Shown here: piece after piece, positions 1 through 64,000 of the stretch
How positions within the stretch are numbered: the first letter of the stretch is position 1
Layout: each line of letters opens with the position of its first letter
Origin: Candidatus Gastranaerophilales bacterium
Lineage (GTDB): Bacteria > Cyanobacteriota > Vampirovibrionia > Gastranaerophilales > Gastranaerophilaceae
Length of the DNA stretch: 64,000 nt
Assembly: GCA_947630045.1 (NCBI GenBank)
Contig: CANRGC010000002.1
Span: 1 to 64,000, forward strand
Direction of reading: 5' to 3'
Program-made: the position numbers and the translations under genes
The notes under the pieces: generated by a model
The model's database searches: none
Told to the model about the DNA's origin: nothing
What the model saw: the letters and a program-made list of their open reading frames with translations, nothing else

Positions 1-26
1 TGCAGGTGGGAAAATAATTTTGAGCC

Positions 27-190
27 AACTTTCCGTAATACGCAAACTAAACGTTTCACCAACAAAAGTCCGAAAAGGCCGTTTTGTAAACGGGTAGTTT
101 GCGTATTTAAGGGCAGCTCAAACCCAAACAGGAAGCCAACACCACCGAAAAAATTAAACTAACCGTAAATATCAAATTACTCTTTTCAAT
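27..190. repeat. Repeat element P, left copy, with long hairpin
   Basis: This non-coding block recurs near 5611-5775 in the same orientation. It opens with a hairpin whose arms are 37-49 (AATACGCAAACTA) and 95-107 (TAGTTTGCGTATT), a perfect 13-bp inverted repeat that extends inward through CGTTT/AAACG. A segment starting 'AACCCAAACAGGAAGCC' and two 13-bp motif copies 18 bp apart (149-161 and 167-179) follow. The arm-to-arm distance, 58 bp, is the same as in the right copy. The first 26 bases of the window resemble the end of element Q, so the window begins inside a Q-P junction. No protein-coding signal is seen. Confidence 0.75.
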
Positions 191-378
191 ACAACTACAG
201 TTATCTTAAGACCAATAAAAGTCCAATTCGACCGTTTTGAAATTGCGATACTCAACCGACTTCCGACCGGCTATGAGTTAGTATTGTCGTGTAAGTTCGC
301 CCTCTCAATATATTTACCCCTTCCGACCAAAACGGACTTTAAATATACACAAGCAAAAAATAATCGTTTCAACCGTAC

Positions 379-500
379 AAATCCTCTGTCCTGTAAAGGT
401 ACAAATTTTTCAAAACGGTCTTTTCCGAAATAATCGTGCCTAAGCGTACACTTCAAACACATAGCCTGAAATGCAGGCAGGGGAATAGTTTTAATTCAAC
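379..500. repeat. Repeat element Q, left copy
   Basis: About 120 bp, strongly similar and in direct orientation to 5494-5612. Shared stretches include 'GTCCTGTAAAGGTACAAA', 'GGTCTTTTCCGAAATAATC' and 'GGGGAATAGTTTTAATTCAA'. Inside it the right copy reads AATAATCAAACTA where this copy reads AATAATCGTGCCTA, so the 13-bp motif has diverged here. Together with the right copy it brackets the restriction and putative abortive-infection genes. The 191-378 stretch between P and Q carries a degenerate piece of P (AAAAGTCC followed by ACCGTTTTG near 225-240) and no convincing gene. Confidence 0.75.
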
Positions 501-510
501 TGCCAAAAGA

Positions 511-550
511 CACTTAGTTTGATTATTTGGATCACTTAGTTTGAGTATTA
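511..550. repeat. Two tandem ~22-bp repeats with TAGTTTGA core
   Basis: CACTTAGTTTGATTATT (511-527) is followed by CACTTAGTTTGAGTATT (533-549), a 22-bp period. The core TAGTTTGnnTATT is the same 13-bp motif that forms the hairpin arms in element P. From 551 to 824 there is only AT-rich, non-coding sequence, with short inverted repeats (for example GGCAA...TTGCC near 719-741) and AT-rich promoter-like sequence (TATAAT at 801-806) just ahead of the methyltransferase gene. Confidence 0.6.
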
Positions 551-824
551 CTTCCCTCAGGCTGGAAACGAACCAAGGTTTTTATTATTCAATTTATGCG
601 TGAATATTGGCTTTCGACATTCACAAATTCATATTAACTCTATTTTAATCAGATTTCAAGTGGTTTGAGCCGGGGAAATTTCCCTAATTTTATTTTTCAA
701 TCTATATTTGGATTTGATGGCAAAAATTTGAAAAATTGCCTCGCTGAAACCCCTAATTTTTCGTTCGATTTTGGCAACTTTTCCCCGACATGATAAAAAA
801 TATAATTTGATGTAATATAAGTTT

Positions 825-1628
825 ATGAAAAAATACTATGAAAAAGACAACATAAAGCTCTTTTTAGGTGATTGCATTGAAATACTCAATAAGGCAACAC
901 CTGAATCTGTTGATATGATTTTTGCAGACCCACCATATATGCTTTCTAATGGTGGAATAACCTGTCAATCCGGCAAAGTTGTTTCCGTTAACAAGGGGAA
1001 ATGGGATGAAAGTAAAGGACTGGAAGAAGATTTTGAATTTCATCAAAGGTGGATTAATGCTTGTAAAAGAGTTTTAAAACCTAACGGTACAATTTGGATT
1101 TCAGGAACGTATCATTCAATCTATTCTTGCGGTTTTGCTTTGCAAAAAGCAGGTTTTAAAATTCTAAATGACATCTGTTGGTTTAAACCAAATGCTTCTC
1201 CAAATATGAGTTGCAGATATTTTACGGCAAGTCATGAAATTTTATTATGGGCAAGAAAAGACCCCAAAAGCAAGCATACGTTCAATTATGAAACAATGAA
1301 AAACGGTGATTGGGGAGAGGATATTCTTAAAAAGCCAAATAAACAAATGCGTTCAGTTTGGCAAATAGATACTCCAAAACCATCTGAAAAAGAATTTGGG
1401 AAACACCCTACTCAAAAACCTTTAGAATTGTTAAGACGCATAATCCTTGCCTCAACGAACAAAGGTGATTTAATTTTAGATCCATTTACAGGAAGCTCAA
1501 CAACTGGTATAATGGCATTAGAGTTAGACAGGAAATTTATTGGAATAGACTTAGAGAAAGAATACTTAAACCTTTCTGTTAAAAGGTTTGAGCAAGTATT
1601 TTCAAAGAAAGATAAAGCATGGCAGTAG
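825..1628 (+). CDS. dpnA: DpnII-type adenine-specific DNA methyltransferase, beta class (DpnA-like)
   Basis: N6-adenine methyltransferase of 267 aa, essentially the length of DpnA (M2.DpnII, 268 aa). The catalytic DPPY is at residues 35-38 and the SAM-binding DPFTGS at 219-224; DPPY before the SAM motif is the beta-class order. In the DpnII system the homologue methylates adenine in GATC and also acts on single-stranded DNA; that is family knowledge. The ATG at 825 has no clear Shine-Dalgarno, but TAATAT ends 6 nt before it. The gene overlaps the downstream Dam-like gene by 10 nt, implying a coupled M operon. Specificity for GATC is inferred from the clear DpnII nuclease nearby. Confidence 0.93.
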   Translation: MKKYYEKDNIKLFLGDCIEILNKATPESVDMIFADPPYMLSNGGITCQSGKVVSVNKGKWDESKGLEEDFEFHQRWINACKRVLKPNGTIWISGTYHSIYSCGFALQKAGFKILNDICWFKPNASPNMSCRYFTASHEILLWARKDPKSKHTFNYETMKNGDWGEDILKKPNKQMRSVWQIDTPKPSEKEFGKHPTQKPLELLRRIILASTNKGDLILDPFTGSSTTGIMALELDRKFIGIDLEKEYLNLSVKRFEQVFSKKDKAWQ

Positions 1629-2458
1629 TTTTAGAACAATTAAAAAACGAAACATATCCAATTGTTAAATGGGTTGGTGGCAAACGTCAGCTTATGTTTG
1701 AATTGATTAAAAACATGCCAAAATCATATAATCGCTACTTTGAACCTTTTATTGGTGGAGGGGCTTTATTCTTTGATTTACAACCCGAAAACGCTTATAT
1801 TTCCGATATGAACGAGGAATTAATTAATCTTTACTCAGTTGTTAGAGATAATGTTTATGAACTTATTGAAGATTTGAGTAAGCATGAAGTTTCAAAAGAA
1901 TATTTTTTAGAAATTCGAAATATTGATAGAACTGAAAAATATGCAGAATTGTCAAATATAGAAAGAGCAAGTCGCTTTATTTATTTGAATAGAACCTGTT
2001 TTAACGGAATGTATAGAGTGAACTCTCAGGGGCAGTTCAATGTTCCTTTTGGACATTACAAGAATCCTCGAATTATTGATGAAAACAATCTTTTGAATTG
2101 TTCAGAACTTCTAAAAAAGACTGAAATTAAGTGTGCTGATTTTTCAGAGATTTTAAATAAAGTTCAAAAAGGCGATTTTGTTTATTTTGATCCGCCTTAT
2201 GTTCCATTGAACGAGACTTCAAGTTTCACATCATATACAAAAGATGGTTTTGATATTGATATGCAATTCAAACTGCGTGATGTTTGCGATGAATTGGATT
2301 CAATTGGTGTTAAATTTATGCTTTCAAATTCAGATACTAAATTGGTAAATGAATTATATGCAAATTATGAAATTAAAAAAGTTTTTGCTTCTCGTCAAAT
2401 CAATGCTAATGCCGACGGCAGAGGCAAAATTACAGAAGTTTTAGTGAGAAATTATTAA
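1619..2458 (+). CDS. dpnM: Dam/DpnM-type GATC adenine methyltransferase, alpha class
   Basis: A 279-aa DNA adenine methylase of the Dam/DpnM family. It shows the N-terminal KWVGGKRQL signature (residues 17-25), the SAM-binding FEPFIGGGAL (41-50) and the catalytic DPPY at 191-194, the alpha-class order. It protects host GATC sites from the DpnII nuclease encoded at 3049-3912. The start at 1619 lies inside the end of the upstream methyltransferase gene, so the two are probably translated from one message. It converges with the 173-aa minus-strand gene; the two stop codons overlap. Full length with no missing motif. Confidence 0.95.
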   Translation: MAVVLEQLKNETYPIVKWVGGKRQLMFELIKNMPKSYNRYFEPFIGGGALFFDLQPENAYISDMNEELINLYSVVRDNVYELIEDLSKHEVSKEYFLEIRNIDRTEKYAELSNIERASRFIYLNRTCFNGMYRVNSQGQFNVPFGHYKNPRIIDENNLLNCSELLKKTEIKCADFSEILNKVQKGDFVYFDPPYVPLNETSSFTSYTKDGFDIDMQFKLRDVCDELDSIGVKFMLSNSDTKLVNELYANYEIKKVFASRQINANADGRGKITEVLVRNY

Positions 2459-2976
2459 GGTTTTGGTACCCCAGACATGAACATTGCCCGACCAGAATAA
2501 TTCCAATAGCGTATGTCTTGTTCAATAAAGAACCATTTAGCAACCTTTAGTATCAAATCTACAGGATATCCAGTATTAAAACTTAAATCTATTTCTGGGA
2601 TTTCTTCGCAATTATAAACATCTTCAATGAGTTTATATAATTTTGCATATTTCTCGGGTGATTCAGCTTTTTTAACTTGTAAGTCACTAAAAATATTATC
2701 ATGCGATGGATTATACTTTATTCTATTTGTTGTTGAAAAATTTATATTTTCGACATTAATAAGAAAATCAAAACCATTATGTAAATTTGCGGGTCTTTCT
2801 AAATAAATTCTATTGCCGTCATTTAATGTTTCAACGTAATATAAATATTTGGATTGATTATCACCATTGCCTGTTCCCGGCATTTCTTTAATAAATTCTG
2901 CAATAATTCTTTCTCTAACTTCATTTCTAGTACCAGAGTTTGAAAAGAATTTTTCTATTTTATTAGCTACAACCAT
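2455..2976 (-). CDS. Unknown protein encoded antisense between DpnII M and R genes
   Basis: A 173-aa protein I do not recognise. The start is supported by AAGGA just upstream of the ATG on the minus strand. No signal peptide, membrane segment or clear helix-turn-helix is visible. The C-terminus is aromatic-rich (a 'KWFFIEQDIRYWNYSGR' stretch) and ends in GVPKP. It lies tail-to-tail with dpnM and head-to-head with the nuclease gene, with only ~72 bp between its start and that of dpnII, so a shared divergent control region is possible. It may be an accessory or regulatory partner of the restriction system, but that rests only on position. Confidence 0.75.
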   Translation of the reverse strand: MVVANKIEKFFSNSGTRNEVRERIIAEFIKEMPGTGNGDNQSKYLYYVETLNDGNRIYLERPANLHNGFDFLINVENINFSTTNRIKYNPSHDNIFSDLQVKKAESPEKYAKLYKLIEDVYNCEEIPEIDLSFNTGYPVDLILKVAKWFFIEQDIRYWNYSGRAMFMSGVPKP

Positions 2977-3048
2977 ACATTCCTTTTCTTAACAAATAAC
3001 AATAAATTGCATGCTCATGCTATCATAAAAATATACAGGAGAATATAC

Positions 3049-3912
3049 ATGAAAAGAGCCTTTAAGGAATGGTTATCTACATTTAGACCTTGTATTGCAG
3101 ATTATTGCTACTATGTAGATTTTGAAAAAGTAAATAAAAATGTTGATGATATTAAAGTTGAATTAAATATTTTAAATTCGCTAGTTGGCTCAAAAAACAT
3201 TGAAAAAGATTTTGAAGATATTATCAAAAAATATCCTGAAACTCTAAAATGTATTCCATTGCTCTTGGCTGTTCGTTCTAACGAAATTTCTGTTACAGAT
3301 GCTGATGGAGAATACAAATTCTCTTTTAGGAAACAAAACTACAGCATAGATGATTATAAAATGTTTATGAAAAAGACTAAACTGTTTGATTTGTTGGAAA
3401 ATCATATTGTAAGCAATTTAGTAGATTATGCAACAGGTGTAGAAACAGGATTAGATAGTAACGGTCGAAAAAATCGTGGCGGACATTTGATGGAAAATCT
3501 TGTTGAAGATTACATCCAAAAAGCCGGATTTATTAAAGGTCAAAACTATTTCAAAGAAATGTATATCCACGAAATTGAAGAAAAATGGAATGTTAATCTT
3601 TCCGCTATTTCCAATCAAGGCAAAATGGAAAAACGCTTTGATTTTGTAATAAAAACAGACAATCAAATTTATGTAATCGAAACAAACTTCTATTCAAGTG
3701 GGGGTTCAAAACTTAATGAAACCGCAAGAAGTTATAAAACCCTAGCACAAGAAGTTACAACAATAGATGGTGTAACCTTTATTTGGTTTACTGATGGTTG
3801 TGGTTGGAATAGTGCAAGGCATAACTTAGAAGAAACTTTTGATGTTTTGGACACAGTATATAATATTCAAGATTTGGAAGATGGTATTTTGAATAAAATG
3901 AATTCTAAATAG
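3049..3912 (+). CDS. dpnB: Type II restriction endonuclease DpnII (GATC)
   Basis: Restriction endonuclease of 287 aa, the size of R.DpnII (288 aa). Its N-terminal 'EWLSTFRPCIADYCYYVDF' and the blocks 'VSNLVDYATGVETGLDSNG', 'KRFDFVIKTDNQIYVIE' and 'SKLNETARSYK' closely match remembered R.DpnII sequence. The D-x(n)-ExN core (FDFVIK...VIETNF) looks like the metal-binding nuclease site. It cuts unmethylated GATC. I chose ATG 3049, preceded by CAGGAG, over the upstream in-frame ATG at 3007 because family similarity begins there. It is separated from the methyltransferases by an antisense gene and so must have its own promoter, unlike the compact pneumococcal operon. Confidence 0.95.
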   Translation: MKRAFKEWLSTFRPCIADYCYYVDFEKVNKNVDDIKVELNILNSLVGSKNIEKDFEDIIKKYPETLKCIPLLLAVRSNEISVTDADGEYKFSFRKQNYSIDDYKMFMKKTKLFDLLENHIVSNLVDYATGVETGLDSNGRKNRGGHLMENLVEDYIQKAGFIKGQNYFKEMYIHEIEEKWNVNLSAISNQGKMEKRFDFVIKTDNQIYVIETNFYSSGGSKLNETARSYKTLAQEVTTIDGVTFIWFTDGCGWNSARHNLEETFDVLDTVYNIQDLEDGILNKMNSK

Positions 3913-3923
3913 GAAAGGAAAAA

Positions 3924-4730
3924 ATGGAAGGATATAAAGAGCTAACTTTTTCTACATTTCAACTTTTTATAAATGAAAGCTTTGCAGAATTAAAAAATTT
4001 TAATATTAATGACAAATGGAGTCAGAATTTTTCGGATGAAAATCAAACTATTCATAATGTTGTTTGTAAAATAATGAACGAGAAGTATTTTACTCTATAT
4101 GATAATTTCGGTTCTCCAAACCCGAGACCAAATCATATATATGACATCCCTACTAAGACCAAAATTCTTAATCCAAGAAAAAATAATCAAGCAGAATTAA
4201 AAAATCAATTATTTTGCTTATATGATACAAATACAAGAATTTTATATTTAAACAATTCACAAAAGAAATCTTTCATTTGTAAATACTTAGATAATATATT
4301 ATCTCAAGAAATAATCATAAAAAACGTATATAAAAATATTGATGAATTTGTTAATATTTTAAAATCTTTAGATGAAATAAAATTTACTGCCCATAGAGAT
4401 ATTTTTGGCTCACAAATAAATTCATTTAAAAGTGTAAGAGATTTGTTTGGAATAGATGAACCAGAAAGTTTTACTATTAGTGCTAAGTATAAAGTTTCAG
4501 TTAAAGAAAATATAAAAAGAACAATTGAAAAATTTAGAAATGAACAAATTCAAGTACCAAACTCTTGTTTAACCTGTATTGGCAAAGATGAAAATGGACT
4601 TGAACAAATATTTAATGAAAACACTTTTAATAAAACCATATCTGTTATTCTTGCACAAAATGAAGAAAAACTACTTAATCCTAAAGATGTATTTGAAGAA
4701 TTAATTAGGAAATTAGAAAGCAATGCATAA
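3924..4730 (+). CDS. Putative RexA-like abortive infection sensor
   Basis: A 268-aa soluble protein without signal peptide or membrane helix, preceded by a good Shine-Dalgarno (AGGAAAGG) 11 nt after the nuclease stop. It overlaps the next gene, a 145-aa membrane protein, by 8 nt. Lambda RexA (279 aa) with RexB (144 aa, four membrane helices) has the same order, sizes and topology. The C-terminal third also resembles RexA loosely: a basic 'AKYKVSVKENIKRTIEKF' block followed by an acidic 'GKDENG' turn. RexA is a DNA-binding sensor that activates the RexB channel during infection. The assignment is inference from layout and weak similarity; a different Abi family is possible. Confidence 0.55.
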   Translation: MEGYKELTFSTFQLFINESFAELKNFNINDKWSQNFSDENQTIHNVVCKIMNEKYFTLYDNFGSPNPRPNHIYDIPTKTKILNPRKNNQAELKNQLFCLYDTNTRILYLNNSQKKSFICKYLDNILSQEIIIKNVYKNIDEFVNILKSLDEIKFTAHRDIFGSQINSFKSVRDLFGIDEPESFTISAKYKVSVKENIKRTIEKFRNEQIQVPNSCLTCIGKDENGLEQIFNENTFNKTISVILAQNEEKLLNPKDVFEELIRKLESNA

Positions 4731-5160
4731 AATTGATAATATCTTAACAGTAATAATTTTTATATCAACATCATTATTATTCTATTTTTTAAAATTAGAT
4801 TATAATGATACATTTTACACAAATACAATTACATACTTATCTGTCTCATTTGGCTTTATCGTCACTAGTCTGTCAATATTATATAATTCCACATATATAA
4901 AAGGACTCTATAAAAATAAGGACTATGAATCAAGCACATTAACTGTATTACACAGATTGGGGCGATATTATAAAATTAGTATTTATTACTCTGTATTTTT
5001 GATTTTGTATTTTATAGTTTTAAATCAAATTACACCAAAATATATATTTATTCAAAATATAGAATTTATGAATTTGCCATTATTGTTTTGTAATGTATTC
5101 ATAACATTGGTTTTAATGAAATTTTTTATTAAACTATTTGTTAATCCAAATTATAAATAA
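4723..5160 (+). CDS. Small four-helix membrane protein, putative RexB-like effector
   Basis: A 145-aa protein with four predicted membrane segments at about residues 7-24, 35-53, 85-101 and 116-138, a short basic cytoplasmic loop between segments 2 and 3, and a lysine at the C-terminus. It starts inside the end of the upstream gene (8-nt overlap), so the pair is expressed together. Lambda RexB is 144 aa, has four membrane helices and follows rexA directly; it acts as an ion channel that depolarises the infected cell. There is no clear sequence identity that I can quote, so the RexB role is an inference. It is the last gene of the island before the right-hand repeats. Confidence 0.55.
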   Translation: MHKIDNILTVIIFISTSLLFYFLKLDYNDTFYTNTITYLSVSFGFIVTSLSILYNSTYIKGLYKNKDYESSTLTVLHRLGRYYKISIYYSVFLILYFIVLNQITPKYIFIQNIEFMNLPLLFCNVFITLVLMKFFIKLFVNPNYK

Positions 5161-5493
5161 TTTTAAAATATTTACTATCATTTACACAATTTAATCTAAT
5201 ACTTCCTACCTTTTTAAAAACTTCTGCCTCTGAAAATTTTTAATAAAAATTTCGTTATTTTTTTATTTCGTCCAACCTACGAATAATTATTTCAAGTGTA
5301 TAAAATCGAAAAAATTTGGCGAACAGGCTAAAAACTTTTGCGTGGACAAAATTAGAACATAAAAAGGAACTAATCTGACTTGTAGGCTCAAAAATGGACT
5401 TTTAGGACAGGGGAAAATAATTAATCGCAGATTGTCCCCATAGAAAAAAGCCGACACGCAGGCGATTAAACCGAAATATCGTTTTAAACTTAG

Positions 5494-5612
5494 AAATCCT
5501 ATGTCCTGTAAAGGTACAAAATTCTCAAATTGGTCTTTTCCGAAATAATCAAACTAAGCGTACACTCCAAACACACAGCTGAAATGCAGACAGGGGAATA
5601 GTTTTAATTCAA
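5494..5612. repeat. Repeat element Q, right copy
   Basis: Direct copy of 379-500 with a run of shared blocks and scattered substitutions. It contains the 13-bp motif AATAATCAAACTA at 5544-5556. Here Q is followed immediately by P, whereas on the left P precedes Q with about 190 bp between. The upstream stretch 5161-5493 is AT-rich and non-coding; nothing recognisable was found there apart from weak resemblance to the GGGGAAAATAATT type sequence at the window start. Confidence 0.75.
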
Positions 5613-5803
5613 CTTTCCGTAATGATCATACTAACCGTTTATCCAAAAAAAGTCCAAAAAGACCGTTTTGTAAACGGGTAGTTTGATTATTTCCGACAGC
5701 TAAAACCCAAACAGGAAGCCAACTTTCCGTAAAAATCAAACTAACCGTAAATATCAAATTACTCTTTCCAACTACAATCAAACTATCCGTAAAAAGCAAA
5801 CTA
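5611..5803. repeat. Repeat element P, right copy, with hairpin and 18-bp motif array
   Basis: Hairpin arms at 5621-5633 (AATGATCATACTA) and 5679-5691 (TAGTTTGATTATT) extend inward through ACCGTTTA/TAAACGGG, giving a ~20-bp imperfect stem. After 'AACCCAAACAGGAAGCCAAC' come four motif copies at 5731, 5749, 5773 and 5791 (consensus AAAAATCAAACTA, often preceded by CCGT), mostly 18 bp apart. Relative to the left copy, both arms change together, CGC/GCG to ATC/GAT. The block ends about 45 bp from the 3' end of the tRNA gene. Confidence 0.75.
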
Positions 5804-5847
5804 CTCAATTAACAACACAATAGTCGAACTCGCCAAATTAGAAAAAA

Positions 5848-5919
5848 TGGGCCCGGAGGGATTCGAACCCGCGACCAAGGGATTATGAGTCCCCTGCTCT
5901 ACCGCTGAGCTACAGGCCC
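5848..5919 (-). tRNA. tRNA with CAT anticodon (probably Ile2/lysidine type, or elongator Met)
   Basis: The minus strand gives a complete cloverleaf: acceptor GGGCCTG/CGGGCCC, D arm with GTAGCTCAGCGGTAGAGC, anticodon loop CTCATAA, variable loop TTGGTC and T loop TTCGAAT. The CTCATAA loop and following CTTGGTCG resemble bacterial tRNA-Ile(CAT), whose C34 is converted to lysidine, more than elongator tRNA-Met, which usually has TTCATAC; sequence alone cannot decide. The T stem carries one apparent C-U mismatch (positions 50/64). No CCA is encoded; six T follow the discriminator A. Its 3' end faces the defence island. Confidence 0.9.
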
Positions 5920-5984
5920 TTAAATTAACCAATTTTAAGATAACATCTACACAAAATAAGGTCAAGTAAATATTTTGGCAATAA

Positions 5985-6010
5985 AAAAGCCCCATTTTTG
6001 GGGCTTTTTA
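5985..6010. terminator. Bidirectional intrinsic terminator
   Basis: AGCCCC-ATTTTT-GGGGCT hairpin (5988-6005) with A-tract on one side and T-tract on the other. It ends the leftward 198-aa gene and insulates the tRNA downstream of it. Confidence 0.8.
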
Positions 6011-6026
6011 TAAAAATAATAATTTT

Positions 6027-6623
6027 CTATTCAGCTTCTTTTTTCGAGCTGACTGCTTCAGAAATAGCTTTTCCGCCAATTCCCACAAGAGCCAATATGC
6101 CGGCACAAATTAATGTGGGCACTGCAATGCTCTTTATTTGGTTTTTGTGCTCTTTAATCCACTCTATTTTACTTTTGCTGTTTTTCAATTCTTTTAATGT
6201 TGAAACTATTTTATCCTTTACGCCCTTAACAGAAGATTTTACTGCCAATCCTTTTGACATTTTAAATTCTTTAAGCGAACCGATATTTTCGTTCAATTTA
6301 ACAACTTTGTGTTCTTTCATCAATTGTTTTGCATAAACTTTTTGATCAGCGCCGGTTAAATTTTTTGCATTTTTTAAAAATGCTTCCCATTTTCCCTTAG
6401 CCCAATTTTCAGCGGTTTGGAAGGTTTTTCTTCCTCTTTTTTCGCTTTCTAACCATGATTTAACAAGTTTTTGTTGGCTGTTTTTTGAGTTTACAAATGC
6501 ATCTTTTGCATACGGAGCAATTTTTGACCCTATGCTAACTCCAAGCCCGACTGTGGCTCCAGCCACTGCTCCTTTAGCTGCAGCAACAGGCATAGAATCC
6601 GTTTTTTCTATTCTAAGACCCAT
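6027..6623 (-). CDS. Unknown protein with glycine/alanine-rich N-terminus and C-terminal membrane segment
   Basis: A 198-aa protein I do not recognise. Residues ~12-32 form an alanine/glycine-rich, weakly hydrophobic stretch; the middle is strongly basic with many lysines and likely helical; one clear hydrophobic segment lies at about residues 167-185, followed by a short charged tail. The ATG at 6623 is preceded by a strong AAGGAAGGAAATT Shine-Dalgarno, and a terminator follows. It is monocistronic. The overall look, a short basic tail-anchored protein, gives no function. Confidence 0.7.
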   Translation of the reverse strand: MGLRIEKTDSMPVAAAKGAVAGATVGLGVSIGSKIAPYAKDAFVNSKNSQQKLVKSWLESEKRGRKTFQTAENWAKGKWEAFLKNAKNLTGADQKVYAKQLMKEHKVVKLNENIGSLKEFKMSKGLAVKSSVKGVKDKIVSTLKELKNSKSKIEWIKEHKNQIKSIAVPTLICAGILALVGIGGKAISEAVSSKKEAE

Positions 6624-6709
6624 ATTTAATTTCCTTCCTTCTTACTCATGTAAAAAAAATCGAAAAGAAAAAAGTGCCTCAAAAATAGAAAATATTAAAA
6701 TATATTAAG

Positions 6710-7429
6710 CTATTTTAAAAATTGAGAAAAAACGTTATAAAAGATATACAAAGAAGCTAATATAAGTAAAACTCCGCAAATTTTCATCAGAATTTCGCTT
6801 TTTTCGCCCATAAAACGCATTTTTTTAATCAATGAAGTGAAAATTCCCGCCAGAATTATAATCAAGCCCTGTCCGAGAGAAAAGGCAAAAAGAAATAAAG
6901 AAGCATATAAAACATTTTTTGACAAGCTTGCAAAACTCATGATTGAAGCTAAAATCGGCGTAGAACAAGGAGTTGCCGCAAGCGCAAATAAAACACCCAC
7001 AATAAAGGGATAAACAAAAAGGCTTCCGTTATCTGATTTTGGCATTTTTTTAACAATATTCGGAACCGGAATTTCAACAACCCCAAGCAAATTAAGCCCA
7101 AAAATCATAATCAAAGATGCCATTATAAGAATAAAATATTGTCCGCCAACGGCAATAAAAACCCGCCCCGTCAGGGCGCAAACAATTCCGATTACCGTTA
7201 AAATTGTGCTCAGTCCGATTACAAAAGATAAAAGCCTAATTAATGTTTTTATCGGGCTTTTGTCTTTGTCATATCCGCCGACATATCCGATTATAATGGG
7301 CAAAATGCCGAGGGTGCATGGGCTCAGGGAAGCAATAACGCCGCCCAAAAAAGAGCCGAAAACCAAAATCAAAGAGCCTTGACCCGATTGAATTTGAGTT
7401 GAAAAATTTTGTATGATTTCATTTATCAT
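6710..7429 (-). CDS. ccdA: CcdA/DsbD-family membrane electron-transfer protein
   Basis: A 239-aa polytopic protein with about six membrane segments and the CcdA hallmarks: 'FLGGVIASLSPCTLGILP' near residues 27-44 (first cysteine) and 'ALAATPCSTPIL' near 150-161 (second cysteine). These two membrane cysteines pass reducing equivalents from cytoplasmic thioredoxin to extracytoplasmic thioredoxin-like proteins. Its start overlaps the stop of the upstream thioredoxin-like gene by 4 nt (ATGA), so the two almost certainly work together in periplasmic thiol reduction. No cytochrome c maturation genes are nearby, so a role in general disulfide reduction is more likely than haem attachment. Confidence 0.88.
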   Translation of the reverse strand: MINEIIQNFSTQIQSGQGSLILVFGSFLGGVIASLSPCTLGILPIIIGYVGGYDKDKSPIKTLIRLLSFVIGLSTILTVIGIVCALTGRVFIAVGGQYFILIMASLIMIFGLNLLGVVEIPVPNIVKKMPKSDNGSLFVYPFIVGVLFALAATPCSTPILASIMSFASLSKNVLYASLFLFAFSLGQGLIIILAGIFTSLIKKMRFMGEKSEILMKICGVLLILASLYIFYNVFSQFLK

Positions 7430-7824
7430 TTAATTTCTTCCAAATAATTTTTAATTTCAATTTCTTCAATCATACCTTCGTTTTTCTGTGTGACATTGCC
7501 TGTTTTGTCAACAAAAATAAGGGTTGGAACAACAGTAACCTTATAATTTGAAATCATAGATTTTGTTTTTCTGTCTTTTTGATTTGTGTTTATTTCTTCT
7601 AAAACAATTGTGTCGCCGTAATCTTTTATGACATTTTCAATATTTTCCCCGACTTTTTTACATTCGGAACACATCGGAGAATAAAACTTAATCAATCTTG
7701 GTTTTTGAAACCCTTCTTGAGAAAATGCGGCGGTTGTTTCAGAGCTTTTAACAAAAAGTTCCATTGAAATAAAAATTGCTAACGGAATGAATAAAACAAG
7801 AAGAATAATAAGTTTATTTTTCAT
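7426..7824 (-). CDS. Membrane-anchored thioredoxin-like protein
   Basis: A 132-aa protein with an N-terminal hydrophobic anchor (residues ~4-22) followed by an extracytoplasmic thioredoxin fold. The active site is PMCSECKK (CxxC near residues 51-54) and the conserved cis-proline is in 'VTVVPTLIFVDKTG' near 100-113. It probably receives electrons from the CcdA-like partner encoded just downstream with a 4-nt overlap. The start is supported by GGAGAG 7-8 nt upstream. It could be a TlpA/ResA-like reductase; its specific substrate cannot be read from the sequence. Confidence 0.85.
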   Translation of the reverse strand: MKNKLIILLVLFIPLAIFISMELFVKSSETTAAFSQEGFQKPRLIKFYSPMCSECKKVGENIENVIKDYGDTIVLEEINTNQKDRKTKSMISNYKVTVVPTLIFVDKTGNVTQKNEGMIEEIEIKNYLEEIK

Positions 7825-7917
7825 AAAAAATCTCTCCTATCAATTTGTTGTGTCAAAGATTATATTCCATTTATTTTTTAAAAATTTTCTCCAATCGGGC
7901 ATAAATTAAGAACAATT

Positions 7918-9435
7918 TTAAATTAACCCCCTGAACGAAAGAGCGGAAGCAATATGCTTCGGTTCAATATTTTCGCACAAATCAAGGTCTGCTATCGTTC
8001 TTGAAATTTTTAAAATTCTGTCGTAACTTCTTGCGGAAAGGTTAAATCTGTTAATTGCGTTTTTTAACATTTCTTTTGATGTTTCATCAATTTTGCAATA
8101 TTTATTGATTAATTTGGGCGTTAATTCGGAATTTGTATAGATGTTTTCGTTTTTATACCTTTCAAGTTGAATATTTCTTGCTTTTATAACCTTTTTTCTT
8201 ATATCGGAAGAATTTTCAACATCGGGTTTTATATTAATCAATTCTTCATCTGTCAGCCTCGGAACATTGATTTGGATATCTATTCTGTCTAAAAGCGGCC
8301 CCGACAGTCTTGATTTATAACGGTTAATTTGAAACTCGGAACACTTACACTGTTTTTTCTTATCTCCCAAAAACCCGCATGGGCAAGGGTTCATTGCCCC
8401 GATTAAAATAAAATTGGCGGGATATTTTATTGTGTTTTGCGCCCTTGAAATGGTCACAAAATTTTCTTCCAAAGGCTGTCTTAAAACCTCTAAAACGCTT
8501 CTTGGAAATTCGGGCATTTCATCCAAAAATAATACCCCTCTGTGTGCAAGTGTAATTTCCCCCGGTTTCGGGTTTGAACCGCCGCCTGTTATGCCGACCG
8601 CAGAAGCGCTGTGGTGAGGCGAGCGGAAGGGGCGTTTTGTAATTAGCGGAAATTTGTTATCAACAAGACCGGAAATTGAATAAATTTTTGTAAGTTCAAT
8701 TGCTTCATTTTTTGTCAAAGGGGGTAAAATTGAAGGAAAAGCCCTTGCAAGCATTGTTTTTCCCGACCCCGGAGAGCCGGACATTAAAACGTTGTGTGCC
8801 CCCGCTGCGGCAATTTGAAGGGCAACTTTTGCCTGAGATTGCCCTTTTATATCCTTAAAATCAACCGTTGTTTCATAAGAAACGTCTAAAAAATCATCGG
8901 CATTTTGTTTAAGCTGTTTTAATTCTCCGTTTTTGTTTAAAAACTCAACAACTTCAACCAAATTTTTTGCCCCGAAAATTTCGATTTCGGAAGAAAAACT
9001 TGCTTCCGCCAAATTTTCAAAAGGCACAATCACCCTTTTTATATTATGTTCAAAAAGCCCCGACACGATTGGCAAAACGCCGTTAACGGGTCTTATGGAG
9101 CCATCCAGAGAAAGTTCGCCCAAAAATGCCGTTTCTTCATCAACTTCTTTTATAATGTTTTCTTTAGCTAAAATTCCAACCGCCATGGCTAAATCATAAA
9201 TTGCGCCTTCTTTTTTAAGGTTTGCGGGCGCAAGGTTAATTACAACTTTTGTTGTCGGAAAAGAATATCCCGAATTTTTTATTGCAAGCTTTAATCTTTC
9301 TTTTGCTTCAATTACGGCGGTATCGCCAAGCCCGACTATGGCAATTTGGGGAAGGGAATTTGTAACATCCACCTCGACCGAAATTTTGTGTATATCCAGA
9401 CCAATTGTAGTTGCGCTTATAATCTTAATTACCAT
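7918..9435 (-). CDS. comM: YifB/ComM-family AAA+ ATPase (Mg-chelatase-like)
   Basis: A 505-aa protein of the YifB/ComM family. An N-terminal Lon-protease-like fold (residues 1-~175, beginning 'KIISATTIGLDIHKISVEV') is followed by the Mg-chelatase-type AAA+ domain with Walker A GSPGSGKTML near residue 220 and Walker B VLFLDEMPEF, then a C-terminal helical domain. In Vibrio and Haemophilus ComM is a branch-migration helicase used in natural transformation. An in-frame ATG exists 18 nt further up, but family similarity begins at 9435; a TATAAT (9442-9447) ends 6 nt before this ATG, suggesting a leaderless mRNA. Confidence 0.93.
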   Translation of the reverse strand: MVIKIISATTIGLDIHKISVEVDVTNSLPQIAIVGLGDTAVIEAKERLKLAIKNSGYSFPTTKVVINLAPANLKKEGAIYDLAMAVGILAKENIIKEVDEETAFLGELSLDGSIRPVNGVLPIVSGLFEHNIKRVIVPFENLAEASFSSEIEIFGAKNLVEVVEFLNKNGELKQLKQNADDFLDVSYETTVDFKDIKGQSQAKVALQIAAAGAHNVLMSGSPGSGKTMLARAFPSILPPLTKNEAIELTKIYSISGLVDNKFPLITKRPFRSPHHSASAVGITGGGSNPKPGEITLAHRGVLFLDEMPEFPRSVLEVLRQPLEENFVTISRAQNTIKYPANFILIGAMNPCPCGFLGDKKKQCKCSEFQINRYKSRLSGPLLDRIDIQINVPRLTDEELINIKPDVENSSDIRKKVIKARNIQLERYKNENIYTNSELTPKLINKYCKIDETSKEMLKNAINRFNLSARSYDRILKISRTIADLDLCENIEPKHIASALSFRGLI

Positions 9436-9465
9436 AGAAAAATTATACATCAAATTAATTAAAAA

Positions 9466-10128
9466 TCAGATTAAGTCTAAAATTTCCAATGGGTCTGAAA
9501 CAAAAATTTCTGCGCCGTTTTGAATTAAAAACTCTTTTGATTTAAACCCCCATAATACACTAATGCAAGGCATTTTGGCGTTTTGTGCGGTTTGAATGTC
9601 AACCTCGGAATCTCCTATAAAAAATGAAGATTTAATATCGGAATTTAAAACCTCTAAAACCTTATAAACTCCACTCGGGTCAGGTTTTCTGATTATTCCC
9701 GCAAATTCGTCTTCCCCTTGAGCAAAGTCAATTAAATTGCCAAAAAATTCATCGCATTGAATTTTACATGCCCTGTCAAATTTGTTTGATACAACCCCGA
9801 TTTTATATTTTCTTTTTTTAAGTTCTTCAAGAAGTTTAATAACGCCATTATAAGGTTTTGTTTTAGATTTTTTTATATTTATATAAAATTCTTTAAATTT
9901 GTTTATGGCTTCCGTAAAATTAGCGTCGCTTCCCCCGTTCGGAAGAACTCTTGCCATAAGTTTAGACACCCCCATTCCAACTGCAAGCCTGACTTCTTCT
10001 TTTGTTTTGTTCGGATAATCAAAAGAAGAAAGCGCATAGTTAACACTGTCTAAAAGATCGTCAACCGTGTCTAAAAGGGTGCCGTCCAAATCAAAAATGA
10101 CCGTATCTTTATTTTTTAATTTTTCCAT
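9466..10128 (-). CDS. gph: HAD-family phosphatase, phosphoglycolate phosphatase-like
   Basis: A 220-aa HAD hydrolase. Motif I is FDLDGTLLDT near the N-terminus with both catalytic aspartates, motif II is VVSNK, and motif IV is FIGDSEVDI near residue 180. The cap and overall length fit the Gph/PpaX group, which clears 2-phosphoglycolate or related phosphates; the exact substrate is uncertain. I start at ATG 10128, 13 residues inside the longest frame, because it sits next to the conserved N-terminus and avoids overlap with the opposite-strand frame. It diverges from the PLP-enzyme gene at 10228 and ends 30 nt before the YifB gene begins. Confidence 0.85.
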   Translation of the reverse strand: MEKLKNKDTVIFDLDGTLLDTVDDLLDSVNYALSSFDYPNKTKEEVRLAVGMGVSKLMARVLPNGGSDANFTEAINKFKEFYINIKKSKTKPYNGVIKLLEELKKRKYKIGVVSNKFDRACKIQCDEFFGNLIDFAQGEDEFAGIIRKPDPSGVYKVLEVLNSDIKSSFFIGDSEVDIQTAQNAKMPCISVLWGFKSKEFLIQNGAEIFVSDPLEILDLI

Positions 10129-10227
10129 AAACCATTTAATTTTATGAATAATTTTCTTTTTTTGCAAGAAAATTCAAAACAATTGATGATAAATTCTTTT
10201 TTTAATAAAATTGTTTTGAGGTTTATT

Positions 10228-11463
10228 ATGAATTCAAAAGAAATTGTAAATAAAGCTGAGTTTGAGCTTAGAGAAGAATTTAAAAAAATTGATGAAATAG
10301 CTGAATTTAACCAGAAAAAAGTTTTAGACGCCTTTTATAAAAATAAAATCGGCGAGGAACATTTTTATACGGTAACCGGATACGGGCATGATGACCTTGG
10401 CAGGGAAGCTTTAGACAATGTTTTTGCTGACGCTTTTAACTGTGAAGCTGCAATTGTGCGCCCGCATTTTGTTTCCGGAACTCACACCCTGTCTTGCGTC
10501 TTGTTCGGGCTTTTACATTCGGGCGAACATCTTTTGTCAATCGCAGGCGCTCCTTATGACACCATGGAAGAAGTTATAGGCAAAAGAAAAAATGATGAGT
10601 TTCATTGTTCATCTTTAATCGGGCATGGAGTTGAATATGATGAAGTGCCTCTAAAAAACGAATTTGAGGTTGATTTTGATTTAATTCCAAAATATATAAA
10701 ACAAAACACGAAAGTGGTTTTAATTCAAAAATCAAGAGGCTATTCGCTCAGAAAATCTCTCTCTTTAGAGGATATTGAAAAAATTATAAAAATTGTGAAA
10801 GACAAAAACCCTGAAACTATCTGTTTTGTTGACAACTGTTATGGCGAATTTACCGATATTATAGAGCCTGTTGATGTCGGCGCAGATATTATGGCGGGAA
10901 GTCTTATTAAAAACCCCGGCGGCGGCATTGTTGAAGCCGGCGGATATATAGCCGGTAAAAAACGCCTCGTCGAACTTTGCGCAAGAAGCTTGACAGCCCC
11001 AGGAATAGGGCGTGAAGGCGGGGCAATGTTTAACACGACAAGAGTTATTCTTCAAGGCTTTTTTATGGCGCCTTCGATTGTTGCAAATGCTCTGAAAGGT
11101 GCGGTTTTAGCGGCAAAAGTCTTTGAAAATCAAGGCTTTATAACCCACCCGAAATCAAGCGAAAAAAGGGTTGATTTAATTCAAACAATAAAATTCAATT
11201 CGGGTCTTGAACAAGAAAAATTTTGCAAGGCTCTTCAAAAATATTCTCCTGTTGAAAGCTATTTAACGCCTGTTCCGGATGTTGTCCCCGGATATGATTG
11301 CAAACTCATTATGGCGGGCGGAAGCTTTATTGAAGGTTCAACCATTGAACTTTCAGCCGACGGACCGATAAGACCGCCTTATGCCATTTATATGCAAGGG
11401 GGCTTAAGCTATTATCATGTAAAAATTGCTCTTGTTGGAATATTGGATGAATTGAGTGTATAA
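10228..11463 (+). CDS. PLP-dependent methionine gamma-lyase-related protein (aluminum-resistance family)
   Basis: A 411-aa fold-type I PLP enzyme of the family annotated as 'methionine gamma-lyase family' or 'aluminum resistance protein', common in cyanobacteria and Firmicutes. Visible features are 'GYGHDDLGREALDNVFA' near residue 52, the cofactor region 'VRPHFVSGTHTL', and the likely PLP lysine in 'GSLIKNPGGG'. Its physiological substrate is not known with certainty. ATG 10228 is preceded by GAGG at good spacing and matches the family start. The stop overlaps the start of the next gene, a sensor kinase, in TAATG, so the two are translationally coupled, an unusual pairing. Confidence 0.88.
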   Translation: MNSKEIVNKAEFELREEFKKIDEIAEFNQKKVLDAFYKNKIGEEHFYTVTGYGHDDLGREALDNVFADAFNCEAAIVRPHFVSGTHTLSCVLFGLLHSGEHLLSIAGAPYDTMEEVIGKRKNDEFHCSSLIGHGVEYDEVPLKNEFEVDFDLIPKYIKQNTKVVLIQKSRGYSLRKSLSLEDIEKIIKIVKDKNPETICFVDNCYGEFTDIIEPVDVGADIMAGSLIKNPGGGIVEAGGYIAGKKRLVELCARSLTAPGIGREGGAMFNTTRVILQGFFMAPSIVANALKGAVLAAKVFENQGFITHPKSSEKRVDLIQTIKFNSGLEQEKFCKALQKYSPVESYLTPVPDVVPGYDCKLIMAGGSFIEGSTIELSADGPIRPPYAIYMQGGLSYYHVKIALVGILDELSV

Positions 11464-13262
11464 TGTTGAAGGTGATGACAAAGTTTAAGTTCAATCTTTC
11501 TTCTCAAGACAAATTAATTATTTTTGGTCTTTTGATTTCAACTGCCATTATTATGACGGTTTCTTATTTTGCTATCGGAAAAATAAGAGAAGAACTCTAT
11601 GAAAATTATGCCAATTCAGGTCAAATTTTGGGGCGCACGATTGCCATTCAGAGTTTTGAATTAACAAAAAAAGCAAAAGAAAAAGACAAAAAAAACATTT
11701 ATAAATACCATACAAAACTTGTATTAGAGGGCAATCCCGACATTTCTTTCATTGCATATAAAAACCAAAACGGTGACATTATCTATTCAAGCGAACAAGA
11801 CTATAAAGAGAGGAAAAACGATACTAAAACAAACCTCACCACCCCCGTTTTGGATGAAACGGGCAAAATTACAGGCTATGTCGATATCGGGTTGAATGCA
11901 AACCTTGCAAAATCAATTTCAAACACCACAAAAAATTCCATGCTGGTTGTTTTTGCTCTTATGTGGCTTATTTATACTGTTGTTGTGCTTGTAAATACTG
12001 TTTTAATCAGGCGTGAGCTTGGAATTTTAAGTCAGGGCGTAAAAGAAATATCTTCGGGCAAATTTGGCACAATTTTGGAACACAAGCTTGCCTCAGGTGA
12101 ATTAAAAGAGCTTTTCACCGCTTTTAACGATATGAGCCAAAGGCTTCATTTATATGAAGAACAAAATATTGACCAATTGACCTTAGAGAGAAACAAATTT
12201 GAATCTGTTCTTATGGGAATTGCAAACGGGGTTATAGTTTGTGACAGTGAAGATAAGGTTGTTCTCATAAACCCTTCCGCTCAAAAGCTTATAAATAAAG
12301 AAATTTTAAACACTTCCATTTTAGATTTTATTGATAATAAAGGCTCAAGATGTTTTAAATCGGGAATTGAAAAATTTAAACAGTCTCCCTTGGAAGAAGT
12401 TGAAAACAAACCCTATTCTTTTTCAATTACGGCAGATAAAAAAGTTATAAAAGCAATCGTTTCTTCAATGTATTCAAATGTTCACGATTATCTCGGATAT
12501 ATCATAATTTTAATTGATATTACAAAAGAAGCCGAGGTTGATAAATTAAAAAACGATTTTATATCAAATGTTTCCCATGAGTTAAGAACCCCCGTTACTA
12601 TTTTAAGAAGCTATATAGACACCCTTTATAACTATGGGGAAAGTTTTAAATTTGAAGAACAAAAAGAATTTATTGAAATCATCAATAATGAAATTATTCA
12701 TTTAAACAATATGGTGAACGACATTCTTGACTTTTCAAAACTTGAGGCTGATACAAAAATTGAAAAACAGATGCTTGATATATCGGGAACAATTGAAAGA
12801 ACCCTTGTCGGGCTAAAGGTTTTAGCCGATGAAAAAAATATGGAAATTTTCTTAATTAAACAAGAAAACCTTCCTTTAATTCCATATAACGAAGAAGCAA
12901 TCGAAAGAGTAATAAACAACCTTGTTGTAAATGCAATTAAATATTCCCCCGAAAAATCAAAAATTGAAATTACAGTCGGTCTTACAAGCGATAACGAATT
13001 TATGAAAGTTTCCGTTAAAGACGAAGGAATCGGAATTGAAAAAGATGTTTTAGACAGAGTTTTTGACAGATTTTACAGAACGGAAAATACAACCCACACA
13101 ATTAAAGGCACGGGGCTCGGGCTTCACCTTGTTAAAACTGCGATTGAAAAACAACATGACGGTAAAGTTTTTGTTGAGTCTGAAATCAATAAAGGTTCAA
13201 CATTCAGTTTTATTTTGCCCGTTAAAGAAAATGTTACTGCGGAAGAAAAAATTTCCCTCTAG
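11463..13262 (+). CDS. Membrane sensor histidine kinase (PhoR/VicK-like)
   Basis: A 599-aa kinase. Order of parts: membrane segment ~20-38, extracytoplasmic sensor region ~40-155, second membrane segment ~158-178, HAMP linker ~180-235, PAS domain ~245-355, HisKA with the phospho-acceptor histidine in 'NVSHELRTPVTIL' near residue 370, then HATPase with N box 'NNLVVNAIKYS', G1 'DEGIGI' and G2 'GTGLGLHLV'. This architecture is that of envelope or phosphate sensors such as PhoR and VicK. No response regulator gene is adjacent, so it is an orphan here. The start overlaps the upstream stop by 1 nt; an in-frame ATG at 11475 is an alternative. Confidence 0.93.
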   Translation: MLKVMTKFKFNLSSQDKLIIFGLLISTAIIMTVSYFAIGKIREELYENYANSGQILGRTIAIQSFELTKKAKEKDKKNIYKYHTKLVLEGNPDISFIAYKNQNGDIIYSSEQDYKERKNDTKTNLTTPVLDETGKITGYVDIGLNANLAKSISNTTKNSMLVVFALMWLIYTVVVLVNTVLIRRELGILSQGVKEISSGKFGTILEHKLASGELKELFTAFNDMSQRLHLYEEQNIDQLTLERNKFESVLMGIANGVIVCDSEDKVVLINPSAQKLINKEILNTSILDFIDNKGSRCFKSGIEKFKQSPLEEVENKPYSFSITADKKVIKAIVSSMYSNVHDYLGYIIILIDITKEAEVDKLKNDFISNVSHELRTPVTILRSYIDTLYNYGESFKFEEQKEFIEIINNEIIHLNNMVNDILDFSKLEADTKIEKQMLDISGTIERTLVGLKVLADEKNMEIFLIKQENLPLIPYNEEAIERVINNLVVNAIKYSPEKSKIEITVGLTSDNEFMKVSVKDEGIGIEKDVLDRVFDRFYRTENTTHTIKGTGLGLHLVKTAIEKQHDGKVFVESEINKGSTFSFILPVKENVTAEEKISL

Positions 13263-13273
13263 TTCATTTTTGT

Positions 13274-13302
13274 TTGTAAATTTAAGAAAAAATGTGTAGA
13301 AT
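13274..13302 (+). promoter_or_regulatory. Candidate sigma-70 promoter of the alcohol dehydrogenase gene
   Basis: TTGTAA (13274-13279), 17-bp spacer, TAGAAT (13297-13302), ending 28 nt before the ATG at 13331. Confidence 0.5.
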
Positions 13303-13330
13303 AGTTTTCTATAAAAGAAAGGAGTTTATC

Positions 13331-14527
13331 ATGTTTGAATTTGATATCAATGTAAATGAAATCAATGAAATTTTATGCAAATCTCATGTTTATTTTGGCT
13401 GCGGAGCAATTAAAAAAATAGACGATATTGCTTTAGCCCTTAAAAGTAAAGGAATTGATAAAGTCATTGTGATTTCGGGAAAAGGTTCATATAAAATTAC
13501 GGGCGCTTGGGATTATGTTGAAGCGGCGCTCAAAAACCATAATATCGGTTATGTTAACTATGCAAAATGTACTCCAAACCCCACAACAACAAGTATTGAC
13601 GAGGCAAAAAACCTTGGCATGGAATTTGGCGCAAAGGCAGTTATCGGAATTGGGGGCGGAAGCGCAATAGATACCGCAAAATCAGTTGCAATTTTATTGG
13701 AAAATTCCGATAAAACCGCAGACGAACTCTATGAATTTAAGTTTACTCCAAAGAGTGCAGTTCCGATTGTTGCAATTAATTTGACCCATGGCACAGGTAC
13801 GGAAGCAAACAGATTTGCCGTTGCAACGGTTGTATCAAAAGATTATAAACCGGCAATCGCATATGATTGCATTTATCCTCTGTATTCAATTGATGATCCG
13901 AATTTAACATGCAAATTATCCCCCAATCAGACAAAATATGTTTCGATTGACGCAGTTAACCATGTTGTAGAGGCGGCAACATCAAAAGTGGCTTCTCCAT
14001 ACACGGTAACTCTTGCAAAAGAAACAATTAAGCTTGTTGTTAAATATCTTCCCTTGGCGCTTAAAGAGCCGGATAACAAAGAGGCAAGATATTATCTGAT
14101 GTATGCTTCAATGCTTGCGGGAATTTGTTTTGATAACGGGCTTTTGCACTATACGCATGCTCTTGAACACCCGCTGAGCGCAGTTAAACACGATTTGCCT
14201 CATGGGCTCGGGCTTTCCATTTTGCTTCCTGCGGTTATTAAAAACATTTATCCTTCAAAACCCTATATTTTATCAGACATCTTGGAACCCATAATAAAAT
14301 TAAACGGCAACCCGAATGAAGCAACAAAAGCTTCGGAAGGTGTTTATGAATGGTTAAATTCCGTCGGAGTTCCGGAAAGATTAAGAGATGTAGGCTTTTC
14401 AAATTATGATATTGAAAAATTAACCAATCTAGCTTTTAATACGCCTTCCCTGTCAGGTTTGCTTGCAATAGCGCCTACAGAGGCAACAAGAGAGGCGGTA
14501 GAAGAAATCTATTTAAATTCTATCTAA
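13331..14527 (+). CDS. Iron-containing alcohol dehydrogenase
   Basis: A 398-aa group III (Fe-dependent) alcohol dehydrogenase. The dinucleotide-binding 'GIGGGSAIDTAKSVAI' lies near residues 95-110, and the metal ligands are in 'TSTEANR'-equivalent 'GTGTEANRF', 'DAVNHVVEAATS' and the C-terminal 'HALEHPLSAVKHDLPHGLGLS'. These enzymes interconvert aldehydes or ketones and alcohols with NAD(P)H in fermentation; substrate is not deducible. ATG 13331 follows AAAGGAG at ideal spacing and replaces the longer frame starting at 13292. It is probably a single-gene unit with a promoter at 13274-13302 and a terminator directly after. Confidence 0.92.
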   Translation: MFEFDINVNEINEILCKSHVYFGCGAIKKIDDIALALKSKGIDKVIVISGKGSYKITGAWDYVEAALKNHNIGYVNYAKCTPNPTTTSIDEAKNLGMEFGAKAVIGIGGGSAIDTAKSVAILLENSDKTADELYEFKFTPKSAVPIVAINLTHGTGTEANRFAVATVVSKDYKPAIAYDCIYPLYSIDDPNLTCKLSPNQTKYVSIDAVNHVVEAATSKVASPYTVTLAKETIKLVVKYLPLALKEPDNKEARYYLMYASMLAGICFDNGLLHYTHALEHPLSAVKHDLPHGLGLSILLPAVIKNIYPSKPYILSDILEPIIKLNGNPNEATKASEGVYEWLNSVGVPERLRDVGFSNYDIEKLTNLAFNTPSLSGLLAIAPTEATREAVEEIYLNSI

Positions 14528-14536
14528 TTTTTACTT

Positions 14537-14572
14537 TTTCCCCCATTTTTTAAAAAGTGGGGGAAATTTTTA
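14537..14572 (+). terminator. Intrinsic terminator after the alcohol dehydrogenase gene
   Basis: TTTCCCCCA and TGGGGGAAA arms around an AT-rich loop, followed by TTTTTAAAT on the plus strand. Confidence 0.75.
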
Positions 14573-14585
14573 AATAAACAGCAAT

Positions 14586-14623
14586 AAAAAGCGCCCTCGT
14601 TCAATACGAAAAGGCGCTTTTTT
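14586..14623 (-). terminator. Intrinsic terminator after the HU gene
   Basis: AAGCGCC...GGCGCTT arms (core 14591-14595 and 14613-14617); on the minus strand it is followed by a T-tract and lies just downstream of the HU stop codon. Confidence 0.75.
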
Positions 14624-14638
14624 AAATTATTAAAAAAC

Positions 14639-14917
14639 TTATTTTTTGTTAACAAGTTCTTTGAATTTTTTACCGGCTGAGAATGCAGGAACTGTTTTAG
14701 CTGCAATTTTAATTTCTTTACCTGTTTGAGGGTTGCGGCCTGTTCTTGCTGCACGTTTTCTAGCTTCAAAAGTACCAAAACCAACTAATGTAACTTTTTG
14801 TCCTTTAGAAACTGATTTTTGAACTGTTTCGATGAAGCCGTTCAAAACTTCTACTGCTTCTTTTTGTGTAACTTTTGCTTTTTTTGCAACTTCTTGTACT
14901 AATTCTTCTTTGTTCAT
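14639..14917 (-). CDS. hup: HU-type nucleoid DNA-binding protein
   Basis: A 92-aa HU/IHF-family protein showing the full fold: N-terminal helices 'MNKEELVQEVAKKAKV', the 'VTLVGFGTFEAR' strand and the DNA-clasping arm 'RAARTGRNPQTGKEIKI' with the conserved proline that kinks DNA, ending 'PAFSAGKKFKELVN'. It compacts and bends chromosomal DNA as a homodimer. In Bacillus, HBsu also binds the Alu domain of the SRP RNA, relevant because a large SRP RNA is encoded at about 40.2-40.4 kb. The RBS is AAAGGGG; promoter and terminator both flank it, so it is monocistronic. Confidence 0.97.
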   Translation of the reverse strand: MNKEELVQEVAKKAKVTQKEAVEVLNGFIETVQKSVSKGQKVTLVGFGTFEARKRAARTGRNPQTGKEIKIAAKTVPAFSAGKKFKELVNKK

Positions 14918-14946
14918 GATCGAACCCCTTTCTACAATATTGTCTG

Positions 14947-14975
14947 ATTATATTGAATTTTCAGCTTTTTTGCAA
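14947..14975 (-). promoter_or_regulatory. Sigma-70 promoter of the HU gene
   Basis: On the minus strand TTGCAA (14970-14975), exactly 17 bp, then TATAAT (14947-14952), 29 nt upstream of the HU start codon. This is the best consensus promoter in the window. Confidence 0.8.
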
Positions 14976-15112
14976 GTAGTTTTTGGAAAAAAACGGTAAA
15001 AAGGACTATTTTTGCTCTGATATAAGTATAATTCAGCCGATTATAAGCCAAAAATTAACTAAATTTTTTTTTGGGTTATAATGCTTAATATCAAAGGATT
15101 TTTGGGGTTTTT

Positions 15113-15814
15113 ATGAAAAAAGTTTTGATTACGGGCGCAAGCTCGGGAATTGGAAAAAATATAGCCGAAACTCTTGCAAATAGTGGTTTTCAGGTTATAA
15201 AAACGGCGAGAAGAAAGATTAATAATCAATCGGGCTATTTTAGCGCCGATTTGTCAGATATAGAAAACGTAAAAATTCTTTACAATAGTATAAAATCTTC
15301 TTATGGAAGTATAGATATTTTAATAAATAATGCCGGCGAATATCTTTATTCTCCTATTGATTTAATGAAAGAAGAAGATATTAAAAGAATTTTTAATTTA
15401 AATTTTTTATCCCACTATTACCTTACAAGCCTTTTTGTAAGTGACATGAAGAAGAATAAATTCGGAAGAATTATTAACATTTCATCAATCTCGGGTGTTT
15501 TGGGCGAAGCAAATGCAAGCCTATATAGCGCAAGTAAATCAGCATTTTACGGTTTTTCAAAAGCGCTTGCGCTTGAGCTTGCGCAATATAATATAACGGT
15601 AAATTCAATTTCTCCGGGGTGGGTGGATACTCCCTTAACTCAAGAAGCTTTAAATAAAGAAGAAAAAGAAGAAACCCTTGATATCATTCCGCAAAAACGG
15701 TTTGTAGAGCCTGTTGAGATTTCAAATCTTGTTAAATATTTGATTTCCGACGAAGCAAAAGGAATAACGGGGCAAAATATTAATCTTTGTGCGGGTTTAA
15801 CTTGCGGGTGTTAA
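15113..15814 (+). CDS. Short-chain dehydrogenase/reductase (FabG-like)
   Basis: A 233-aa classical SDR. The NAD(P) motif TGASSGIG is at residues 7-14, the structural NNAG near 80, the catalytic serine in 'NISSISGVLGE', and Y-x3-K in 'YSASKSAF'; 'SPGWVDTPLT' follows. This is the active-site pattern of 3-oxoacyl-ACP reductases and many other SDRs, so the substrate is open. A TATAAT at 15077-15082 and TTAACT 16 bp upstream form a plausible promoter. Its end overlaps that of folE2 on the other strand by 4 nt. The neighbouring pterin gene raises a dihydropterin reductase role, but the TGxxxRIG hallmark of FolM/PTR1 is absent. Confidence 0.85.
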   Translation: MKKVLITGASSGIGKNIAETLANSGFQVIKTARRKINNQSGYFSADLSDIENVKILYNSIKSSYGSIDILINNAGEYLYSPIDLMKEEDIKRIFNLNFLSHYYLTSLFVSDMKKNKFGRIINISSISGVLGEANASLYSASKSAFYGFSKALALELAQYNITVNSISPGWVDTPLTQEALNKEEKEETLDIIPQKRFVEPVEISNLVKYLISDEAKGITGQNINLCAGLTCGC

Positions 15815-16593
15815 TTTCTTGAAAATTTCTGATATGCCCATGCATTGTGGTTATGTATTGATTCCATTGCCTCAATTTCAACTTCAAATTCTTTTATAAT
15901 CTTGTTTTTTTCGAGTTTTAATACAATATCCCTCAAAACATCTTCCACAAATTTCGGGTTATTATAGGCTTTTTCCGTTACAAATTTTTCATCTTCCCTT
16001 TTTAAAAGGGAATAAAGTTCTGATGAACCGGATTTTTCAACTTCTTCAATCAAGTCTTCAAGCCATATATGCTCATTTTCATCATAAGAAACTTTAACCT
16101 TAACACTTGCCCTTTGGTTGTGGGCGCCTTTTTCCGATATTTCTTTTGAACAGGGGCAAAGAGTTGTGACCGGAATTTTTACTCCGAGATTAAATTTATA
16201 ATTTCCGTTGTCATAAATTCCTTCAAAATAGCAATCGTAACACATTAAAGATTTAAGATTGCTAACGGGGGCTTTTTTTTCAATAAAATATTTAAAATCA
16301 AACTTTGAATATGCGCTTTTTGAGTTTAATTTTTGACACATTTTAACAAGCATATTTTTAATATCAACCCCAAGAAGCCCCTTTTGACGTTCTTCTTCCA
16401 AAACCTCAATAAAGCGGGACATATGAGTGCCTTTAAATTCTTTGGGAAGCGAAACGCTCATTTTTGCTTTTGCATAAACAATTTGGCTGTCGGAAGGTTT
16501 TCTTTGTATAATAAGAGGGATTTCAACGTCTTTAACACCGACTTTTTGAATGTCTATATTTCTTAAATCTTTTTGGTTTTGAACATCATTCAT
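15811..16593 (-). CDS. folE2: GTP cyclohydrolase I type B
   Basis: A 260-aa FolE2/MptA-type GTP cyclohydrolase (GCYH-IB), which converts GTP to 7,8-dihydroneopterin triphosphate, the entry to folate and queuosine. The catalytic metal-binding cysteine is in 'PVTTLCPCSKEIS' near residue 145, followed by 'KGAHNQRASVKVKV'. Type IB enzymes are not strictly zinc dependent. The start overlaps the stop of the upstream 110-aa gene by 8 nt, placing it in a leftward run with that gene, rdgB and uppS. The product probably feeds QueD, whose gene lies at 63039. Confidence 0.94.
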   Translation of the reverse strand: MNDVQNQKDLRNIDIQKVGVKDVEIPLIIQRKPSDSQIVYAKAKMSVSLPKEFKGTHMSRFIEVLEEERQKGLLGVDIKNMLVKMCQKLNSKSAYSKFDFKYFIEKKAPVSNLKSLMCYDCYFEGIYDNGNYKFNLGVKIPVTTLCPCSKEISEKGAHNQRASVKVKVSYDENEHIWLEDLIEEVEKSGSSELYSLLKREDEKFVTEKAYNNPKFVEDVLRDIVLKLEKNKIIKEFEVEIEAMESIHNHNAWAYQKFSRN

Positions 16594-16918
16594 TGTCTTT
16601 TTTCCTCTCCAAAGATTGGAGAATTTTCAAGGCGGCAACCCTTTGTGTTTTGGGGTCAGCATGTCTTAAAAGCTCAAGCGCACGAAGCATTACGGGGTCA
16701 TTATCATACCAGCGGCTTCCAACGCCCGAATATTGAGTTACGATATCATAAATTCTTTCAATAACTTCAGCTGCCGTATCTTCCTGAAGTTTTAAAAGAT
16801 ACTCCTGTGCTTCTTTTCTGTCATCCGGTGCAGACATTCTTAAAAGCTCAAGCGCTTCTTTTAAAACAGGGTCTTTATCATACCATCTTTGATGTTTATT
16901 TTGATTGTCGTTTTCCAT
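16586..16918 (-). CDS. Small protein made of two RWYD repeats, function unknown
   Basis: A 110-aa protein built from two homologous ~36-residue units. The first starts RWYDKDPVLKEALELLR (about residues 11-27) and the second RWYDNDPVMLRALELLR (about 69-85); each continues with a charged amphipathic helix. A linker helix 'AEVIERIYDIVTQYSG' joins them. It looks like a tandem helical repeat, perhaps a protein-interaction scaffold; I do not recognise a named family. It overlaps folE2 by 8 nt and lies 6 nt from rdgB, so it belongs to this operon, but a functional link is unproven. Confidence 0.8.
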   Translation of the reverse strand: MENDNQNKHQRWYDKDPVLKEALELLRMSAPDDRKEAQEYLLKLQEDTAAEVIERIYDIVTQYSGVGSRWYDNDPVMLRALELLRHADPKTQRVAALKILQSLERKKDNE

Positions 16919-16926
16919 GATTAACC

Positions 16927-17520
16927 TTAATTTAATGAGTTACTCATCCATTCTATCATATGTTTAAGCGCCTGTCCTCTATGAGATAAAGTATTTTTCT
17001 CATGTCGGGTAAGTTCCGCCATTGTTTTATTTAAATTTTTAATTAAAAAAATCGGGTCATATCCAAAGCCGCCATTGCCCCTTGTTTCTTCAATAATTTC
17101 TCCGTAAACTTTCCCTTTTTCAATATGGAGAACTTTTCCGTTTTCATCAACAAGGCAAAGGGCGCAAACAAAGTGTGCGCTTCTTTTATCCGAATTTTTC
17201 ATTTCCGACAACAGTTTATTTATTCTTCTCTCAGGCGTTTTTTCATATCTTGCGGAATGAATTCCGGGGGCGCCGTTTAAAAAATCAACACAAAGACCCG
17301 AATCGTCCGCAAGAAAATATTTTCCGAAATTTGAAACCCTGCAAGCTTCTTTTGCTTTAATTTCGGCATTTTCTTCAAATGTTTTTCCGTTTTCATCGGG
17401 TTCAAAATTTTTACAATCAAGAGGAATAAATTCGATATTAGAATTTTGCGCAATTTCATTAAATTCTTCAACCTTGTGAGGGTTTGAAGTTCCAACCACA
17501 ATTTGAATTTTATTTTCCAT
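16927..17520 (-). CDS. rdgB: XTP/dITP diphosphatase (RdgB/HAM1 family)
   Basis: A 197-aa house-cleaning nucleotide pyrophosphatase that hydrolyses dITP, XTP and dXTP to monophosphates, keeping deaminated purines out of DNA. Diagnostic blocks are 'VVGTSNPHKVEEF' at residues 8-20, 'LADDSGLCVDFLNGAPGIHSARY' region (quoted in part) near 70-92, 'GFGYDPIF' near 150 and 'HRGQAL' near 181. Length is normal. Its start overlaps the end of uppS by 11 nt, so the two are coupled. Confidence 0.95.
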   Translation of the reverse strand: MENKIQIVVGTSNPHKVEEFNEIAQNSNIEFIPLDCKNFEPDENGKTFEENAEIKAKEACRVSNFGKYFLADDSGLCVDFLNGAPGIHSARYEKTPERRINKLLSEMKNSDKRSAHFVCALCLVDENGKVLHIEKGKVYGEIIEETRGNGGFGYDPIFLIKNLNKTMAELTRHEKNTLSHRGQALKHMIEWMSNSLN

Positions 17521-18235
17521 ATCTTCTCTGTCTTTCTTTAAATGCCAAAATAGCCTCTATAAAAGCTTTTTCATCAAATTCGGGCCAAAATTTTTCGGTT
17601 ACGTAAATTTCAGAATATGCAATCTGCCACAAAAGATAATTGCTTACACGAAGTTCCCCGCCCGTTCTTATTAATAAATCAGGGTCGGGGATGTTTTTTG
17701 TGTATAAAAATTTTTCAAATGTCTGTTCGTCTGTTTTTTTTATGTCTGTTTTTAAAATTTCGTTAACGGCATGAATAATTTCATCTCTTGCACCATAGTT
17801 AATAGCAATTTGAAGGTTAACGCCTTTGTTGTTTTTAGTTGTTTCTTTTGCGTTATTTAAAATTTTTTGAAGGTTTGAATTTAGTGCTTCAAGGTTGCCT
17901 ATAAAGCTTATTTTAACGTTATTGGAATGAAGCTCTTTCAATTCTTTTTCGAGAGTTGTGCCAAGAAGGTTCATCAAAAAATCTACTTCTTCTTTTTTTC
18001 TTTTCCAGTTTTCTGTTGAAAAGGCGTAAACGGTAAGATATTTTATATTAAACTCGTCTGAAATTTTAACAATTTTCTTTAGGCTTTCAACTCCCATTTT
18101 GTGTCCGAATGCGCTTGGAAGCCCTTTTTGTTTGGCATAGCGCCTGTTTCCGTCCATTATAATTGCAACATGTTTCAGATTTGTTTCAGAAACTATATTT
18201 TTTATATCTTCCGTTTTGATAATACTATTCGACAT
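17510..18235 (-). CDS. uppS: Undecaprenyl diphosphate synthase (isoprenyl transferase)
   Basis: A 241-aa cis-prenyltransferase that extends farnesyl diphosphate with isopentenyl diphosphate to make the C55 lipid carrier for peptidoglycan and surface glycans. The catalytic aspartate is D28 in IIMDGNRRYAK; other marks are 'GHKMGVESLKKI', 'YAFSTENWKR' and 'PDLLIRTGGELRVSNYLLWQ' near residue 190. The start is supported by AAGGAA upstream. It heads the leftward uppS-rdgB-(110 aa)-folE2 run and diverges from the PadR-like gene. Its product is later recycled by the UppP homologue starting at 63401. Confidence 0.96.
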   Translation of the reverse strand: MSNSIIKTEDIKNIVSETNLKHVAIIMDGNRRYAKQKGLPSAFGHKMGVESLKKIVKISDEFNIKYLTVYAFSTENWKRKKEEVDFLMNLLGTTLEKELKELHSNNVKISFIGNLEALNSNLQKILNNAKETTKNNKGVNLQIAINYGARDEIIHAVNEILKTDIKKTDEQTFEKFLYTKNIPDPDLLIRTGGELRVSNYLLWQIAYSEIYVTEKFWPEFDEKAFIEAILAFKERQRRYGK

Positions 18236-18291
18236 ATAAATTCCTTGCCATTTTAGCTTAGTTAATTATAGAATAAAAAAGGAAGGTTTGT

Positions 18292-18786
18292 ATGCTTGAA
18301 TTATTAATTTTGTATATTTTAAACAAATATGACTGCACAATTTATAAAATTCAAAAACTTATTGAAGAAATGTTTTTCATTTTTTCATGCCCTTCCTTAG
18401 GCGCAATAAACCCCGCTTTAAAAAGGCTTGAAAATTTGGGCTGTGTTGAATTTACATCTTTTATGTCAGAAGGGGGAAAGCTTTCAAAAACATATAAAAT
18501 AACCCCGTTCGGACTGAAATATTTAAAAGAAACAGTTTCCCTTTTTGATTTTAAAAATCAGGCATATATGCTAAATAACGCAAAAGTTTGTATTTCAATT
18601 TCAGACGTTTTGGACAGCGAACAAAAAGAAAAATTTAATTTTATTGTTCAAAACCGCCTTAAAATCTTGAAAACAGACATTGAAAACAAATTAAACAACC
18701 CCTATATCTTATATACAAAAACCCAAAAAGATATCTTGGGCGCAACCATTGTTGAAATTGATGAAATCTTAAAATTTTTAAATTAA
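18292..18786 (+). CDS. PadR-family transcriptional regulator
   Basis: A 164-aa protein with an N-terminal winged helix typical of PadR regulators: 'MLELLILYILNKYDCTIYKI' start, recognition region 'SLGAINPALKRLENLGCVEF' and the wing 'YKITPFGLKYLKE', followed by a helical dimerisation part. PadR proteins are often repressors of nearby membrane or stress genes; the target is not evident here. GGAAGG upstream of the ATG is a strong RBS. It diverges from uppS with 56 nt between starts, so it could regulate that operon or itself. Confidence 0.8.
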   Translation: MLELLILYILNKYDCTIYKIQKLIEEMFFIFSCPSLGAINPALKRLENLGCVEFTSFMSEGGKLSKTYKITPFGLKYLKETVSLFDFKNQAYMLNNAKVCISISDVLDSEQKEKFNFIVQNRLKILKTDIENKLNNPYILYTKTQKDILGATIVEIDEILKFLN

Positions 18787-18820
18787 AAAAAACCCTTGGC
18801 AAAAACCAAGGGTAAAAATT
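18785..18820. terminator. Intrinsic terminator between convergent genes
   Basis: CCCTTGG (18793-18799) and CCAAGGG (18806-18812) with a run of eight A on the left, which is a T-tract for leftward transcripts from the 126-aa gene; the plus-strand tail is weaker. Confidence 0.75.
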
Positions 18821-18865
18821 TTAAAGAACTATAGAGATAAGGAGGAGAGAGAAATTTGTCTTTTT

Positions 18866-19246
18866 TTATGCTTCCCTGCCGAATGTTTCTGCGGCAAGAG
18901 CATAAACAGTTTCTTCACTTAAATTGGAGCCAAATTCTTCTTTAATTGCGCCTGCATATTTTTCAACTCCTTTTTCAAAAAGCTTCATTGAATCTTCAAT
19001 TGAAGCAATTCTTTCATCCGAGAGAAATCTTGCAGGGTCAATTTTTGTTGTGGAAACTTGTGCAAAGTTTTGTGCTCCGATAAGGTTCAATGCGTCCAAT
19101 ACTTTGTTTGCGTCAACATTTTTTTGTTGTACTACAGCCGGTTGTCCTTCATCCTTTTTTTCGGGTTCTTTCTTTAAATCTTCCTTTTTGTTAATGGCGC
19201 CATAATTGTTGTTAATGCCAAAGCTGTTAAATTTCACTTCGCTCAT
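18866..19246 (-). CDS. Small charged protein of unknown function
   Basis: A 126-aa hydrophilic protein without signal or membrane segment. Residues ~18-45 are lysine/glutamate/glutamine-rich and probably disordered; the C-terminal 80 residues look helical, with a conserved-looking core 'ANKVLDALNLIGAQNFAQV' and 'PARFLSDERIASIEDSM'. I do not recognise the family. The start has an excellent AAAAAAAGGAGG. About 100 nt upstream is a 12-bp sequence, CTTTTTGTTACA on the plus strand, repeated at the same kind of position before the 56-aa gene at 39895-40065. Confidence 0.8.
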   Translation of the reverse strand: MSEVKFNSFGINNNYGAINKKEDLKKEPEKKDEGQPAVVQQKNVDANKVLDALNLIGAQNFAQVSTTKIDPARFLSDERIASIEDSMKLFEKGVEKYAGAIKEEFGSNLSEETVYALAAETFGREA

Positions 19247-19361
19247 ACTAAGAGCCTCCTTTTTTTAAGTTCTTTAATTTTTTCCTTACAAAAGAGGTAT
19301 CGTATTTTTTTTAATTAAACTTTAGTAAATAACAACTTTTTGTTACATTAATTAACAAAAT

Positions 19362-22163
19362 TTATAAGTTTTCTTTAGCTTTTTTATTTTCTTTTCCAAG
19401 CTGAATATGAATTCCGCAAGAAAGCGAAACGCCCGTTCTTCCGCCGGAATTTACAAGGGCTTGGAAATATCCCGCAAATTTGTCTTTAACAACTTTTTGA
19501 ACGCCTAAACCGTATTGGGCATAAGGTTTAATCGACATTTTAGGCAAAATGATATCATTTGCGCTGATTGTTCCTTCATTTAATACATTCCAAACAAACC
19601 CCGCAGTTAAATAAGGTTCCCAACCGTTTTCAAAATTGACAATAAACCTTATTTGCGGGTTTAATTGAATTGAGTTATACGGGTCTGATTTTATTTTAAC
19701 GTTTGCGGCATTTTTGTAATCAAACGTGTTTGAAAAGACATAATTCATTATCCATTGAGGCTGAATTATATATTTGCCGTCTTTAAATTCAAAATTATAG
19801 CCGGTTTTAGACCCGAGACCCGATAAAAGTGAAGTATAATTTTCACGTCCGTACATTGTATCGCTCACAGCCGTATTTGAAGCAAGGCTTAATGTTAAAG
19901 CCGAAAAGAAATTTTTCTTATAAAAAGTTTCGGTAAAACCAATAACTCCGCCGTTAATATTTGTGTCTACGTTTTGATAGTCAAGCCTTGCGCCGGTATA
20001 GCCCATATAAAACGTATGAACATTATAAAAGCCGCCTTTAAGTTTATTAAAGTTGCTGTCCGTGCCGACTAATGCGCCATATAAAATTGCGTCGGTATCA
20101 GAATTATTTTTAAATTGCATTCTTTCAAAACTTGTATATGGTCTAAACCAAACATGGTCTTTTTCGGAATTTTCAAAAGGCAAGGTATTATCTTCCGAAA
20201 TTGCGTATCTGTCTTGGTTTATTTTTCCTAATTTTACATGTAAAGGAAGTTTTGAAAAACCGTCCGCATGTTCAAAAGCAAATTTTAAAGTTTCCGTCAT
20301 TGTTGCCATGTTTCCCGCCTGATTTGCAACCGGACTTGCTAAAACTGCGGGGTTGAAGCCTTCTTTATGGAAGGTGAAATATCCGCCGTCATTTTTATTG
20401 CTATATCCTACATCATATTCATATATCGGGCTAAAAGCCTTGCCTTGAAAGCCTGACGATGTTAATTTTCCTTCAATGCCGTTCAAAACTTTATCTTTAA
20501 GACCTTTTTGCGCAAAAAAGATTTCAACGTCACTTTTTTCAGTGTCACTTAACAAATTCATTCCGACAACGTTTAAATTTGCGTCCCCGTTGTATGTCTC
20601 TGCCGTAAATCTGTCCATTATTTCATTTTGAAGGTCAACATCGGCAACAAAATTTGTCGTTTTAGTTAATGTTAAACTTTTAAGTGAAGAAACTCCGACA
20701 CTTCCGTTAACCATTGAAAGCATTCCGCCGCTAAGATTAAGGCTGTCATTATTTAATACATTGTCTTTTCCAAGATAAAGATTTGTGCCGCTTAGCGTTA
20801 TTTCAGGTATCCCCTTAACACTGTTATTTAAAACAACTTTAGATGACATATCGCCTGTGATATTAATTTTATAATTATTTGTGCCGCTTATTTCATCATC
20901 AAAAGTTATTGTGCCGTTATTTTTTGAAATAAGGTTTAGAGTTGCAGGGTGTTTCTCGGTGCCTTCAACCCAAACGGCTTGATATTTTTTTTCGCCGTTT
21001 TCACCTTCCATAATGTAATTTCCGCTGAAAGTAGAGCTTCCGTTATCTGCAATTATATTAAAGTCTGATTTTGTATAAATTGCTCCGCCTTTTGCTTTGT
21101 TATTAGATTTTTTATTTTTTGTAGCGGCGTAATTTCCGTAAAAATTAGAATTTATAACCCCGCCAACTAAGCTTCCGTCTTCATTTTTTTCGCCGAAATA
21201 TGAGTTATAGCCATTATAAATTGCTCCCCCTAATGCATCTCCATCGGTTGAACTTGCATGATTTCCGATAAAATCTCCGGTTATACTTGCAATTGAGCCC
21301 TTTGCGCCAAGAGTGTCATTAAAAATTGCCCCGCCTTCGGCATCATAAATATCACTTGATGATTCTGCATAGTTTCCGATAAAATTTCCTTTTATGTTTC
21401 CGATTGTGGCTTTTTCAGATGAGCCTGAATACATATAAATTGCGCCGCCTTTGGCTGTTTTGCCCGCTGAAGTATGGTTTCCGATAAAATCTCCGGTTAT
21501 ATCTCCGATTTTACTTGAACTGTTAACTATTGCACCCCCGCTTACACTTCCGCCGGATGTTGTGCCATAGTTGTTTTCAAAATTCCCCTCAATATTTCCG
21601 ATGGTGGAATCTCTTGCATAAATTGCGCCCCCGCTTATTGAACTGCTGGAAGAACCGCCCTCTACACAGTTTCCGATAAAATTACCTATGATATTTCCAA
21701 TATTGCCCTTGGATTCATATATAGCGCCGCCCGTTGCGTTTGAATGGTCAGATTTTGCATAGTTTTCTATAAAATCGCCCGCAATATTTCCTATTGTTGC
21801 GTTTTCGTTATAAATGGCGCCGCCTTCCGCTCTTGCTGTTGTGCCTGTTTTGCTTGAGTATGCATGGTTTTTTATAAAATTGCCGTTAATATCTCCGATA
21901 ACAGCTTCAGGTTGGCCGCCAACCCAAAAATGGAAATTATAAATCGCACCGCCATTTGCCGCCCCGCTGGATTTTTCGCCTGATATACTCAAATCAACAA
22001 AATCTCTGTTAATTCCCCCCGCATAAGTCGTGTTGTTATCCTGATTTTCAATACGGTCATTTGTACTGTTAACAGGGTCGCAAAAGGCGGAATTTTGAAC
22101 GCATATCAACTCGATTGCACATAACAATATAGCCGCAGCAAAAACGCATTTATTTTTCTTCAT
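19362..22163 (-). CDS. Autotransporter adhesin with Pmp-like GNI/GGAIY repeats
   Basis: A 933-aa secreted protein. The signal peptide ends near residue 28 (SAFC). Residues ~70-390 hold eight to nine degenerate 28-40-residue repeats combining 'IGNIxGNFIGN' and 'GGAIYN', the pattern of chlamydial Pmp and other parallel beta-helix passengers. A non-repetitive stretch leads into a beta-barrel from ~640 to the end, starting 'HVWFRPYTSFERMQF' and finishing 'GGRTGVSLSCGIHIQLG' plus a charged 10-residue tail. It is exported by Sec and inserted by the Bam system. The barrel is paralogous to that encoded at 24180-27407. No clear RBS or promoter was found. Confidence 0.9.
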   Translation of the reverse strand: MKKNKCVFAAAILLCAIELICVQNSAFCDPVNSTNDRIENQDNNTTYAGGINRDFVDLSISGEKSSGAANGGAIYNFHFWVGGQPEAVIGDINGNFIKNHAYSSKTGTTARAEGGAIYNENATIGNIAGDFIENYAKSDHSNATGGAIYESKGNIGNIIGNFIGNCVEGGSSSSSISGGAIYARDSTIGNIEGNFENNYGTTSGGSVSGGAIVNSSSKIGDITGDFIGNHTSAGKTAKGGAIYMYSGSSEKATIGNIKGNFIGNYAESSSDIYDAEGGAIFNDTLGAKGSIASITGDFIGNHASSTDGDALGGAIYNGYNSYFGEKNEDGSLVGGVINSNFYGNYAATKNKKSNNKAKGGAIYTKSDFNIIADNGSSTFSGNYIMEGENGEKKYQAVWVEGTEKHPATLNLISKNNGTITFDDEISGTNNYKINITGDMSSKVVLNNSVKGIPEITLSGTNLYLGKDNVLNNDSLNLSGGMLSMVNGSVGVSSLKSLTLTKTTNFVADVDLQNEIMDRFTAETYNGDANLNVVGMNLLSDTEKSDVEIFFAQKGLKDKVLNGIEGKLTSSGFQGKAFSPIYEYDVGYSNKNDGGYFTFHKEGFNPAVLASPVANQAGNMATMTETLKFAFEHADGFSKLPLHVKLGKINQDRYAISEDNTLPFENSEKDHVWFRPYTSFERMQFKNNSDTDAILYGALVGTDSNFNKLKGGFYNVHTFYMGYTGARLDYQNVDTNINGGVIGFTETFYKKNFFSALTLSLASNTAVSDTMYGRENYTSLLSGLGSKTGYNFEFKDGKYIIQPQWIMNYVFSNTFDYKNAANVKIKSDPYNSIQLNPQIRFIVNFENGWEPYLTAGFVWNVLNEGTISANDIILPKMSIKPYAQYGLGVQKVVKDKFAGYFQALVNSGGRTGVSLSCGIHIQLGKENKKAKENL

Positions 22164-22289
22164 ACTCTTAACAACCTTTTTTAAAAAACGACAAAGAAAT
22201 ATTACTTAACTTTCTATCGGTAAATTTAACTGATTTCTTAATGTTAAATATAGAAATATTAAGAAATTTTTACAATAATTATACTATAT

Positions 22290-23075
22290 TTAATCTAAGG
22301 TTGCAATTGAACTTAAAAGCGTTTTTGTATATTCTTTTTTGGGGTTTTTAAAAATTTCTTCACAGTTTCCTTCTTCTTCAATCTCGCCCCTGTTCATAAT
22401 AATGACGTTTTCGCACAAATATCTTACAACGTTTAAATCGTGAGAAATAAAAAGATAAGTCAGATTATATTTCTCTTTTAAATCATACAAAAGATTGATA
22501 ATTTGAGCTTGAATGCTTACATCAAGCGCAGAAACCGGTTCATCCGCAATTATAAACTCGGGGCGGAGAATAAGCGCCCTTGCTATTGCAACCCTTTGCC
22601 TTTGACCGCCTGAAAATTCGTGCGGATATCTTGCTAAATCATTTTTGTTTAGCCCAACGGAATTTATAGTTTCATACAAAAGCTCATTAATTTCATTTTT
22701 TTTATAATTAAAAATTTTTAACGGTTCAATAAGAATGTCTTTGATTTTCATTTTCGGGTTCAGGCTTGAATAAGGGTTTTGAAAAATCATCTGGGCAGAC
22801 TTTCTGAAAGACCTTGTTTTTTCTTTGTCAAACTCGTTAATGTCGCTTCCCTTGAATAAAATTTGACCCGATGTTAACGGAATTAATTTTAAAATCATGT
22901 TTGAAACGGTTGTTTTGCCGCAGCCTGATTCTCCGACAAGACCTTTAATTTCCCCTTTTTTAATATTAAAACTAACATTTTTTACCGCATTTGTTTCGAT
23001 AATTTTGTTTGAAAATGCGTTTTCTTTTGAGATATAAGTTTTACAAACATTTTTAACTTCTAGAATATTTTCCAT
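22290..23075 (-). CDS. ABC transporter ATPase, oligopeptide (OppF/DppF) type
   Basis: A 261-aa ATP-binding subunit. Walker A is GLVGESGCGKTTV near residues 45-57, the Q-loop is 'QMIFQNPYSSLNP', the signature SGGQRQRVAIARAL, Walker B FIIADEPVSALD and the switch 'FISHDLNVV'. The YSSLNP and DEPVSALDVSIQAQ blocks are typical of peptide/nickel importers. It ends soon after 'IFKNPKKEYTKTLLSS', so the C-terminal extension of full OppF is short. I chose ATG 23075 over the frame start at 23090. No permease, binding protein or OppD partner is adjacent. Confidence 0.88.
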   Translation of the reverse strand: MENILEVKNVCKTYISKENAFSNKIIETNAVKNVSFNIKKGEIKGLVGESGCGKTTVSNMILKLIPLTSGQILFKGSDINEFDKEKTRSFRKSAQMIFQNPYSSLNPKMKIKDILIEPLKIFNYKKNEINELLYETINSVGLNKNDLARYPHEFSGGQRQRVAIARALILRPEFIIADEPVSALDVSIQAQIINLLYDLKEKYNLTYLFISHDLNVVRYLCENVIIMNRGEIEEEGNCEEIFKNPKKEYTKTLLSSIATLD

Positions 23076-23123
23076 AAAAGAACCATACACTATGTATTGC
23101 TTTTTTTCAATTAATAAAAAGAT

Positions 23124-23933
23124 TTAAACCCCGTAACCAACTTCTTTTTGAAGCTCATTTAAATATTGAACGCTTTCTTTTAGTTCCTCTTTATCAAAAA
23201 TTTCAAAAGTTATTGTGGGGTAAAGTTCCATTTCTTTTAAGGTGATTAAAACTTTTTTAACATCAACACTTCCCTTTTTTAAAGATTGGTGGGCGTCTTC
23301 GTCTTTATAATTATTATGAAAGTGCATATGGTGAAGCATTATGCCGTAATCTTTTATCCAATCTTCAATCGGCACTGTTGAATGAAGGTTGCAGTGTCCT
23401 ATATCAATCGTTGCTTTTAAATAAGGAGAATTAACCGCAGCGATTATGCTTCTTATCATTTCATTATTCGGCTCATGAACATTTTCAATTGTTGCCACTA
23501 TATTATTTTTACTGAAATGAGAAATTAACTCGTTATAAAATTCTACGTTTTCATAGAAAAAGTTTTCTCTGTAAACCTGTTGTTTCAAAAGGTTATTAAA
23601 ACATGTATGAAAAACAACCGTTTTTGCGCCCAAAACAGAGGCAATTTCCAAGCTTTGATAATATCTTTTAACCGAAATATCTTTTATGCCCTTATCTTTT
23701 GAGGTAGGGCAAAGGTTTGAAAAGAAACCATGCAAGGTAAGACCGTTTTTTAAATCTTTAATTGCGTCTTCATATCTTGTAAGAGTTTCATCAAAATTTT
23801 CATCAAGCTCTCTTAATTTTCCAAACCTGCTTATTTCTAAGCCCAAATCAAGCTCATTTGCAATTTCAACCGCTTTATAAATGTCGTGAAATTCAACCGT
23901 GGAAGATATATATTTTTCGATTTTTCTTTTCAT
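23124..23933 (-). CDS. Sugar phosphate isomerase/epimerase-like TIM-barrel protein
   Basis: A 269-aa protein of the AP-endonuclease-2/xylose-isomerase-like TIM-barrel superfamily. Candidate metal ligands sit in 'KTVVFHTCF' (His), 'VATIENVHEP' (Glu), 'ATIDIGHCNLH' (Asp/His) and 'HMHFHNNYKDEDAHQSL' (His), with a late 'TITFEIF' glutamate. Family members isomerise sugars or inositols or nick DNA; which applies here cannot be told. It lies 33 nt downstream of nothing on its strand except the ABC ATPase that follows, and the two may be co-transcribed. TATAAT lies 9 nt upstream of its ATG. Confidence 0.82.
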   Translation of the reverse strand: MKRKIEKYISSTVEFHDIYKAVEIANELDLGLEISRFGKLRELDENFDETLTRYEDAIKDLKNGLTLHGFFSNLCPTSKDKGIKDISVKRYYQSLEIASVLGAKTVVFHTCFNNLLKQQVYRENFFYENVEFYNELISHFSKNNIVATIENVHEPNNEMIRSIIAAVNSPYLKATIDIGHCNLHSTVPIEDWIKDYGIMLHHMHFHNNYKDEDAHQSLKKGSVDVKKVLITLKEMELYPTITFEIFDKEELKESVQYLNELQKEVGYGV

Positions 23934-23972
23934 AATGATTTTATTATAATTGAAATATCAAAGGTAAACAAA

Positions 23973-24146
23973 ATGTATATTTTTGAATTAATCTCAAAGC
24001 TCATAAAAGAAAAAAAATCTTTTAAAAAGCCAAACAAAAAGGCTTCGCAAGAAGAATACGAAGAATGCGACCATATTTTTGCCCCCGTTGATTCGACAAA
24101 AAAAATTCTTGCCTGTACAAAATGCGGGATAATAAAAAAATTATAA
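23973..24146 (+). CDS. 57-aa zinc-ribbon-like small protein
   Basis: A short basic protein with one candidate metal site: the C-terminal half reads 'EECDHIFAPVDSTKKILACT' followed by KCG, giving a C-x-H...C-x2-C arrangement, preceded by a lysine-rich helix. ATG 23973 follows AAAGG at good spacing; the longer frame from 23886 would overlap the opposite gene and lacks support. TATAAT (23944-23949 region) lies upstream, and a terminator follows at once, so it looks like a genuine independent small gene. Function unknown. Confidence 0.72.
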   Translation: MYIFELISKLIKEKKSFKKPNKKASQEEYEECDHIFAPVDSTKKILACTKCGIIKKL

Positions 24147-24151
24147 ACACT

Positions 24152-24179
24152 AAAAAGCCGCCTTGTTTGGCGGCTTTAA
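24152..24179. terminator. Bidirectional intrinsic terminator
   Basis: AAGCCGCC-TTGTTT-GGCGGCTT hairpin (core 24157-24162 and 24169-24174) between convergent genes, with A-rich left and T/A-rich right flanks. Confidence 0.8.
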
Positions 24180-27100
24180 TTATTTTTTAGAGGTAATTTT
24201 TAATCGGCTTAAAAACTTGTTTTCAAATGAAGTTTTAATTTTTTTTATATCAAAGAAATATTCAAGACCTGCCTGACAAGCTATACCTGTTCTTCCGCCG
24301 TTTCTAAACATAACTTGAGCATATCCCGAAAGGTTTTCTTTTATGTTTTTGGAAGCTCCAAGACCATATTGAATATACCCGTGGCGCATATTTAAGTTTG
24401 GAATGTAGACATTGCCCGCTTTTCCGGACACTTGTTCGTTTATGTTCCACATATATTGAACGCCCGCATATAAGCTCCAGTCGTTTTTAAGATAAATCAA
24501 ATTCAAAGCGGGAGCGATATTAACTCCGTTTAACATGCCTGATCTCATTCCCATTTCTCCAAATTCAGAGTGGAAATTTTGACTTCCAAACATGTTATAT
24601 GAAAGAAAAGCGCTTGGCTGCAAAATAAATTTGCGTTTTATGTTCCAATTATATGCAAACCTGTGAGCTGTACCCCAGAACCAGTTTCCTGTTTCGTCTT
24701 CAACCCCGTCCACATGCATTTCGTTATAATAACCGCCGCCATAGACTGTGTGAGAACTTATATAGTTATTTTTCATAAATGTTCCCATAAAGCCAAGCTG
24801 TCCGCCGTTTTGATATGCGGTTACACCTTTAAATGTTTGGTGTGCGCCATTATAGCCCATAAATGCCGTAGGAATGAATTTCCAACCGTTTTTAAGATTA
24901 ACAACCGAAAAATCAGCCCCAAATATTGAGCCATACGCCATATTATCAACGTCTAAACCTTGACCCATTGAGAGTTTTTCAAAATCGCCATATCCTTTCA
25001 TCCAAACTCCGCCGTCTTCCTGACTGTATAAATATGGTCCGAGAGTGGGTGTTGCCGCAGCATATCTGTTATTCCCCATATCTGCAAGCTTTCTTTCATT
25101 ATGAAGGATAATATGGTTTGTAACTAAGTCTTGATTTGATAAGACGTTGTTATATTGTGCCAAAGTGGTTACTTGCGCCCTGAAAACTTGCGGGTTATAG
25201 CTTGTAAGGGCTAAAACATATTTTCCGTTTCCTTGTGCAAAAAGTCTGTAATTTCCAATCGGGGTGAAAACCTCTTTATCTGTAGCGCTAAAGATAACGT
25301 TTTCATTAATTTTGTCATAGTCAAAAAGTTGAAATTCGTAATATCTGTCAATCGGGGCGTCGTGGCGCCTTAAATTGCCGTTAAGCGTCCAATCGGAAAT
25401 ATTTATCGTTCCTTTTTCTTTATCTTCCGAAACTTTCAGGTTATTCCCGCTAAAGCTGTCAGAATTTTGTTTATAATTAGCTCTTGCAAAAATATCAACG
25501 GAAAAATCCGCCTTGCCGTCAGTTGTTTCGGTATTATTATCTAAAGTGGTGTGACTTCCGCTTAAAATGGTGATATCACCCGATTTATGGGTTTGATACT
25601 CTCCGTTTGTTGAATTAACCATGCCTGATGTTTTCATCTCTTTTAAAGTATAATCCCCCGATTGAACGGCGATTGTTGAATTATCATCCAGAGTGATTGT
25701 TCCGCCGCTTATATTATGGGCATCGCTGACACTTACGTTTGAATTCAAAAGTTCAACATTGGCGTTATCTTCCGTTTTAAGTATTTGAGCGGAAGTGGCA
25801 TTGAAATTATCAAATTGTAAGCTCCCTTCGGAAGAAACATCTATGGTTCCTTCTTTCCAAGTGTCTTTTTCATTTAAATAAGCTTTTCCTTTTTCAATAT
25901 TTAAATTTCCCTCAACAAGAGTTACAATATCTTTCTTAATTTCATCACCTGAATTTGATAAAGTAAGCCCGTCATCATAAATATGAAGATTGCCCTTTTC
26001 AAGGTTTAATTGAACATCTCCCGTTTCAATTCCGTTAACGCCAAGAGTTGCGTTTTCTCCGTTTAAGGTTATTTTTCCGCTTGTGAGTTTGTCTTTATTA
26101 TCAAGGCTGAATTTTCCCTGTTGAACCGTTATATTCCCTTCTATATTAGTTTCCGTATCAAAATCTATAATATCATCTTCGTTATTTAAGGTTACATCCC
26201 CGTTTACGGTTAATTTACCGCCCTTTGAGTTTAAAGATTTGTCGCTTTCCGTAGTTAGTCCTTTAAGGGTTATTTCTCCGCCTGTTTGGGTTAATGTTCC
26301 GCTTAAACTGTCTTTGTCTTCACCCTCGCTTTTAAAATCAAATGAAGCTTTACCTTCTTTTACGGTTAAACCGTCTTCAATTGTGACTTTTGCACCTTCT
26401 TGAATATCATCAGACTTATTATTTAAAGTTGCATTTTTTAATGTAAGTTCCCCGCCCGTGGCGTTTAGACTTACATTATCATTTGTTGAAACATTATCAA
26501 GGGTTAATTTCCCTTTATCACTTACGGAAACTTTTCCTTTTGTTAAAGTGTCATTGCTATCAAGGGTGGCTTTTCCTTTATTAACGGTGAGATCGCCATT
26601 TAGGGTTACATTTAAATTTTCTCCGAGTTCATCTCCCTCGTTTCCCATTGTGTAGCCACTTTCGCCGATTGTAAAATCACCCGACTTAATTTTTAAACTT
26701 CCGCCCCCTTCTTCGGTTTTAAACCCGTTAAGGGTAATTTCTCCGCCATTTATGTCAATTTCTCCGCCCGATTCAATCTTATCACTACTGTCTAAAGTTA
26801 ATTTTCCGCCCGAAACGGTTAATTTTCCTTTTGCTTTTACATCCGTCTTTCCGTCAATTTCTCCATCTTTAAGGTCCATATTCCCGCTGACTTCAAGGTT
26901 TGTGTCATCTCCTGTAATTTTTCCCGAAAAATCAAGCGTGCCCCCTTCACTGACTTTAACGCTTCCGCCTGAAATATTTCCGTCTAAAACGGTAGATTTA
27001 TCCCCGCCAACGGTTAAAGAGCCGCCCGTTTGAGTGAATTCACCTGAGATATTTCCGCCGCCATTTAGGGTTATATCGCCTGAATTTGTGATTGTTCCCG

Positions 27101-27407
27101 AGCTTGTTATTTGACCGCCAACGGTTAAACTCCCCGTATTTTTAAATTGCCCCTTATTATCAAAAGTGCCTTTAACATTTACGTTTCCGCCGTTATTAAA
27201 AACAGAATTTTCTCCGCCTTTATAACTTCCCATTTGAATATTAAAGGCAACGGTTGAAATTGCAGATTTAATCACAGTTGGTTTCATATTTTGCGGGGTT
27301 AAAATGTTTAATTCGGATGAGAACGCCGGAGAATTATTCGCTGATGCAAGAACAACAGAAATTCCGGTCAAAGTAAGAGCTCTTTTCCCAAGTCTAAAAA
27401 TTTTCAT
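24180..27407 (-). CDS. Autotransporter with repetitive beta-helix passenger
   Basis: A 1075-aa surface protein. A signal peptide ends near residue 30. The passenger (about 50-650) is a long low-complexity beta-helix made of strands such as 'GGKLTLDSSDKIESGGEIDI' and 'GEITLKGL', dominated by Gly, Thr, Asn, Lys and Asp. A C-terminal autotransporter barrel spans about 770-1050, with 'DGGVWMKGYGDFEKLSMGQG' near its start and 'GGRTGIACQAGLEYFF' near its end. About 22 charged residues follow the last strand. The barrel is paralogous to that of the protein at 19362-22163. Likely an adhesin or coat protein. Confidence 0.9.
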   Translation of the reverse strand: MKIFRLGKRALTLTGISVVLASANNSPAFSSELNILTPQNMKPTVIKSAISTVAFNIQMGSYKGGENSVFNNGGNVNVKGTFDNKGQFKNTGSLTVGGQITSSGTITNSGDITLNGGGNISGEFTQTGGSLTVGGDKSTVLDGNISGGSVKVSEGGTLDFSGKITGDDTNLEVSGNMDLKDGEIDGKTDVKAKGKLTVSGGKLTLDSSDKIESGGEIDINGGEITLNGFKTEEGGGSLKIKSGDFTIGESGYTMGNEGDELGENLNVTLNGDLTVNKGKATLDSNDTLTKGKVSVSDKGKLTLDNVSTNDNVSLNATGGELTLKNATLNNKSDDIQEGAKVTIEDGLTVKEGKASFDFKSEGEDKDSLSGTLTQTGGEITLKGLTTESDKSLNSKGGKLTVNGDVTLNNEDDIIDFDTETNIEGNITVQQGKFSLDNKDKLTSGKITLNGENATLGVNGIETGDVQLNLEKGNLHIYDDGLTLSNSGDEIKKDIVTLVEGNLNIEKGKAYLNEKDTWKEGTIDVSSEGSLQFDNFNATSAQILKTEDNANVELLNSNVSVSDAHNISGGTITLDDNSTIAVQSGDYTLKEMKTSGMVNSTNGEYQTHKSGDITILSGSHTTLDNNTETTDGKADFSVDIFARANYKQNSDSFSGNNLKVSEDKEKGTINISDWTLNGNLRRHDAPIDRYYEFQLFDYDKINENVIFSATDKEVFTPIGNYRLFAQGNGKYVLALTSYNPQVFRAQVTTLAQYNNVLSNQDLVTNHIILHNERKLADMGNNRYAAATPTLGPYLYSQEDGGVWMKGYGDFEKLSMGQGLDVDNMAYGSIFGADFSVVNLKNGWKFIPTAFMGYNGAHQTFKGVTAYQNGGQLGFMGTFMKNNYISSHTVYGGGYYNEMHVDGVEDETGNWFWGTAHRFAYNWNIKRKFILQPSAFLSYNMFGSQNFHSEFGEMGMRSGMLNGVNIAPALNLIYLKNDWSLYAGVQYMWNINEQVSGKAGNVYIPNLNMRHGYIQYGLGASKNIKENLSGYAQVMFRNGGRTGIACQAGLEYFFDIKKIKTSFENKFLSRLKITSKK

Positions 27408-27483
27408 AATGTTTCATTCCAATAGAGTTAATTCCAAAAAGCACGAAAAATTATATCATAAAAATTTTTCATATACCTAAAAC

Positions 27484-27513
27484 TTGCTAAGAACAGGTTT
27501 TATAAGGTATTAT
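27484..27513 (+). promoter_or_regulatory. Candidate promoter of the DUF362 gene
   Basis: TTGCTA (27484-27489), 18-bp spacer, TATTAT (27508-27513), 26 nt before the ATG, with AGGAG as RBS. Confidence 0.5.
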
Positions 27514-27539
27514 ATTTTAATTAAAACAGGAGAAATTTT

Positions 27540-28424
27540 ATGGAAAAATCAAGAGTCTATTTTACAAGAGAAATTACACCTCAAAGCTTAATAAAAATTT
27601 ATGAAACTTTAAATGTTGACCTAAAAGAAAAAGTTGCCGTTAAACTTTCAACCGGAGAACCCGGCGGACATAATTTTCTTCAACCCTCTTTAATTAAAGA
27701 TTTGGTTCATAAGGTAAACGGCACAATTGTTGAGTGCTGCACGGCATATGAAGGCAAAAGAATGGATCCGAAGCTTCACCTTAAAGTTATGGAAGACCAC
27801 GGTTTTAAAGCGATTGCGCCATGTGATCTTATGGATGAAACCGAAGAAATTTCAATTCCCGTTCAAAACGGGTTTCATCTTAAAGAAAATCTTGTCGGGA
27901 AACATATTGAAAATTACGGTTCTTTTCTTGTTTTATCTCATTTTAAAGGGCATTTAATGGCGGGTTTTGGCGGAGCGCTAAAAAACATAAGTATCGGAAT
28001 AGCCTCAACTGCGGGAAAAACAAACATCCATACGGCAGGAGTTATAAAAGAAGCCGCAAAACTCTTTGATAACCTTCCGAAACAGGACCATTTCTTAGAA
28101 TCAATGGCTGACGCCGCACAATCCGTAATAAAATACATGGGCAAAGAAAACATGGCTTACATTAATGTTGCAAACAGGCTTTCTGTTGACTGTGACTGTG
28201 ATTCAAACCCCGCTGAGCCCGAGATGAAAGATTTGGGAATTTTTGCCTCAATTGACCCTGTTGCAATTGATAAAGCTTGTTATGACGCTGTTATTAACTC
28301 TGATGATGAAGGCAAAAAAGCCCTGATTGAAAGAATGAATTCAAGACATGGCATAAGAACCGTGGAAGCGGCTTTTGAACACGGGCTTGGAAACATGGAA
28401 TATGAAGTAATTTCAATTGATTAG
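27540..28424 (+). CDS. DUF362 family protein
   Basis: A 294-aa DUF362-type protein, a family whose members often carry ferredoxin domains and are of unclear function. Visible blocks are 'VAVKLSTGEPGGHNFLQP' near residue 33, 'LSHFKGHLMAGFGGALKNIS' near 132 and 'IFASIDPVAIDKACYD' near 240. The 'DCDCDSNPAEP' stretch has two cysteines, but no 4Fe-4S motif of the CxxCxxCxxxC type is present. AACAGGAGAAATTTT gives a strong RBS. It sits 41 nt ahead of trpE on the same strand with a TATAAT in between, so trpE may have its own promoter. Confidence 0.88.
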   Translation: MEKSRVYFTREITPQSLIKIYETLNVDLKEKVAVKLSTGEPGGHNFLQPSLIKDLVHKVNGTIVECCTAYEGKRMDPKLHLKVMEDHGFKAIAPCDLMDETEEISIPVQNGFHLKENLVGKHIENYGSFLVLSHFKGHLMAGFGGALKNISIGIASTAGKTNIHTAGVIKEAAKLFDNLPKQDHFLESMADAAQSVIKYMGKENMAYINVANRLSVDCDCDSNPAEPEMKDLGIFASIDPVAIDKACYDAVINSDDEGKKALIERMNSRHGIRTVEAAFEHGLGNMEYEVISID

Positions 28425-28465
28425 TTTGTTGTATAATTGATTTTGTTTATTAAGCGGTGAAATCT

Positions 28466-29938
28466 ATGGAAATAAAACCAAGCTTTGAAGAAGCTGTAAA
28501 ACTGGCAAAAGATTATAAATCAATTCCTGTCACAACAGAAATTTTTTCTGACGTTAAAACACCCATTCAGGTTTTAAAACTTTTAAAAGAAACGGGTCAC
28601 CACTGTTTTTTATTGGAAAGTGCCGAAAAATCAAGAAAATGGGGAAGATATTCTTTTCTCGGGTTTAACCCGACTGTTGAAGTCAGCTGTATAAACGGCA
28701 AATTAACATATATTTCGGAAGAAAAAACCGAAAACATTGAAACCGCAAACCCTGAAGAATTTATTAAAAAAATTATAGAAGAAAATAAATCTCCGAATTT
28801 TCCTTATCTTCCAACATTTTCAGGCGGTCTTGTCGGATATTTTTCATATGATTTCATAAAATATTCAGAACCAAACTTAAAATTAAATGCGCTTGATGAA
28901 GAAAACTTCAAAGACCTTGATTTAATGTTTTTCGATAAAGTTATTGCGTTTGATAATGTTCGCCAAAAAATAATTTTAATCGTAAACATCAAAACGGACG
29001 GACTTGAAGAAAATTATGAAGAAGCAATTTTAACCCTCGGGGAAATTTCAAACCTGATTAAAAATTCTAACCCGAAAAAAGAATTTAAGGGAAAATTAAA
29101 ATCTGAATTTAAACCTCTTTTTAATAAACAAGAATTCTGCCAAATGGTTGAAAAAGCTAAAAATTATATTAAAGAGGGGGATATTTTTCAGGTTGTTTTA
29201 TCAAACAGACAAACGGCAGATTTTGAAGGAAGCCTTTTAGATACTTACAGATATTTAAGAACAACAAACCCCTCGCCTTATATGTTCTATTTTTCATCAG
29301 ATGATATTGAAATTGCGGGCGCTTCGCCGGAAACGCTTGTTAAACTTGAAGGAAAAGAAGTTTATACTTATCCTCTTGCCGGCACAAGACCGAGAGGAAA
29401 AGACGAAAAAGAGGATATGAGGCTTGAAATTGAGCTTATTCAAGATGAAAAAGAACTTGCGGAACACAATATGCTTGTTGACCTCGGAAGAAACGATATA
29501 GGGAAAATTTCAAAATTCGGGACGGTGGAAGTCGAAAAGTATATGACGGTTGAAAAATTTTCTCATGTTATGCATATAGCTTCAACCGTAAAGGGTGAAA
29601 TTTTAGATAATAAAAATGCGCTTGACGCCATTTATGCCGTTTTGCCCGCCGGAACACTATCAGGTGCGCCAAAAATTCGTGCAATGGAAATTATAAACGA
29701 ACTTGAAAACAATAAAAGGGGAATTTATGGCGGCGCAATCGGCTATATTGACCTTAGAGGAAATCTTGATGTTTGTATCGGAATAAGATTGGCATTTAAG
29801 AAAAACGGGAAAGTTTTTGTCAGGTCGGGCGGCGGCATTGTTTATGACAGTGTTCCCGAAAAAGAATATGAAGAAAGCATAAACAAGGCAAAAGCCGTTA
29901 TGAACGCCCTTAAATTTTCAAGCGAGGAAGATTTATGA
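28466..29938 (+). CDS. trpE: Anthranilate synthase component I
   Basis: A 490-aa chorismate-utilising enzyme that, with TrpG, makes anthranilate for tryptophan. The C-terminal catalytic half shows 'IFQVVLSNRQTADFEGSLLD', 'PLAGTRPRGKDEKED', 'HNMLVDLGRNDIGKI' and 'GTLSGAPKIRAMEIINELE', all characteristic. The N-terminal feedback region includes 'LLESAEKSRKWGRYSFLGF'. I chose ATG 28466, preceded by GCGGTGA, over the GTG at 28457. It overlaps trpG by 4 nt (ATGA). No other trp genes follow, and no leader peptide or attenuator was seen. A para-aminobenzoate synthase role is a less likely alternative. Confidence 0.94.
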   Translation: MEIKPSFEEAVKLAKDYKSIPVTTEIFSDVKTPIQVLKLLKETGHHCFLLESAEKSRKWGRYSFLGFNPTVEVSCINGKLTYISEEKTENIETANPEEFIKKIIEENKSPNFPYLPTFSGGLVGYFSYDFIKYSEPNLKLNALDEENFKDLDLMFFDKVIAFDNVRQKIILIVNIKTDGLEENYEEAILTLGEISNLIKNSNPKKEFKGKLKSEFKPLFNKQEFCQMVEKAKNYIKEGDIFQVVLSNRQTADFEGSLLDTYRYLRTTNPSPYMFYFSSDDIEIAGASPETLVKLEGKEVYTYPLAGTRPRGKDEKEDMRLEIELIQDEKELAEHNMLVDLGRNDIGKISKFGTVEVEKYMTVEKFSHVMHIASTVKGEILDNKNALDAIYAVLPAGTLSGAPKIRAMEIINELENNKRGIYGGAIGYIDLRGNLDVCIGIRLAFKKNGKVFVRSGGGIVYDSVPEKEYEESINKAKAVMNALKFSSEEDL

Positions 29939-30498
29939 TTTTATTAATTGATAACTACGACAGTTTTGTATATAACCTATATCAAATGATGGGCGAAATT
30001 AACCCCGATATAAAAGTAATCAGAAATGATGAACTCACGCTTGATGAAATTGAAAAGTTAAACCCTTCAAAAATCGTAATTTCCCCCGGTCCGAAACGCC
30101 CGATTGACGCCGGAGTTTCAATTGATGTTATAAAGCATTTTGCTCCGAAAGTTCCGATTTTAGGGGTTTGTCTCGGACATCAGGCAATCGGCGAGGCATT
30201 TTCCGGAGTTGTGGGCTATGCAAAAAAAATTATGCATGGAAAATCTTCAATCATAAAAATTTATAATGAATGTAAGATTTTTAAAGGGTTGCCGCCTGAA
30301 ATTGAAGTTGCAAGATATCATTCTCTTGCAATCGAGTCAAAAAGCCTTCCGAAATGTTTAAATGTTATAGCATGGACATTTGATAACGAAATTATGGCGG
30401 TTAAACACAAAAATTATGAAACATATGGCGTTCAGTTTCACCCCGAGTCAATTTTAACACCTTTGGGGTCTAAAATTTTGGAAAACTTTTTGAAATAA
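29935..30498 (+). CDS. trpG: Anthranilate synthase glutamine amidotransferase component
   Basis: A 187-aa class I glutamine amidotransferase supplying ammonia to TrpE. The catalytic triad is visible: Cys in 'GVCLGHQAIGEAF' near residue 79, His and Glu in 'VQFHPESI' near 168-171. The oxyanion loop is 'SPGPKRPIDAG'. Members of this group may serve both anthranilate and aminodeoxychorismate synthesis. It is translationally coupled to trpE through ATGA. Confidence 0.94.
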   Translation: MILLIDNYDSFVYNLYQMMGEINPDIKVIRNDELTLDEIEKLNPSKIVISPGPKRPIDAGVSIDVIKHFAPKVPILGVCLGHQAIGEAFSGVVGYAKKIMHGKSSIIKIYNECKIFKGLPPEIEVARYHSLAIESKSLPKCLNVIAWTFDNEIMAVKHKNYETYGVQFHPESILTPLGSKILENFLK

Positions 30499-30549
30499 AA
30501 TCATTCTTTTAAAAGATTAAATTTTTTAAAATTCTTTTATTATAAAGGT

Positions 30550-31422
30550 ATGGTTGTTCAACTAATAAGTGAATATATAACAAACCTTGAACTTGAGCGA
30601 GGTTTGAGCCGCAACACCCTTCTTGCATACGAAGGGGATATTGTTGAATTTTTTGATTTTTTCTCAGAAATTCAAGATTTAAAAGAAATTAAAAGAAGCC
30701 ATTTCAGCAAATATACAATTCACCTTGCAAATAACGGAATTAAACCTTCGTCAATAACAAGAAAAATTGCCTCTATCAAAGGTTTTTTTAAATATGCTTG
30801 CGCAAACAGAGAAATAATTTCAAACCCCGCCTTAGCAATTCCTTCTCCGAAAATTCCGAAAAAACTGCCAAAAGTTGTCAGTGTGGATGAAATGGAAAAA
30901 CTTCTTAAAAACAAACTTACAACAAAAGAAAAAGCGGTTTTTGAACTTTTATACGCAACAGGGCTGAGGGTTTCCGAGTTGTGTAATTTAAACATAAAAA
31001 ACATTGATTTTAAAACCGATTTAATAAGAACCACAGGAAAAGGCTCTAAAGAAAGGCTTGTTCCCATGGGGAAAAAGGCAAAAGCGGCTCTTTTGGAATA
31101 TATTAAAGAAAGAGAGCTTTTAATTCAGGCGAAATTTGGCTCTAATTCAAAAATAGAGGCTTGTTTTATAAATGAAAAATGCGAAAAAATTTCAAGACAG
31201 TGGGTTTATAAATTTATTAAAAAACAGGGTGAAACCATAAATAAAACAATATCTCCGCATACAATCAGACATTCTTTCGCAACTCATCTTCTTGAAAACG
31301 GGGCAGATTTAAGAAGCGTGCAAGAGCTTTTGGGGCATACAAGCGTTGTCACAACCCAAATTTATACCCATGTAAGCAAAAAACACTTAAAAGACGTTTA
31401 TTTTAAAATTAACGGTCGCTAG
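30550..31422 (+). CDS. xerC: Tyrosine recombinase XerC/XerD
   Basis: A 290-aa tyrosine recombinase of the chromosome-dimer-resolving Xer type. The N-terminal SAM-like DNA-binding domain includes 'ERGLSRNTLLAYEGDI'; the catalytic residues appear as R in 'YATGLRVSEL', K in 'GKGSKERLVP', H-x-x-R in 'HTIRHSFATHLLENGADLRS', H in 'LLGHTSV' and the nucleophilic Y in 'TTQIYTHV'. Length and motifs match housekeeping XerC/D rather than a phage integrase. A TATTAT ends 6 nt before the ATG. Its end overlaps the opposite-strand cupin gene by 14 nt. Confidence 0.92.
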   Translation: MVVQLISEYITNLELERGLSRNTLLAYEGDIVEFFDFFSEIQDLKEIKRSHFSKYTIHLANNGIKPSSITRKIASIKGFFKYACANREIISNPALAIPSPKIPKKLPKVVSVDEMEKLLKNKLTTKEKAVFELLYATGLRVSELCNLNIKNIDFKTDLIRTTGKGSKERLVPMGKKAKAALLEYIKERELLIQAKFGSNSKIEACFINEKCEKISRQWVYKFIKKQGETINKTISPHTIRHSFATHLLENGADLRSVQELLGHTSVVTTQIYTHVSKKHLKDVYFKINGR

Positions 31423-33220
31423 ATTTACTTTCCAAAACAGAATATATTCTTGCAATTTTAGCGCCTCTTTGTTCCTTGTTTCTTGCTTCTATGACATTTT
31501 TGCCTCTTTCAATTTTGCTTTTACTGTCTTCATTGTCTTCGACAAGTTCTTTCATTCCGAAACCGTAATGAAAAGCTGAAGGAATTTGAGCACAAACATG
31601 TTCATAAGAACCCTGCACAACATTAACGCAGTGTTCGACATTTGGCTTAATAACGGCTAAATCTCCCGCATTTAAGACAACTTCTTTAATTTTGCCTTCT
31701 TTTCTGACGTCTAAAACAGCTTTTCCGCTTGTGACAAAATAAACTTCATTTTGTTTCATGTTTTCTTTGTTGGGGTGTCTGTGAAGAGCTTCGCCCATTC
31801 TGAGTTTATTCATGCTTATAATTTTTAAAGGAGCGTCGTATCTTACAAGAGAAACTCCGAAAGATTGGGTTTTTCTGTCTGTTGATGATATAGCGGTGGA
31901 ATTTGTTGCCCAGTTGGTTTCTTCTTGATTCCAAACGTTAATTTTGTCGTCAAGGTTATATACGGCAACTTTATTATCAAGATATTTTAGCCCTGTCATA
32001 TCATAGCCTGTCAGGTTTTCTTTTTTCCAGCCTTCAACAATTCTGTTTATTTCATTTTCAGAAAAAGTTATTTTTTCCCCGTTTTTGTCTTTGGCGTTAT
32101 AAAGAGCCTCTTTTAATTGATTTTCATTTCCAAAAAAAGTTTTCCAATATACAAATTCGGTTTTTTTCTTGTTATCAACAAAAATTCCCGCCTGTTTCAT
32201 TTTTTGGGTTAAATCTTTTCCAAATTCCCTCATATGGTTTTTTCTTGCATAGGTTGAATCAAGCCTGATTTGTCTTGCGCCGTTTAAAACCGGCATGAGT
32301 TTTTCAATTTCTTCTCTTTTAAACCCTTTTTCGGCAAGCTGTTCTTCTTGAAATGTCGGGTTAAATTTTCTTTTTAACATTAAATAGTTATCTTCGTCTT
32401 CTTCTGCAAGACCCGTTTCTTTTAATTTATCCGAAATTCCTTTTGCAAGCTCAACTTCCTTCCTTTCTTCATCGGTCAAAAGGTCTCTTTTTTCATAAAG
32501 TATTTCAACAAGCCTGTTTCTGGCATCATTTTTTGAAATTGATAAACTGTTAAGATATTTTTCATTTTTAAGCCTGCCCGAAATTAAAAGGTTCGGGGTG
32601 AATTTTGCATTATACGCAGACGATGCAAAATATATCATCTCAAGAAATTTGTTATGAATATTCTCGTTATCTGAATTTTTTTCATATTTTTCATACCACG
32701 GATAATTCTTTTTAGATGTATAAACTATGGGAGAATGGCTGTTTTTATCCAATAAAACAGTTATATCATCACCCGCCCCCGATGATATTTGAACCGCCGA
32801 ATCAGGCAAAACGGGAATTTCTTTTCCGTTTCTTATGAGCTTTCCCGAACATTTTTTCGGGAAAATAATCTGGGTATCGTTTTCAAACTTTGAAGAATTG
32901 ATGAGGTCTAAGGCGGGCTTGCCGAAATATACTTTTGTTTCGGTTTCATCGTTCAGGGTATATGAGCCGTCCTCGTTTTTGGTTATGGGTTCATTATCTT
33001 TGGTGTCAGTTATGAAAAATGCGTTTTTAATTTCTTTTGCATGGAAATTAAAGCTTAAATTAGGGGCAAAATAGGCTTTATAATTGTTTGTTTCAGGAAC
33101 AATCAAATTACGATTTTCATCTTGTTCCAAAACGGGAGTATAATTCTTGCGATAAGCATGCAGCTTGGGTGCGCCCAAACTTTTACGAGCAAGAATATTG
33201 TTGTTTTCGTTAATTTCCAT
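31409..33220 (-). CDS. Large protein with C-terminal cupin domain (paralogue 1)
   Basis: A 603-aa protein whose only recognisable part is a C-terminal RmlC-like cupin at about residues 460-560: 'RMGEALHRHPNKENMKQNEV', 'GKAVLDVR', 'LNAGDLAVIKPNVEHCVNVV'; the histidines in HRHP and EHC could bind metal. The N-terminal 440 residues show 'NEDGSYTLNDETETKVYFGK' and tyrosine/asparagine-rich stretches with no known domain. It is a tandem paralogue of the downstream-numbered gene at 33315-35078. No signal peptide is visible. ATG 33220 was preferred to a start 13 codons upstream whose extension reads like a random hydrophobic stretch. Confidence 0.75.
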   Translation of the reverse strand: MEINENNNILARKSLGAPKLHAYRKNYTPVLEQDENRNLIVPETNNYKAYFAPNLSFNFHAKEIKNAFFITDTKDNEPITKNEDGSYTLNDETETKVYFGKPALDLINSSKFENDTQIIFPKKCSGKLIRNGKEIPVLPDSAVQISSGAGDDITVLLDKNSHSPIVYTSKKNYPWYEKYEKNSDNENIHNKFLEMIYFASSAYNAKFTPNLLISGRLKNEKYLNSLSISKNDARNRLVEILYEKRDLLTDEERKEVELAKGISDKLKETGLAEEDEDNYLMLKRKFNPTFQEEQLAEKGFKREEIEKLMPVLNGARQIRLDSTYARKNHMREFGKDLTQKMKQAGIFVDNKKKTEFVYWKTFFGNENQLKEALYNAKDKNGEKITFSENEINRIVEGWKKENLTGYDMTGLKYLDNKVAVYNLDDKINVWNQEETNWATNSTAISSTDRKTQSFGVSLVRYDAPLKIISMNKLRMGEALHRHPNKENMKQNEVYFVTSGKAVLDVRKEGKIKEVVLNAGDLAVIKPNVEHCVNVVQGSYEHVCAQIPSAFHYGFGMKELVEDNEDSKSKIERGKNVIEARNKEQRGAKIARIYSVLESKSSDR

Positions 33221-33314
33221 GATAAAACCCAAAAAGCCTATATATAGAAAAAATTTCAAACCTTAAAAGTTGTCATGGAAACAAATTTTATATTAAGTTT
33301 TCTTAAGTTTAAAA

Positions 33315-35078
33315 CTATTCGGATAAAGAAGGTTCATCTTCTTTGTTTAACATGTCTTTTGCGGCGCTTGTAACATCTTCCGGCTTTGATTTATCGGGAA
33401 CATGCATTTTATAGCTTTCCCCGTAATGAAAAACCGAAGGAACCTGAGTGCAAATATGTTCGTAATTTCCCATAATTGAATGCACGCAGTGATGAATTCC
33501 GGGCTCTAAAATAACCAAATCTCCAGCCTTTAAAATCATTAAATCGTCTTCTTCGTTTCTTTTTTCGCCCATAAGCTCTCTCTTTGCTTCTTTTTCGTTG
33601 TTTACAACACGAAGCGCACACTTGCCTTCAGTTATAAGATAAATTTCATACTGTTTGGCATTTTCATTGTTCGGGTGTTTATGAAGCGCTTCCCCAATTC
33701 TGACTTCAGCCATGTGAACAAACCCTTTTTTGTTATATTGAACAAGAGAAGTGCCCGTCATCGGGGGTTTTCCTTGGGAAGAAGAAGCACAAATTGAATC
33801 TGTCACCCAATTTGTTTTTAATTGAGTCCAGTTGTTAATTTTATCGTTCAGTGAATAAATCGAGATATCATCATCCAAATATTTCAATCCTGAAAGGTCA
33901 AACATTGCAAAATTTTCTTTTTTCCAACCTTCAATTACTTTGTCGATTTCATCTTTACTAAACCCTTTTTCTCTAAGAGAGGTTTGAAGTTCCCATTCGT
34001 TTCCGTAATTTTTCTTCCAAAAAATTTTATCTGAATATTTTTTATTGTTGTAAATTATCCCCTCTTTTTTCATTTTGTCTACAAGCTCTTTTCCGTATAA
34101 AGAAACTTCACTTTTAATGGCGGGTTTTGTGTGAATTCTTACGTTTCTTGCTTGAGAAGCAATCGGCATTATTTTGTCAATTTCATCCTTATTAAGACCT
34201 GCACACTTCAATTCTTCCGATTTAAAACCGTCATTTGAACAGAATTTAAACCTTATATGACCGCCGTATGTTTTTTCCAACATGTTTTTCTTCCAGAGCT
34301 TATCAAAAATTCCCTTAACAAAAATAACTTCGTTTCTTTTGTCTTCATCCAGAAGGTCTTTTTTTTCATCGAGCAAATAAAGAAGGTTGTTCCAAGTGTC
34401 GACATCGGGAATTTCAATTCCGAGTTTATCTAAAAGTTTATGGTCTTTTAAATCGTTACTAAGCAAGAAATTGGGAGAAAACTCTCCGTTATAAGCATGT
34501 GAGCCGTAATAAAGCGCTTCATCATATTTAATTGAATTTTTATCATATCGCTTGTACCAATCAAAATCTTTTTCAGTTGTTACAATATATGGTGAGTTTG
34601 ATTTTTTGTCGGGCACAACCCTTAATTTCGTTCCTTTAGTGATTAAAAGTGCATAATTTTCGCTGACGGGAATTTCTTTTCCGTCTTTATAAACCACCCC
34701 GCTTGAGCCGTTTGGAAAAACTATTTGAGTTTCATTTTCAAATTCTTCATGTGAACTTAAAAAGTCATAAGCTGCCTTTCCGTAATATGCTCTGGTTTCG
34801 GTTTCGCTGTTTAACGTATAAGAGCCGTCTTGATTGGGGTATATTTTAACGGGTCCGTTTGAAGTTAATAAACTTGCCTTCCTGATTTCTTTTGCATGCC
34901 CTTTTATATCAATAAAAAATGCAGGCGAAACTTCCGCCGCTTCGTGTTCTCCCAAGCGTGGGTTACTTTCCGTTATATTTGCTTTTTCAATATCCGAAAG
35001 CCCTAAAAACGGTATATTTCTAACAACAGATTGTCTGTGAGGCGTATAAAAGCCCGAATTTATCGCACCTATTTTCAT
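33315..35078 (-). CDS. Large protein with C-terminal cupin domain (paralogue 2)
   Basis: A 587-aa paralogue of the adjacent protein, aligned over most of its length: both share 'GSYTLNxETETxxYxGKAA', the central 'GWKKENxxxxDxSGLKYLDD' and the cupin 'RIGEALHKHPNNENAKQYEI' with 'LKAGDLVILEPGIHHCVHSI' and 'VPSVFHYG'. A charged 15-residue insert in this copy's cupin (around 'EKRNEEDDL') is absent from the other. It begins 'MKIGAINSGFYTPHRQSVV'. Function unknown; the cupin suggests metal-dependent small-molecule binding or catalysis. Confidence 0.75.
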   Translation of the reverse strand: MKIGAINSGFYTPHRQSVVRNIPFLGLSDIEKANITESNPRLGEHEAAEVSPAFFIDIKGHAKEIRKASLLTSNGPVKIYPNQDGSYTLNSETETRAYYGKAAYDFLSSHEEFENETQIVFPNGSSGVVYKDGKEIPVSENYALLITKGTKLRVVPDKKSNSPYIVTTEKDFDWYKRYDKNSIKYDEALYYGSHAYNGEFSPNFLLSNDLKDHKLLDKLGIEIPDVDTWNNLLYLLDEKKDLLDEDKRNEVIFVKGIFDKLWKKNMLEKTYGGHIRFKFCSNDGFKSEELKCAGLNKDEIDKIMPIASQARNVRIHTKPAIKSEVSLYGKELVDKMKKEGIIYNNKKYSDKIFWKKNYGNEWELQTSLREKGFSKDEIDKVIEGWKKENFAMFDLSGLKYLDDDISIYSLNDKINNWTQLKTNWVTDSICASSSQGKPPMTGTSLVQYNKKGFVHMAEVRIGEALHKHPNNENAKQYEIYLITEGKCALRVVNNEKEAKRELMGEKRNEEDDLMILKAGDLVILEPGIHHCVHSIMGNYEHICTQVPSVFHYGESYKMHVPDKSKPEDVTSAAKDMLNKEDEPSLSE

Positions 35079-35147
35079 TTTTTATCAAATCGTATATAAA
35101 ACCAATAAATATAAAAACCAAAAATATAAAAACTTGCGCTTAATTTT

Positions 35148-35180
35148 TAAAAGAGGCGGGCGAGTATAAACCCGCCCTTA
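35148..35180. terminator. Intrinsic terminator after the ispH-S1 gene pair
   Basis: GGCGGG (35155-35160) and CCCGCC (35171-35176) around a 10-nt loop, just past the stop of the S1 gene; the minus-strand tail is TCTTTTAAAAATT. Confidence 0.7.
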
Positions 35181-35185
35181 ATTTT

Positions 35186-36253
35186 TTACTCTTTATCTTT
35201 AAGCCCAAGACCGATTCTGTGTTCTTGAGGAGTAAATTTCTTGATTACAACTTCAATTTCTTCACCGATAGTAAACATGTTATTTAAGTTTGCATGTTCT
35301 TCCGATACTTCACTTGAAGGTAACAAAGCTTCAACTCCGGGGTAAATATTTATAAATACGCCGAAAGAAGTAATTTTGTTAACTGTTCCTTTAACAACAT
35401 CACCTTCTTTTAACTTATCCGCAATTTCATCCCAAGGGTTTGCGCCCATTCTTTTAAGAGATAAAGAAATTCTTTTGAGTTCTTCGTCAATTTTAATGAT
35501 TTTAACTTCAATTTTTTGACCGAGAGAAACAACGTCTGACGGGTGTTTAATTCTTTCCCAAGAAATTTCCGAAATCGGAAGAAGTCCGTCAATGCCTTCA
35601 ATGTCAACAAAAGCGCCAAAATCAGCAATTCTGACAATTTCGCCTTCAACAACCTGATCAACGGCAAGTCTTGAAATAACTTCATCCGCAACCATTTCTC
35701 TTTGTTGAGTATAAACCTGTCTTTGAGAAAGAATGAGTTTATTTCTTTTCGGGTCAACTTCTAAAATTTTAATTTCAATTTCCTGACCGATTTGATTTTC
35801 AGCCGGTGTTCCCGTTCTTAATTGGCTTGAGGGGATAAATCCTCTTAAGCCTTCGATTTCAGCGATTAAGCCGCCTTTAACCGAAGATATAATTTTTGCC
35901 ATTGCATTTTCGTTGTTATTTTTAATTTCGGCAAGTTTTGCCCAACTTTGTGCGCAAGCCAATTTTCTTAAAGATAATGTTGCAACTTCATCATCTTCTT
36001 CGTCTTTCATAACGTAAAACTCTTTTTCTTCCCAGAGTTTAACGATATCATCGGGGTTTTGTTCCGAAAAGTTTGTGACTTCTCTGTTCGGAAGAAAAGC
36101 CTCTTGTTTTGCGCCGATATCAACAAGGTAGCCGTCTTTTTCTTTTTTTACGACAACCCCTTTAACAACGTCTGCAACGTTTAATTTGTAGGTGTAGCTG
36201 TCAGAAAGCATTTTTTCAAATTCTTCGGCTGACATCATTTCTTTTGTTTCCAT
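35186..36253 (-). CDS. rpsA: S1 RNA-binding protein with four S1 domains (ribosomal protein S1-like)
   Basis: A 355-aa protein of four S1 (OB-fold) domains at about residues 20-80, 105-170, 195-265 and 280-350. Domains 3 and 4 are the most canonical ('VEGEIVRIADFGAFVDIEGI', 'VKGTVNKITSFGVFINIYPG'). Firmicutes and cyanobacterial S1 proteins have three to four such domains, whereas E. coli S1 has six. It probably aids mRNA binding to the ribosome or acts as an RNA chaperone. It starts 2 nt after the ispH stop codon, echoing the IspH-S1 fusion protein found in clostridia. Confidence 0.92.
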   Translation of the reverse strand: METKEMMSAEEFEKMLSDSYTYKLNVADVVKGVVVKKEKDGYLVDIGAKQEAFLPNREVTNFSEQNPDDIVKLWEEKEFYVMKDEEDDEVATLSLRKLACAQSWAKLAEIKNNNENAMAKIISSVKGGLIAEIEGLRGFIPSSQLRTGTPAENQIGQEIEIKILEVDPKRNKLILSQRQVYTQQREMVADEVISRLAVDQVVEGEIVRIADFGAFVDIEGIDGLLPISEISWERIKHPSDVVSLGQKIEVKIIKIDEELKRISLSLKRMGANPWDEIADKLKEGDVVKGTVNKITSFGVFINIYPGVEALLPSSEVSEEHANLNNMFTIGEEIEVVIKKFTPQEHRIGLGLKDKE

Positions 36254-36255
36254 TT

Positions 36256-37146
36256 TTATTTTGTCCTTTCTATATAATTTTTTATTTCATTAATTATGTA
36301 ATCGGGGGTGGAAGCGCCCGCCGTTATTCCGATTTCTTTAGAATTTTTGATTAATTCTTCATAATTTTTTAATTCCAAAGCCGATTCTATGTGAATTGTT
36401 TTTGTAATTTTAGATAAAATTTCGGCAAGATGAGTTGTATTTGCGCTTTTTTTCGAGCCGGCAACAACCATTAAATCTTTAATCTCAGCCATTTTTTTTG
36501 CTTCGTTTTGCCTCATTGATGTTGAACGGCAAATCGTATTTGCAATTTTTATATCGGGAACAATTGAGAGAAGATAATTTACCGTTTCTTTCAAAAATTC
36601 CAGCTTTTGAGTTGTCTGAATTACAAGCCCGACTTTTTCTTGAGATTTAATTAAGTCAGAGTTTTGAATAAGTTCGTCTAAATTGTTGATAACAAGAACT
36701 CTTTCTTTTGAATATTTTTTGGCATTTGATTGAATTGCAACAACTTCGGGATGTTCCTGTTTTCCCAAAATTAAAAGAAAATATCCTTCTTTTACAAGAG
36801 AAACGGCCTTATCCTGAACTTTTTTAACGTCAGGACATGTCATATCTATCACTTCGTAACCCATTTTTTTAATTTTATCAATTAAATCAACGCTTGCGCC
36901 GTGGCTTCTGATTACGCAAATTGAATTTTCGGGCGCAGGATCAAAGAGCTTATCGACCGTTTTAATGCCAAGAGCTTCTAATTCCTCTATAACAAAGGAA
37001 TTGTGAATTAATTCGCCCAAAACAAAAATATTTTTATCGGGATATTCTTTTTTTAATTTTTTTGTTGTTTCAACGGCTCTTTTAACACCGTAGCAAAAGC
37101 CCGAAAGTCTTGAGATTTCAATATTTTTAGCCGATTGACCGCTGAT
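36256..37146 (-). CDS. ispH: 4-hydroxy-3-methylbut-2-enyl diphosphate reductase, non-canonical start
   Basis: The last enzyme of the MEP isoprenoid pathway, a 4Fe-4S reductase giving IPP and DMAPP. The open frame runs from 37173 and encodes the first cluster cysteine in 'SRLSGFCYGVKRAVETTKKL', upstream of the TTG at 37020. The other cysteines are in 'IDMTCPDVKKV' and 'IANTICRSTSMRQ'. There is no ATG, GTG or TTG between the in-frame TGA (37174-37176) and the codons for that motif. I place the start at ATC 37146 (296 aa), 9 nt after AAGAAGGGGG; ATT 37122 (288 aa) is also possible. A perfect 6-bp hairpin (37141-37156) overlaps this site. It supplies isoprenoid to UppS. Confidence 0.85.
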   Translation of the reverse strand: MSGQSAKNIEISRLSGFCYGVKRAVETTKKLKKEYPDKNIFVLGELIHNSFVIEELEALGIKTVDKLFDPAPENSICVIRSHGASVDLIDKIKKMGYEVIDMTCPDVKKVQDKAVSLVKEGYFLLILGKQEHPEVVAIQSNAKKYSKERVLVINNLDELIQNSDLIKSQEKVGLVIQTTQKLEFLKETVNYLLSIVPDIKIANTICRSTSMRQNEAKKMAEIKDLMVVAGSKKSANTTHLAEILSKITKTIHIESALELKNYEELIKNSKEIGITAGASTPDYIINEIKNYIERTK

Positions 37147-37239
37147 AAAAATCAGCCCCCTTCTTAAATAGAGTCAAAGAAAATCTTTGCTTATTTCATT
37201 TAAACACAGACATTTTTTATATACAACTCTTTGTTTTAT

Positions 37240-38640
37240 TTAAGCGCCATATTTTTTTATTAACTTGGGCAAATTTTTATTAACTTCCAAAAGTCCGGTA
37301 TATGTTACAAGCAAAACCAGATTTTCATTTTCGTTTAATTCTAAAATTGCATTTTCAAGGGAAAGAGAAACTTTCGGAGTATTGTCAAAAACTTCAAGCA
37401 AAGAAGGGTTAAAACCGGCATGCTTCAGCCTTAAAGCAATGTCATAAGACCTTGTTCCCGTTGTATAAATAACGTTTTGAAAATCTTTCAGCGCCTCAAA
37501 ATCAGCGTCCCAAAGCCATGAAACATCTCTGCCGTCAGCATAATTGTCGTTAACGGAAACAACCATTCTTGCATTTTTAAGGTTTTTTAACCCCCTTAAA
37601 ACTTCGCTTGCGCCCACGGGGTTTTTAATCAGATGAATGGTCAAGCTTCCGCCGTTATTGAGCTTAACTTTTTGATGACGCCCGAACACAGGTGAATATT
37701 CATTTAATGCGCTTTCAATAGAATTGGGCTCAACTCCTGAAATAAGAGCGCCCGTTATTGCGCCAAGAACGTTATAGGCGTTATATAAACCCGTTAAATT
37801 TGTTTGAAAAATATAACTTTTATCTTTATATCTGACATCGAGAATGTTTTTATCAGTCTGGACAATTACTCTTGCCGTAACATCCGGTGTTTGTCTTTTA
37901 AAGCCGCACCTGCAAAACCAATCTCCAAGCTGAGCGTAATATCTTTTGGAATATAAAATCTGTTCGTTGCAAGCGGGGCAATGAAGGCTTTCTGACGGGC
38001 TTTTTGAATTTCTTTCATAATTTCCCGTATAATCAACGGAAGTTATTCCGAAATAAATGAATTTATCTCTGTTGTAATTTAATTTTTGTGCAATTTCGCA
38101 AAGGGCGGGATCATCAGCGTTTAAAACGATTTTTATATCGGGGTTTAATTCAATTCCTTTTATTATTTTTTCCCTTGCAATGTCCATTTCGCCATATCTG
38201 TCCAGCTGGTCACGGAAAAGATTTGTCACAATTATATAATCAAAGACAAATTTGTTTGAAATTCTTGAAAAATATGCTTCATCACACTCTAAAACCACTC
38301 CTGCGCCTTCAATTCCGCCTGTTTTTTGCCACCTTGAATAAAGACTTTTTGAAATTGCGGTTACAATTCCGTTGGGCATATTTGCGCCGAGTTTGTTATT
38401 TATGATTTGCATTCCGCCTTTGGTTAAAATTTCGGTCAAAACAGTTGATGTGGTGGTTTTTCCGTTTGTTCCCGTTATTGCAAAACGTGGGTGGTCTATA
38501 TAATTGTTGCAGTCTTTAAGAAAGGAAGGATAATATTTCTGAACAATTTTTCCGGGGAAACTTGTTGCCTCAAAATTCAAAAAATTTAAAGTTTTTGATG
38601 TTATATTTGAAATTTTAAGAGCATTTTTAAATTTCGACAT
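37240..38640 (-). CDS. murT: Lipid II isoglutaminyl synthase subunit MurT (Mur ligase family)
   Basis: A 466-aa Mur-ligase-family enzyme. The P-loop is ITGTNGKTTTSTVL near residue 58; a zinc ribbon near 205-235 has four cysteines (HCPACNEQI and FCRCGFKR), diagnostic of MurT; the C-terminal DUF1727 region ends 'LLVTYTGLLEVNKNLPKLIK'. MurT works with the glutaminase GatD to amidate the D-Glu of lipid II. No gatD is adjacent, unlike most murT-gatD operons. GGAAGG before ATG 38640 supports the start over the longer frame. Cyanophycin synthetase and FolC are excluded by the zinc ribbon. Confidence 0.9.
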   Translation of the reverse strand: MSKFKNALKISNITSKTLNFLNFEATSFPGKIVQKYYPSFLKDCNNYIDHPRFAITGTNGKTTTSTVLTEILTKGGMQIINNKLGANMPNGIVTAISKSLYSRWQKTGGIEGAGVVLECDEAYFSRISNKFVFDYIIVTNLFRDQLDRYGEMDIAREKIIKGIELNPDIKIVLNADDPALCEIAQKLNYNRDKFIYFGITSVDYTGNYERNSKSPSESLHCPACNEQILYSKRYYAQLGDWFCRCGFKRQTPDVTARVIVQTDKNILDVRYKDKSYIFQTNLTGLYNAYNVLGAITGALISGVEPNSIESALNEYSPVFGRHQKVKLNNGGSLTIHLIKNPVGASEVLRGLKNLKNARMVVSVNDNYADGRDVSWLWDADFEALKDFQNVIYTTGTRSYDIALRLKHAGFNPSLLEVFDNTPKVSLSLENAILELNENENLVLLVTYTGLLEVNKNLPKLIKKYGA

Positions 38641-38693
38641 AAATCCTTCCCATTTACGATTAAAATTTGATAAAATCAATTATAATACATTAT

Positions 38694-39035
38694 ATGGAAG
38701 TTGTTTATTTTTTAATATCAATATTTTTTGTATTTTTTACTTTTTTTGCCGCAAAAGCTTTGAGTAAAGCTAATTTTGCCATTTTAAACTTTGATGTTGA
38801 AGTTGAGAAGAAAAATTTATTATTTAAAGAAAATTTATCAAAATTAAGAAAAAAACTGGAAGCTTGTGTGAATTTCTTTAAACTTTATGAAAAATTTGCC
38901 ATATATAGTAAGATTTCAGGCAAAATATCAAAAATTAAAACACTCGTTGATATAATAAATTTTATTCAGGGAAAACCCTCAAAAAGAAAGTTTAAACTTT
39001 TTCCTATTTTAAGAAAAATTTTGTTTTTTATTTAA
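38694..39035 (+). CDS. Small membrane-anchored protein of unknown function
   Basis: A 113-aa protein with a strongly hydrophobic N-terminal segment (residues ~2-24, 'VVYFLISIFFVFFTFFAAKA') and a basic, probably coiled-coil remainder rich in Lys, Phe and Leu. TATAAT (38681-38686) ends 7 nt before the ATG, and no Shine-Dalgarno is present. It diverges from murT, whose start is 53 nt away. The strongly biased A/T-rich composition leaves some doubt, but promoter placement and an intact frame favour a real gene. Confidence 0.6.
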   Translation: MEVVYFLISIFFVFFTFFAAKALSKANFAILNFDVEVEKKNLLFKENLSKLRKKLEACVNFFKLYEKFAIYSKISGKISKIKTLVDIINFIQGKPSKRKFKLFPILRKILFFI

Positions 39036-39147
39036 AAATTTTCCTGTTATCTTTTTGTCCAGTAAAAACAATTGCCGCTTTGTGTATTTTGATAAGCCCG
39101 AAAATTATTTAAACTGTTTTTAACAGTATTTCGTGAAGGAGTGGTAT

Positions 39148-39456
39148 ATGCTAGTTGAAAACAGATACAGAGAAAATGAAAATTACGCATGCCATGAATT
39201 TAAAGGGGTTTTGAAAGAAACAATTCCGTGGCTTGAATTTTTGGCTGATGAATATCATTGCAAGGTTGATAAAAAGGAATGGAGAAGCAAATATAATAAC
39301 TATGTCGTATACGATTACGAGCCTTTTTGTTCCGAAGGTTTTGAAATTTCAATGACCTTATCATCCAAATTTCCCGAATTTTTAAATTTTGTTAAGTATT
39401 TATATGACAAAAAAATGTCTGTCATAAATTATCTTAATGATTGTATAGAAATTTAA
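39148..39456 (+). CDS. Small soluble protein of unknown function
   Basis: A 102-aa acidic, aromatic-rich protein with three cysteines ('ENYACHEF', 'EYHCKV', 'EPFCSEG') and no membrane segment. ATG 39148 lies 6 nt after GAAGGAG, which decides against the GTG at 39133. A strong terminator follows 21 nt after the stop, supporting an independent gene. I do not recognise it. Confidence 0.7.
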   Translation: MLVENRYRENENYACHEFKGVLKETIPWLEFLADEYHCKVDKKEWRSKYNNYVVYDYEPFCSEGFEISMTLSSKFPEFLNFVKYLYDKKMSVINYLNDCIEI

Positions 39457-39477
39457 AAACCTTTATTGACAAGGTTT

Positions 39478-39509
39478 TGCCCGCTCTTGATTTACGGAGC
39501 GGGTTTTTT
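39478..39509 (+). terminator. Strong intrinsic terminator
   Basis: CCCGCTC (39480-39486) and GAGCGGG (39497-39503) followed by TTTTTT; ends the 102-aa gene. Confidence 0.85.
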
Positions 39510-39541
39510 ATTAAGAAATAAAAAGACGAAATTTATAAAAA

Positions 39542-39646
39542 ATCTTGCATAATTTATATTATGTGCAAGAATATTGGTATCAAAGTATTGAAAAAGATTT
39601 TTTAATGGGGAAATGGGGGTTTTTGATTAAACTCCCTTTTTTTTCG
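39542..39646 (+). ncRNA. Possible small RNA with its own terminator (tentative)
   Basis: Between the 102-aa and 56-aa genes, 39457-39894 has no frame of interest. It contains an inverted repeat CTTGCATAAT...ATTATGTGCAAG (39542-39567) and, about 50 nt later, a classic terminator hairpin GGGGGTTT-TTGATT-AAACTCCC (39617-39638) with eight T. A terminator without an upstream gene suggests a short transcript, but no clean promoter could be fixed. The remaining sequence to 39826 is AT-rich and unrevealing. Confidence 0.3.
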
Positions 39647-39823
39647 CCTTTATAAGCAAAGTTATCTTGTCTTGTTTTTTAAAAATAAAAAACATATTTT
39701 AGTCTTAAATATTAAATTCCTTTTCTTGAACTTAAACATTCTAAAAACGAAGGTGCTTTTTTAAATATCCCCCCTTCGGATAATATTTTAAATTCAAAAG
39801 TTATTGCACAAAAAGATAAATTA

Positions 39824-39853
39824 AAAGGTAAGCTTTTTTGCTTACCTTTATTT
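39824..39853 (-). terminator. Intrinsic terminator of the 56-aa gene
   Basis: Perfect GGTAAGC-TTTTTT-GCTTACC hairpin (39827-39846); on the minus strand it is followed by TTTTAATTT, 42 nt past the stop codon at 39895. Confidence 0.75.
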
Positions 39854-39894
39854 CAAACTCCATATTCCATTGTTCTTATATAAATTTGACTGTA

Positions 39895-40065
39895 TTACCT
39901 TGTTCTGAAGTTCATAACCGCTTTATTGTTCATAGCTATGATAGACATTGAGTTCCAAAAATCTTCAGGGGAAAGAGTTGATTTGGAATCAAGATTAACA
40001 GTTGTTTTTTGAGCATATAGCTTAACGAGCTTTTTATCAATGCTATCAGTCGGTGCAACAGCCAT
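39895..40065 (-). CDS. 56-aa small protein of unknown function
   Basis: A short frame below usual length cut-offs, starting 'MAVAPTDSIDKKLVKLYAQK' and ending 'MNNKAVMNFRTR'. It has AAAGGATT 8-9 nt before the ATG, a terminator 42 nt past the stop, and sense-strand codon use like its neighbours. No signal or membrane segment. A 26-bp upstream sequence is shared, with few mismatches, with the region ahead of the 126-aa gene at 18866-19246, suggesting common regulation. It lies between the SRP RNA and the terminator. Confidence 0.65.
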   Translation of the reverse strand: MAVAPTDSIDKKLVKLYAQKTTVNLDSKSTLSPEDFWNSMSIIAMNNKAVMNFRTR

Positions 40066-40177
40066 CTTAATAATCCTTTTGTTATATCTTACATATATAT
40101 AAAGGATATAAAGATACTAAAATTTCAAACCTTTTTCTTTTTGTTACATTTGTTTACAAACGGGTCAAAAAACCTAT

Positions 40178-40443
40178 AAAAAGCCGTGTTTTCTATCTAT
40201 CGGTAAGTTAACAAAATGTTCAAACATCAAAATATCTCCTTTTTTTAATCAAACACCCGTTAACTTCATCTTAGTGCTGCTGTGTTTCCACCCTGACACG
40301 GTTCAATACATAATCGCCGTTCGAATTAAAAAATATCAACAACATTTCAATGTTCAAGCCAAAAGTTAATTCGCCTCACAATAGCCTCTATGCCCCGCAT
40401 AAGCTTCGGGTCAAGGGTTCGCAAAACCCCGCAGAAACACGGC
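40178..40443 (-). ncRNA. ffs: Signal recognition particle RNA, large type with Alu domain
   Basis: On the minus strand the S-domain hairpin is unmistakable: TGTCAGGGTGGAAACACAGC followed by AGCA (about 40274-40302), with GTCAGG and AGCAGC forming the asymmetric loop around a GGAA tetraloop. The RNA starts GCCGTGTTTCTGCGGGG (40443 downward), like Bacillus scRNA (TGCCGTGCTAAGCGGGG), and its 3' end AGAAAACACGGC (40183 upward) pairs with that 5' end and runs into TTTTT. The intervening strands are collinearly complementary, giving a ~266-nt rod with an Alu-type 5' domain. TATAAT sits at 40444-40449. It partners Ffh in co-translational membrane targeting. Confidence 0.88.
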
Positions 40444-40513
40444 ATTATAATTTTAACACAAAAATATAATTCTTTTTTTAATAAATCTTTATAAAAACTT
40501 TACACTAAAATTG

Positions 40514-40542
40514 TTGACAGAGAATTACCATAAATGTAAATT
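40514..40542 (+). promoter_or_regulatory. Candidate promoter of the glutamate synthase operon
   Basis: TTGACA (40514-40519), 17 bp, TAAATT (40537-40542); an overlapping TATAAT at 40542-40547 would give a 22-bp spacer. The ATG follows at 40584. Confidence 0.5.
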
Positions 40543-40583
40543 ATAATTGTCGTACAACTGATTAATATAAGGCTTAGCAACAT

Positions 40584-41693
40584 ATGTGCCGAATTGGGGC
40601 TATAAAATCAAGCGAATACTTTCATCCTTCCAAAACTTTAGAGCTAATGCGTTCCCAGCAAAAGGGGCATGATAACTCGGGTTTCGCTTTTGTCATGCAA
40701 GATTTGGGAGGAATTTTTGAACCTTATAAAGACCTGCCTTTGCTTTCAATGGCATGTACCGATAAGGGAATAAGAATAGCGGAAGATATTCTCCATTCAA
40801 TAGGTTTCACAAGGCTTTTGCAATGGACACCCGATATAAATAAAAATGCAACCGGTTTGCAAATTTCGCCAATGCCAAATTACGTTTTTGAGGTTTTTAA
40901 TTATCCGAAACTCTATAAATATGCCTCTGACGAAGAAAAAGAAGAACTTCTCGTTGACACAAGGTTAAAACTCAGAAAAGCGCTTGAAGTTGAAGATGAA
41001 GGATATGTTTATTCTTTCTGGCATGACGTTTTGATGTTAAAAGAAATCGGCAACCCGAAAGACATAGGAACTTATTTCGGGCTTCATATACCGAATAATG
41101 ATTTTGTATCAAAGATAATCACCGTTCAATGCCGCCAAAACACAAACTATGACATTGTAAGATATGCGGCACACCCGTTTTTCCTTCAGGGATACACGGT
41201 TTTAGCAAACGGTGAAAACACTTTTTATGAAAAAAATAAAAACTTCCAAAAAAATCTTCATAAGGGTTATATCGGTTTTGAATCAGACTCTCAGTGTTTC
41301 TTATATACACTTCACTATATAAATAAAATTTTGAAATGGCCTTTAAAATATTATAAACACGTAATTACACCCTTAGAATACGACGATATTTTAAAGCGTG
41401 AAGACAGGGAAGTTTTGCTCAGAATTAAGGCTTCTCTTGCTCACCTTGAAATCAACGGACCGAATACAATAATCGGGGTTACTCCCGACGGCACTTTGTT
41501 TGTGACTTGCGACAGCAAAAAACTTCGTCCCGTTGTTGTCGGCAGAGATGACAAAACGGTTGTTATAACAAGTGAAGTTACAGGCATAAACGAGGTTTTA
41601 CCAAAAAGAAATTCTGATTCCGATATATACCCCAACGAACGTGAAATGGTGGTTGTCGGGAACGATTTAAGGATACAAAGATGGCAACAGTAG
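40584..41693 (+). CDS. Glutamate synthase, glutamine amidotransferase subunit (GltB1-type)
   Basis: A 369-aa class II (Ntn) glutamine amidotransferase. The catalytic cysteine is residue 2 (MCRIGAI), so the initiator Met must be removed; 'QQKGHDNSGFAFV' near residue 26 is the substrate loop. It corresponds to the N-terminal domain of glutamate synthase large subunit, released as a separate protein as in archaeal-type GltS systems. Its end overlaps the FMN-subunit gene by 13 nt. It yields ammonia that is channelled to 2-oxoglutarate in the next subunit. Confidence 0.9.
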   Translation: MCRIGAIKSSEYFHPSKTLELMRSQQKGHDNSGFAFVMQDLGGIFEPYKDLPLLSMACTDKGIRIAEDILHSIGFTRLLQWTPDINKNATGLQISPMPNYVFEVFNYPKLYKYASDEEKEELLVDTRLKLRKALEVEDEGYVYSFWHDVLMLKEIGNPKDIGTYFGLHIPNNDFVSKIITVQCRQNTNYDIVRYAAHPFFLQGYTVLANGENTFYEKNKNFQKNLHKGYIGFESDSQCFLYTLHYINKILKWPLKYYKHVITPLEYDDILKREDREVLLRIKASLAHLEINGPNTIIGVTPDGTLFVTCDSKKLRPVVVGRDDKTVVITSEVTGINEVLPKRNSDSDIYPNEREMVVVGNDLRIQRWQQ

Positions 41694-43324
41694 AAATAAC
41701 AGGCATTGATAAACAAGACCTTACATGGCAGATTGAACATGACCAAAACAAGTGTACGCTTTGCGGAAACTGTGTTGCGGCGTGTACTTTCGGGGTCATA
41801 AAAGCTGACGTTCAAAAAAGAAAAAAGGTGATTTCAAACGGAGTTGTTCCAACTCCTGAAGTTTCGCAAACAAGCGTGCCTGTTATTAAACAGATTGTAA
41901 CCAAGTCTAAAAACTGTGTAGGGTGCGGACTTTGCGCAAAAGTTTGCCCGAATGAAGCAATTAAACCCGTTTATAATGACAGAAACAGAATGAATGTTAA
42001 ATATAGGGCTAATAATGCCGAATCGCCAAAAAGAGGCGGAAGAACAAATCTTCATACGGAAGGCAGAACCCTTGACAAAATTAAAGTGGGAAGAATTTCT
42101 CAAATGACTGACCCCTCGCTTGACGCCATGAGACATACATTTGAGCTTCTTGCTCCCTTCGGAAGGGTTATGCCGCCTGAAAATTTGCCTCTGTCGGTAG
42201 ACGCTTCGGGCAATTTAACCCTTGAAAAGAAAATCCCGACAACAAGGTGGATATATCCCATTATAATAGGCGATATGTCAATCGGGGCGTTATCTCCAAG
42301 GCTATGGGAAGCAATCTCGATTGCCGTTGCTTACTTAAACGAAGTTCACCATATTCCGATAAGAATGTGTTCGGGGGAAGGCGGAGTTCCCGAGAAACTT
42401 TTAAGGTCAAAATATATTAAATATATGATAATTCAGATAGCTTCAGGACATTTCGGCTGGAACAGAATTATCAATTCAATGCCTTATATGACGGAAGACC
42501 CCGCAGGTGTGCTTATTAAAATAGGTCAAGGCGCAAAACCGGGGGACGGCGGGCTTTTGCTTGCCAAAAAGGTTGCAGACCATATTCAGGAAATCAGAGG
42601 CGTTCCAAAGTCTGACCTTTTATCTCCGCCAAATCATCAAGGTCTTTATTCAATTGAAGAATCCGTTCAAAAAATGTTTCTTTCAATGAATGCTGCATTT
42701 AAGTTCAGAGTGCCCGTTGCAATTAAGGTTGCGGCAAGCGTGACAAGCGTTTCAGTTTATAACAATCTTCTTCGTGACCCTTATGATATTGTCGGCGGCT
42801 TTTTCTTGGACGGCATTGCGGGCGGCACGGGGGCTGCGCATGAAACATCCTTAGACCATACGGGTCACCCCATTGTATCAAGATTAAGAGATTGTTATTT
42901 AGCGGCCGTTCATCAGGGCAAACAAGGTCAAATTCCTCTGTGGGCGGCAGGCGGACTTGGAATGAGAGGAACGCTTGCGGCAGACGCATTTAAAATGATT
43001 TGTCTCGGCGCAAACGGTGTATTCACGGGACGTCTTATTCTTCAAATTGCGGGCTGTCTCGGGGACGATTACGGACGCTGCAACGCTTGTAACACAGGTC
43101 TTTGCCCCGCAGGACTTACAACTCAAAATCCGATTTTAATGAAAAGACTTGATATCGACAAAGTTGCCCAAAATATCGTTAATTATTTTCTTGCAACCGA
43201 TATTGAACTTAAAAAATTAATGGCGCCGATTGGAAACTCGACCTTGCCTGTCGGACGTTCGGACGCACTTGTTACTGTTGATAAAAATGTTTCTGAAAGA
43301 CTTGGAATTCAGCACGTTTGTTAA
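41681..43324 (+). CDS. Glutamate synthase, FMN and iron-sulfur central subunit (GltB2-type)
   Basis: A 547-aa protein. Residues ~20-95 hold two ferredoxin-like clusters (CTLCGNCVAAC and CVGCGLCAKVC); the rest is the FMN-binding TIM barrel of glutamate synthase with 'CSGEGGVPEKLL', 'KIGQGAKPGDGG', 'DGIAGGTGAAH' and the 3Fe-4S loop 'CNACNTGLCPAG'. This barrel converts 2-oxoglutarate plus ammonia to glutamate using electrons from the FAD subunit. N-terminal ferredoxin plus FMN domain without the GXGXG part is the archaeal-like split form. Confidence 0.92.
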   Translation: MATVEITGIDKQDLTWQIEHDQNKCTLCGNCVAACTFGVIKADVQKRKKVISNGVVPTPEVSQTSVPVIKQIVTKSKNCVGCGLCAKVCPNEAIKPVYNDRNRMNVKYRANNAESPKRGGRTNLHTEGRTLDKIKVGRISQMTDPSLDAMRHTFELLAPFGRVMPPENLPLSVDASGNLTLEKKIPTTRWIYPIIIGDMSIGALSPRLWEAISIAVAYLNEVHHIPIRMCSGEGGVPEKLLRSKYIKYMIIQIASGHFGWNRIINSMPYMTEDPAGVLIKIGQGAKPGDGGLLLAKKVADHIQEIRGVPKSDLLSPPNHQGLYSIEESVQKMFLSMNAAFKFRVPVAIKVAASVTSVSVYNNLLRDPYDIVGGFFLDGIAGGTGAAHETSLDHTGHPIVSRLRDCYLAAVHQGKQGQIPLWAAGGLGMRGTLAADAFKMICLGANGVFTGRLILQIAGCLGDDYGRCNACNTGLCPAGLTTQNPILMKRLDIDKVAQNIVNYFLATDIELKKLMAPIGNSTLPVGRSDALVTVDKNVSERLGIQHVC

Positions 43325-43333
43325 AGGTAAAAT

Positions 43334-45649
43334 ATGAATACAACAATAATTGACACTCTACAAGATAATAAAAGACTATCCACAAAAGAACTTCTCGATT
43401 TAATCTATGAAAAAATCGAAATGGGCTTTAACGAATTTAAAATTTTGGCTTCAGGTCAGCATGATATAGGCGGACCTTTGTGGTCAAAAGACGGCAGACC
43501 CCTTGTTTTCCATATTACAAACCCCGGTCAAAGGGTAGGCTCTATGGGAATGAAGGGAACAAAAATAATAGTCAAAGGTTCTGCCCCCGCTGATATAGGC
43601 TGGTTAAATTCCGGTGCTGAAATTGTTGTTCTCGGCGATGCGGGAGATACTGCAGCTCACTGTCAGGCTTCAGGTAAAATATACGTGGCAGGCAGAGTAG
43701 GAACACGTTCGGGCGCTTTGATGAAACATGACCCGAAGTTTGAAGAACCCGAGTTTTGGGTTTTAAGAAACACGGGCTCATTTTCCTTTGAATTTATGGG
43801 CGGCGGAAAGGCGGTTATCTGTGGATATGAGTGTGAAAATTTAGAGTCGGTTCTGTCAAATCGCTCTTGCTGCGGTATGGTGGGCGGCGTTGTTTATTTC
43901 AGGGGAAATGTCTCGGGGCTTACAAATGATGTTGACGTTTATGAGCTTGATGAAAATGACAAAAGTTTCTTAAAAAACGGAATGGTTAAATTTTTATCCG
44001 AAATTGAAAGAAGCGAACTTTATGACGAATTAACAGATTTTTCCGTCTGGAAAAAGATTTTGGCAAAGCCTTACGATAAAAAAATTAAACAAGTTCCATA
44101 TTCGATTAAAGAGTTCAGAGAACAAAAATGGGTTAAAGACGGAATATTTTCCGAATTTTTCGGAAACTATACCGATGTAATCGACGTTATAAATACGGGC
44201 GATAACAGATTAAGATATCCTTCATGGGAAAATAATTTAAAGACCCCCCCTTGCGAGTTTGACTGTCCGATTTCAATTCCGACCCAAAAAAGAATTGAAC
44301 TTTTAAGACAGGGAAAAACTACGGAAGCTTTAAATCTTGTTTACGATTATTCTCCCTTCCCCGCAAGCGTTTGCGGTCAAGTTTGCCCAAACCTTTGTAT
44401 GACCCACTGTTCAAGAGAAGGGGTGGATGAACATATTAAAATTGCGCCTTTGGGAATTAAAAGTTTTGAAAATGTGGATATTAAGGTAAGCGAAGCCACC
44501 AAGAATAAAAAAATTGCAATAATCGGTGCGGGTGTCGCAGGGCTTTCCTGTGCGTGGCACCTTCAAAGACAAGGTTATTCAATTGATGTTTTTGAAAAAG
44601 ATAAAGAAATCGGCGGAAAATTAAGGCAAGTTATACCTGAAGAAAGGTTAAATCAGGATATCTTATTCCAAGAACTTGAAATAATTAAAAATTCGGGAAT
44701 TCAAATTCATACAAACTACAGTATGGACAAAGACGAATTTGACAGAATTAAAAAAGAATACGATGCAGTTGTTGTTGCAATCGGGGCGCATAACCCCGTT
44801 GTAATTCCGCTGGAAGGAAAAGAAAGACTGATTAAAGGGCTTGAATTTTTAAAACTTATAAACGAAGGACACAAATTTTCACTCGGAAAAAACGTTGTCG
44901 TTATCGGTGCGGGAAATGCCGCAATGGATGTTATCATAGGCGCATATAAAGTCGGCGCAAAAAATGTTACGGCGATTGATATTCAAAAACCGCTTGCGTT
45001 TGATAAAGAAATTGAACATGCAAAATCTCTCGGCGCAAAAATTTTATACCCGTGTTTTAGTGAAAAAATTGATGAAGAAGGCGTTCATCTTAAAGACGGA
45101 AGGGTTTTAAAGGCAGATTCCGTTATTATTTCAATCGGGGACAGACCAATTTTTGATTTTATAGATGAAAAATATTTAAATGAAAGAAAATTCCCGCTTG
45201 TAAATAAATTTAACCAATCGGAAAAAAATAAAAAACTCTTTTTCATTGGCGATTGCACGGGACAAGGGCTTTTTACAAACGCAATAGGCAAAGGCAGAGA
45301 AGCCGCAATCAACATTGATAATATGCTGAACAAACGTGAATTTGTTGAGTTTAAAACAAAAGAAAGAATTCCGAACGAAGAAGTTAAATGTTCTTATTAT
45401 CACACTCTCAAAGGCTCTGACCTTTATGCAATGGATGTTTTACAGGAAACGGAAAGGTGCATGAGCTGTGCCGTTTGCAGAGATTGTAAAATGTGTATGA
45501 ATTCATGTCCCAAAGGGGCTATAGAGCGTGTTGAAATGGGCGGGGAATTTGCATATATTTCCGATTCCAAAAAATGTATCGGCTGCGGAATTTGTTCCGG
45601 TGTTTGCCCATGCGGAATTTGGAAAATGACAAGCAACATTGAAAAATAA
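43334..45649 (+). CDS. Glutamate synthase fusion: GXGXG domain plus GltD-type FAD oxidoreductase and ferredoxin
   Basis: A 771-aa fusion. Residues ~1-245 are the GXGXG beta-helix ('GMKGTKIIVKGSAPADIGWL', 'VLGDAGDTAAHCQASGKI') that ends classical GltB. A GltD-like part follows: cysteine-rich N-terminus ('SVCGQVCPNLCMTHCSREGV'), FAD site IAIIGAGVAGLSCA near 395, NAD(P) site VVIGAGNAAMDVI near 520. The C-terminus has two more clusters ('CAVCRDCKMCMNSCPKG', 'CIGCGICSGVCPCG'). It would deliver electrons from NAD(P)H or ferredoxin to the FMN subunit. It begins 9 nt after the previous gene. Confidence 0.92.
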   Translation: MNTTIIDTLQDNKRLSTKELLDLIYEKIEMGFNEFKILASGQHDIGGPLWSKDGRPLVFHITNPGQRVGSMGMKGTKIIVKGSAPADIGWLNSGAEIVVLGDAGDTAAHCQASGKIYVAGRVGTRSGALMKHDPKFEEPEFWVLRNTGSFSFEFMGGGKAVICGYECENLESVLSNRSCCGMVGGVVYFRGNVSGLTNDVDVYELDENDKSFLKNGMVKFLSEIERSELYDELTDFSVWKKILAKPYDKKIKQVPYSIKEFREQKWVKDGIFSEFFGNYTDVIDVINTGDNRLRYPSWENNLKTPPCEFDCPISIPTQKRIELLRQGKTTEALNLVYDYSPFPASVCGQVCPNLCMTHCSREGVDEHIKIAPLGIKSFENVDIKVSEATKNKKIAIIGAGVAGLSCAWHLQRQGYSIDVFEKDKEIGGKLRQVIPEERLNQDILFQELEIIKNSGIQIHTNYSMDKDEFDRIKKEYDAVVVAIGAHNPVVIPLEGKERLIKGLEFLKLINEGHKFSLGKNVVVIGAGNAAMDVIIGAYKVGAKNVTAIDIQKPLAFDKEIEHAKSLGAKILYPCFSEKIDEEGVHLKDGRVLKADSVIISIGDRPIFDFIDEKYLNERKFPLVNKFNQSEKNKKLFFIGDCTGQGLFTNAIGKGREAAINIDNMLNKREFVEFKTKERIPNEEVKCSYYHTLKGSDLYAMDVLQETERCMSCAVCRDCKMCMNSCPKGAIERVEMGGEFAYISDSKKCIGCGICSGVCPCGIWKMTSNIEK

Positions 45650-46498
45650 TTATTTGTTCTGTCTTTTTTCAATCAGCTTGTCTATTGTGTGGCCGTTAAT
45701 TTCGCCCCCGATAAGCAAGATTAAAGAGGTGTAATAAAGCCAAACCATTAAAATGGCAAAAACCCCGATTGTGCCGTATACTTTGTTATATGTGCCAAGT
45801 TCGTTTACATAAAGAGAAAAAAGCCACGACCCGAGCAGCCAGAATATACAGAAGAATAAAGACCCCGGAACCACGCTTCTTTTAATGGAATACTGTTTTG
45901 CGGGCAAAACGTAATAGTTAACCGTAGACAAAAGAAACAACAAAAGAAAAGCAAGCGGCCATCTTGAAATTAAGAATATATTTGCAATGTAATCGGAAAG
46001 ATGAAAATAAAACTGTAAAAAAGCAACAATAACTTTACCGAAAATAACAAGGTTGACACTTATAAAAAGTAAAAAAGCGTTTAAAATAACCATAACAAAA
46101 GCAAGAAGCCTTGTTTGAAGAAAAGTTCTGTTTTCCTTAACACGGTTTGCACGGTTTAAGCCCTTTATGATTACGGCAATTGCGTTTGAAGCCAAAAACC
46201 ACGTGACAAGAAAACCAAAAATTGCAACAATTCCGCCGTTTTGAAAAAGAGTTACTTCTTTTAAAACACCCTGTATAAGCTGAATAACGCCGTCAGGGGC
46301 GACGGTTGCAAGCGCCGCAATGATTTTTGTGACAAAAATTTTCTTTCCGAGCCAACCAAAAACCGCAGTTAAAAAAAGCATAAAAGGAAAAATTCCGATT
46401 GCAAGCATATATGCCATTTCGCCCGCAGCGTTAGCAAAATCTTCCGCAATAATACTGTCTATTAAAGTTGTAATGTATTCTTTGATTATTTTAAACAT
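45650..46498 (-). CDS. YihY/BrkB-family inner-membrane protein
   Basis: A 282-aa integral membrane protein with about six membrane segments. Family marks are 'FANAAGEMAYMLAIGIFPF' near residue 20 and the C-terminal 'NKVYGTIGVFAILMVWLYYT' with 'LLIGGEINGH'. Despite the old RNase BN label, members are membrane proteins of uncertain transport or virulence-related role. It starts inside the end of the nrnA-like gene (13-nt overlap) and abuts the glutamate synthase operon tail to tail. Confidence 0.9.
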   Translation of the reverse strand: MFKIIKEYITTLIDSIIAEDFANAAGEMAYMLAIGIFPFMLFLTAVFGWLGKKIFVTKIIAALATVAPDGVIQLIQGVLKEVTLFQNGGIVAIFGFLVTWFLASNAIAVIIKGLNRANRVKENRTFLQTRLLAFVMVILNAFLLFISVNLVIFGKVIVAFLQFYFHLSDYIANIFLISRWPLAFLLLFLLSTVNYYVLPAKQYSIKRSVVPGSLFFCIFWLLGSWLFSLYVNELGTYNKVYGTIGVFAILMVWLYYTSLILLIGGEINGHTIDKLIEKRQNK

Positions 46499-47448
46499 TT
46501 ATAAATCTCATCTAAAATAAGCTCAATCGCAACACTTGCGGGCTTTTTAATCGTACAGCCCGCCGCCATTTTGTGTCCGCCGCCAAAAAAGCGTTCCGTG
46601 ATTTGCGTTAAATCTATGGTTTTGCTTCTGAGGCTTACTTTCGTAGAATTTTTTTCCTTATTTTCTTTTAAAACAATAGAAATATCAACGGAATTGATTG
46701 ACCTTAAAGTTTCGGCTATTCCTTCGGTGTGTTCGTTTGAAACTTTATATTTTTTCATTAAATCATCAGTAATAATTGCATAACACACTCTGTCATCCAT
46801 GACAAATTTGGCGTTGCTTACAACATTTGCCTGAAAAGTCACCATAGACTTCGGTTTTTTATCGTAACATTCTTTCGCAATATTTGATGTATTAATTCCT
46901 GTTTTTGCAAGACAAGAAGCGGCAATAAAAGTGTCAGGGGTAACGTTTTCATATTTAAAACAGCCCGTGTCCGTTAAAATTGCGGCATATAAAGCTTCCG
47001 CCATTTTTTTGTTTATTTTTATGTTAAGCGCCTGATAAAAATCGTATAAAACTTCTCCCGTGCTTGAATATCCGCCTTTAACAAGGTTTAAATTTCCGTA
47101 ATTGTTATTTGTTTTATGATGATCAATATTTATTTTGTTATTTGATTTATCAAAAATTTCTCTTGCAAAATCAACAATTCTGTCTACAGAAGCAACGTCA
47201 ACCGCTATTAAAAGGTCATATTCATCTTTAACGGTGTCTAAAAATTTTGCGTCTTTTAAACCTTCAAGAAATTTATATGAATAAGGAATGCCGACTTCCT
47301 TTTTTGTTTGAATTAAAATATCCGCCCTGTCTTTAATAAATTCTTTCAGGGAAACCGCACTCCCGAGCGTATCTCCGTCAGGATTAACGTGGGTTATTAT
47401 AAGAATTTTTTTAGCCGCATTAATTTTTTCTAAAATTTTGCTTTCCAT
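46486..47448 (-). CDS. nrnA: DHH/DHHA1 phosphoesterase (NrnA-like oligoribonuclease / pAp phosphatase)
   Basis: A 320-aa DHH-family enzyme. The metal motifs are 'ITHVNPDGDTLGSAVSL' near residues 18-34, 'AVDVASVDRI', the DHH signature 'NIDHHKTNNNYG' near 128, and the C-terminal DHHA1 'FFGGGHKMAAGC' near 290. NrnA degrades short oligoribonucleotides and 3'-phosphoadenosine 5'-phosphate. A GATAAT (47455-47460) ends 6 nt before the ATG with no Shine-Dalgarno, a leaderless-type arrangement. It is coupled to the YihY gene. Confidence 0.92.
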   Translation of the reverse strand: MESKILEKINAAKKILIITHVNPDGDTLGSAVSLKEFIKDRADILIQTKKEVGIPYSYKFLEGLKDAKFLDTVKDEYDLLIAVDVASVDRIVDFAREIFDKSNNKINIDHHKTNNNYGNLNLVKGGYSSTGEVLYDFYQALNIKINKKMAEALYAAILTDTGCFKYENVTPDTFIAASCLAKTGINTSNIAKECYDKKPKSMVTFQANVVSNAKFVMDDRVCYAIITDDLMKKYKVSNEHTEGIAETLRSINSVDISIVLKENKEKNSTKVSLRSKTIDLTQITERFFGGGHKMAAGCTIKKPASVAIELILDEIYKCLK

Positions 47449-47566
47449 AGGGCTATTATCTCACAAAATAAAAGTTTTTTCTTGTAAAGATAACTTAACG
47501 ATTTTCCTTGATTGTTAAAATATAGTACAATACTCTTGTATTGGTATACCTTGAAAAATACGGATC

Positions 47567-48406
47567 ATGAGTTTAATTAGGAACAAAAAAGCAAAAATAA
47601 TTGCAATTTTAACAGGGCTTATAGTAGCTGTTATGTTCCTATACGGTACTGTTATTAACGAAAGCAAAAACGAAAAAAGCAAGCCTCAAGGCTTTAATGC
47701 GGTTTTTTTGACTAATGAAATTAAAAAAGGCGCCACAATTAAAGAAGAAGATATTGAGTTTAAAACTCTTCCTTCCGATTTTCCGGACGCCTATAAAACC
47801 TCTGCCGAAGTTGTCGGAAGGGTTGCCAATAAAGACCTTCCCAAGGGAAGCATGATTATAAAAGGAGCGCTTGAAGAAGCCTCAAGTTCATCCGTCGGAA
47901 CACAACTTCAAGAACCTGAAAACGGCTTTAGGGCAGTTCCCGTATTAATTAAAAAAGATGCAATTCCGCCTTATGTTTCGCTTGACGGCAGATATGACTT
48001 TTATACCAAAGAAAGTTCAATGGAAATTGACAATTTAAAAATTCTCGGAATGCTTGAACAGGGTGAAAATTCAAACAATAAAATTCTTGTTCTCGAGATT
48101 AAAAATTCGGATATTCCTTCATTTTTGGAATATGCAAATAAAACAAAAGGTTTTGTATTCGTTAAGAAAAACAAAAACGACTACGGAAAATACAATTACA
48201 GCGACATAAGCGGAATAAAAAAAGAACCGAAAATTACTCAAAGTGCGCCGCAAAAAATTGCAGACGAAGGTAAATTACCTCCGATAGGTGATTTTCAAGA
48301 TTTTTCATCTGAAACAAAAACTCAACAGGTGCAAAACATAACTCCAAAAAAAGAAGTTGAAATCATCATAGGAAACCAGAAAACCAAAATGGAATTTGAA
48401 GAATAA
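47567..48406 (+). CDS. cpaB: Tad/Flp pilus assembly protein CpaB (RcpC)
   Basis: A 279-aa protein with an N-terminal membrane anchor (residues ~11-28) and a periplasmic SAF domain ('NEIKKGATIKEEDIEFKTLP', 'GRVANKDLPKGSMI') followed by the RcpC-type beta region. It probably links the secretin to the inner-membrane platform or the cell wall. It opens the operon cpaB-cpaC-cpaE-cpaF-tadB-tadC-ribD, in which every gap is 12 nt or less. The C-terminal ~60 residues are proline/glutamine/lysine-rich and look disordered. Confidence 0.9.
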   Translation: MSLIRNKKAKIIAILTGLIVAVMFLYGTVINESKNEKSKPQGFNAVFLTNEIKKGATIKEEDIEFKTLPSDFPDAYKTSAEVVGRVANKDLPKGSMIIKGALEEASSSSVGTQLQEPENGFRAVPVLIKKDAIPPYVSLDGRYDFYTKESSMEIDNLKILGMLEQGENSNNKILVLEIKNSDIPSFLEYANKTKGFVFVKKNKNDYGKYNYSDISGIKKEPKITQSAPQKIADEGKLPPIGDFQDFSSETKTQQVQNITPKKEVEIIIGNQKTKMEFEE

Positions 48407-48408
48407 AA

Positions 48409-49743
48409 ATGAAAAACTTTATTAAACAAATATTTATAATATTTTTATTTTTATTGATTGTGCCTCAAGCGCAAGCAAAATTCAGAGATGTCGATTCTAC
48501 GGGTTATCAAAACGATATGGACGAACTTTTTGAAACTCAAGATGTGCAAAGGGCTGCAACTTCTTCCATAGAGGCTTTAAACGCCGTTAAAGACAACAAT
48601 GAAAAATTATACGGTGTTGTCGGAAAATCTCAAGTTTTAAACTTTGATAAAGATATAGAAAGAGTTTCAATAACCGATGATTCAGTCGCTTCTCTGGTTG
48701 TTTTATCCCCGAGGCAACTTCTTGTTAACGGCAAAAAAGCCGGCTCAACGAGTGTAATTTTTTGGAGCGGCAGTTCCTCAAGACCAATGTTTTATAACCT
48801 TATAATTCAACAAAATACCGACTCTTTTATGCAGGCGGTGGAACATGTTGCGCCTAATGAAAACGTTTCAATTATTTTTAATGACAAAGGCGCCGTTTTA
48901 ACCGGATATGTCAGCTCATCCGCCGTTAAGCAAAAGATTTTGGATGTTGCAAAGGCTTATGAAATCGGCTTGACTGATTTAACCGAAAGCCCCTCAAAAC
49001 AAGTTTTATTGGAAGTTAAAATTACTGAAGCTTCAAAGAATTTTTCAAGAAATTTGGGCTTAAACCTCGTTGCGGGAAGACATGTTGACCTTCAAAACTT
49101 TAATTCGGGCGGCTGGCTTGCAAACGGAAAAATTACATCAAATAATGCTTCCATTGTTCAATCGGGGTCAGGTCTTATGCTTGGTTATTTCAAAAACGGA
49201 AAATTTGCAGTTGATCTTGAAGCAAGCGAAGCCAAAGGCGATATAAAGATTTTGGCGGAACCGAAACTCCTTTCCGTTAACGGAGAGGAAGGAAGCTTTA
49301 CCGTCGGCAATCAGGTTCCCGTGCCTTCCGCTATCGGAAATTACGGAAACGTTTCGTATGAATATAAAGACACGGGCGTAATCTTAAAATTTACCCCGAC
49401 AATTATGGAAGAAACAGGAAGGATAAGGCTTGTTTTAAAACCCGAAGTTTCCGAGGTTGATTCATCTATCAGCGTTGCAACAACCACAGGCGCCGAGGTT
49501 TACGGTTTTAAAACAAGAAAAGTCGAAACAACCGTTGAATTAATGGACGGGGAAACCCTTGTTATAGCAGGTTTATTAAATACAAAATCGGAACGTGGGA
49601 GAAATCAGGTTCCTGTTCTCGGAAACATTCCCTTTTTAGGGGCGCTGTTTTCAACAACGGACGATTCAAAAAATGATAATGAAATTGTCATATTTATCAC
49701 TCCAAAAATCGTAGACAACTCAGTTAATATAGATAATCTTTAA
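48409..49743 (+). CDS. cpaC: Tad outer-membrane secretin CpaC (RcpA)
   Basis: A 444-aa secretin. A signal peptide ends at about residue 23 (AQA); the N-terminal pilus/secretin N-domains ('GKSQVLNFDKDIERVSITDD', residues ~65-85) are followed by a BON-like part and the secretin core with 'EPKLLSVNGEEGSFTVGNQV' near 290 and the C-terminal 'QVPVLGNIPFLGALFSTTDD'. It forms the outer-membrane gate of the Tad machine, strong evidence for a two-membrane cell. Starts 2 nt after cpaB. Confidence 0.94.
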   Translation: MKNFIKQIFIIFLFLLIVPQAQAKFRDVDSTGYQNDMDELFETQDVQRAATSSIEALNAVKDNNEKLYGVVGKSQVLNFDKDIERVSITDDSVASLVVLSPRQLLVNGKKAGSTSVIFWSGSSSRPMFYNLIIQQNTDSFMQAVEHVAPNENVSIIFNDKGAVLTGYVSSSAVKQKILDVAKAYEIGLTDLTESPSKQVLLEVKITEASKNFSRNLGLNLVAGRHVDLQNFNSGGWLANGKITSNNASIVQSGSGLMLGYFKNGKFAVDLEASEAKGDIKILAEPKLLSVNGEEGSFTVGNQVPVPSAIGNYGNVSYEYKDTGVILKFTPTIMEETGRIRLVLKPEVSEVDSSISVATTTGAEVYGFKTRKVETTVELMDGETLVIAGLLNTKSERGRNQVPVLGNIPFLGALFSTTDDSKNDNEIVIFITPKIVDNSVNIDNL

Positions 49744-49754
49744 AACAGGAAAAA

Positions 49755-50963
49755 ATGGGCATAAAAATAGATACAGTAATAATAGATTCGGAAGAAACCT
49801 CAAGAGAGTTAATTTTAAATTATCTTCAAGATGTTGAAGATATTAATGTTCTTCAACAGTTTAGCGATATTCTCGTTGCTCAGGATTTTATTATTGAAAA
49901 TAAAGTTCCGCTTGTAATTGTTGATGTGACAACAAAAACAAATATTTCACTCGATATAATTTCAAAGTTGACTTCTTCCGTCAAAAATATAAAAATCATT
50001 GTTTTATCTTATGAAATGGATTCAAACCTCGTCATAAGAACACTAAGAGCGGGGGCAAGAGAATTTTTAACCAAGCCGTTAATTCAAAACGATTTTATTG
50101 AGGCTGTTCAAAAAATGAAAGACCTTATTTTGGGTAATATAAACGATATGACCAAATGTAAGGTGGTTACGGTTTTTTCAAATAAGGGCGGAATAGGAAA
50201 AACTTCTCTGGCGGTTAATCTTGCAATGGAGATTGCAAATATTACAAAAGAAAAAGTTGCGCTTATTGATTTAAATATGCAAATGGGCGATATTACAACA
50301 TTTTTAAACCTTGACCCTTCTTTTGACACGTCTTACGTCATAAACAATTTGGACAGAATTGACGAAACATTTTTGTTATCTACTCTTGAACAATACAATA
50401 AAACAAGCCTTTACGTGCTTGCTGACCCTCCTGACATTGAACAGGCGGAAATTATTACACCTGAGGAAATTTCAACCTTAATAAACATTTTAAGAAACAT
50501 TTTTTCTTATGTAATTATTGACACAACTTCAAGCTTTGATTCAAAAACAATCACTGCGCTTGATAATTCCGACTTAATTCTTTTAATCGGAATAACAAGT
50601 CTGCCTTCAATCAGAAACTTCCAGAGGTGCTATGATTTGTTTAAAAAATTGGGTTATACAAAAGACAAGATTAAACTGATAATTAACAGGTTTATGGAAG
50701 CTGATAAAATTAAGCCCGATGATATTGAAAATGTTCTGGGAGAAAAGGTTTTCTTTACTATTCCAAACAACTATTATACCCTTAACGATTCAATCGAAAA
50801 AGGGCTTCCCGTGTCTGAAATTGCGCCTGATTCAAACCTTTCAAAAAGCTTTAAACAGCTTGCGGCGCTTTTATCAGATAACTATTCTTATAACGGCAGC
50901 AAACACGTCCAGATAAATCGTGAGAACAAATTCAATTTTCTGGGGCTTTTCAATAAAAAGTAA
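49755..50963 (+). CDS. cpaE: Tad localisation ATPase CpaE (receiver-like domain plus MinD/ParA ATPase)
   Basis: A 402-aa protein with an N-terminal response-regulator-like domain (~1-125; 'VPLVIVDVTT' carries the aspartate region, 'GAREFLTKPL' the beta5 lysine) and a MinD/ParA ATPase from ~135 with the deviant Walker A FSNKGGIGKTS near residues 140-150. CpaE positions or regulates the pilus machine. It lies 11 nt after cpaC and 12 nt before cpaF, with its own RBS (ACAGGAAAAA). Confidence 0.92.
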   Translation: MGIKIDTVIIDSEETSRELILNYLQDVEDINVLQQFSDILVAQDFIIENKVPLVIVDVTTKTNISLDIISKLTSSVKNIKIIVLSYEMDSNLVIRTLRAGAREFLTKPLIQNDFIEAVQKMKDLILGNINDMTKCKVVTVFSNKGGIGKTSLAVNLAMEIANITKEKVALIDLNMQMGDITTFLNLDPSFDTSYVINNLDRIDETFLLSTLEQYNKTSLYVLADPPDIEQAEIITPEEISTLINILRNIFSYVIIDTTSSFDSKTITALDNSDLILLIGITSLPSIRNFQRCYDLFKKLGYTKDKIKLIINRFMEADKIKPDDIENVLGEKVFFTIPNNYYTLNDSIEKGLPVSEIAPDSNLSKSFKQLAALLSDNYSYNGSKHVQINRENKFNFLGLFNKK

Positions 50964-50975
50964 GGAGAAACAAAG

Positions 50976-52511
50976 TTGTCTTTAAAAGACAGGTTAAATT
51001 CCAATAACAACAATAATGAAGACAAAAACAACTCCGGCGGTCTTGTTAACTATTCTCTAACGCCATTGAACGATGAGCTTAGAGAGTTAAAAGAACAGCT
51101 TCATGTTTTATTGATTGAAAAAGTTAACACCACTCCAAATTGGGGTACATATTCGGATGACGAACAAAAGGCTTTAATAAGACAATTTATAGATTTTCAA
51201 ATTGCAAGTAATTTCAGACAGGTTCCCATTAATAAGTCTGAAAAGGCACGCCTTATTAAAGAAATTATTCAGGATACTAAAGGTTTCGGACCTTTGGACC
51301 CTTTGCTTGAAGACCCTAACATAAGTGATATTCTTGTAAACGGGGCGGAAAATGTCTATATTGAAAAAAACGGAAAACTCTATAAAACATCCGTCGTTTT
51401 CAAAGATAACGAACATTTAAAAAACATAATTGAAAGAATAGTTTCAAGAGTCGGCAGAAGAATTGATGAAAAATCGCCTATGGTGGACGCCAGACTTCCT
51501 GACGGAAGCCGTGTTAACGCAATTATTCCGCCGCTTGCAATAGACGGACCCTCTCTTTCAATCAGACGTTTTAAAAAAGACGCCGGCACAATTGAAGCCC
51601 TTTTGAAATGGGGCTCTATGAGCAAAGAAATCGCCGATATTTTAATGGCGGCAGTTGTTGCAAGATGTAATATAATTATCTCAGGTGGTACCGGCGCAGG
51701 TAAAACAACCCTTTTAAACAGTTTATCAGCCGCAATTCCGCACAACGAAAGAATTATCACAATCGAAGATTCAGCCGAATTGAACCTCAACCAAGACCAT
51801 GTTGTAAGGCTTGAAACAAGACCGAAAAACATTGAGGGCGAAGGGGAAATTTCGACAAGAGATTTGGTTATTAACGCTTTGCGTATGCGCCCTGACAGAA
51901 TAGTAATCGGTGAATGTCGTGGCGCCGAAACCCTTGATATGCTTCAGGCTATGAACACGGGTCATGACGGCTCATTAACTACGCTTCACGCCAATTCTCC
52001 CCGTGACGCTCTTTCAAGGCTTGAAACAATGGTTTTATACGCCGGTGTTGACCTTCCGAGTAAAAATATAAGACAACAAATTGCATCTGCCATAAACATA
52101 ATTATTCAGGTTTCAAGACTTCAAGACGGCTCAAGAAAACTGACAAGAGTGTCTGAAATTACGGGCATGGAAGAATCTGTCATAACCATGCAAGATATTT
52201 TTGTTTTTCAACAAACTGGTTTAAGCGATAATGTTGTTATGGGAACGCATGTTTCAACGGGAGTTCGCCCCGAATTTTTAAAGAAAATCGAAAGAGTCGG
52301 AATTGAAGTCAACTCAAGAATTTTTGATTCTTCATATAAACATTCCTATTTTGTTAAAACATCAAATGAAAATATAATTACAAAATCTCGAATAATTCAA
52401 AACGAAAAAAATGACACAAGAAAAATAGACTCTGTAAGGGAAGCAATTCAAAGCAGAAATCAAAATGAGCTTGATATTCTAAGAAGGCTGAAAAGAAATG
52501 AGCGCAATTAA
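50976..52511 (+). CDS. cpaF: Tad secretion ATPase CpaF/TadA
   Basis: A 511-aa type II/IV secretion ATPase. Walker A is ISGGTGAGKTTLLN near residue 230, followed by 'ERIITIEDSAELNL', the His box 'DGSLTTLHANSPRDALSRLE' and 'RMRPDRIVIGECRGAE'. It powers pilus assembly. The initiation codon is TTG, placed 8 nt after AAGGAG; no in-frame ATG gives an equally good context. The C-terminal ~90 residues extend beyond the usual ATPase core and are basic. It overlaps tadB by 14 nt. Confidence 0.95.
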   Translation: MSLKDRLNSNNNNNEDKNNSGGLVNYSLTPLNDELRELKEQLHVLLIEKVNTTPNWGTYSDDEQKALIRQFIDFQIASNFRQVPINKSEKARLIKEIIQDTKGFGPLDPLLEDPNISDILVNGAENVYIEKNGKLYKTSVVFKDNEHLKNIIERIVSRVGRRIDEKSPMVDARLPDGSRVNAIIPPLAIDGPSLSIRRFKKDAGTIEALLKWGSMSKEIADILMAAVVARCNIIISGGTGAGKTTLLNSLSAAIPHNERIITIEDSAELNLNQDHVVRLETRPKNIEGEGEISTRDLVINALRMRPDRIVIGECRGAETLDMLQAMNTGHDGSLTTLHANSPRDALSRLETMVLYAGVDLPSKNIRQQIASAINIIIQVSRLQDGSRKLTRVSEITGMEESVITMQDIFVFQQTGLSDNVVMGTHVSTGVRPEFLKKIERVGIEVNSRIFDSSYKHSYFVKTSNENIITKSRIIQNEKNDTRKIDSVREAIQSRNQNELDILRRLKRNERN

Positions 52512-53466
52512 TACTTTATTATGTATGATAGCGGGAATTTCCGCCGGAGTGTGCGCATTTAACTTGTGCGTTTACTATAACGTTGATGAAAAAATCACCG
52601 TAAGAAGGCTTATTGCGGTTAAAAACCATGAACAAAGAGTTGACACAACCTCTGCCAGAAACAATTTTACTCTCACAAGAAGTATCTTCCAATTTAAGAT
52701 TTTTTCAAAAATTTTAAAAGATATAAAATCAACGGAAAGAATAAAGCTTCTTCTTGAAAGGGCGGATATTCCGTGGCAAGTTGATACATTTATAATTTTA
52801 AGTGCAATTTTGGGGTTAATTCCTCTGATTTTGGCGCTTTTCTTTTCGCCCGTCATTGCAATTCTATGCCCTGTGGCGCTTGCGATTAACCCTTTGTATG
52901 TAAGATACAGAATAAAAAAGAAAAATTTACTCTTTACTCAACAGTTGCCCGATGCGCTTGATTTATTGTGTAACGCTTTAAGGGCGGGGCATTCGCTTTT
53001 TAGTGCGCTTGGAATTATTGTAAAAGAAATGCCAAACCCGATAAGTAAGATTTTTAAAATTTTAACCGACGAAATTGCCCTTGGTATTGACGTTAAAGAC
53101 GCCATGAAATCTTTACAGGAAGCCATGCCCGAATCTGTTGACCTCAGATTTTTTACAACGGTTGTTATTTTGCAAAGAGAAATAGGCGGCAACCTTATAA
53201 AACTTCTTGAGGTGTTATCTTCAACAATAAGGGAGCGCTTTAAAATGATTGGACAATTAAAAGCGCAAACAATGCAGGCAAGACTTTCAGGCATTATTGT
53301 TTCGGTTATTCCGCCTATAATCGGGGTTATTTTATACTTAATGTCCCCGAGTTATATGAGCTATTTAATAAATCACCCGTGGGGAAAAATTGCCCTCGGA
53401 GTGTCAATTGTTCTTATGATAGCGGGATATGCAATTATTAATAAAATTACGGATATAGATGTATGA
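52498..53466 (+). CDS. tadB: Tad inner-membrane platform protein TadB
   Basis: A 322-aa GspF-type membrane protein: N-terminal anchor (residues ~4-22), a pair of membrane helices near 98-130, a cytoplasmic four-helix GspF domain beginning 'QQLPDALDLLCNALRAGHSL' near 150, and a C-terminal pair of helices. It is one half of the heteromeric platform turned by CpaF. Overlaps both neighbours (14 nt with cpaF, 4 nt ATGA with tadC). Confidence 0.92.
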   Translation: MSAINTLLCMIAGISAGVCAFNLCVYYNVDEKITVRRLIAVKNHEQRVDTTSARNNFTLTRSIFQFKIFSKILKDIKSTERIKLLLERADIPWQVDTFIILSAILGLIPLILALFFSPVIAILCPVALAINPLYVRYRIKKKNLLFTQQLPDALDLLCNALRAGHSLFSALGIIVKEMPNPISKIFKILTDEIALGIDVKDAMKSLQEAMPESVDLRFFTTVVILQREIGGNLIKLLEVLSSTIRERFKMIGQLKAQTMQARLSGIIVSVIPPIIGVILYLMSPSYMSYLINHPWGKIALGVSIVLMIAGYAIINKITDIDV

Positions 53467-54410
53467 TGAACGGAATAATTACGGCAAAAATAATAATTAT
53501 CTCGGTAATCGCCTTTCTTGTAGGCTCTATAGTTTATACGGCAATTACCAAAGATGACAATTATCTTTTGGAAAGGCTCAAAAAAAGACATAATACACAG
53601 AGAAAAAGAAGCTTTTTTGACGATATCCTCGAGATAATTAAACCTGTTGCCGTTGCCAATTTAAAAACAAACAAAAATAAAGACCTTATAAGAAAAATGT
53701 TTGTCCAACTCGGAAAATCGGCAACAGAAGCCGACATTATAGATTTTGAAAACAAAAAAATTCTCCACCTGATAATAACTTTATTTATAACGGGCGCCAT
53801 TTCTCTTTTATATGGAATAGTTATGCCCAGAGACATTTTAACCACGGTTTTTTGTTTCGGTATTGTTATCTGTCCTTCTCTTTATATATACAGGCGCCCG
53901 ACAACAGCGCTGCAAGTGGCATTAAAAAAGAAAGCAAAGGCTTTTGAAAAATATTTTCCCGACGCAATTGATCTTCTTTGTGTTTGCGTTGAAGCCGGAC
54001 TGAGCATAGATAGCGCCATTGAGCGTGTAGGAAGGGAGTTCAGTAATTTTTCATATGATGTCGGTTATGAATTCAGCAGAATTGCGCAGGATATGTTATC
54101 GGGCGTTTCAAAGCAAGATTCTCTCAGGGCATTTTCAGAAAGGGTTGAAAATAAAGACATTCAATCGTTCGTCGCCATTGTTATACAGGCAGACAGAATG
54201 GGCGCTTCCATTGCTCATTCGCTTGCCATTTCCGCCGATTCTTTAAGAACAAAAAGAAAACAACGTCTTGAGGCGCAAGTTGCTTCCGCTTCAACAAAAA
54301 TGACAATTCCTCTGGTTTTGTGTCTTTTGCCCGCAACATTTGCGGTTGTTTTAACTCCCGCAATTATTCAGGTTGTTGAAAGTTTAGGTAAAATGAATGG
54401 TTTCCAATAA
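53463..54410 (+). CDS. tadC: Tad inner-membrane platform protein TadC
   Basis: A 315-aa GspF-type protein, partner of TadB. Membrane segments are near residues 10-27, 100-118 and 122-140 and at the C-terminus; the GspF domain holds 'FPDAIDLLCVCVEAGLSIDS' near 163 and 'QADRMGASIAHSLAISADSL' near 243. It is the last recognisable Tad component; no Flp pilin, prepilin peptidase TadV or TadE-like pseudopilin follows. It overlaps ribD by 14 nt. Confidence 0.92.
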   Translation: MMNGIITAKIIIISVIAFLVGSIVYTAITKDDNYLLERLKKRHNTQRKRSFFDDILEIIKPVAVANLKTNKNKDLIRKMFVQLGKSATEADIIDFENKKILHLIITLFITGAISLLYGIVMPRDILTTVFCFGIVICPSLYIYRRPTTALQVALKKKAKAFEKYFPDAIDLLCVCVEAGLSIDSAIERVGREFSNFSYDVGYEFSRIAQDMLSGVSKQDSLRAFSERVENKDIQSFVAIVIQADRMGASIAHSLAISADSLRTKRKQRLEAQVASASTKMTIPLVLCLLPATFAVVLTPAIIQVVESLGKMNGFQ

Positions 54411-55446
54411 AGAAGATGAAAAATATATAAAAAAATGTTTTATTCTTGCTAAAAAAGGCGGGTTTAACGTCTTTAAAAATCCGCTTGTGGGCTGTGTTAT
54501 AGTAAAAAACGGAGAAATTATTTCAAAAGGATACCATAAAAAATACGGAGAGTTTCATGCCGAAAGAAACGCAATTTTAAACGCCAATGACAAAGATTTG
54601 GAAGGTTCAACCCTTTATGTTAATCTTGAGCCTTGTTCTCATTTTGGAAAGACCCCCCCTTGCACAGATTTAATTATTGAAAAAAAAATTAAAAGAGTTT
54701 GTTATTCAAATTCAGACCCAAATTTGAAAGTAGACGGGCATAATAAATTAATTCAAGCCGGAATTGAAGTTGTAAAAGGGGTTTTAGAAAAAGAAGGCGA
54801 AGAATTAAACAAAGTTTTTTTCAAAAATATAAAAACAAAAACTCCTTATATTGCAATAAAAACCGGAACTACGCTTGATTCGAAAATTGCAACAAAAGAT
54901 TTTCAATCAAAATGGATAACAAACGAATTTTCAAGATGTGAAGTAATGAAGTTAAGAAGTTCTTATATGGGAATTTTAACGGGCTCAAACACCGTTTTGA
55001 CCGATAATCCTCATTTAACTTCAAGAATAAAAAACGGAATTTCTCCGGTTAGAATTGTTATAGACAGAGAAGGAAAACTCGATAATTCCGCAAACATTTT
55101 TAATAATGACGTCAGGGTTATTGTTGTTTCAAATTCAGAAAAAAAATATCCCTCAAATGTTGAAAAAATTCCTTTTAAAAACATGCAAACATTAATGAAA
55201 ACGCTTTATGAAAAAGGAATAACATCCATTCTTGTTGAAGCGGGCGGAAAATTAAACGGAATTTTGCTCAAAGAAAAGCTTGTTGATGAAATCTATCAGT
55301 TTATTTCGCCAAAAATTCTCGGTGAGGGAATTAATTTTACATCGGGTCTTAATTTAGATAAACTCTCTCTTGCCATAAAAACAAAAGATTTAAAAATTAA
55401 AAAATTTAAAGAAGATATTTTGTTAAACTATAAACTTATTTATTGA
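54397..55446 (+). CDS. ribD: Riboflavin biosynthesis deaminase/reductase RibD
   Basis: A 349-aa bifunctional enzyme: N-terminal zinc deaminase (~1-145) with 'HAERNAILNAN' and 'PCSHFGKTPPCTDLI', and C-terminal reductase (~150-349) with 'IAIKTGTTLDSKIAT' and 'GILTGSNTVLTDNPHLT'. It performs the second and third steps of riboflavin synthesis. The gene starts inside tadC (14-nt overlap), so its translation is coupled to the Tad operon, an unusual link. No FMN riboswitch precedes it. It converges with tspO (7-nt overlap). Confidence 0.95.
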   Translation: MVSNKEDEKYIKKCFILAKKGGFNVFKNPLVGCVIVKNGEIISKGYHKKYGEFHAERNAILNANDKDLEGSTLYVNLEPCSHFGKTPPCTDLIIEKKIKRVCYSNSDPNLKVDGHNKLIQAGIEVVKGVLEKEGEELNKVFFKNIKTKTPYIAIKTGTTLDSKIATKDFQSKWITNEFSRCEVMKLRSSYMGILTGSNTVLTDNPHLTSRIKNGISPVRIVIDREGKLDNSANIFNNDVRVIVVSNSEKKYPSNVEKIPFKNMQTLMKTLYEKGITSILVEAGGKLNGILLKEKLVDEIYQFISPKILGEGINFTSGLNLDKLSLAIKTKDLKIKKFKEDILLNYKLIY

Positions 55447-55829
55447 TTTTTTATATAAATATCAAAGTTTAAATAAAGCGCAAATAAAAGCCACATTAAA
55501 TAAGGAAGAAGCAAAAGCCCCGAAATTTTTCTTTTTTTGTAAAAAAGAATAATTGTCGGAACAAGAAGCAAAATTATTCCGATAATTACAAAAACGGAAA
55601 GTAATATCTCGTGGCGGACAAAAAATACATAACTCCATGAAAAATTTAAAATTATACCCAAAATAAAAAGCGCAATGGGAATTATGTCTTTTTTGCTTAT
55701 TCCCGATTTAAGATAGAGAATAAATGAAACGGTGATTAAAAAATATAAAATCGCCCAGCAGATTGTAAAAACTTTCGCAGGCGGAGTCAGAACCGATTTA
55801 TTTAAACTTTTATACCATAAATTTTGCAT
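55440..55829 (-). CDS. tspO: TspO/MBR-family membrane protein
   Basis: A 129-aa protein with five membrane helices, the TspO/translocator-protein layout. Marks are 'LTPPAKVFTICWAILYFLI' near the N-terminus, 'ILNFSWSYVFF' in the middle and 'LPYLMWLLFALYLNFDI' at the end. TspO proteins bind tetrapyrroles and respond to stress. I start at ATG 55829 rather than the GTG at 55844. It converges with ribD. Confidence 0.9.
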   Translation of the reverse strand: MQNLWYKSLNKSVLTPPAKVFTICWAILYFLITVSFILYLKSGISKKDIIPIALFILGIILNFSWSYVFFVRHEILLSVFVIIGIILLLVPTIILFYKKRKISGLLLLPYLMWLLFALYLNFDIYIKNQ

Positions 55830-55882
55830 AATTTTATTTTTCACGGTAAAAAAAGTTTTTAATTACCCAAAAGGGCAAAAAG

Positions 55883-55911
55883 AAAAGGAAACCAAATTTG
55901 GTTTCCTTTTT
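55883..55911. terminator. Bidirectional intrinsic terminator
   Basis: A perfect palindrome, GGAAACCAAATTTGGTTTCC (55887-55906), flanked by AAAA and TTTTT; ends the leftward anti-sigma/sigma/Spy operon. Confidence 0.8.
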
Positions 55912-55927
55912 GTAAGTAAATTTTAGT

Positions 55928-56503
55928 TTACTTTGTGTTTTCTTCCGGTTTCGGCATTATTGCAGGTCCGTGTCCCGCTCTTGGCAAGGCGGGGTTTTGA
56001 CCTTTATAGCCTTTGTGGTCTTTTTCAAATTTTTTTCTTCCTTCTTCTTTCATTTTTTTTAGCTCTTTTAACTGTTTATCCGTTAAAATTGCCTCAAAAT
56101 CTTTCATGTTTTGCATTTTTTGTTCATGAAGTTTTTTATGAAGTTCTCCTATGTCAGATTTAATTTTTTTAATTTCTTCTTCGCTTGAGTTTGCTTTCTT
56201 TGCAGCGTCAAGTTCTTCATGTTTTGTTTTAATTGCTTCCATAAGCGGGCGCATTTCTTGGTGGTCTTGTTTTCTTAATTCTTCCGCTTTTGCTTTTTGT
56301 TCGTCGGTTAAATTTAAGCGTTTTTCAAACGCAGCCTTTTGTTTTTCAGCTTTTTCTCTCGACATCGGCGGTTTTTGAATATCAGCTCTTTTTAAAACAG
56401 GTCTTTGCCCGCCGACTAACGGAATTTGAGTCGGTGTGTCGGCAAATGAAGGTAACATAAAACTCAACATAAGCATACTTGATAAAATTAATTTTTTGTT
56501 CAT
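55928..56503 (-). CDS. Spy/CpxP-like periplasmic chaperone
   Basis: A 191-aa exported protein with a signal peptide ending near residue 21 (SFADT) and a highly charged all-helical mature part. Two LTxxQ-like motifs characteristic of Spy/CpxP are visible: 'RLNLTDEQKAKAEELRK' and 'EAILTDKQLKELKKMKE'. Spy binds unfolded proteins in the periplasm, and CpxP-like proteins sense envelope or metal stress. It is encoded 11 nt after the ECF sigma factor and is probably its main output. ATG 56503 is preceded by AAAGGAAA. The C-terminus is proline/glycine-rich. Confidence 0.88.
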   Translation of the reverse strand: MNKKLILSSMLMLSFMLPSFADTPTQIPLVGGQRPVLKRADIQKPPMSREKAEKQKAAFEKRLNLTDEQKAKAEELRKQDHQEMRPLMEAIKTKHEELDAAKKANSSEEEIKKIKSDIGELHKKLHEQKMQNMKDFEAILTDKQLKELKKMKEEGRKKFEKDHKGYKGQNPALPRAGHGPAIMPKPEENTK

Positions 56504-56514
56504 AATTTTTCCTT

Positions 56515-57012
56515 TCATAGCAAATCACTTAATTTTTCACTTAAAATTTTTTTTGCATTAAAAATCCTTGATTTTATTGTTCCTATAGGACATTTCAACT
56601 TTTTTGCGCAATCTTCATAGGAATATCCTAAAAATTCGGTATAAACTATAACTTCTTTTAGTTTTGGTTTTAAATTGTTAATTTCTTTTAAAATTCTTTT
56701 TCCTTCTTCGTTTTGAATTAACTGAAGTTCCAAAGATTCTTTTTTATCTTTTACGTTTAAAAAAATGTTGTTATCTTCCGTGGCAAGACACTCTTTCTTT
56801 ACCCTTGAAGATTTAAGATAATCTATCGAAACATTTCTTGCAATAGTGTTTATCCAAGCTTTAAAATTCCCCCTTTCTTCATATTTGCGGGAATTATTCA
56901 AAACCTTGATATAAACTTCCTGTTCAAGGTCTTCATTTTCTTCACTTGTAATATTTTTTATTATATTTTTTACATTATTTCTGTTCAGATTAAAAATTTC
57001 TTTAAAATTCAT
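56515..57012 (-). CDS. ECF-type RNA polymerase sigma factor
   Basis: A 165-aa group 4 (ECF) sigma factor with only regions 2 and 4. Region 2 runs through 'DLEQEVYIKVLNNSRKYEER' and 'FKAWINTIARNVSIDYLKSS'; region 4 is 'YSYEDCAKKLKCPIGTIKSR' with its helix-turn-helix. It starts inside the end of the anti-sigma gene (11-nt overlap) and is followed by the Spy-like gene, so the module probably senses envelope protein stress and drives its own operon. Confidence 0.93.
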   Translation of the reverse strand: MNFKEIFNLNRNNVKNIIKNITSEENEDLEQEVYIKVLNNSRKYEERGNFKAWINTIARNVSIDYLKSSRVKKECLATEDNNIFLNVKDKKESLELQLIQNEEGKRILKEINNLKPKLKEVIVYTEFLGYSYEDCAKKLKCPIGTIKSRIFNAKKILSEKLSDLL

Positions 57013-57355
57013 TTTCCACCATTATTAGCCCGTAGGAATCAACAGGAAATCCAAGGTCTTCGGCGCTAAGAGCATGCCCGTATTTTATAGTGTCTAAAAG
57101 AGCGTTATTATAATTTAAGACCGAAAATATGCCTGTCGTTAAAAACACAAGAAATATTGCGCAAGAAGCCATTATGCTTTTTTGTCTTGCCCTTTCCTTA
57201 AAATAGAAAGGTTTTGCCTTTTGAATTAATTTAGAGATATCATCCATTTTTTTGGCTTCCTCTTTGCAATCGTCGCAAGAGCCAAGATGTTCCTCAAAAT
57301 CTTTTTCGTTTGCAAAAACAAACATTCCTTCAAATTTTGTACATTTTTCTTTCAT
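57002..57355 (-). CDS. Membrane anti-sigma factor with zinc-binding N-terminus
   Basis: A 117-aa protein with a cytoplasmic anti-sigma (ZAS/zf-HC2-like) motif 'FEEHLGSCDDCKEE' (H-x3-C-x2-C, residues ~20-33), one membrane helix near 63-80 and a short periplasmic domain of ~35 residues. It would sequester the ECF sigma factor encoded next. Having the anti-sigma gene first is the reverse of the commoner sigma-then-anti-sigma order. The family assignment comes from the motif, topology and context. Confidence 0.8.
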   Translation of the reverse strand: MKEKCTKFEGMFVFANEKDFEEHLGSCDDCKEEAKKMDDISKLIQKAKPFYFKERARQKSIMASCAIFLVFLTTGIFSVLNYNNALLDTIKYGHALSAEDLGFPVDSYGLIMVENEF

Positions 57356-57379
57356 TTTTACCTCGTTTACATTTAGTAT

Positions 57380-57403
57380 AACGAAATTAAAATAAAAATG
57401 TTC
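57380..57403 (-). promoter_or_regulatory. Candidate ECF-type autoregulatory promoter
   Basis: On the minus strand GAAC (57400-57403), 16 bp, CGTT (57380-57383), the general GAAC-N16/17-CGT pattern of ECF promoters, ending 24 nt upstream of the anti-sigma ATG. A TATACT overlaps the -10 side, so a sigma-70 reading is also possible. Confidence 0.4.
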
Positions 57404-57416
57404 ATTTTTGCTTTTC

Positions 57417-57445
57417 TTTACATTATCCCCTCAATCTGATATACT
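57417..57445 (+). promoter_or_regulatory. Sigma-70 promoter of the pseudopilin gene, extended -10
   Basis: TTTACA (57417-57422), 17 bp, TATACT (57440-57445) preceded by TGA, an extended -10; AAAGGGA then lies upstream of ATG 57479. Confidence 0.6.
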
Positions 57446-57478
57446 TTACTTGACTTGTTTTAAAGGGAATTATGTTAT

Positions 57479-58267
57479 ATGAAAAAAGCTTTTACTCTTG
57501 CTGAAATTTTAATAACACTCGCAATTATCGGTATTGTGGCGGCTCTTGCAATTCCGGCAGTTCTTGCAAATGCCCAGCAACAAGAATATAAAACCGGTTT
57601 GAAAAAGGCTGTTTCTGTTTTAAATCAGGCAGTTATGACAAACCTTGCTCTTGACGATGAAACGCCGCTTACAAATAATGACTTATATGAATTTTTAAAA
57701 AGACACATGAGCGTTATAAAAACCGCAACGTTTTCTTCTTGTTATTCTAAATCCGGCGTAAGTTCGGGTATGGTGGCGGATAAAGACGGAAAACAAAATT
57801 GCGGCGGTGACAGCAGCGCCGTTCAAAATAAAGTTTTCTATACTACAGACGGTATGCGTTTTGAATTTGCTTCAAGATCAGGCGGAAAATCAACCATACT
57901 TCTTCACGAAGACGGTACTGACCTTTTGAGCAGAGATACCGAAATGGGGAATTGCGGTTCTTTGGGGCTTAACGCCAACCCGAATAAAACAAAGAAAATG
58001 CCTTGCGTAATTATGGTAGATGTTAACGGGGATAAGGGTCCGAGCAAACCCACAGGCGAAAGCGCAAAAGATGCGGAAGGCAAGTCCACCGGTACTACCA
58101 ATATTCTTGCAAATTATGTTTATCCGAAACCGAATGATAACAGGGTGACAGACGTATTTACCCTCATTGTCACCGAATCAAAGGTTATTCCTTTCGGTGT
58201 TTCGGCACAAAGAGCAATGTATACCGACAAAAGATTAACAAAAAAAGAACAGAATGAACTCAAATAG
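57479..58267 (+). CDS. Prepilin-type N-terminal methylation protein (type II/IV pseudopilin)
   Basis: A 262-aa pseudopilin with a very short leader ending before FTLAEILITLAIIGIVAAL (residues 5-23): cleavage and N-methylation would occur at Phe5, with Glu9 (+5) present. The rest is a globular domain with four or five cysteines ('FSSCYSKSG', 'KQNCGG', 'MGNCGS', 'KMPCVIM') that may form disulfides. It may be surface pilus or secretion related, but no type II/IV assembly genes are close. It needs a prepilin peptidase encoded elsewhere. Its own promoter is at 57417-57445. Confidence 0.9.
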   Translation: MKKAFTLAEILITLAIIGIVAALAIPAVLANAQQQEYKTGLKKAVSVLNQAVMTNLALDDETPLTNNDLYEFLKRHMSVIKTATFSSCYSKSGVSSGMVADKDGKQNCGGDSSAVQNKVFYTTDGMRFEFASRSGGKSTILLHEDGTDLLSRDTEMGNCGSLGLNANPNKTKKMPCVIMVDVNGDKGPSKPTGESAKDAEGKSTGTTNILANYVYPKPNDNRVTDVFTLIVTESKVIPFGVSAQRAMYTDKRLTKKEQNELK

Positions 58268-58314
58268 CCTTTTGGCATAAAAAACAAATTATATCTTAGT
58301 GCTATAATTTTTTT

Positions 58315-59292
58315 ATGCAAAAAAAAGAGATAATCGAGCTTTTAAATTCTGACGGTACAGAGCTTTTTGCCGCTGCGGATGAGGTTAGGAAAAAATATAA
58401 AAAAGATGAAGTTCACCTCAGGGGTTTAATTGAGTTTTCAAACATCTGTAAGAGAAATTGTGCATATTGCGGGCTTCAGGCAAGAAATAAAAAGCTTGAA
58501 AGATACAGGCTTTTACCGGATGAAATAATTGAAATTGCTAAAAAGGCGGCAAATTTAGGTTATAAAACCGTTGTTTTGCAGTCGGGCGAGGACGATTTTT
58601 ATACAACCGAGATAATATGCAATATTGTATCTGAAATTAAAAAACTCGACATGGCGCTCACTTTAAGCATAGGCGAAAAGTCTTATGATGAATATAAAGC
58701 CTATAGAGAAGCGGGCGCAGACAGATATCTTTTAAGAATTGAAACGACGGATGAAAATTTATACAAAAAACTTCACCCGAATATGAGCCTTGAAAACAGA
58801 AAAAAATGTCTTTACAATTTAAAAAAACTCGGATATGAAACGGGCTCCGGAACGCTTGTGGGAATAGGACAAGAGGTTTCTTCTCTTGCGGATGACATTT
58901 TGTTTTTTAAAAGCCTTGATATGGATATGGTTGGAATAGGACCTTTTATTCCCCACCCGAACACCCCCTTAAAAGGGGAAATAAACCCTAAAAATTTTGA
59001 TATGGCGCTAAAAATGATGGCAATAACCAGACTTGTCATGCCGGATATAAATATTCCCGCCACTACCGCCATGGAAACAATTAACCCCAACGGAAGAATA
59101 ATTGCCCTTCAATCGGGGGCAAATGTCGTTATGCCCAATATAACAACAACAAAATATCGCTCAAAATATGAAATTTATCCGAATAAAATTTGCCTAAACG
59201 ATGCCCCCGAAACTTGCAGAAGCTGTATTGAAGCTAAGATTAGGTCTATCGGGCGATATGTTTCCGATACAAAAGGATATAGAAAACAATAG
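58315..59292 (+). CDS. hydE: [FeFe] hydrogenase H-cluster radical SAM maturase HydE
   Basis: A 325-aa radical SAM protein. The N-terminal 'GLIEFSNICKRNCAYCGLQA' carries the CxxxCxxC cluster motif in the HydE context, followed by 'VVLQSGEDDFYT', 'RIETTDENLYKKLHP', 'GIGPFIPHPNTP' and 'NITTTKYRSKYEIYPNKICL'. HydE helps build the H-cluster of [FeFe] hydrogenase; BioB and PylB relatives differ in these blocks. A C-terminal 'CRSCIEAK' pair may bind an accessory cluster. TATAAT (58303-58308) ends 6 nt before the ATG. HydF, HydG and the hydrogenase are not in the window. Confidence 0.93.
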   Translation: MQKKEIIELLNSDGTELFAAADEVRKKYKKDEVHLRGLIEFSNICKRNCAYCGLQARNKKLERYRLLPDEIIEIAKKAANLGYKTVVLQSGEDDFYTTEIICNIVSEIKKLDMALTLSIGEKSYDEYKAYREAGADRYLLRIETTDENLYKKLHPNMSLENRKKCLYNLKKLGYETGSGTLVGIGQEVSSLADDILFFKSLDMDMVGIGPFIPHPNTPLKGEINPKNFDMALKMMAITRLVMPDINIPATTAMETINPNGRIIALQSGANVVMPNITTTKYRSKYEIYPNKICLNDAPETCRSCIEAKIRSIGRYVSDTKGYRKQ

Positions 59293-59375
59293 CCACACGG
59301 GTTATATATTCAAATTTTTAACGTAATAGAATTAAGTTACTGGGACTAATACTTATTAACAACAGGACTATTAAC

Positions 59376-59579
59376 ATGGACAATATTTACAATCTTACGG
59401 AAAGAGAACTCGAAGTTTTATCTTTAATTGTTAAAGGAAAAACAAACACGGAAATTGCAAAAACTTTACTTATTACCACCCACACAACAAAAGCCCACGT
59501 AATTTCCATTTTAAGAAAAACAGGGGTTAAAAACAGGGTTAAAGCCGCAATGCTTGCCTTTAAAAAAAATCTTGCATAA
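59376..59579 (+). CDS. Stand-alone LuxR/GerE-type helix-turn-helix protein
   Basis: A 67-aa protein that is almost only a LuxR-type DNA-binding domain: 'NLTERELEVLSLIVKGKTNT' then 'TTHTTKAHVISILRKTGVKN'. It has no receiver or ligand domain, like GerE (74 aa), and would bind DNA constitutively or through a partner. It lies between hydE and the GGDEF protein gene on the same strand; targets are unknown. Confidence 0.88.
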   Translation: MDNIYNLTERELEVLSLIVKGKTNTEIAKTLLITTHTTKAHVISILRKTGVKNRVKAAMLAFKKNLA

Positions 59580-59633
59580 TTAAATATTACCCGCTACTTC
59601 TTTTTTATTTAAAAAAGATGTATAATAAGGTTT

Positions 59634-61544
59634 ATGGGACTTTTTAATTGGATAAAAACTCTGAACAACGAGCTGAAGTTGGCTGAAGATAAGATGTATC
59701 GCCAAAAGAATGATTTTGTCGAGATTTATCAGCGAAATATAGCTCTTGAAAAAGAAATAGCCCTCAGAACGGAAGAATTAAGAAAAGCAAACAAAACCTT
59801 GCTTACCCTTGAACATGTTTGGGATATGATGAATTCTTCCCGTCCGCTTTCAAGCGTTTTGGAAACAATAGTTTCAAGCCTTCATGGCGAGTTTGGATAT
59901 TTATACAGTTGTATTTTACAGAAACAGTTAGATAAACAAGGCAGCTTTTTTGCTTTTAAAACCTATCTTCAAAACTCTTTTTCCGAAAATCTTGATAAAT
60001 TAATTTCAAACAGCCTTTTTGAAACAAGATTTATAATTAAGAAAAATTCCCCCTTTCAAGAACTTTTAGAAAATAAAGAAATTAAATGTTTTGATAATTT
60101 AAAAGAAATTTTAAATGAGCTTTTTCCAAACCAAATTTCGGATGACGATATAAAAGAGTTTCAAAACGTTAATTCAGCCCATTCTTTGATTGCACTCCCG
60201 ATTTTATCAAAAGAATTTACCGGAATTTTAATGGTTTTCTCACCGAGAGAAGAAGCCAAAGATTCGGAATTAAATTTCTTGAGCCTTTTTGCAAAACAAA
60301 TCGAACTTGCAATAACAATCGCAAATCTTTTTGAAACCGTTAAAAAACAAGCTGTAACAGACCCCCTCACCGAACTTTTTAACAGGCGCTTTTATGAAGA
60401 CGCTCTTTCAAGAGAAGCTGTTCGTGCGCTTCGTTTAAATCAGCCCTTTACATTAATTTCACTTGATTTAGACAAACTTAAACACATAAACGATTCTCTG
60501 GGACACTCGGCGGGGGACGCCGCAATTAAGGCAGTTGCAAGAGTTATAAACAAAAATTCCCGATCGGTTGACGTTCCAAGCAGAGTCGGGGGCGAAGAAT
60601 TTACGATAATTCTCCCCGGAGTTGACTCACAGGGCGGTCTTGTTGCCGCAGAAAGAATTCGTGCTTCTCTTGAAGCGGAACATGTTGAAGGGGTGGGGCA
60701 TATAACGGCAAGTGTCGGTGTTGCAACCTTTATAGAAATGACAACAGATGTAGACGAGCTTGTTGAAATTGCCGATAAAGCAATGTATTTTGCAAAACAA
60801 AACGGCAGAAATCAGGTTAAACTTGCCGAAGTTCAAGATACGATTTCATGGCAAGATATTGCAATTGACGCCTTTATTCAAATTTTAGACACCCACAAGG
60901 TTTCTTTTGATAAAGTCACGGCAGACGGGCTCATTAAAAGGCTTCAATCAAGACAGGAAAATAATTCAAACACTTTAACAAGAGAACTTTTGTGTGATGT
61001 TGTCGATTCAATTTCAAAAACCTACACCCCGTTTTATACGGAAGGAACAACAAAACAAAAAGTCGATCTTGCATATGGAATTGCAAAGCGCTTTGAGCTT
61101 CCGAAAGCCGATATGGATAAATTAAAACTCGCCATGCTTTTGTATGACATCGGAAACGTTATGATTCCAAACGATGTTTTATCTAAAAAAGACCCGCTTA
61201 CTCAGGAAGAAAAGAAAGTAATAAGCAGACACCCGATTTTAGGCGCACAAGAAATTTTAAAACCGATAAGTCATATGGCATATATTATTCCGATTATTGA
61301 ACACCACCATGAAAATTGGGACGGCACCGGATATCCCGACAATAAAAAAGGAAACGATATTCCTTTAATTTCTCAAATTATCCTGATTGTTGATTCATAT
61401 TTTGCAATGATATCCGAAAGACCATACAGAAGGGCATATTCTTCCGAAGAAGCCGTTCAGGAAATTGAAAATCTTGCAGGAAAAAAATATTCCGAAGAAT
61501 TGGTAAGAGAATTTAAAAACGCCCTTCAAGACATGTATATTTAA
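59634..61544 (+). CDS. GAF-GGDEF-HD-GYP cyclic-di-GMP protein
   Basis: A 636-aa cytoplasmic protein: coiled coil (~10-65), GAF-like sensor (~65-235), GGDEF domain (~240-400) with an intact GGEEF at 319-323 and an inhibitory RxxD at 310-313 exactly five residues before it, and an HD-GYP-like domain (~480-625). In the latter the HHH (557-559) and GTGYP (564-568) are kept, but the HD pair is YD at 504-505 and the following lysine is Asn. It is thus probably an active, feedback-inhibited diguanylate cyclase with a weakened or dead phosphodiesterase. TATAAT (59621-59626) ends 7 nt before the ATG. Confidence 0.92.
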   Translation: MGLFNWIKTLNNELKLAEDKMYRQKNDFVEIYQRNIALEKEIALRTEELRKANKTLLTLEHVWDMMNSSRPLSSVLETIVSSLHGEFGYLYSCILQKQLDKQGSFFAFKTYLQNSFSENLDKLISNSLFETRFIIKKNSPFQELLENKEIKCFDNLKEILNELFPNQISDDDIKEFQNVNSAHSLIALPILSKEFTGILMVFSPREEAKDSELNFLSLFAKQIELAITIANLFETVKKQAVTDPLTELFNRRFYEDALSREAVRALRLNQPFTLISLDLDKLKHINDSLGHSAGDAAIKAVARVINKNSRSVDVPSRVGGEEFTIILPGVDSQGGLVAAERIRASLEAEHVEGVGHITASVGVATFIEMTTDVDELVEIADKAMYFAKQNGRNQVKLAEVQDTISWQDIAIDAFIQILDTHKVSFDKVTADGLIKRLQSRQENNSNTLTRELLCDVVDSISKTYTPFYTEGTTKQKVDLAYGIAKRFELPKADMDKLKLAMLLYDIGNVMIPNDVLSKKDPLTQEEKKVISRHPILGAQEILKPISHMAYIIPIIEHHHENWDGTGYPDNKKGNDIPLISQIILIVDSYFAMISERPYRRAYSSEEAVQEIENLAGKKYSEELVREFKNALQDMYI

Positions 61545-62992
61545 ATTTTTCCCAATATTTTAAGTTCAAATTCAGGGGCAATTTCTTCATAGCTGATAAC
61601 GGGAATATCCATATAAAGCTGAGATATGAGGGCAAAAACCACCTGTCTTAAGTGAGGATGAGCAACAATAACAATATCTTTGTCAAAAGAGAGTTCTTCA
61701 ATTGTTCTTATGAAGTTTTCAAATTTTTGTCCGTCAATTTTAACGATACACTCATTTTCATCAGTTTCAACGGCGTCGTTTTCCAAAAGCTCAACAATTT
61801 CATCAGAAATTTCATACGCCTCAATTTCTTTATTCCGATTGCTTATAGACCAGCAAATTTGTCTTGATAAAGACACCCTCAATTTTTCCAAAAGGTCAAC
61901 TTTTGAATTGTCGTCTGCAAAATCGTTGATTTTTTCAAAAACGTAAATAACATCCTTAACGCTGATTTTTTCTCTTATTAAAGAACAGAAAATATATTTA
62001 AGTTCCCCGATTGAAATAAAATCGCCCAAAATAGTGTCTACAATTAACGGGTTATTATCGGAAACAATTTCGATATATCTGTTCATATCAGAATAGTTAA
62101 ATATTTCATGAACATGTTTAATTGAAAAATATTTCAGACATCTTGCAATATATTCCGCAGGTTTAATTCCGCTAACCCAATAATCTTTGGTTAAATCTTC
62201 TTTTATCCAAATGACAGGCTTGTTTGAAATCGGGTCATAGTCTTGAATTGAACCTTCGGGAAATTCATCCATATCAAGCTCATCTTCAAAAAAAACAAGA
62301 TAAGAAGGAAAGGCAAGACCCTTTGTAACAGGCACGCCATGAACGTTAATCGTAAAAACGTTGGGTTCAAGATTGTTATCTTCCAAAAATTGAACTTTCG
62401 GAATGATATATCCCAATTCTTTTGTTAATTCCTGTCTTGTTTTTATTGTTTGCGACAAAAGATTTTTTTCGAAACTCGGGTCATTTAAACAATAGTTTTC
62501 TTCGCTTAATGAAATAGAAAGCCTTTCTTCGCCGAGATTTTGGGTCATCTTTGAAGGTGACAAAAGGTTTCTTAACTGTTTTTTAAGGTTGTTTAACTTG
62601 TCAACTTCTTTTGCGATTTCTTCGTTTAAGACATTTCTCTCGTCTTCTTTTGCGCCTTCCAAAAACTTTTTAATTTCTTCAATTTTGGCTCTTTTTTCTT
62701 TAATTTTTTTCTGAAAATTTAAACAGAGTTCATAAGGTTCTTCTTCCGATGAAAACATTCTTTCCATTTTGGTTTTATACCCTTGAATGTCTTCATAATT
62801 TTCATCGTCTTCAATTTCAATTTCTCTTGAAAAAAGAACATTATAAACAAGTTTATTATTTATCTCGCCTTCATAAATTGAATATAAATCCCAGCCTTCT
62901 TTTGACATGGAATTTAAAAGCTGTTCAAAGGCTGTTAATTCTTCCGTCGGGACAGATTTTATGCAAAATTCTTGTCTTTGACCTCTAATCAT
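61541..62992 (-). CDS. Soluble FlhA-C-like protein with N-terminal DUF4177-like domain
   Basis: A 483-aa soluble protein. Residues ~3-60 resemble the small DUF4177 fold ('LLNSMSKEGWDLYSIYEGEI'); a coiled coil spans ~85-150; from ~165 to the end it follows the cytoplasmic domain of FlhA/FHIPEP export-gate proteins: 'RQELTKELGYIIPKVQFLED', 'PVIWIKEDLTKDYWVSGIKP', 'LIREKISVKDVIYVFEKIND' and the C-terminal 'HPHLRQVVFALISQLYMDIP' with VISYEE. The eight-helix membrane part of FlhA is absent, as are flagellar or type III genes nearby. Function unknown; possibly a chaperone or substrate-docking module. It diverges from queD, and TAAAAT ends 6 nt before its ATG. Confidence 0.75.
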   Translation of the reverse strand: MIRGQRQEFCIKSVPTEELTAFEQLLNSMSKEGWDLYSIYEGEINNKLVYNVLFSREIEIEDDENYEDIQGYKTKMERMFSSEEEPYELCLNFQKKIKEKRAKIEEIKKFLEGAKEDERNVLNEEIAKEVDKLNNLKKQLRNLLSPSKMTQNLGEERLSISLSEENYCLNDPSFEKNLLSQTIKTRQELTKELGYIIPKVQFLEDNNLEPNVFTINVHGVPVTKGLAFPSYLVFFEDELDMDEFPEGSIQDYDPISNKPVIWIKEDLTKDYWVSGIKPAEYIARCLKYFSIKHVHEIFNYSDMNRYIEIVSDNNPLIVDTILGDFISIGELKYIFCSLIREKISVKDVIYVFEKINDFADDNSKVDLLEKLRVSLSRQICWSISNRNKEIEAYEISDEIVELLENDAVETDENECIVKIDGQKFENFIRTIEELSFDKDIVIVAHPHLRQVVFALISQLYMDIPVISYEEIAPEFELKILGKI

Positions 62993-63038
62993 ATTTTAAT
63001 TTTATCATATAATTAATTTTTTATGTTAGAATTTTTTT

Positions 63039-63401
63039 ATGTTTGAAGTTAAAGTAGAAACAAGTTTTTCATCCGCACACCACCTTTTAAACTATAAGGG
63101 CAAATGCGAAAATATGCATGGACACAACTGGAAGGTTGAAGTGGTTTTAAAAGGCGAAAGTCTTGACGACTCAAACATTCTGGTTGATTTTAAGGTTTTG
63201 AAAAAAAATGTAAATGAAGTCGTTGATTATCTTGACCATAAAGATATAAACGAATTACCCGAATTTAAAGGAGTTTCGCCGAGTTCCGAAATTATTGCAA
63301 AATATATTTATAACGAGGTTAAAAAGAAATTTAATAACGTTTATAAAGTTAGTGTTTATGAAACTTTGACTTCTTGCGCCACTTATTATGAGGAACAATA
63401 A
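63039..63401 (+). CDS. queD: 6-carboxy-5,6,7,8-tetrahydropterin synthase QueD
   Basis: A 120-aa PTPS-family enzyme that converts dihydroneopterin triphosphate to 6-carboxytetrahydropterin for preQ0/queuosine. The zinc ligands are in 'SSAHHLLNY' and 'MHGHNWKVEV', the catalytic cysteine in 'KCENMHGH', and the C-terminal glutamate in 'VSVYETLTSCATY'. It would use the FolE2 product (gene at 15811). TAGAAT with TG upstream (63027-63032) ends 6 nt before the ATG. It overlaps uppP in TAATG. Confidence 0.93.
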   Translation: MFEVKVETSFSSAHHLLNYKGKCENMHGHNWKVEVVLKGESLDDSNILVDFKVLKKNVNEVVDYLDHKDINELPEFKGVSPSSEIIAKYIYNEVKKKFNNVYKVSVYETLTSCATYYEEQ

Positions 63402-64000
63402 TGCAAACTTTGCAAGCGCTTATAATGGGAACAGTTCAAGGCTTGACGGAATTTTTGCCCGTTTCAAGCTCGGGGCATATTGTTTTAACAAGCGCTCTGT
63501 ATAAACTTTTAACCGGCGCTTCGTTTGATGTTGTTAATTTTGAAGAAATATTTTTTGATATATTAATTCATCTTGCTACTCTATTTGCCGTTATTATCTA
63601 TTTTTTCAAAGATATAAAGAAAATTTTCTCAGGTTTTTTTAAAAGCCTTGTAAAAAAAGATTTTCAAAATGAAGATTTTAAATTTTTTAACTACATTCTT
63701 TTGGGAACGTTTATCACCTCTTGTATCGGGCTTTTAATCAAAGATTTTGCGCACAAATTAACTGAAAACCCTCTTATTGTAAGCGTTTTATTAATTGTCA
63801 CAGGGTGTGTTCTTTATATTTCGGAAAAAATAAACAAAAACGACAAAAAAATGAATTATAAAATAGCAGCCATTGTAGGAATTTTTCAAGGGCTTGCCAT
63901 TTTTCCGGGGCTTTCACGTTCCGGCATGACAATTTCTTCCGCCATGTTTATGGGCATAAACAGGGTTGAAGCGGCAAAATATTCTTTTATTTTGAGCGTT
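63401..64000 (+). CDS. uppP: Undecaprenyl-diphosphatase UppP/BacA (runs off the window)
   Basis: The first 200 residues of a membrane phosphatase that recycles undecaprenyl diphosphate. Both BacA signature regions are visible: 'GTVQGLTEFLPVSSSGHIVL' at the N-terminus and 'FQGLAIFPGLSRSGMTISSA' near residue 166-185, with several membrane helices between. The gene is cut by the window end; about 65-70 residues are expected to be missing. The start ATG overlaps the queD stop by 1 nt. Confidence 0.93.
   Translation, partial: MQTLQALIMGTVQGLTEFLPVSSSGHIVLTSALYKLLTGASFDVVNFEEIFFDILIHLATLFAVIIYFFKDIKKIFSGFFKSLVKKDFQNEDFKFFNYILLGTFITSCIGLLIKDFAHKLTENPLIVSVLLIVTGCVLYISEKINKNDKKMNYKIAAIVGIFQGLAIFPGLSRSGMTISSAMFMGINRVEAAKYSFILSV

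Follow-up and report, generated by a model that had tools for sequence, protein, structure and literature searches.

The stretch of DNA analysed here (the window, 64,000 nucleotides from a Candidatus Gastranaerophilales bacterium) starts at position 1 of an assembly contig, and near that edge it carries an island, element A (~501-5817), which is delimited by end motifs and is a derivative without a transposase. Its cargo comprises a DNA methylase (N6_N4_Mtase; 825-1628, plus strand; PF01555, 2.5e-63), a Dam-like adenine methyltransferase (1619-2458, plus; PF02086, 2.1e-73), a 173-aa protein (2455-2976, minus), a DpnII-type restriction endonuclease (3049-3912, plus; PF04556, 1.4e-109), a 268-aa protein (3924-4730, plus) and a 145-aa, apparently membrane protein (4723-5160, plus); those given by length are open reading frames only, for which a Pfam search returned no match. 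The left end (501-551, minus strand), with its tip at 501 (TGCCAAAAGACAC, minus) and two putative binding sites at 515-527 and 537-549, matches the left ends of L161, L188, L087 and others, and the wider left-end region common to other elements (497-799, minus) is 96% identical to L161:208-505 and 79% identical to L188:5268-5559; window positions 510-834 are 87% identical to L087:556-879. The right end (5474-5817, minus) contains at least five putative binding sites in both orientations as well as 18-bp tandem repeats, and its tip at 5817 (TGTTGTTAATTGAG, minus) lies 30 bp from a tRNA-Met (CAT) gene (5848-5919, minus; ARAGORN and Rfam), our landmark for the insertion, whose 3′ end faces the repeat. 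No target duplication was seen around element A. Far downstream, at 40184-40442 (minus), the window also encodes the bacterial large SRP RNA (Rfam RF01854).

The left flank of element A is a mosaic. Positions 1-199 (minus) form the right end of another element, B, with its tip at 199 (minus-strand sequence TGTAGTTGTATTG); this end is 84% identical to 5597-5777 and, over window positions ~1-203, 89% identical to the right end of L188, an autonomous element, and because the window starts at the contig start it is cut off there. A third partial copy, the interior of yet another right end that has been truncated, lies between the two (358-500, minus) and is 87.5% identical to 5474-5614. Element A appears to be stacked on element B. 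We found no transposase of the family described below in element A or in the assembled genome of the same organism, and because element A also has no transposition genes within it, it would seem to be a non-autonomous or decaying derivative, in the former case needing a transposase in trans; a transposase copy of this genome may have been lost at contig breaks. The same restriction genes, 78-91% identical, recur at further tRNA genes, within elements or next to them: at tRNA-Ser downstream of a complete transposition module (L110), at tRNA-His (L082), and at tRNA-Met (L130), where a left end follows directly and is itself followed by an autonomous element, as in the window.

The original prediction had singled out a repeated hairpin in these flanks, with arms starting at 37/95 and 5621/5679, and this proved correct. 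The direct repeats that contain it (27-190 and 5611-5803) are far above chance, 81-84% identical and 5.58 kb apart; the left stem (37-49/95-107, AATACGCAAACTA/TAGTTTGCGTATT), which belongs to the right end of element B, is complementary at 13 of 13 positions, and the right stem (5621-5633/5679-5691) pairs at 11 of 13. The recurrence of the 13-bp motif in both flanks also stands: allowing up to two mismatches, it has 28 matches in the window vs 20.8 expected, but 13 of these fall within 1-550 and 5540-5803, about 1% of the window, and its 18-bp tandem form has 4 matches vs 0.13 expected. The joint change of both arms from CGC/GCG to ATC/GAT comes down to two pairs that are compensated between the window copies, with two others broken. 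The adjoining tRNA-Met gene, the contig start at position 1 and the third partial copy at 358-500 had escaped the original prediction. Each hairpin arm appears to be one copy of a putative transposase-binding site.

The repeated element is very probably the tRNA-proximal right end of a tRNA-homing, Mu/Tn7-like transposon family of Gastranaerophilales, the window copy being a transposase-less derivative. Copies were found in 13 of the 38 genomes searched, including the window's own, where a second locus (C18) lies beside tRNA-Ile; the other genomes belong to the same genus (four), to other genera of the family (six) and to other families of the order (two). Of the window and 20 fetched loci, 21 sequences in all, 17 contain a tRNA gene, with isotypes including Met, Ile, Asn, Arg, Phe, Ser and His, and the copies enclose different cargo, which bears out the earlier suggestion of a mobile or cassette-like system. 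Named loci are mostly Candidatus Gastranaerophilales or Melainabacteria records. Nearly the same elements occur in records named Fusobacterium sp. CAG:439 (L170, L177) and Acinetobacter sp. (L203, L206) and in others likewise named for other groups (L149, L161, L168, L174); the most likely reason is that metagenome bins were misnamed or mixed, and not that the elements were widely transferred.

In relatives, a gene for a DDE transposase starts directly behind the right end and lies between the two ends, so that the recombinase gene whose co-occurrence had been proposed as a check does exist. Among 117 sampled genomes of the class, 29 have this transposase (E<=1e-40), all of them from the window's own family; it occurs additionally in another family of the order (G033, G028). 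The protein is ~670 aa long and contains Mu-transpos_C (PF09299, 2.7e-15), HTH_Tnp_Mu_2 and rve domains; its profile matches PHROG 310 (2.5e-112) and, among solved structures in the PDB, MuA (4fcy, 6.5e-14) and ShTnsB (2e-6). It is followed by a TniB/TnsC-like AAA+ ATPase (PF13401, 7e-17; PF05621, 8e-8), which matches ShTnsC/VchTnsC and MuB weakly, then by a third protein and often by more genes. Among the annotated open reading frames of the elements we noticed no TnsA endonuclease, which Tn7 itself has. Cargo varies among elements and is often anti-phage; in the 21-kb G033 element (L221:9770-15336) it includes ABC efflux genes and the anti-phage system Shango (SngABC). A second, divergent Mu-like DDE transposase is found in ~20 loci, often with a second ATPase after it (L084:2698-4692; L146:9878-12734), and these are two transposition modules within one element. 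Downstream of the third gene, a conserved block of ~48 bp (AATTCAATA..TTTTGAACACTTTTTGAACGG, with TTTTGAAC twice) recurs at L137:12272-12320, L128:13010-13055, L079:16994-17033 and others, in L079 just before a small recombinase gene; it may serve as an operator or a resolution site. One contig end (L100:1-700, G017:C10) holds a CRISPR-like array of period 66, ~12 kb from a family transposase gene.

The elements end in TGTA...TACA, with a right-end tip of TGTA(A/G)TT... and a left-end tip of ...TGTTTCTTTACA (from tandem and complete elements), and both ends hold direct and inverted arrays of a 13-18-bp putative transposase-binding site. An inverted-repeat search for the left end found none, and a homology boundary near L128:13343 was considered as the left end and rejected when the element was seen to extend to 21 kb. 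Clean 5-bp target duplications were resolved in two elements: the 21,024-bp element of G033 has AACAG on both sides, and the 15,144-bp element of G017 has GCGCG on both sides. The related genome G028, 91% identical at the site, is without the 21,024-bp element; reciprocally, an element lies behind tRNA-Met in G028 at a site that is empty in G033, its sister species. A duplication of 5 bp is typical of Mu-type transposition. It is typical of Tn7 transposition as well (PMC11406308). The second element of the window's own genome (G000:C18, L087:547-7051; 6,505 bp, behind tRNA-Ile) is flanked instead by a 15-bp direct repeat (AAGGTCGTAAACTCC) and sits at a degenerate second copy of the 3′ part of the tRNA; this repeat does not fit a 5-bp duplication and counts against the explanation we prefer, as do the mosaic left flank and missing duplication of element A and the uneven use of tRNA genes.

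The association with tRNA genes is directional. We compared 63 non-redundant transposase loci for which 5.5 kb or more of upstream sequence was available. A same-strand tRNA gene lies within 5.5 kb upstream in 52 of them, compared with 3 of 63 for an opposite-strand tRNA gene anywhere in the locus, our internal control. Use of the genes is broad and uneven, with 16 anticodons represented and Met and Ser the most frequent. The tRNA gene is left intact, the tip lying 20-137 bp past its 3′ end (median 57, quartiles 50 and 75; 47 flanks in which tips were recognised through family motifs, 8 further flanks having no such motif). When isotype was mapped on the transposase tree (42 loci), it changed 23 times vs a shuffled mean of 23.3, i.e., it is unclustered. 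Complete elements at Ser(CGA), Met and Arg(ACG) have transposases that are 92-97% identical and third proteins that are 95-98% identical, and partial copies with 93-97% identical transposases lie at Ser(TGA) and Ser(GCT). At the sequence level, insertion has a single orientation in almost all cases and shows no dependence on isotype. Because near-identical elements occupy different isotypes and the tree is unclustered, the recognised feature is most likely something common to tRNA genes, and we infer that the machinery of the element reads this shared feature.

Several other explanations must be weighed against such a transposon. The hairpin could function as a structured RNA, or as a site of recombination in folded single-stranded DNA similar to the attC of integrons, its paired changes serving to keep the pairing, as the original prediction had proposed. 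In accordance with this, both 94-nt stretches fold better than 200 of 200 shuffles each (RNA, plus strand; z −5.2 and −4.8), and two base pairs are compensated between the window copies. However, an Rfam search of the window gave no match for the hairpin, and pairing is not conserved among related copies, the inner hairpin being absent, as judged by eye, from 9 of 20 aligned right ends (e.g., L079, L084, L133, L152, L216). Moreover, the GC variant of L188 occurs in direct as well as inverted repeats, and the direct repeats are unable to pair mutually. Base changes specific to a family likewise recur at distances of up to 21 kb, in the left end. The two ends of window-type elements share AATAATCAAACTA; in the G033 element, AATAATCTTTTTAT and AGTAATCGTTTTA occur in the right end and AATAATCATTTACG in the left, with 21 kb between the ends. 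Identical changes at such a distance indicate sites that co-evolve with the transposase rather than base pairing; sites serving one transposase would change together, and pairing would not be needed to explain the paired changes. Since the ends also go with a DDE transposase and 5-bp duplications, not with an integron integrase, we consider a structured RNA or attC-like site very improbable. The chance that a tyrosine recombinase mobilises the islands, with a small recombinase of ~180 aa as the integrase, is slighter still. Genomic islands integrated at tRNA genes usually use such an enzyme, with the crossover inside the gene and the gene end restored. The tRNA-adjacent position and the presence of small, active-looking tyrosine recombinases in several elements would agree with this, but the junction lies behind an intact tRNA gene, both resolved duplications are 5 bp, and in most elements no small recombinase is found near the transposase. 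We therefore rejected the tyrosine-recombinase island and infer that DDE-type machinery moves the element; the small recombinase now looks accessory and, where present, would by analogy likely serve cointegrate resolution, which has been described as the task of a recombinase in elements without TnsA (PMC11406308).

Two further possibilities accept the transposon and question how it reaches tRNA genes. It may not target them at all, inserting broadly behind terminators with selection retaining the harmless insertions behind tRNA genes. A T5 run does lie no more than 90 nt from the 3′ end of the tRNA in 46 of 55 flanks, and the distance from tRNA to tip is variable, not fixed. Yet most genes have terminators and still 52 of 63 insertions are behind tRNA genes, and selection alone would not fix the single orientation observed; we regard this account as unlikely, though less so than those just discussed. 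Alternatively, one could envision RNA-guided targeting, as in CRISPR-associated transposons (CASTs), through a guide matching the tRNA gene. There is precedent in the V-K CASTs, which direct crRNAs at diverse tRNA genes (PMC11406308), and in the occurrence of CASTs among Mu-like transposons (PMC11656645). Against it, the longest match of an element body to its own target is 8-13 nt, no longer than in swapped controls, a repeat scan of the elements found no convincing CRISPR array, and near-identical elements sit at different isotypes, so that a guide is very unlikely.

Returning to protein-based homing by the transposon itself, we favour the third protein as a candidate target selector, on the grounds of gene order and modularity and with reserve; the ATPase or the small helix-turn-helix protein may have this role instead. 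In many elements the ATPase gene overlaps at its end with the third-protein gene. Its product exists in two versions whose N-terminal winged helix is conserved (36% identity over 58 residues; hhalign E 1.6e-9) and whose bodies differ. The form of ~220 aa has a confident predicted model (pLDDT 89), and searches with the third protein of Pfam, PDB sequences and PDB folds gave generic winged helices as the best fold matches (E 0.014 or worse). The form of ~549 aa, encoded directly after the ATPase (L079:14830-16479, L114:13105-14772, L216:9147-10793), has a tyrosine-recombinase-like body in which, as we read the alignment, the catalytic arginines and histidines have apparently been replaced; its AlphaFold model has a pLDDT of 47 (three sequences). 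Of the three elements with this body, the two whose site is known are at tRNA-Met. This modularity would resemble that of the TniQ/TnsD and TnsF selectors (PMC10293859). None of 30 third proteins had a TniQ match at E<=1, and a search of 15 genomes with PF06527 (TniQ) gave no match, with control queries equally silent. In the mechanism we propose, the transposase would bind the site arrays at both ends and the ATPase would bring it to a target marked by the selector; together, ATPase and selector would read a feature common to tRNA genes and steer the element to the stretch behind the gene, where insertion is safe. That tRNA genes are recognised as a class, independently of isotype, through the third protein as a new selector and not through TniQ/TnsD or a guide RNA, is a proposal we advance tentatively, as one that may well turn out otherwise.

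If isotype-blind homing is confirmed, the family would be a naturally occurring system in which proteins guide insertion and each genome offers many safe landing sites, unlike both the single-site mode of TnsD and guidance by RNA; if recognition of the class is true, it would be a prokaryotic counterpart of the eukaryotic elements targeted to tRNA genes. Such homing would explain the shuffling and stacking of anti-phage islands (DpnII-type restriction, Shango, DUF262-like genes) behind tRNA genes in this order of uncultured gut relatives of cyanobacteria, as well as the assembly breaks at these loci.

Among known systems, integrons have a conserved folded hairpin of attC type per cassette, on which IntI acts, whereas here the hairpin is not conserved. 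Phage Mu inserts almost anywhere. Mu and Mu-like transposons (MuA/MuB) have the 5-bp duplication in common with this family, and MuA is the best solved-structure match of its transposase; unlike Mu, the family inserts behind tRNA genes, on the same strand in 52 of 63 loci, and we noticed no phage structural genes among the open reading frames of the 21-kb element. The tRNA-gene-targeted elements of eukaryotes, yeast Ty1/Ty3 and Dictyostelium TRE/DGLT, rely on RNA polymerase III factors, which, to our knowledge, bacteria do not have. They are unrelated to the Gastranaerophilales family and resemble it in integrating near tRNA genes of any isotype while sparing the gene. This family was described nowhere in the literature we searched, which did not include the survey of cyanobacterial Tn7 elements PMC9881144. 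Tn7-like transposons that carry cargo and lie behind tRNA genes have been described before, and site arrays of this kind have served to locate their ends (PMC8649781). Those with tRNA attachment sites (I-B2, I-D and V-K CASTs and their non-CRISPR relatives) share with the present family a TnsB-like transposase, a TnsC-like ATPase, TGT...ACA-type ends with site arrays, a 5-bp duplication, oriented insertion behind tRNA genes and defence cargo (PMC11406308, PMC8649781). Tn6022 with TnsF, and Tsy (Faure et al. 2023, PMC10293859), come close in that one version of the third protein here has a tyrosine-recombinase-like body with its catalytic residues apparently lost, like TnsF. In Tn6022 this inactive recombinase is a selector that works with TniQ and targets comM; in the present family no TniQ partner was recognised, the target is a tRNA gene, and in most members the body of the third protein is of another, unrelated kind. 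Relative to the Tn7-like transposons, each with a single attachment site, what is new is a transposase nearer to MuA, the lack of a recognised TniQ/TnsD or CRISPR guide, and an apparently isotype-blind tRNA homing by which one lineage occupies many isotypes.

Follow-up and report, generated by a model that had tools for sequence, protein, structure and literature searches.

The ispH gene of a Gastranaerophilales genome most likely starts at AUC, and its relatives seldom use AUG

Results

The ispH locus

The window analysed here is a stretch of 64,000 nucleotides from a Candidatus Gastranaerophilales genome. Its reverse strand carries a gene for IspH (HMBPP reductase), identified with the TIGR00216 equivalog model (245.4 bits against a cut-off of 187.85), with an rpsA-like gene for S1 directly downstream (table 1). 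S1 adjoins ispH in all 30 family loci and in each of the 15 loci checked in other families, which makes 45 of 45 in the order, and from this adjacency a single ispH–rpsA operon, transcribed as one mRNA, is probable. A MurT-like gene (37240-38679, reverse strand) precedes ispH in the window; no MurT match was present in the other 29 family loci (L002-L030) within the flanks examined.

Table 1. Features of the ispH locus, in coordinates of the window (SD, Shine-Dalgarno).
Feature	Position	Strand	Basis
Promoter TTGTAT-17-TTAAAT, probable	37198..37226	-	Read by eye in relatives' sequences
5' stem-loop AG-CAAAGA-TTT-TCTTTG-A-CT, bulged A	37172..37191	-	Conserved position in family leaders
Extended SD AGAAGGGGG	37156..37164	-	Pairing score 19, anti-SD from G005
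Hairpin GCTGAT-TTTT-ATCAGC over start codon	37141..37156	-	0/100 shuffles as good in window
ATC, proposed ispH start codon	37144..37146	-	8 nt from anti-SD register
ispH (HMBPP reductase), proposed extent ATC to stop	36256..37146	-	TIGR00216, 3dnf alignment, codon-blind start call
S1 (rpsA-like) gene, directly downstream of ispH	35186..36253	-	ATG and strong SD AGAAAGGA

The ispH frame lacks a canonical start ahead of its first cysteine motif

The ispH frame is open back to an in-frame TGA (37176-37174), and between this stop and the GFCYGVKRA motif, which begins at 37101, it contains no ATG, GTG or TTG, an infC-like arrangement. The earliest canonical start in frame is TTG 37020. Initiation there would remove a segment that matches the solved IspH structure 3dnf (E 3e-55) from 3dnf residue 4 and includes the cysteine of the GFC motif, presumably a ligand of the Fe-S cluster. 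The initial annotation had claimed both that no canonical start precedes the first Fe-S cysteine motif and that a start at TTG 37020 would delete the cysteine; the first was confirmed, with the positions of the TGA and the TTG, and the alignment to 3dnf bears out the second. Near-cognate codons do lie in frame ahead of the motif (CTG 37155, ATT 37152, ATC 37146, ATT 37122 and ATC 37116). From 37196 to 37100, ATG and GTG are absent from all frames, and the two TTG codons present (37177 and 37121) are both outside the ispH frame; a frameshift from a leader ATG was rejected, there being no such ATG in any frame. We compared how far into the open frame the first canonical start falls in the 48 non-overlapping ORFs of 150 codons or more in the window: in 47 the distance is 0-21 codons, and for ispH it is 51, which exceeds chance expectation. 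Gene callers limited to the three canonical codons would trim the first cysteine motif off IspH.

Two further ORFs, both on the forward strand, may be recorded here. The long ORF at 50964-52511 has an early TTG (codon 4) behind a strong SD (AAGGAG at 7 nt) and its first ATG at codon 172, and is probably a genuine UUG gene. At 2944-3912 the first canonical start is a TTG 21 codons in, and there is an ATT at codon 6 with a weak SD.

A codon-blind caller selects AUC

Start sites were called from SD pairing, with codon identity ignored. The caller scored in-frame ATG, GTG, TTG, CTG, ATT, ATC and ATA codons located 9-35 codons before GFC by the upstream pairing to the anti-SD tail at 5-11 nt. The anti-SD of the genus, GGATCACCTCCTTTCT, was taken from the genus mate G005 (L185); 16S was present in 2 of 12 genomes and was not found in G000. 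For the window the caller picks ATC 37146, with a score of 19 at a spacing of 8 nt, and this pairing score of AGAAGGGGG is the top value of the 48 window ORFs, shared with the S1 gene. Nine nucleotides separate the last G of AGAAGGGGG from the ATC, where the initial annotation had placed this purine-rich sequence. It had further considered an ATC or ATT start likely; the codon-blind call supports ATC 37146 and not ATT. Both CTG 37155 (spacing -1) and ATT 37152 (spacing 2) were rejected, since they lie too near the SD and have none at a usable distance. We conclude that translation of ispH most likely starts at AUC 37146.

When the caller was applied to the adjoining S1 genes it returned ATG in 29 of 30, the remaining one being an ATA tied with ATG. 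On infC (n = 40) the calls were ATT (16), ATA (14), ATC (9) and TTG (1), so that AUA, AUU and AUC make up 39 of 40; the single TTG belongs to G057, which is not a member of the order. infC of the window genome and its genus is called at ATA or ATC, and the window infC has no canonical in-frame start ahead of its conserved region; some infC loci do carry a canonical codon in frame. An SD score of at least 12 is reached by 15 of the 48 window ORFs, with ATG called in 13, TTG in one and ATC in one, namely ispH; the other 33 score below 12. Among outgroup loci, 22 were scored over a wide range; 21 of them have an in-frame ATG, and the caller ranks ATG first in four (five with a tie). This result and the low scores limit the caller's usefulness to genes with a strong SD and a well-placed N-terminus. 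In these genomes, then, infC has near-cognate starts and ispH resembles it, as a second infC-like gene, whereas near-cognate starts are not seen in the other genes with a clear SD. An analogy with infC had already been drawn in the initial annotation, and it has gained in substance: infC of the same genome and genus uses the same class of near-cognate codons, and ispH equally avoids AUG.

Start codons of ispH in relatives

ispH was detected in 55 of 58 relatives searched and in 359 of 383 family genomes searched. We compared N-termini in 99 loci of the order, 80 in the family of the window (f1) and 19 in six other families, with L031 (Elusimicrobia) and L134 (G057, another order) excluded. Within codons 9-26 before GFC, ATG, GTG and TTG are all absent from 36 of the 99 loci, and an in-frame ATG is present in eight. 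The four ATGs in f1 lie inside the leader stem-loop described below (L006 and L056), in the SD (L054) and in an inserted segment (L060). Calls for the 80 f1 loci were TTG 38, ATT 11, ATA 10, CTG 7, ATC 6 and GTG 1, with 7 unsupported; for the 19 loci of the other families they were CTG 12, ATT 2 and ATC 1, with 4 unsupported. Calls for L049, L056, L125, L128 and L132 are doubtful or tied. CUG therefore prevails in the other families of the order, and UUG or AUA/AUU/AUC in f1, and ATG accounts for none of the 88 SD-supported ispH calls. UUG is a normal minor start codon, so the calls in most of f1 show no more than ‘not AUG’. In the genus of the window (g1), ATC, ATT or ATA is called in all eight members with an N-terminus, each at 8 nt; in the ninth genome, G004, the ispH N-terminus is missing from its contig. 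The possibility that orthologues would all have a normal start at this position, raised at the outset, is contradicted by the orthologues that lack an ATG there.

The ATGs of loci L119, L129 and L131 in family f6 look like true AUG starts. None of the three has a call supported by an SD, a pattern resembling a trade-off between start codon and SD strength. In L120 (G052, family f3) the ATG stands a few bases past a TATAAA-like box, TGGTATAAAA, and the locus looks like a leaderless ispH that has gone over to AUG. All four keep the adjacent S1, so the non-AUG trait is not obligatory, and S1 adjacency was rejected as the factor deciding between AUG and non-AUG starts within the order.

Evolution of the start codon

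A tree of 50 IspH proteins, built with a quick method and with start states set by hand for L010, L013, L054, L119, L120, L125 and L128 (no SD, weak score or tie), gives at least 11 start-codon changes, or 7 with AUA, AUU and AUC merged. One 15-row clade (SH-aLRT 97) takes in every ATA/ATT/ATC row (14) plus one TTG row; of the 13 rows from other families, two are ATG and the remainder CTG. CUG, UUG, AUA, AUU and AUC interchange among related lineages, so that selection seems to act against AUG and not for one codon. For comparison, the accessible part of PMC5622118 gives, for 2,468 UUG starts, 43 switches to AUG and none listed to AUU, and, for 61,358 ancestral AUG starts, two to CUG and one to AUU; at such rates, starts of this kind should be rare.

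Among 30 loci of the class outside the order, 21 of the 22 with a script-found motif have an in-frame ATG at most 75 codons away, and further class loci with an in-frame ATG are L142, L143, L144, L148 and L166. S1 lies beside ispH in five of the 30. Three S1-adjacent loci of family f15, in the same class and another order (L152, L158 and L160), have TTG or GTG only and no ATG, hinting that the non-AUG trait extends past the order. The family f9 loci with adjacent S1 have an SD-supported GTG plus an ATG (L163) and an SD-supported ATG (L169).

The ispH leader

The probable promoter takes the form TTGTAC-17-TTAAAT in genus mates; a consensus promoter scan of 37090-37400 reported none. A stretch that takes in the -10 box and the bases 5' of it, ATTGTACTAAAAAAATGTCCATGGTTAAATA, is highly conserved in g1 loci L002-L007, with small changes in L008, and may hold two divergent promoters.

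Directly after the probable promoter comes a 5' stem-loop, in outline A(C or G)-stem-A-(G or C)U though variants occur; in the window its bulge and 3' arm are overlapped by the in-frame TGA of ispH. A stem score of at least 5 at this position was found in 69 of 78 f1 leaders, L052 and L060 having no anchor for the count, against a mean of 25.7 for shuffled leaders (100 shuffles, maximum 34) and, with arms swapped between genera, of 20.3 (maximum 31). For 21 distinct close leaders, 94.4% of cells were paired against 74.1 in shuffles, 29 cells had a double change against 11.5, and the covariation score was 0.502 against 0.174 (0/500 in each case). The number of pairs with a double change (4 against 3.8) and of further pair types (11 against 10.3) did not exceed shuffles, so the covariation is mixed but mostly positive. 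A leader model, R1, had the ispH leader as its best match in all six genomes searched, where it was built from 22 leaders that include all six tested and scored 150 first-look candidates per genome. In G000 the leader scored 35.9 bits and the next match 23.1. R1 was rejected as a genome-wide element, given that other matches had E values of 0.047 or worse and the test leaders were also training leaders.

The initial annotation had described a second hairpin, over the start codon. In the window it is real and strong; its conservation across 73 loci is poor, with a mean stem of 4.34 against 3.73 in shuffles and 9 of 73 loci at or below 5/100 shuffles. As this is barely above shuffles, we retained it as a local feature only and rejected it as a conserved regulatory element. 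The 5' stem-loop is the better conserved of the two; it did not figure in the initial annotation, and neither did the spread of the non-AUG trait through the order or the CUG and UUG starts. The whole leader has ordinary fold stability (z -0.65), and a search of 36900-37500 with Rfam 15 left it unmatched, returning only CrcZ at 15.9 bits (gathering threshold 95) inside the coding region.

Discussion

Discrimination by IF3 against the near-cognate start of infC is established, and it permits autoregulation. We consider it likely that ispH starts at AUC 37146 behind a long SD and that this weak start throttles IspH below S1 in an IF3-sensitive manner, the functional part being one that we infer. 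The long SD AGAAGGGGG would hold the 30S subunit with AUC 37146 positioned at the P site; initiator tRNA could pair there at only two of three positions, and initiation would be inefficient. IF3 would discriminate against this start as it does for infC, and the long SD would compensate for the weak codon. IspH, as a low-demand Fe-S enzyme, would be kept well below the high-demand S1 made from the same mRNA: S1 has an AUG and a strong SD, so a weak ispH start would hold IspH below it. IspH output would also become sensitive to IF3 and to initiation capacity.

To our knowledge, documented cases of bacterial genes with a selected start other than AUG, GUG or UUG are few once infC is set aside. 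infC resembles ispH in keeping a near-cognate start across lineages together with a good SD, but its product, IF3, itself discriminates against the infC start, whereas IspH is a metabolic enzyme, and ispH, unlike infC, often has CUG and UUG. In the part of PMC13009471 consulted, Staphylococcus aureus cvfC1 (AUU) and ccpN (AUA) share with ispH a conserved non-canonical start and extended SD pairing, with reporter output below that from AUG; they encode a small protein and a regulator, unlike ispH, and the term ispH is absent from the main text of that paper. A title cited there describes Escherichia coli pcnB, another chromosomal gene apart from infC, as limited by AUU; its function differs from that of ispH. 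Closer in layout is Streptomyces sigR, whose GTC start is repressed by IF3 by experiment, according to the sections of PMC5472188 available: like ispH it is first of a gene pair, and its weak start reduces the amount of the first product, the second being made in excess, although the codon is GTC and the pair is sigma/anti-sigma. Exclusion of weak third-base pairs by IF3 in vitro is described in the excerpt of PMC10158994 that we drew on. Among the matches listed in open-licence papers, ispH with a non-AUG start was unreported, and the same phenomenon was likewise unreported among the matches listed for the ispH–rpsA operon, Gastranaerophilales start codons and the general IF3/non-canonical-start literature, again open-licence.

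The main rival to such a throttle is a feedback loop, in which the non-AUG start and the 5' stem-loop would expose ispH–rpsA to control by IF3, S1 or both, and S1, IF3 and isoprenoid supply would be co-adjusted. The codon class shared with infC of the same genomes, the S1 gene next to ispH at every locus in the order and the position-conserved stem-loop after the probable promoter are all consistent with it. With an AUG and a strong SD of its own, however, S1 need not come under control exerted at the ispH start, and the leader is without an Rfam family match. The autoregulated rpsA leader of gamma-proteobacteria, as presented in the available text of PMC10931766, sits before rpsA and has no canonical SD; the ispH leader does not conform to that description, having a strong SD and sitting before ispH. 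IspH-RPS1 fusion proteins, mostly in anaerobes as far as the accessible part of PMC4746011 goes, likewise link IspH to S1, whereas here the two are separate adjacent genes and S1 has its own AUG. We regard the feedback loop as possible but rather unlikely. The initial annotation had suggested control of isoprenoid flux through initiation; because ispH heads a pair with S1, a throttle on IspH or a loop with IF3 and S1 fits as well or better.

Alternatively, the strong SD could make the start codon matter little, with neutral drift among near-cognates. The frequent codon switches (at least 11 on the tree) and the strong SD in g1 are what such tolerance would produce, yet every codon used is one base from AUG and AUG itself never appears among the supported calls, and for S1, encoded on the same DNA, the caller picks AUG in nearly every locus. 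The switch rates in the part of PMC5622118 cited above favour return to AUG. Drift of this kind is, we believe, improbable.

A start at CTG 37155, giving an N-terminus three residues longer, would align with a GTG that is in frame in L005-L008, L032, L038 and L041. In the four g1 members among these (L005-L008) that GTG overlaps the SD register at a spacing of -1, as the CTG itself does. In genus g52 (5 of 5 loci read) translation from the aligned GTG would read TTT and stop at TAA, with ATA as the next codon; in L009 the GTG lies out of frame, and a TGA stands three codons before the ATC. Given the g52 stop directly before the ATA and the L009 TGA, no in-frame start farther upstream is possible in those loci. 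This makes the CTG a very improbable start. That an assembly error or pseudogene conceals a normal start, as the 29-contig draft might allow, has a negligible chance: the remainder of ispH is intact, and the separate assemblies of genus mates and other genera also have no AUG, so the hidden ATG that the initial annotation had thought of finds no counterpart in them.

Returning to AUC 37146 as a throttled start, it may belong to something larger. Tentatively, and with somewhat less conviction than we grant the feedback loop, the ispH–rpsA operon and infC could form an order-wide initiation regulon, in which near-cognate starts and the 5' stem-loop would let IF3/S1 set IspH and perhaps S1. If true, isoprenoid supply would be coupled to initiation capacity. 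An essential Fe-S enzyme whose gene seldom starts at AUG across an order, with repeated codon switching, suggests that selection sets expression through start-codon strength, and ispH turns the question of which genes are tuned by IF3 into a testable one.

Follow-up and report, generated by a model that had tools for sequence, protein, structure and literature searches.

A conserved soluble paralogue of the FlhA cytosolic domain in Gastranaerophilales

The protein and its domains

The window, the 64,000-nucleotide stretch of DNA analysed here, carries near its end a reverse-strand gene for a 483-residue protein related to the cytosolic domain of the flagellar export protein FlhA (FlhA-C). Tad-type pilus genes (CpaE/TadZ-like, TadA, TadB and TadC, by reading) lie at positions 49755-54410. 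The features of the gene are as follows:

61541..62992, minus strand: stand-alone FlhA-C paralogue, 483 aa (ATG at 62992, stop at 61541-61543)
62813..62992, minus strand: beta-alpha-beta-beta domain, DUF4177-like below threshold (about residues 1-60; model and profile)
62561..62737, minus strand: predicted helical hairpin (residues 86-144, with helices 86-111 and 116-144; AF2 model)
62528..62557, minus strand: FlhA-linker-like segment (residues 146-155; alignment)
61544..62527, minus strand: FlhA-C subdomains D1-D4 (about residues 156-483; profiles, model and alignment)

The original prediction of a free FlhA cytosolic domain without the membrane half is borne out by profiles, solved structures and hydropathy. 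Residues 130-475 match positions 321-656 of the 657-position Pfam FHIPEP profile (E 9.7e-47), TIGR01398 (FlhA) covers residues 126-483 up to the last position of the profile, and FlhA-C and SctV-C chains from the PDB match by sequence, solved FlhA-C with E-values down to 7.6e-31. The membrane half and the FHIPEP loop are absent, the Pfam match starting only at position 321, and no transmembrane segment was found in the protein (maximum 19-residue hydropathy 1.44). An AlphaFold (AF2) model, made from a 24-member alignment from which full-length FlhA was left out (pLDDT 79), recovers solved FlhA-C and SctV-C structures in Foldseek (best E 4e-21, TM 0.7-0.83 normalised by target length, about 340 columns). 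Profiles and model agree that the four-subdomain cytosolic domain is present, as had been anticipated.

The protein is no simple truncation, as a different domain and a helical hairpin stand in place of the membrane half. In the AF2 model residues 5-59 fold as strand-helix-strand-strand, and a GW[DE][LIV]Y motif is conserved in this domain. The proposed likeness to DUF4177 (PF13783) is seen only below threshold: the window protein stays under the Pfam cut-off (14.1 of 25 bits), although 15 of 24 family members match at E<=0.1 (best 0.0049). Comparison of the domain with folds in the PDB gave nothing at E<=0.001; the oligomeric dodecins are a very weak match (E 0.035, not significant). The suggested coiled coil is predicted to be a helical hairpin.

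A flagellar-type exporter without a filament

The absence of flagellar or type III genes nearby, read from the ORFs, holds for window positions 50000-64000, but other parts of the genome hold a near-complete set. The single full-length FlhA of its assembly is encoded on contig 9, by an operon that also encodes a transglycosylase, FliE, FliF, a 328-aa protein and FliH. The 328-aa protein (L003:13221-14207) lies between FliF and FliH, where FliG would be expected. Whether fliPQR and flhB are present, a question left by the original prediction, is answered by contig 13, which carries a FliMN-like protein, FliO and FliP (by Pfam) with FliQ and FliR (assigned by position, size and reading), and by contig 3, which carries FlhB; FliI is on contig 6. 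The window protein is therefore not an orphaned FlhA-C, as first supposed, but a paralogue of the FlhA of this apparatus. Flagellin and the hook protein FlgE were searched for in the genome and not found. Thus, the export genes represent a flagellar-type exporter without a filament.

Among 33 genomes of the class, those without flagellin have one FliP, and all but one of those with flagellin have two. FlhA is likewise of two kinds by FHIPEP score, one of about 720 bits that almost all genomes of the family have and one of about 870 bits that only some have, the latter being the flagellar FlhA. The 720-bit FlhA is also found in three families outside the order (62-67% identity). The filament-less exporter is found throughout Gastranaerophilales, including genomes that lack flagellin, that of the window among them, and a search for FlgE located full hook genes only in flagellated genomes.

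Distribution, selection and descent

Gastranaerophilales are gut and environmental bacteria related to cyanobacteria. Close relatives of the window protein are in genomes labelled Candidatus Gastranaerophilales, and when the family alignment was run against the class sample, the detached protein was found at E<1e-140 in 166 of the 167 order genomes with any match. The exception, G002, is 98% complete and has the exporter's FlhA, but a detached copy was not found; conversely, G125 has the detached copy, but a full FlhA match was not found. A profile of residues 1-146 hits seven of the seven order families tried and 14 of 15 genomes, with one copy per genome. The taxonomic spread, proposed earlier as a check, is accordingly order-wide across seven families; outside the order, the matches in the class and phylum genomes sampled were all weaker, at the level that full-length FlhA is expected to give. 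A phage origin was rejected, as relatives were not found in viral contigs.

The detached protein is under strong selection and is not decaying. Over the whole protein, dN/dS is 0.03-0.07 in pairs of close relatives with dS 0.2-1.0, which together with conservation across the order refutes the suggestion of an evolutionary relic.

A maximum likelihood tree was made from FlhA-C columns with 25 detached proteins; most short FlhA-C pieces were excluded from it because of their very long branches. The detached proteins are monophyletic (support 100/100), fall on the side of the 720-bit FlhA rather than the flagellar one (100/99), and branch inside the order's own 720-bit copies (81/93). The stem of the clade is long (2.2 changes per column), and long-branch effects may blur its exact position, although they are unlikely to cause its separation from flagellar FlhA. 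The detached protein thus goes back to a single duplication of FlhA-C that predates the diversification of the order.

Parts of the surface have been kept since. P146 and M149 of the linker segment are common to the window protein and the genome's full-length (720-bit) FlhA. In Salmonella FlhA the pocket residues D456, F459 and T490 bind chaperones, the linker binds FliJ as well as packing against the adjacent subunit, and linker and cleft have a known regulatory role (PMC8166844). With residues numbered as in E. coli/Salmonella FlhA, D456 is retained in 24 of 25 detached proteins and R391 is invariant, but two of the three pocket residues are changed (F459 to T/S, T490 to R/K), and SEE and a variable residue stand where FlhA has the GYxLI stretch. 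With the usual subdomain limits of FlhA-C, D1 and D3 are 31% and 35% identical to the 720-bit FlhA, and D2 and D4 16% and 18%. As D2 varies most within the 720-bit group as well, its divergence is not very informative by itself. In the alignment, D1, D3 and part of the linker have remained FlhA-like, and D2 and D4 have diverged.

Gene neighbourhoods, function and related systems

In most genomes, four further order families included, the detached gene stands alone among variable neighbours. Of 15 genera, 6 have it no more than 15 kb from an exporter gene, where random positions would give 0.84; the cut-off was picked after looking and the genera are not independent, gene order being partly inherited. 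In genus g43 (G272 and G275) fliJ-fliK-flgD-flgE follow directly downstream of it, and the 720-bit flhA/fliI are about 13-15 kb away. The g43 hook genes were considered as parts of the filament-less exporter, an idea dropped after the FlgE search: with full hook genes only in flagellated genomes, they more likely belong to a true flagellum. A role in the Tad system, suggested earlier, finds no support. The Tad genes are about 7 kb from the detached gene in the window, but in 30 other loci examined the five closest genes on each side include no Tad gene, and the link was rejected for want of a conserved neighbourhood.

The best explanation, for which the chances seem to us about even, is that the window protein is a soluble accessory paralogue of the cytosolic domain of the filament-less exporter's FlhA, working at the exporter's cytosolic ring. 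We infer action at the cytosolic face of the apparatus, and likewise ring formation, partners and clients. After duplication of FlhA-C, the membrane gate was exchanged for the beta-alpha-beta-beta domain and helical hairpin. The better conserved surfaces of D1, D3 and the linker would pack onto the ring of FlhA-C or engage the proteins that bind the linker (FliJ, FliI/FliH), and the altered D1/D2 cleft and D4 would dock or screen different export clients, or fix the ring in one specificity state. The fold, the tree grouping, the g43 operon, the proximity in 6 of 15 genera, the identity in D1 and D3, the pocket aspartate, the low dN/dS and the presence of the exporter in genomes without flagellin speak for this reading; the variable neighbours, the distribution of the g43 partners as true-flagellum hook genes, and the exceptions G002 and G125 speak against it.

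The protein could instead form a cytosolic nonameric ring of its own that serves a different process, be it regulation or secretion by some other route such as Tad, with its FlhA ancestry only historical. A soluble protein with the full FlhA-C fold, replaced chaperone-pocket residues and a gene usually alone among unrelated neighbours would suit such a ring, as would the non-significant dodecin match (E 0.035) of the N-terminal fold. We nevertheless consider it rather unlikely, as the detached protein essentially always accompanies the exporter in the order, D1, D3 and linker positions are its better-preserved parts, and among the loci examined no conserved non-type III neighbour was seen, with Tad genes near only in the window. 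Similarly improbable is a regulatory decoy, in which the soluble FlhA-C holds substrates or FliJ/FliI off the gate until the N-terminal domain senses a signal. The regulatory role of the linker and cleft in Salmonella (PMC8166844) and the g43 neighbours fliJ, for the FlhA-linker partner, and fliK, for the specificity-switch ruler, are consistent with this, but the protein has lost two of the three canonical residues that contact chaperones, and the N-terminal domain is not known to have a sensor function. That the gene is a decaying truncated flhA duplicate without function is scarcely credible: a full-length flhA does exist on another contig of the same genome, but the detached gene is intact in >160 order genomes, with a conserved new N-terminus and dN/dS 0.03-0.07.

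Compared with FlhA/SctV (FHIPEP), the window protein shares the D1-D4 fold, the linker segment, the C-terminal end and the pocket aspartate, but it lacks the membrane domain and FHIPEP loop, has a new N-terminal domain and hairpin, and differs in D2/D4, in the GYxLI stretch (SEE plus a variable residue) and at the F459/T490 equivalents. A comparable case is FlhX, a stand-alone FlhB-C paralogue of Campylobacterota. There too a type III export-gate protein has its cytosolic domain maintained a second time, as a soluble protein of its own next to the full-length one, although FlhX derives from FlhB, is not homologous to FlhA-C and has no extra N-terminal domain of this kind; it is listed as a secretion-system component (PMC9321776).

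Incomplete flagellar gene sets have been described in Gastranaerophilales (Di Rienzi 2013, PMC3787301; Soo 2014, PMC4040986), and the apparatus here is probably that of the flagella lacking filament genes in these papers. Their passages on these gene sets make no mention of a membrane-less FlhA and do not treat the apparatus as a separate exporter. The 2013 paper (PMC3787301) lists two 'flhA' genes for one genome, and that located on a small contig may encode a detached protein of the window's type. No paper naming both FlhA and Gastranaerophilales was found in the open-access literature, which, as the search was limited to that literature, is weak evidence of novelty.

Other FlhA-C-like pieces were observed. 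In G013, L119:4042-5823 encodes 593 aa, with membrane segments predicted around residue 210 and, after them, an FlhA-C that apparently lacks D2; it adjoins response-regulator genes. Short pieces apparently without D2 and D4 are found at L120:4567-5424, L121:4037-4684, L121:5804-6520 and L122:3001-3750, with a predicted N-terminal membrane anchor in L121:5804-6520 and in L122. Two FlhA-C pieces share a 10-kb stretch with L121:794-1813 (G025), a TPR protein with a terminal FlhB-C-like (FlhX-like) domain that scores just under the Pfam cut-off and has lost NPTH. In a family outside the order, L123:4998-5867 (G172) encodes a 289-aa FlhA-C-like protein directly after full-length flhA.

More tentatively, the whole order may possess a flagellar-type secretion system that is independent of flagellin and docks through two modules: the FlhA ring at the membrane, and a second, soluble one, either a ring of FlhA-C or an adaptor, that carries a recruiting domain of its own; the further FlhA-C and FlhB-C fragments of several genomes may belong to the same two-module system. 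The finding also points to common gut bacteria as carriers of a filament-less exporter. Gate and docking ring are normally joined in a single FlhA polypeptide, and with the docking domain naturally split off and conserved next to an intact FlhA, the role of the ring could be studied apart from the gate.
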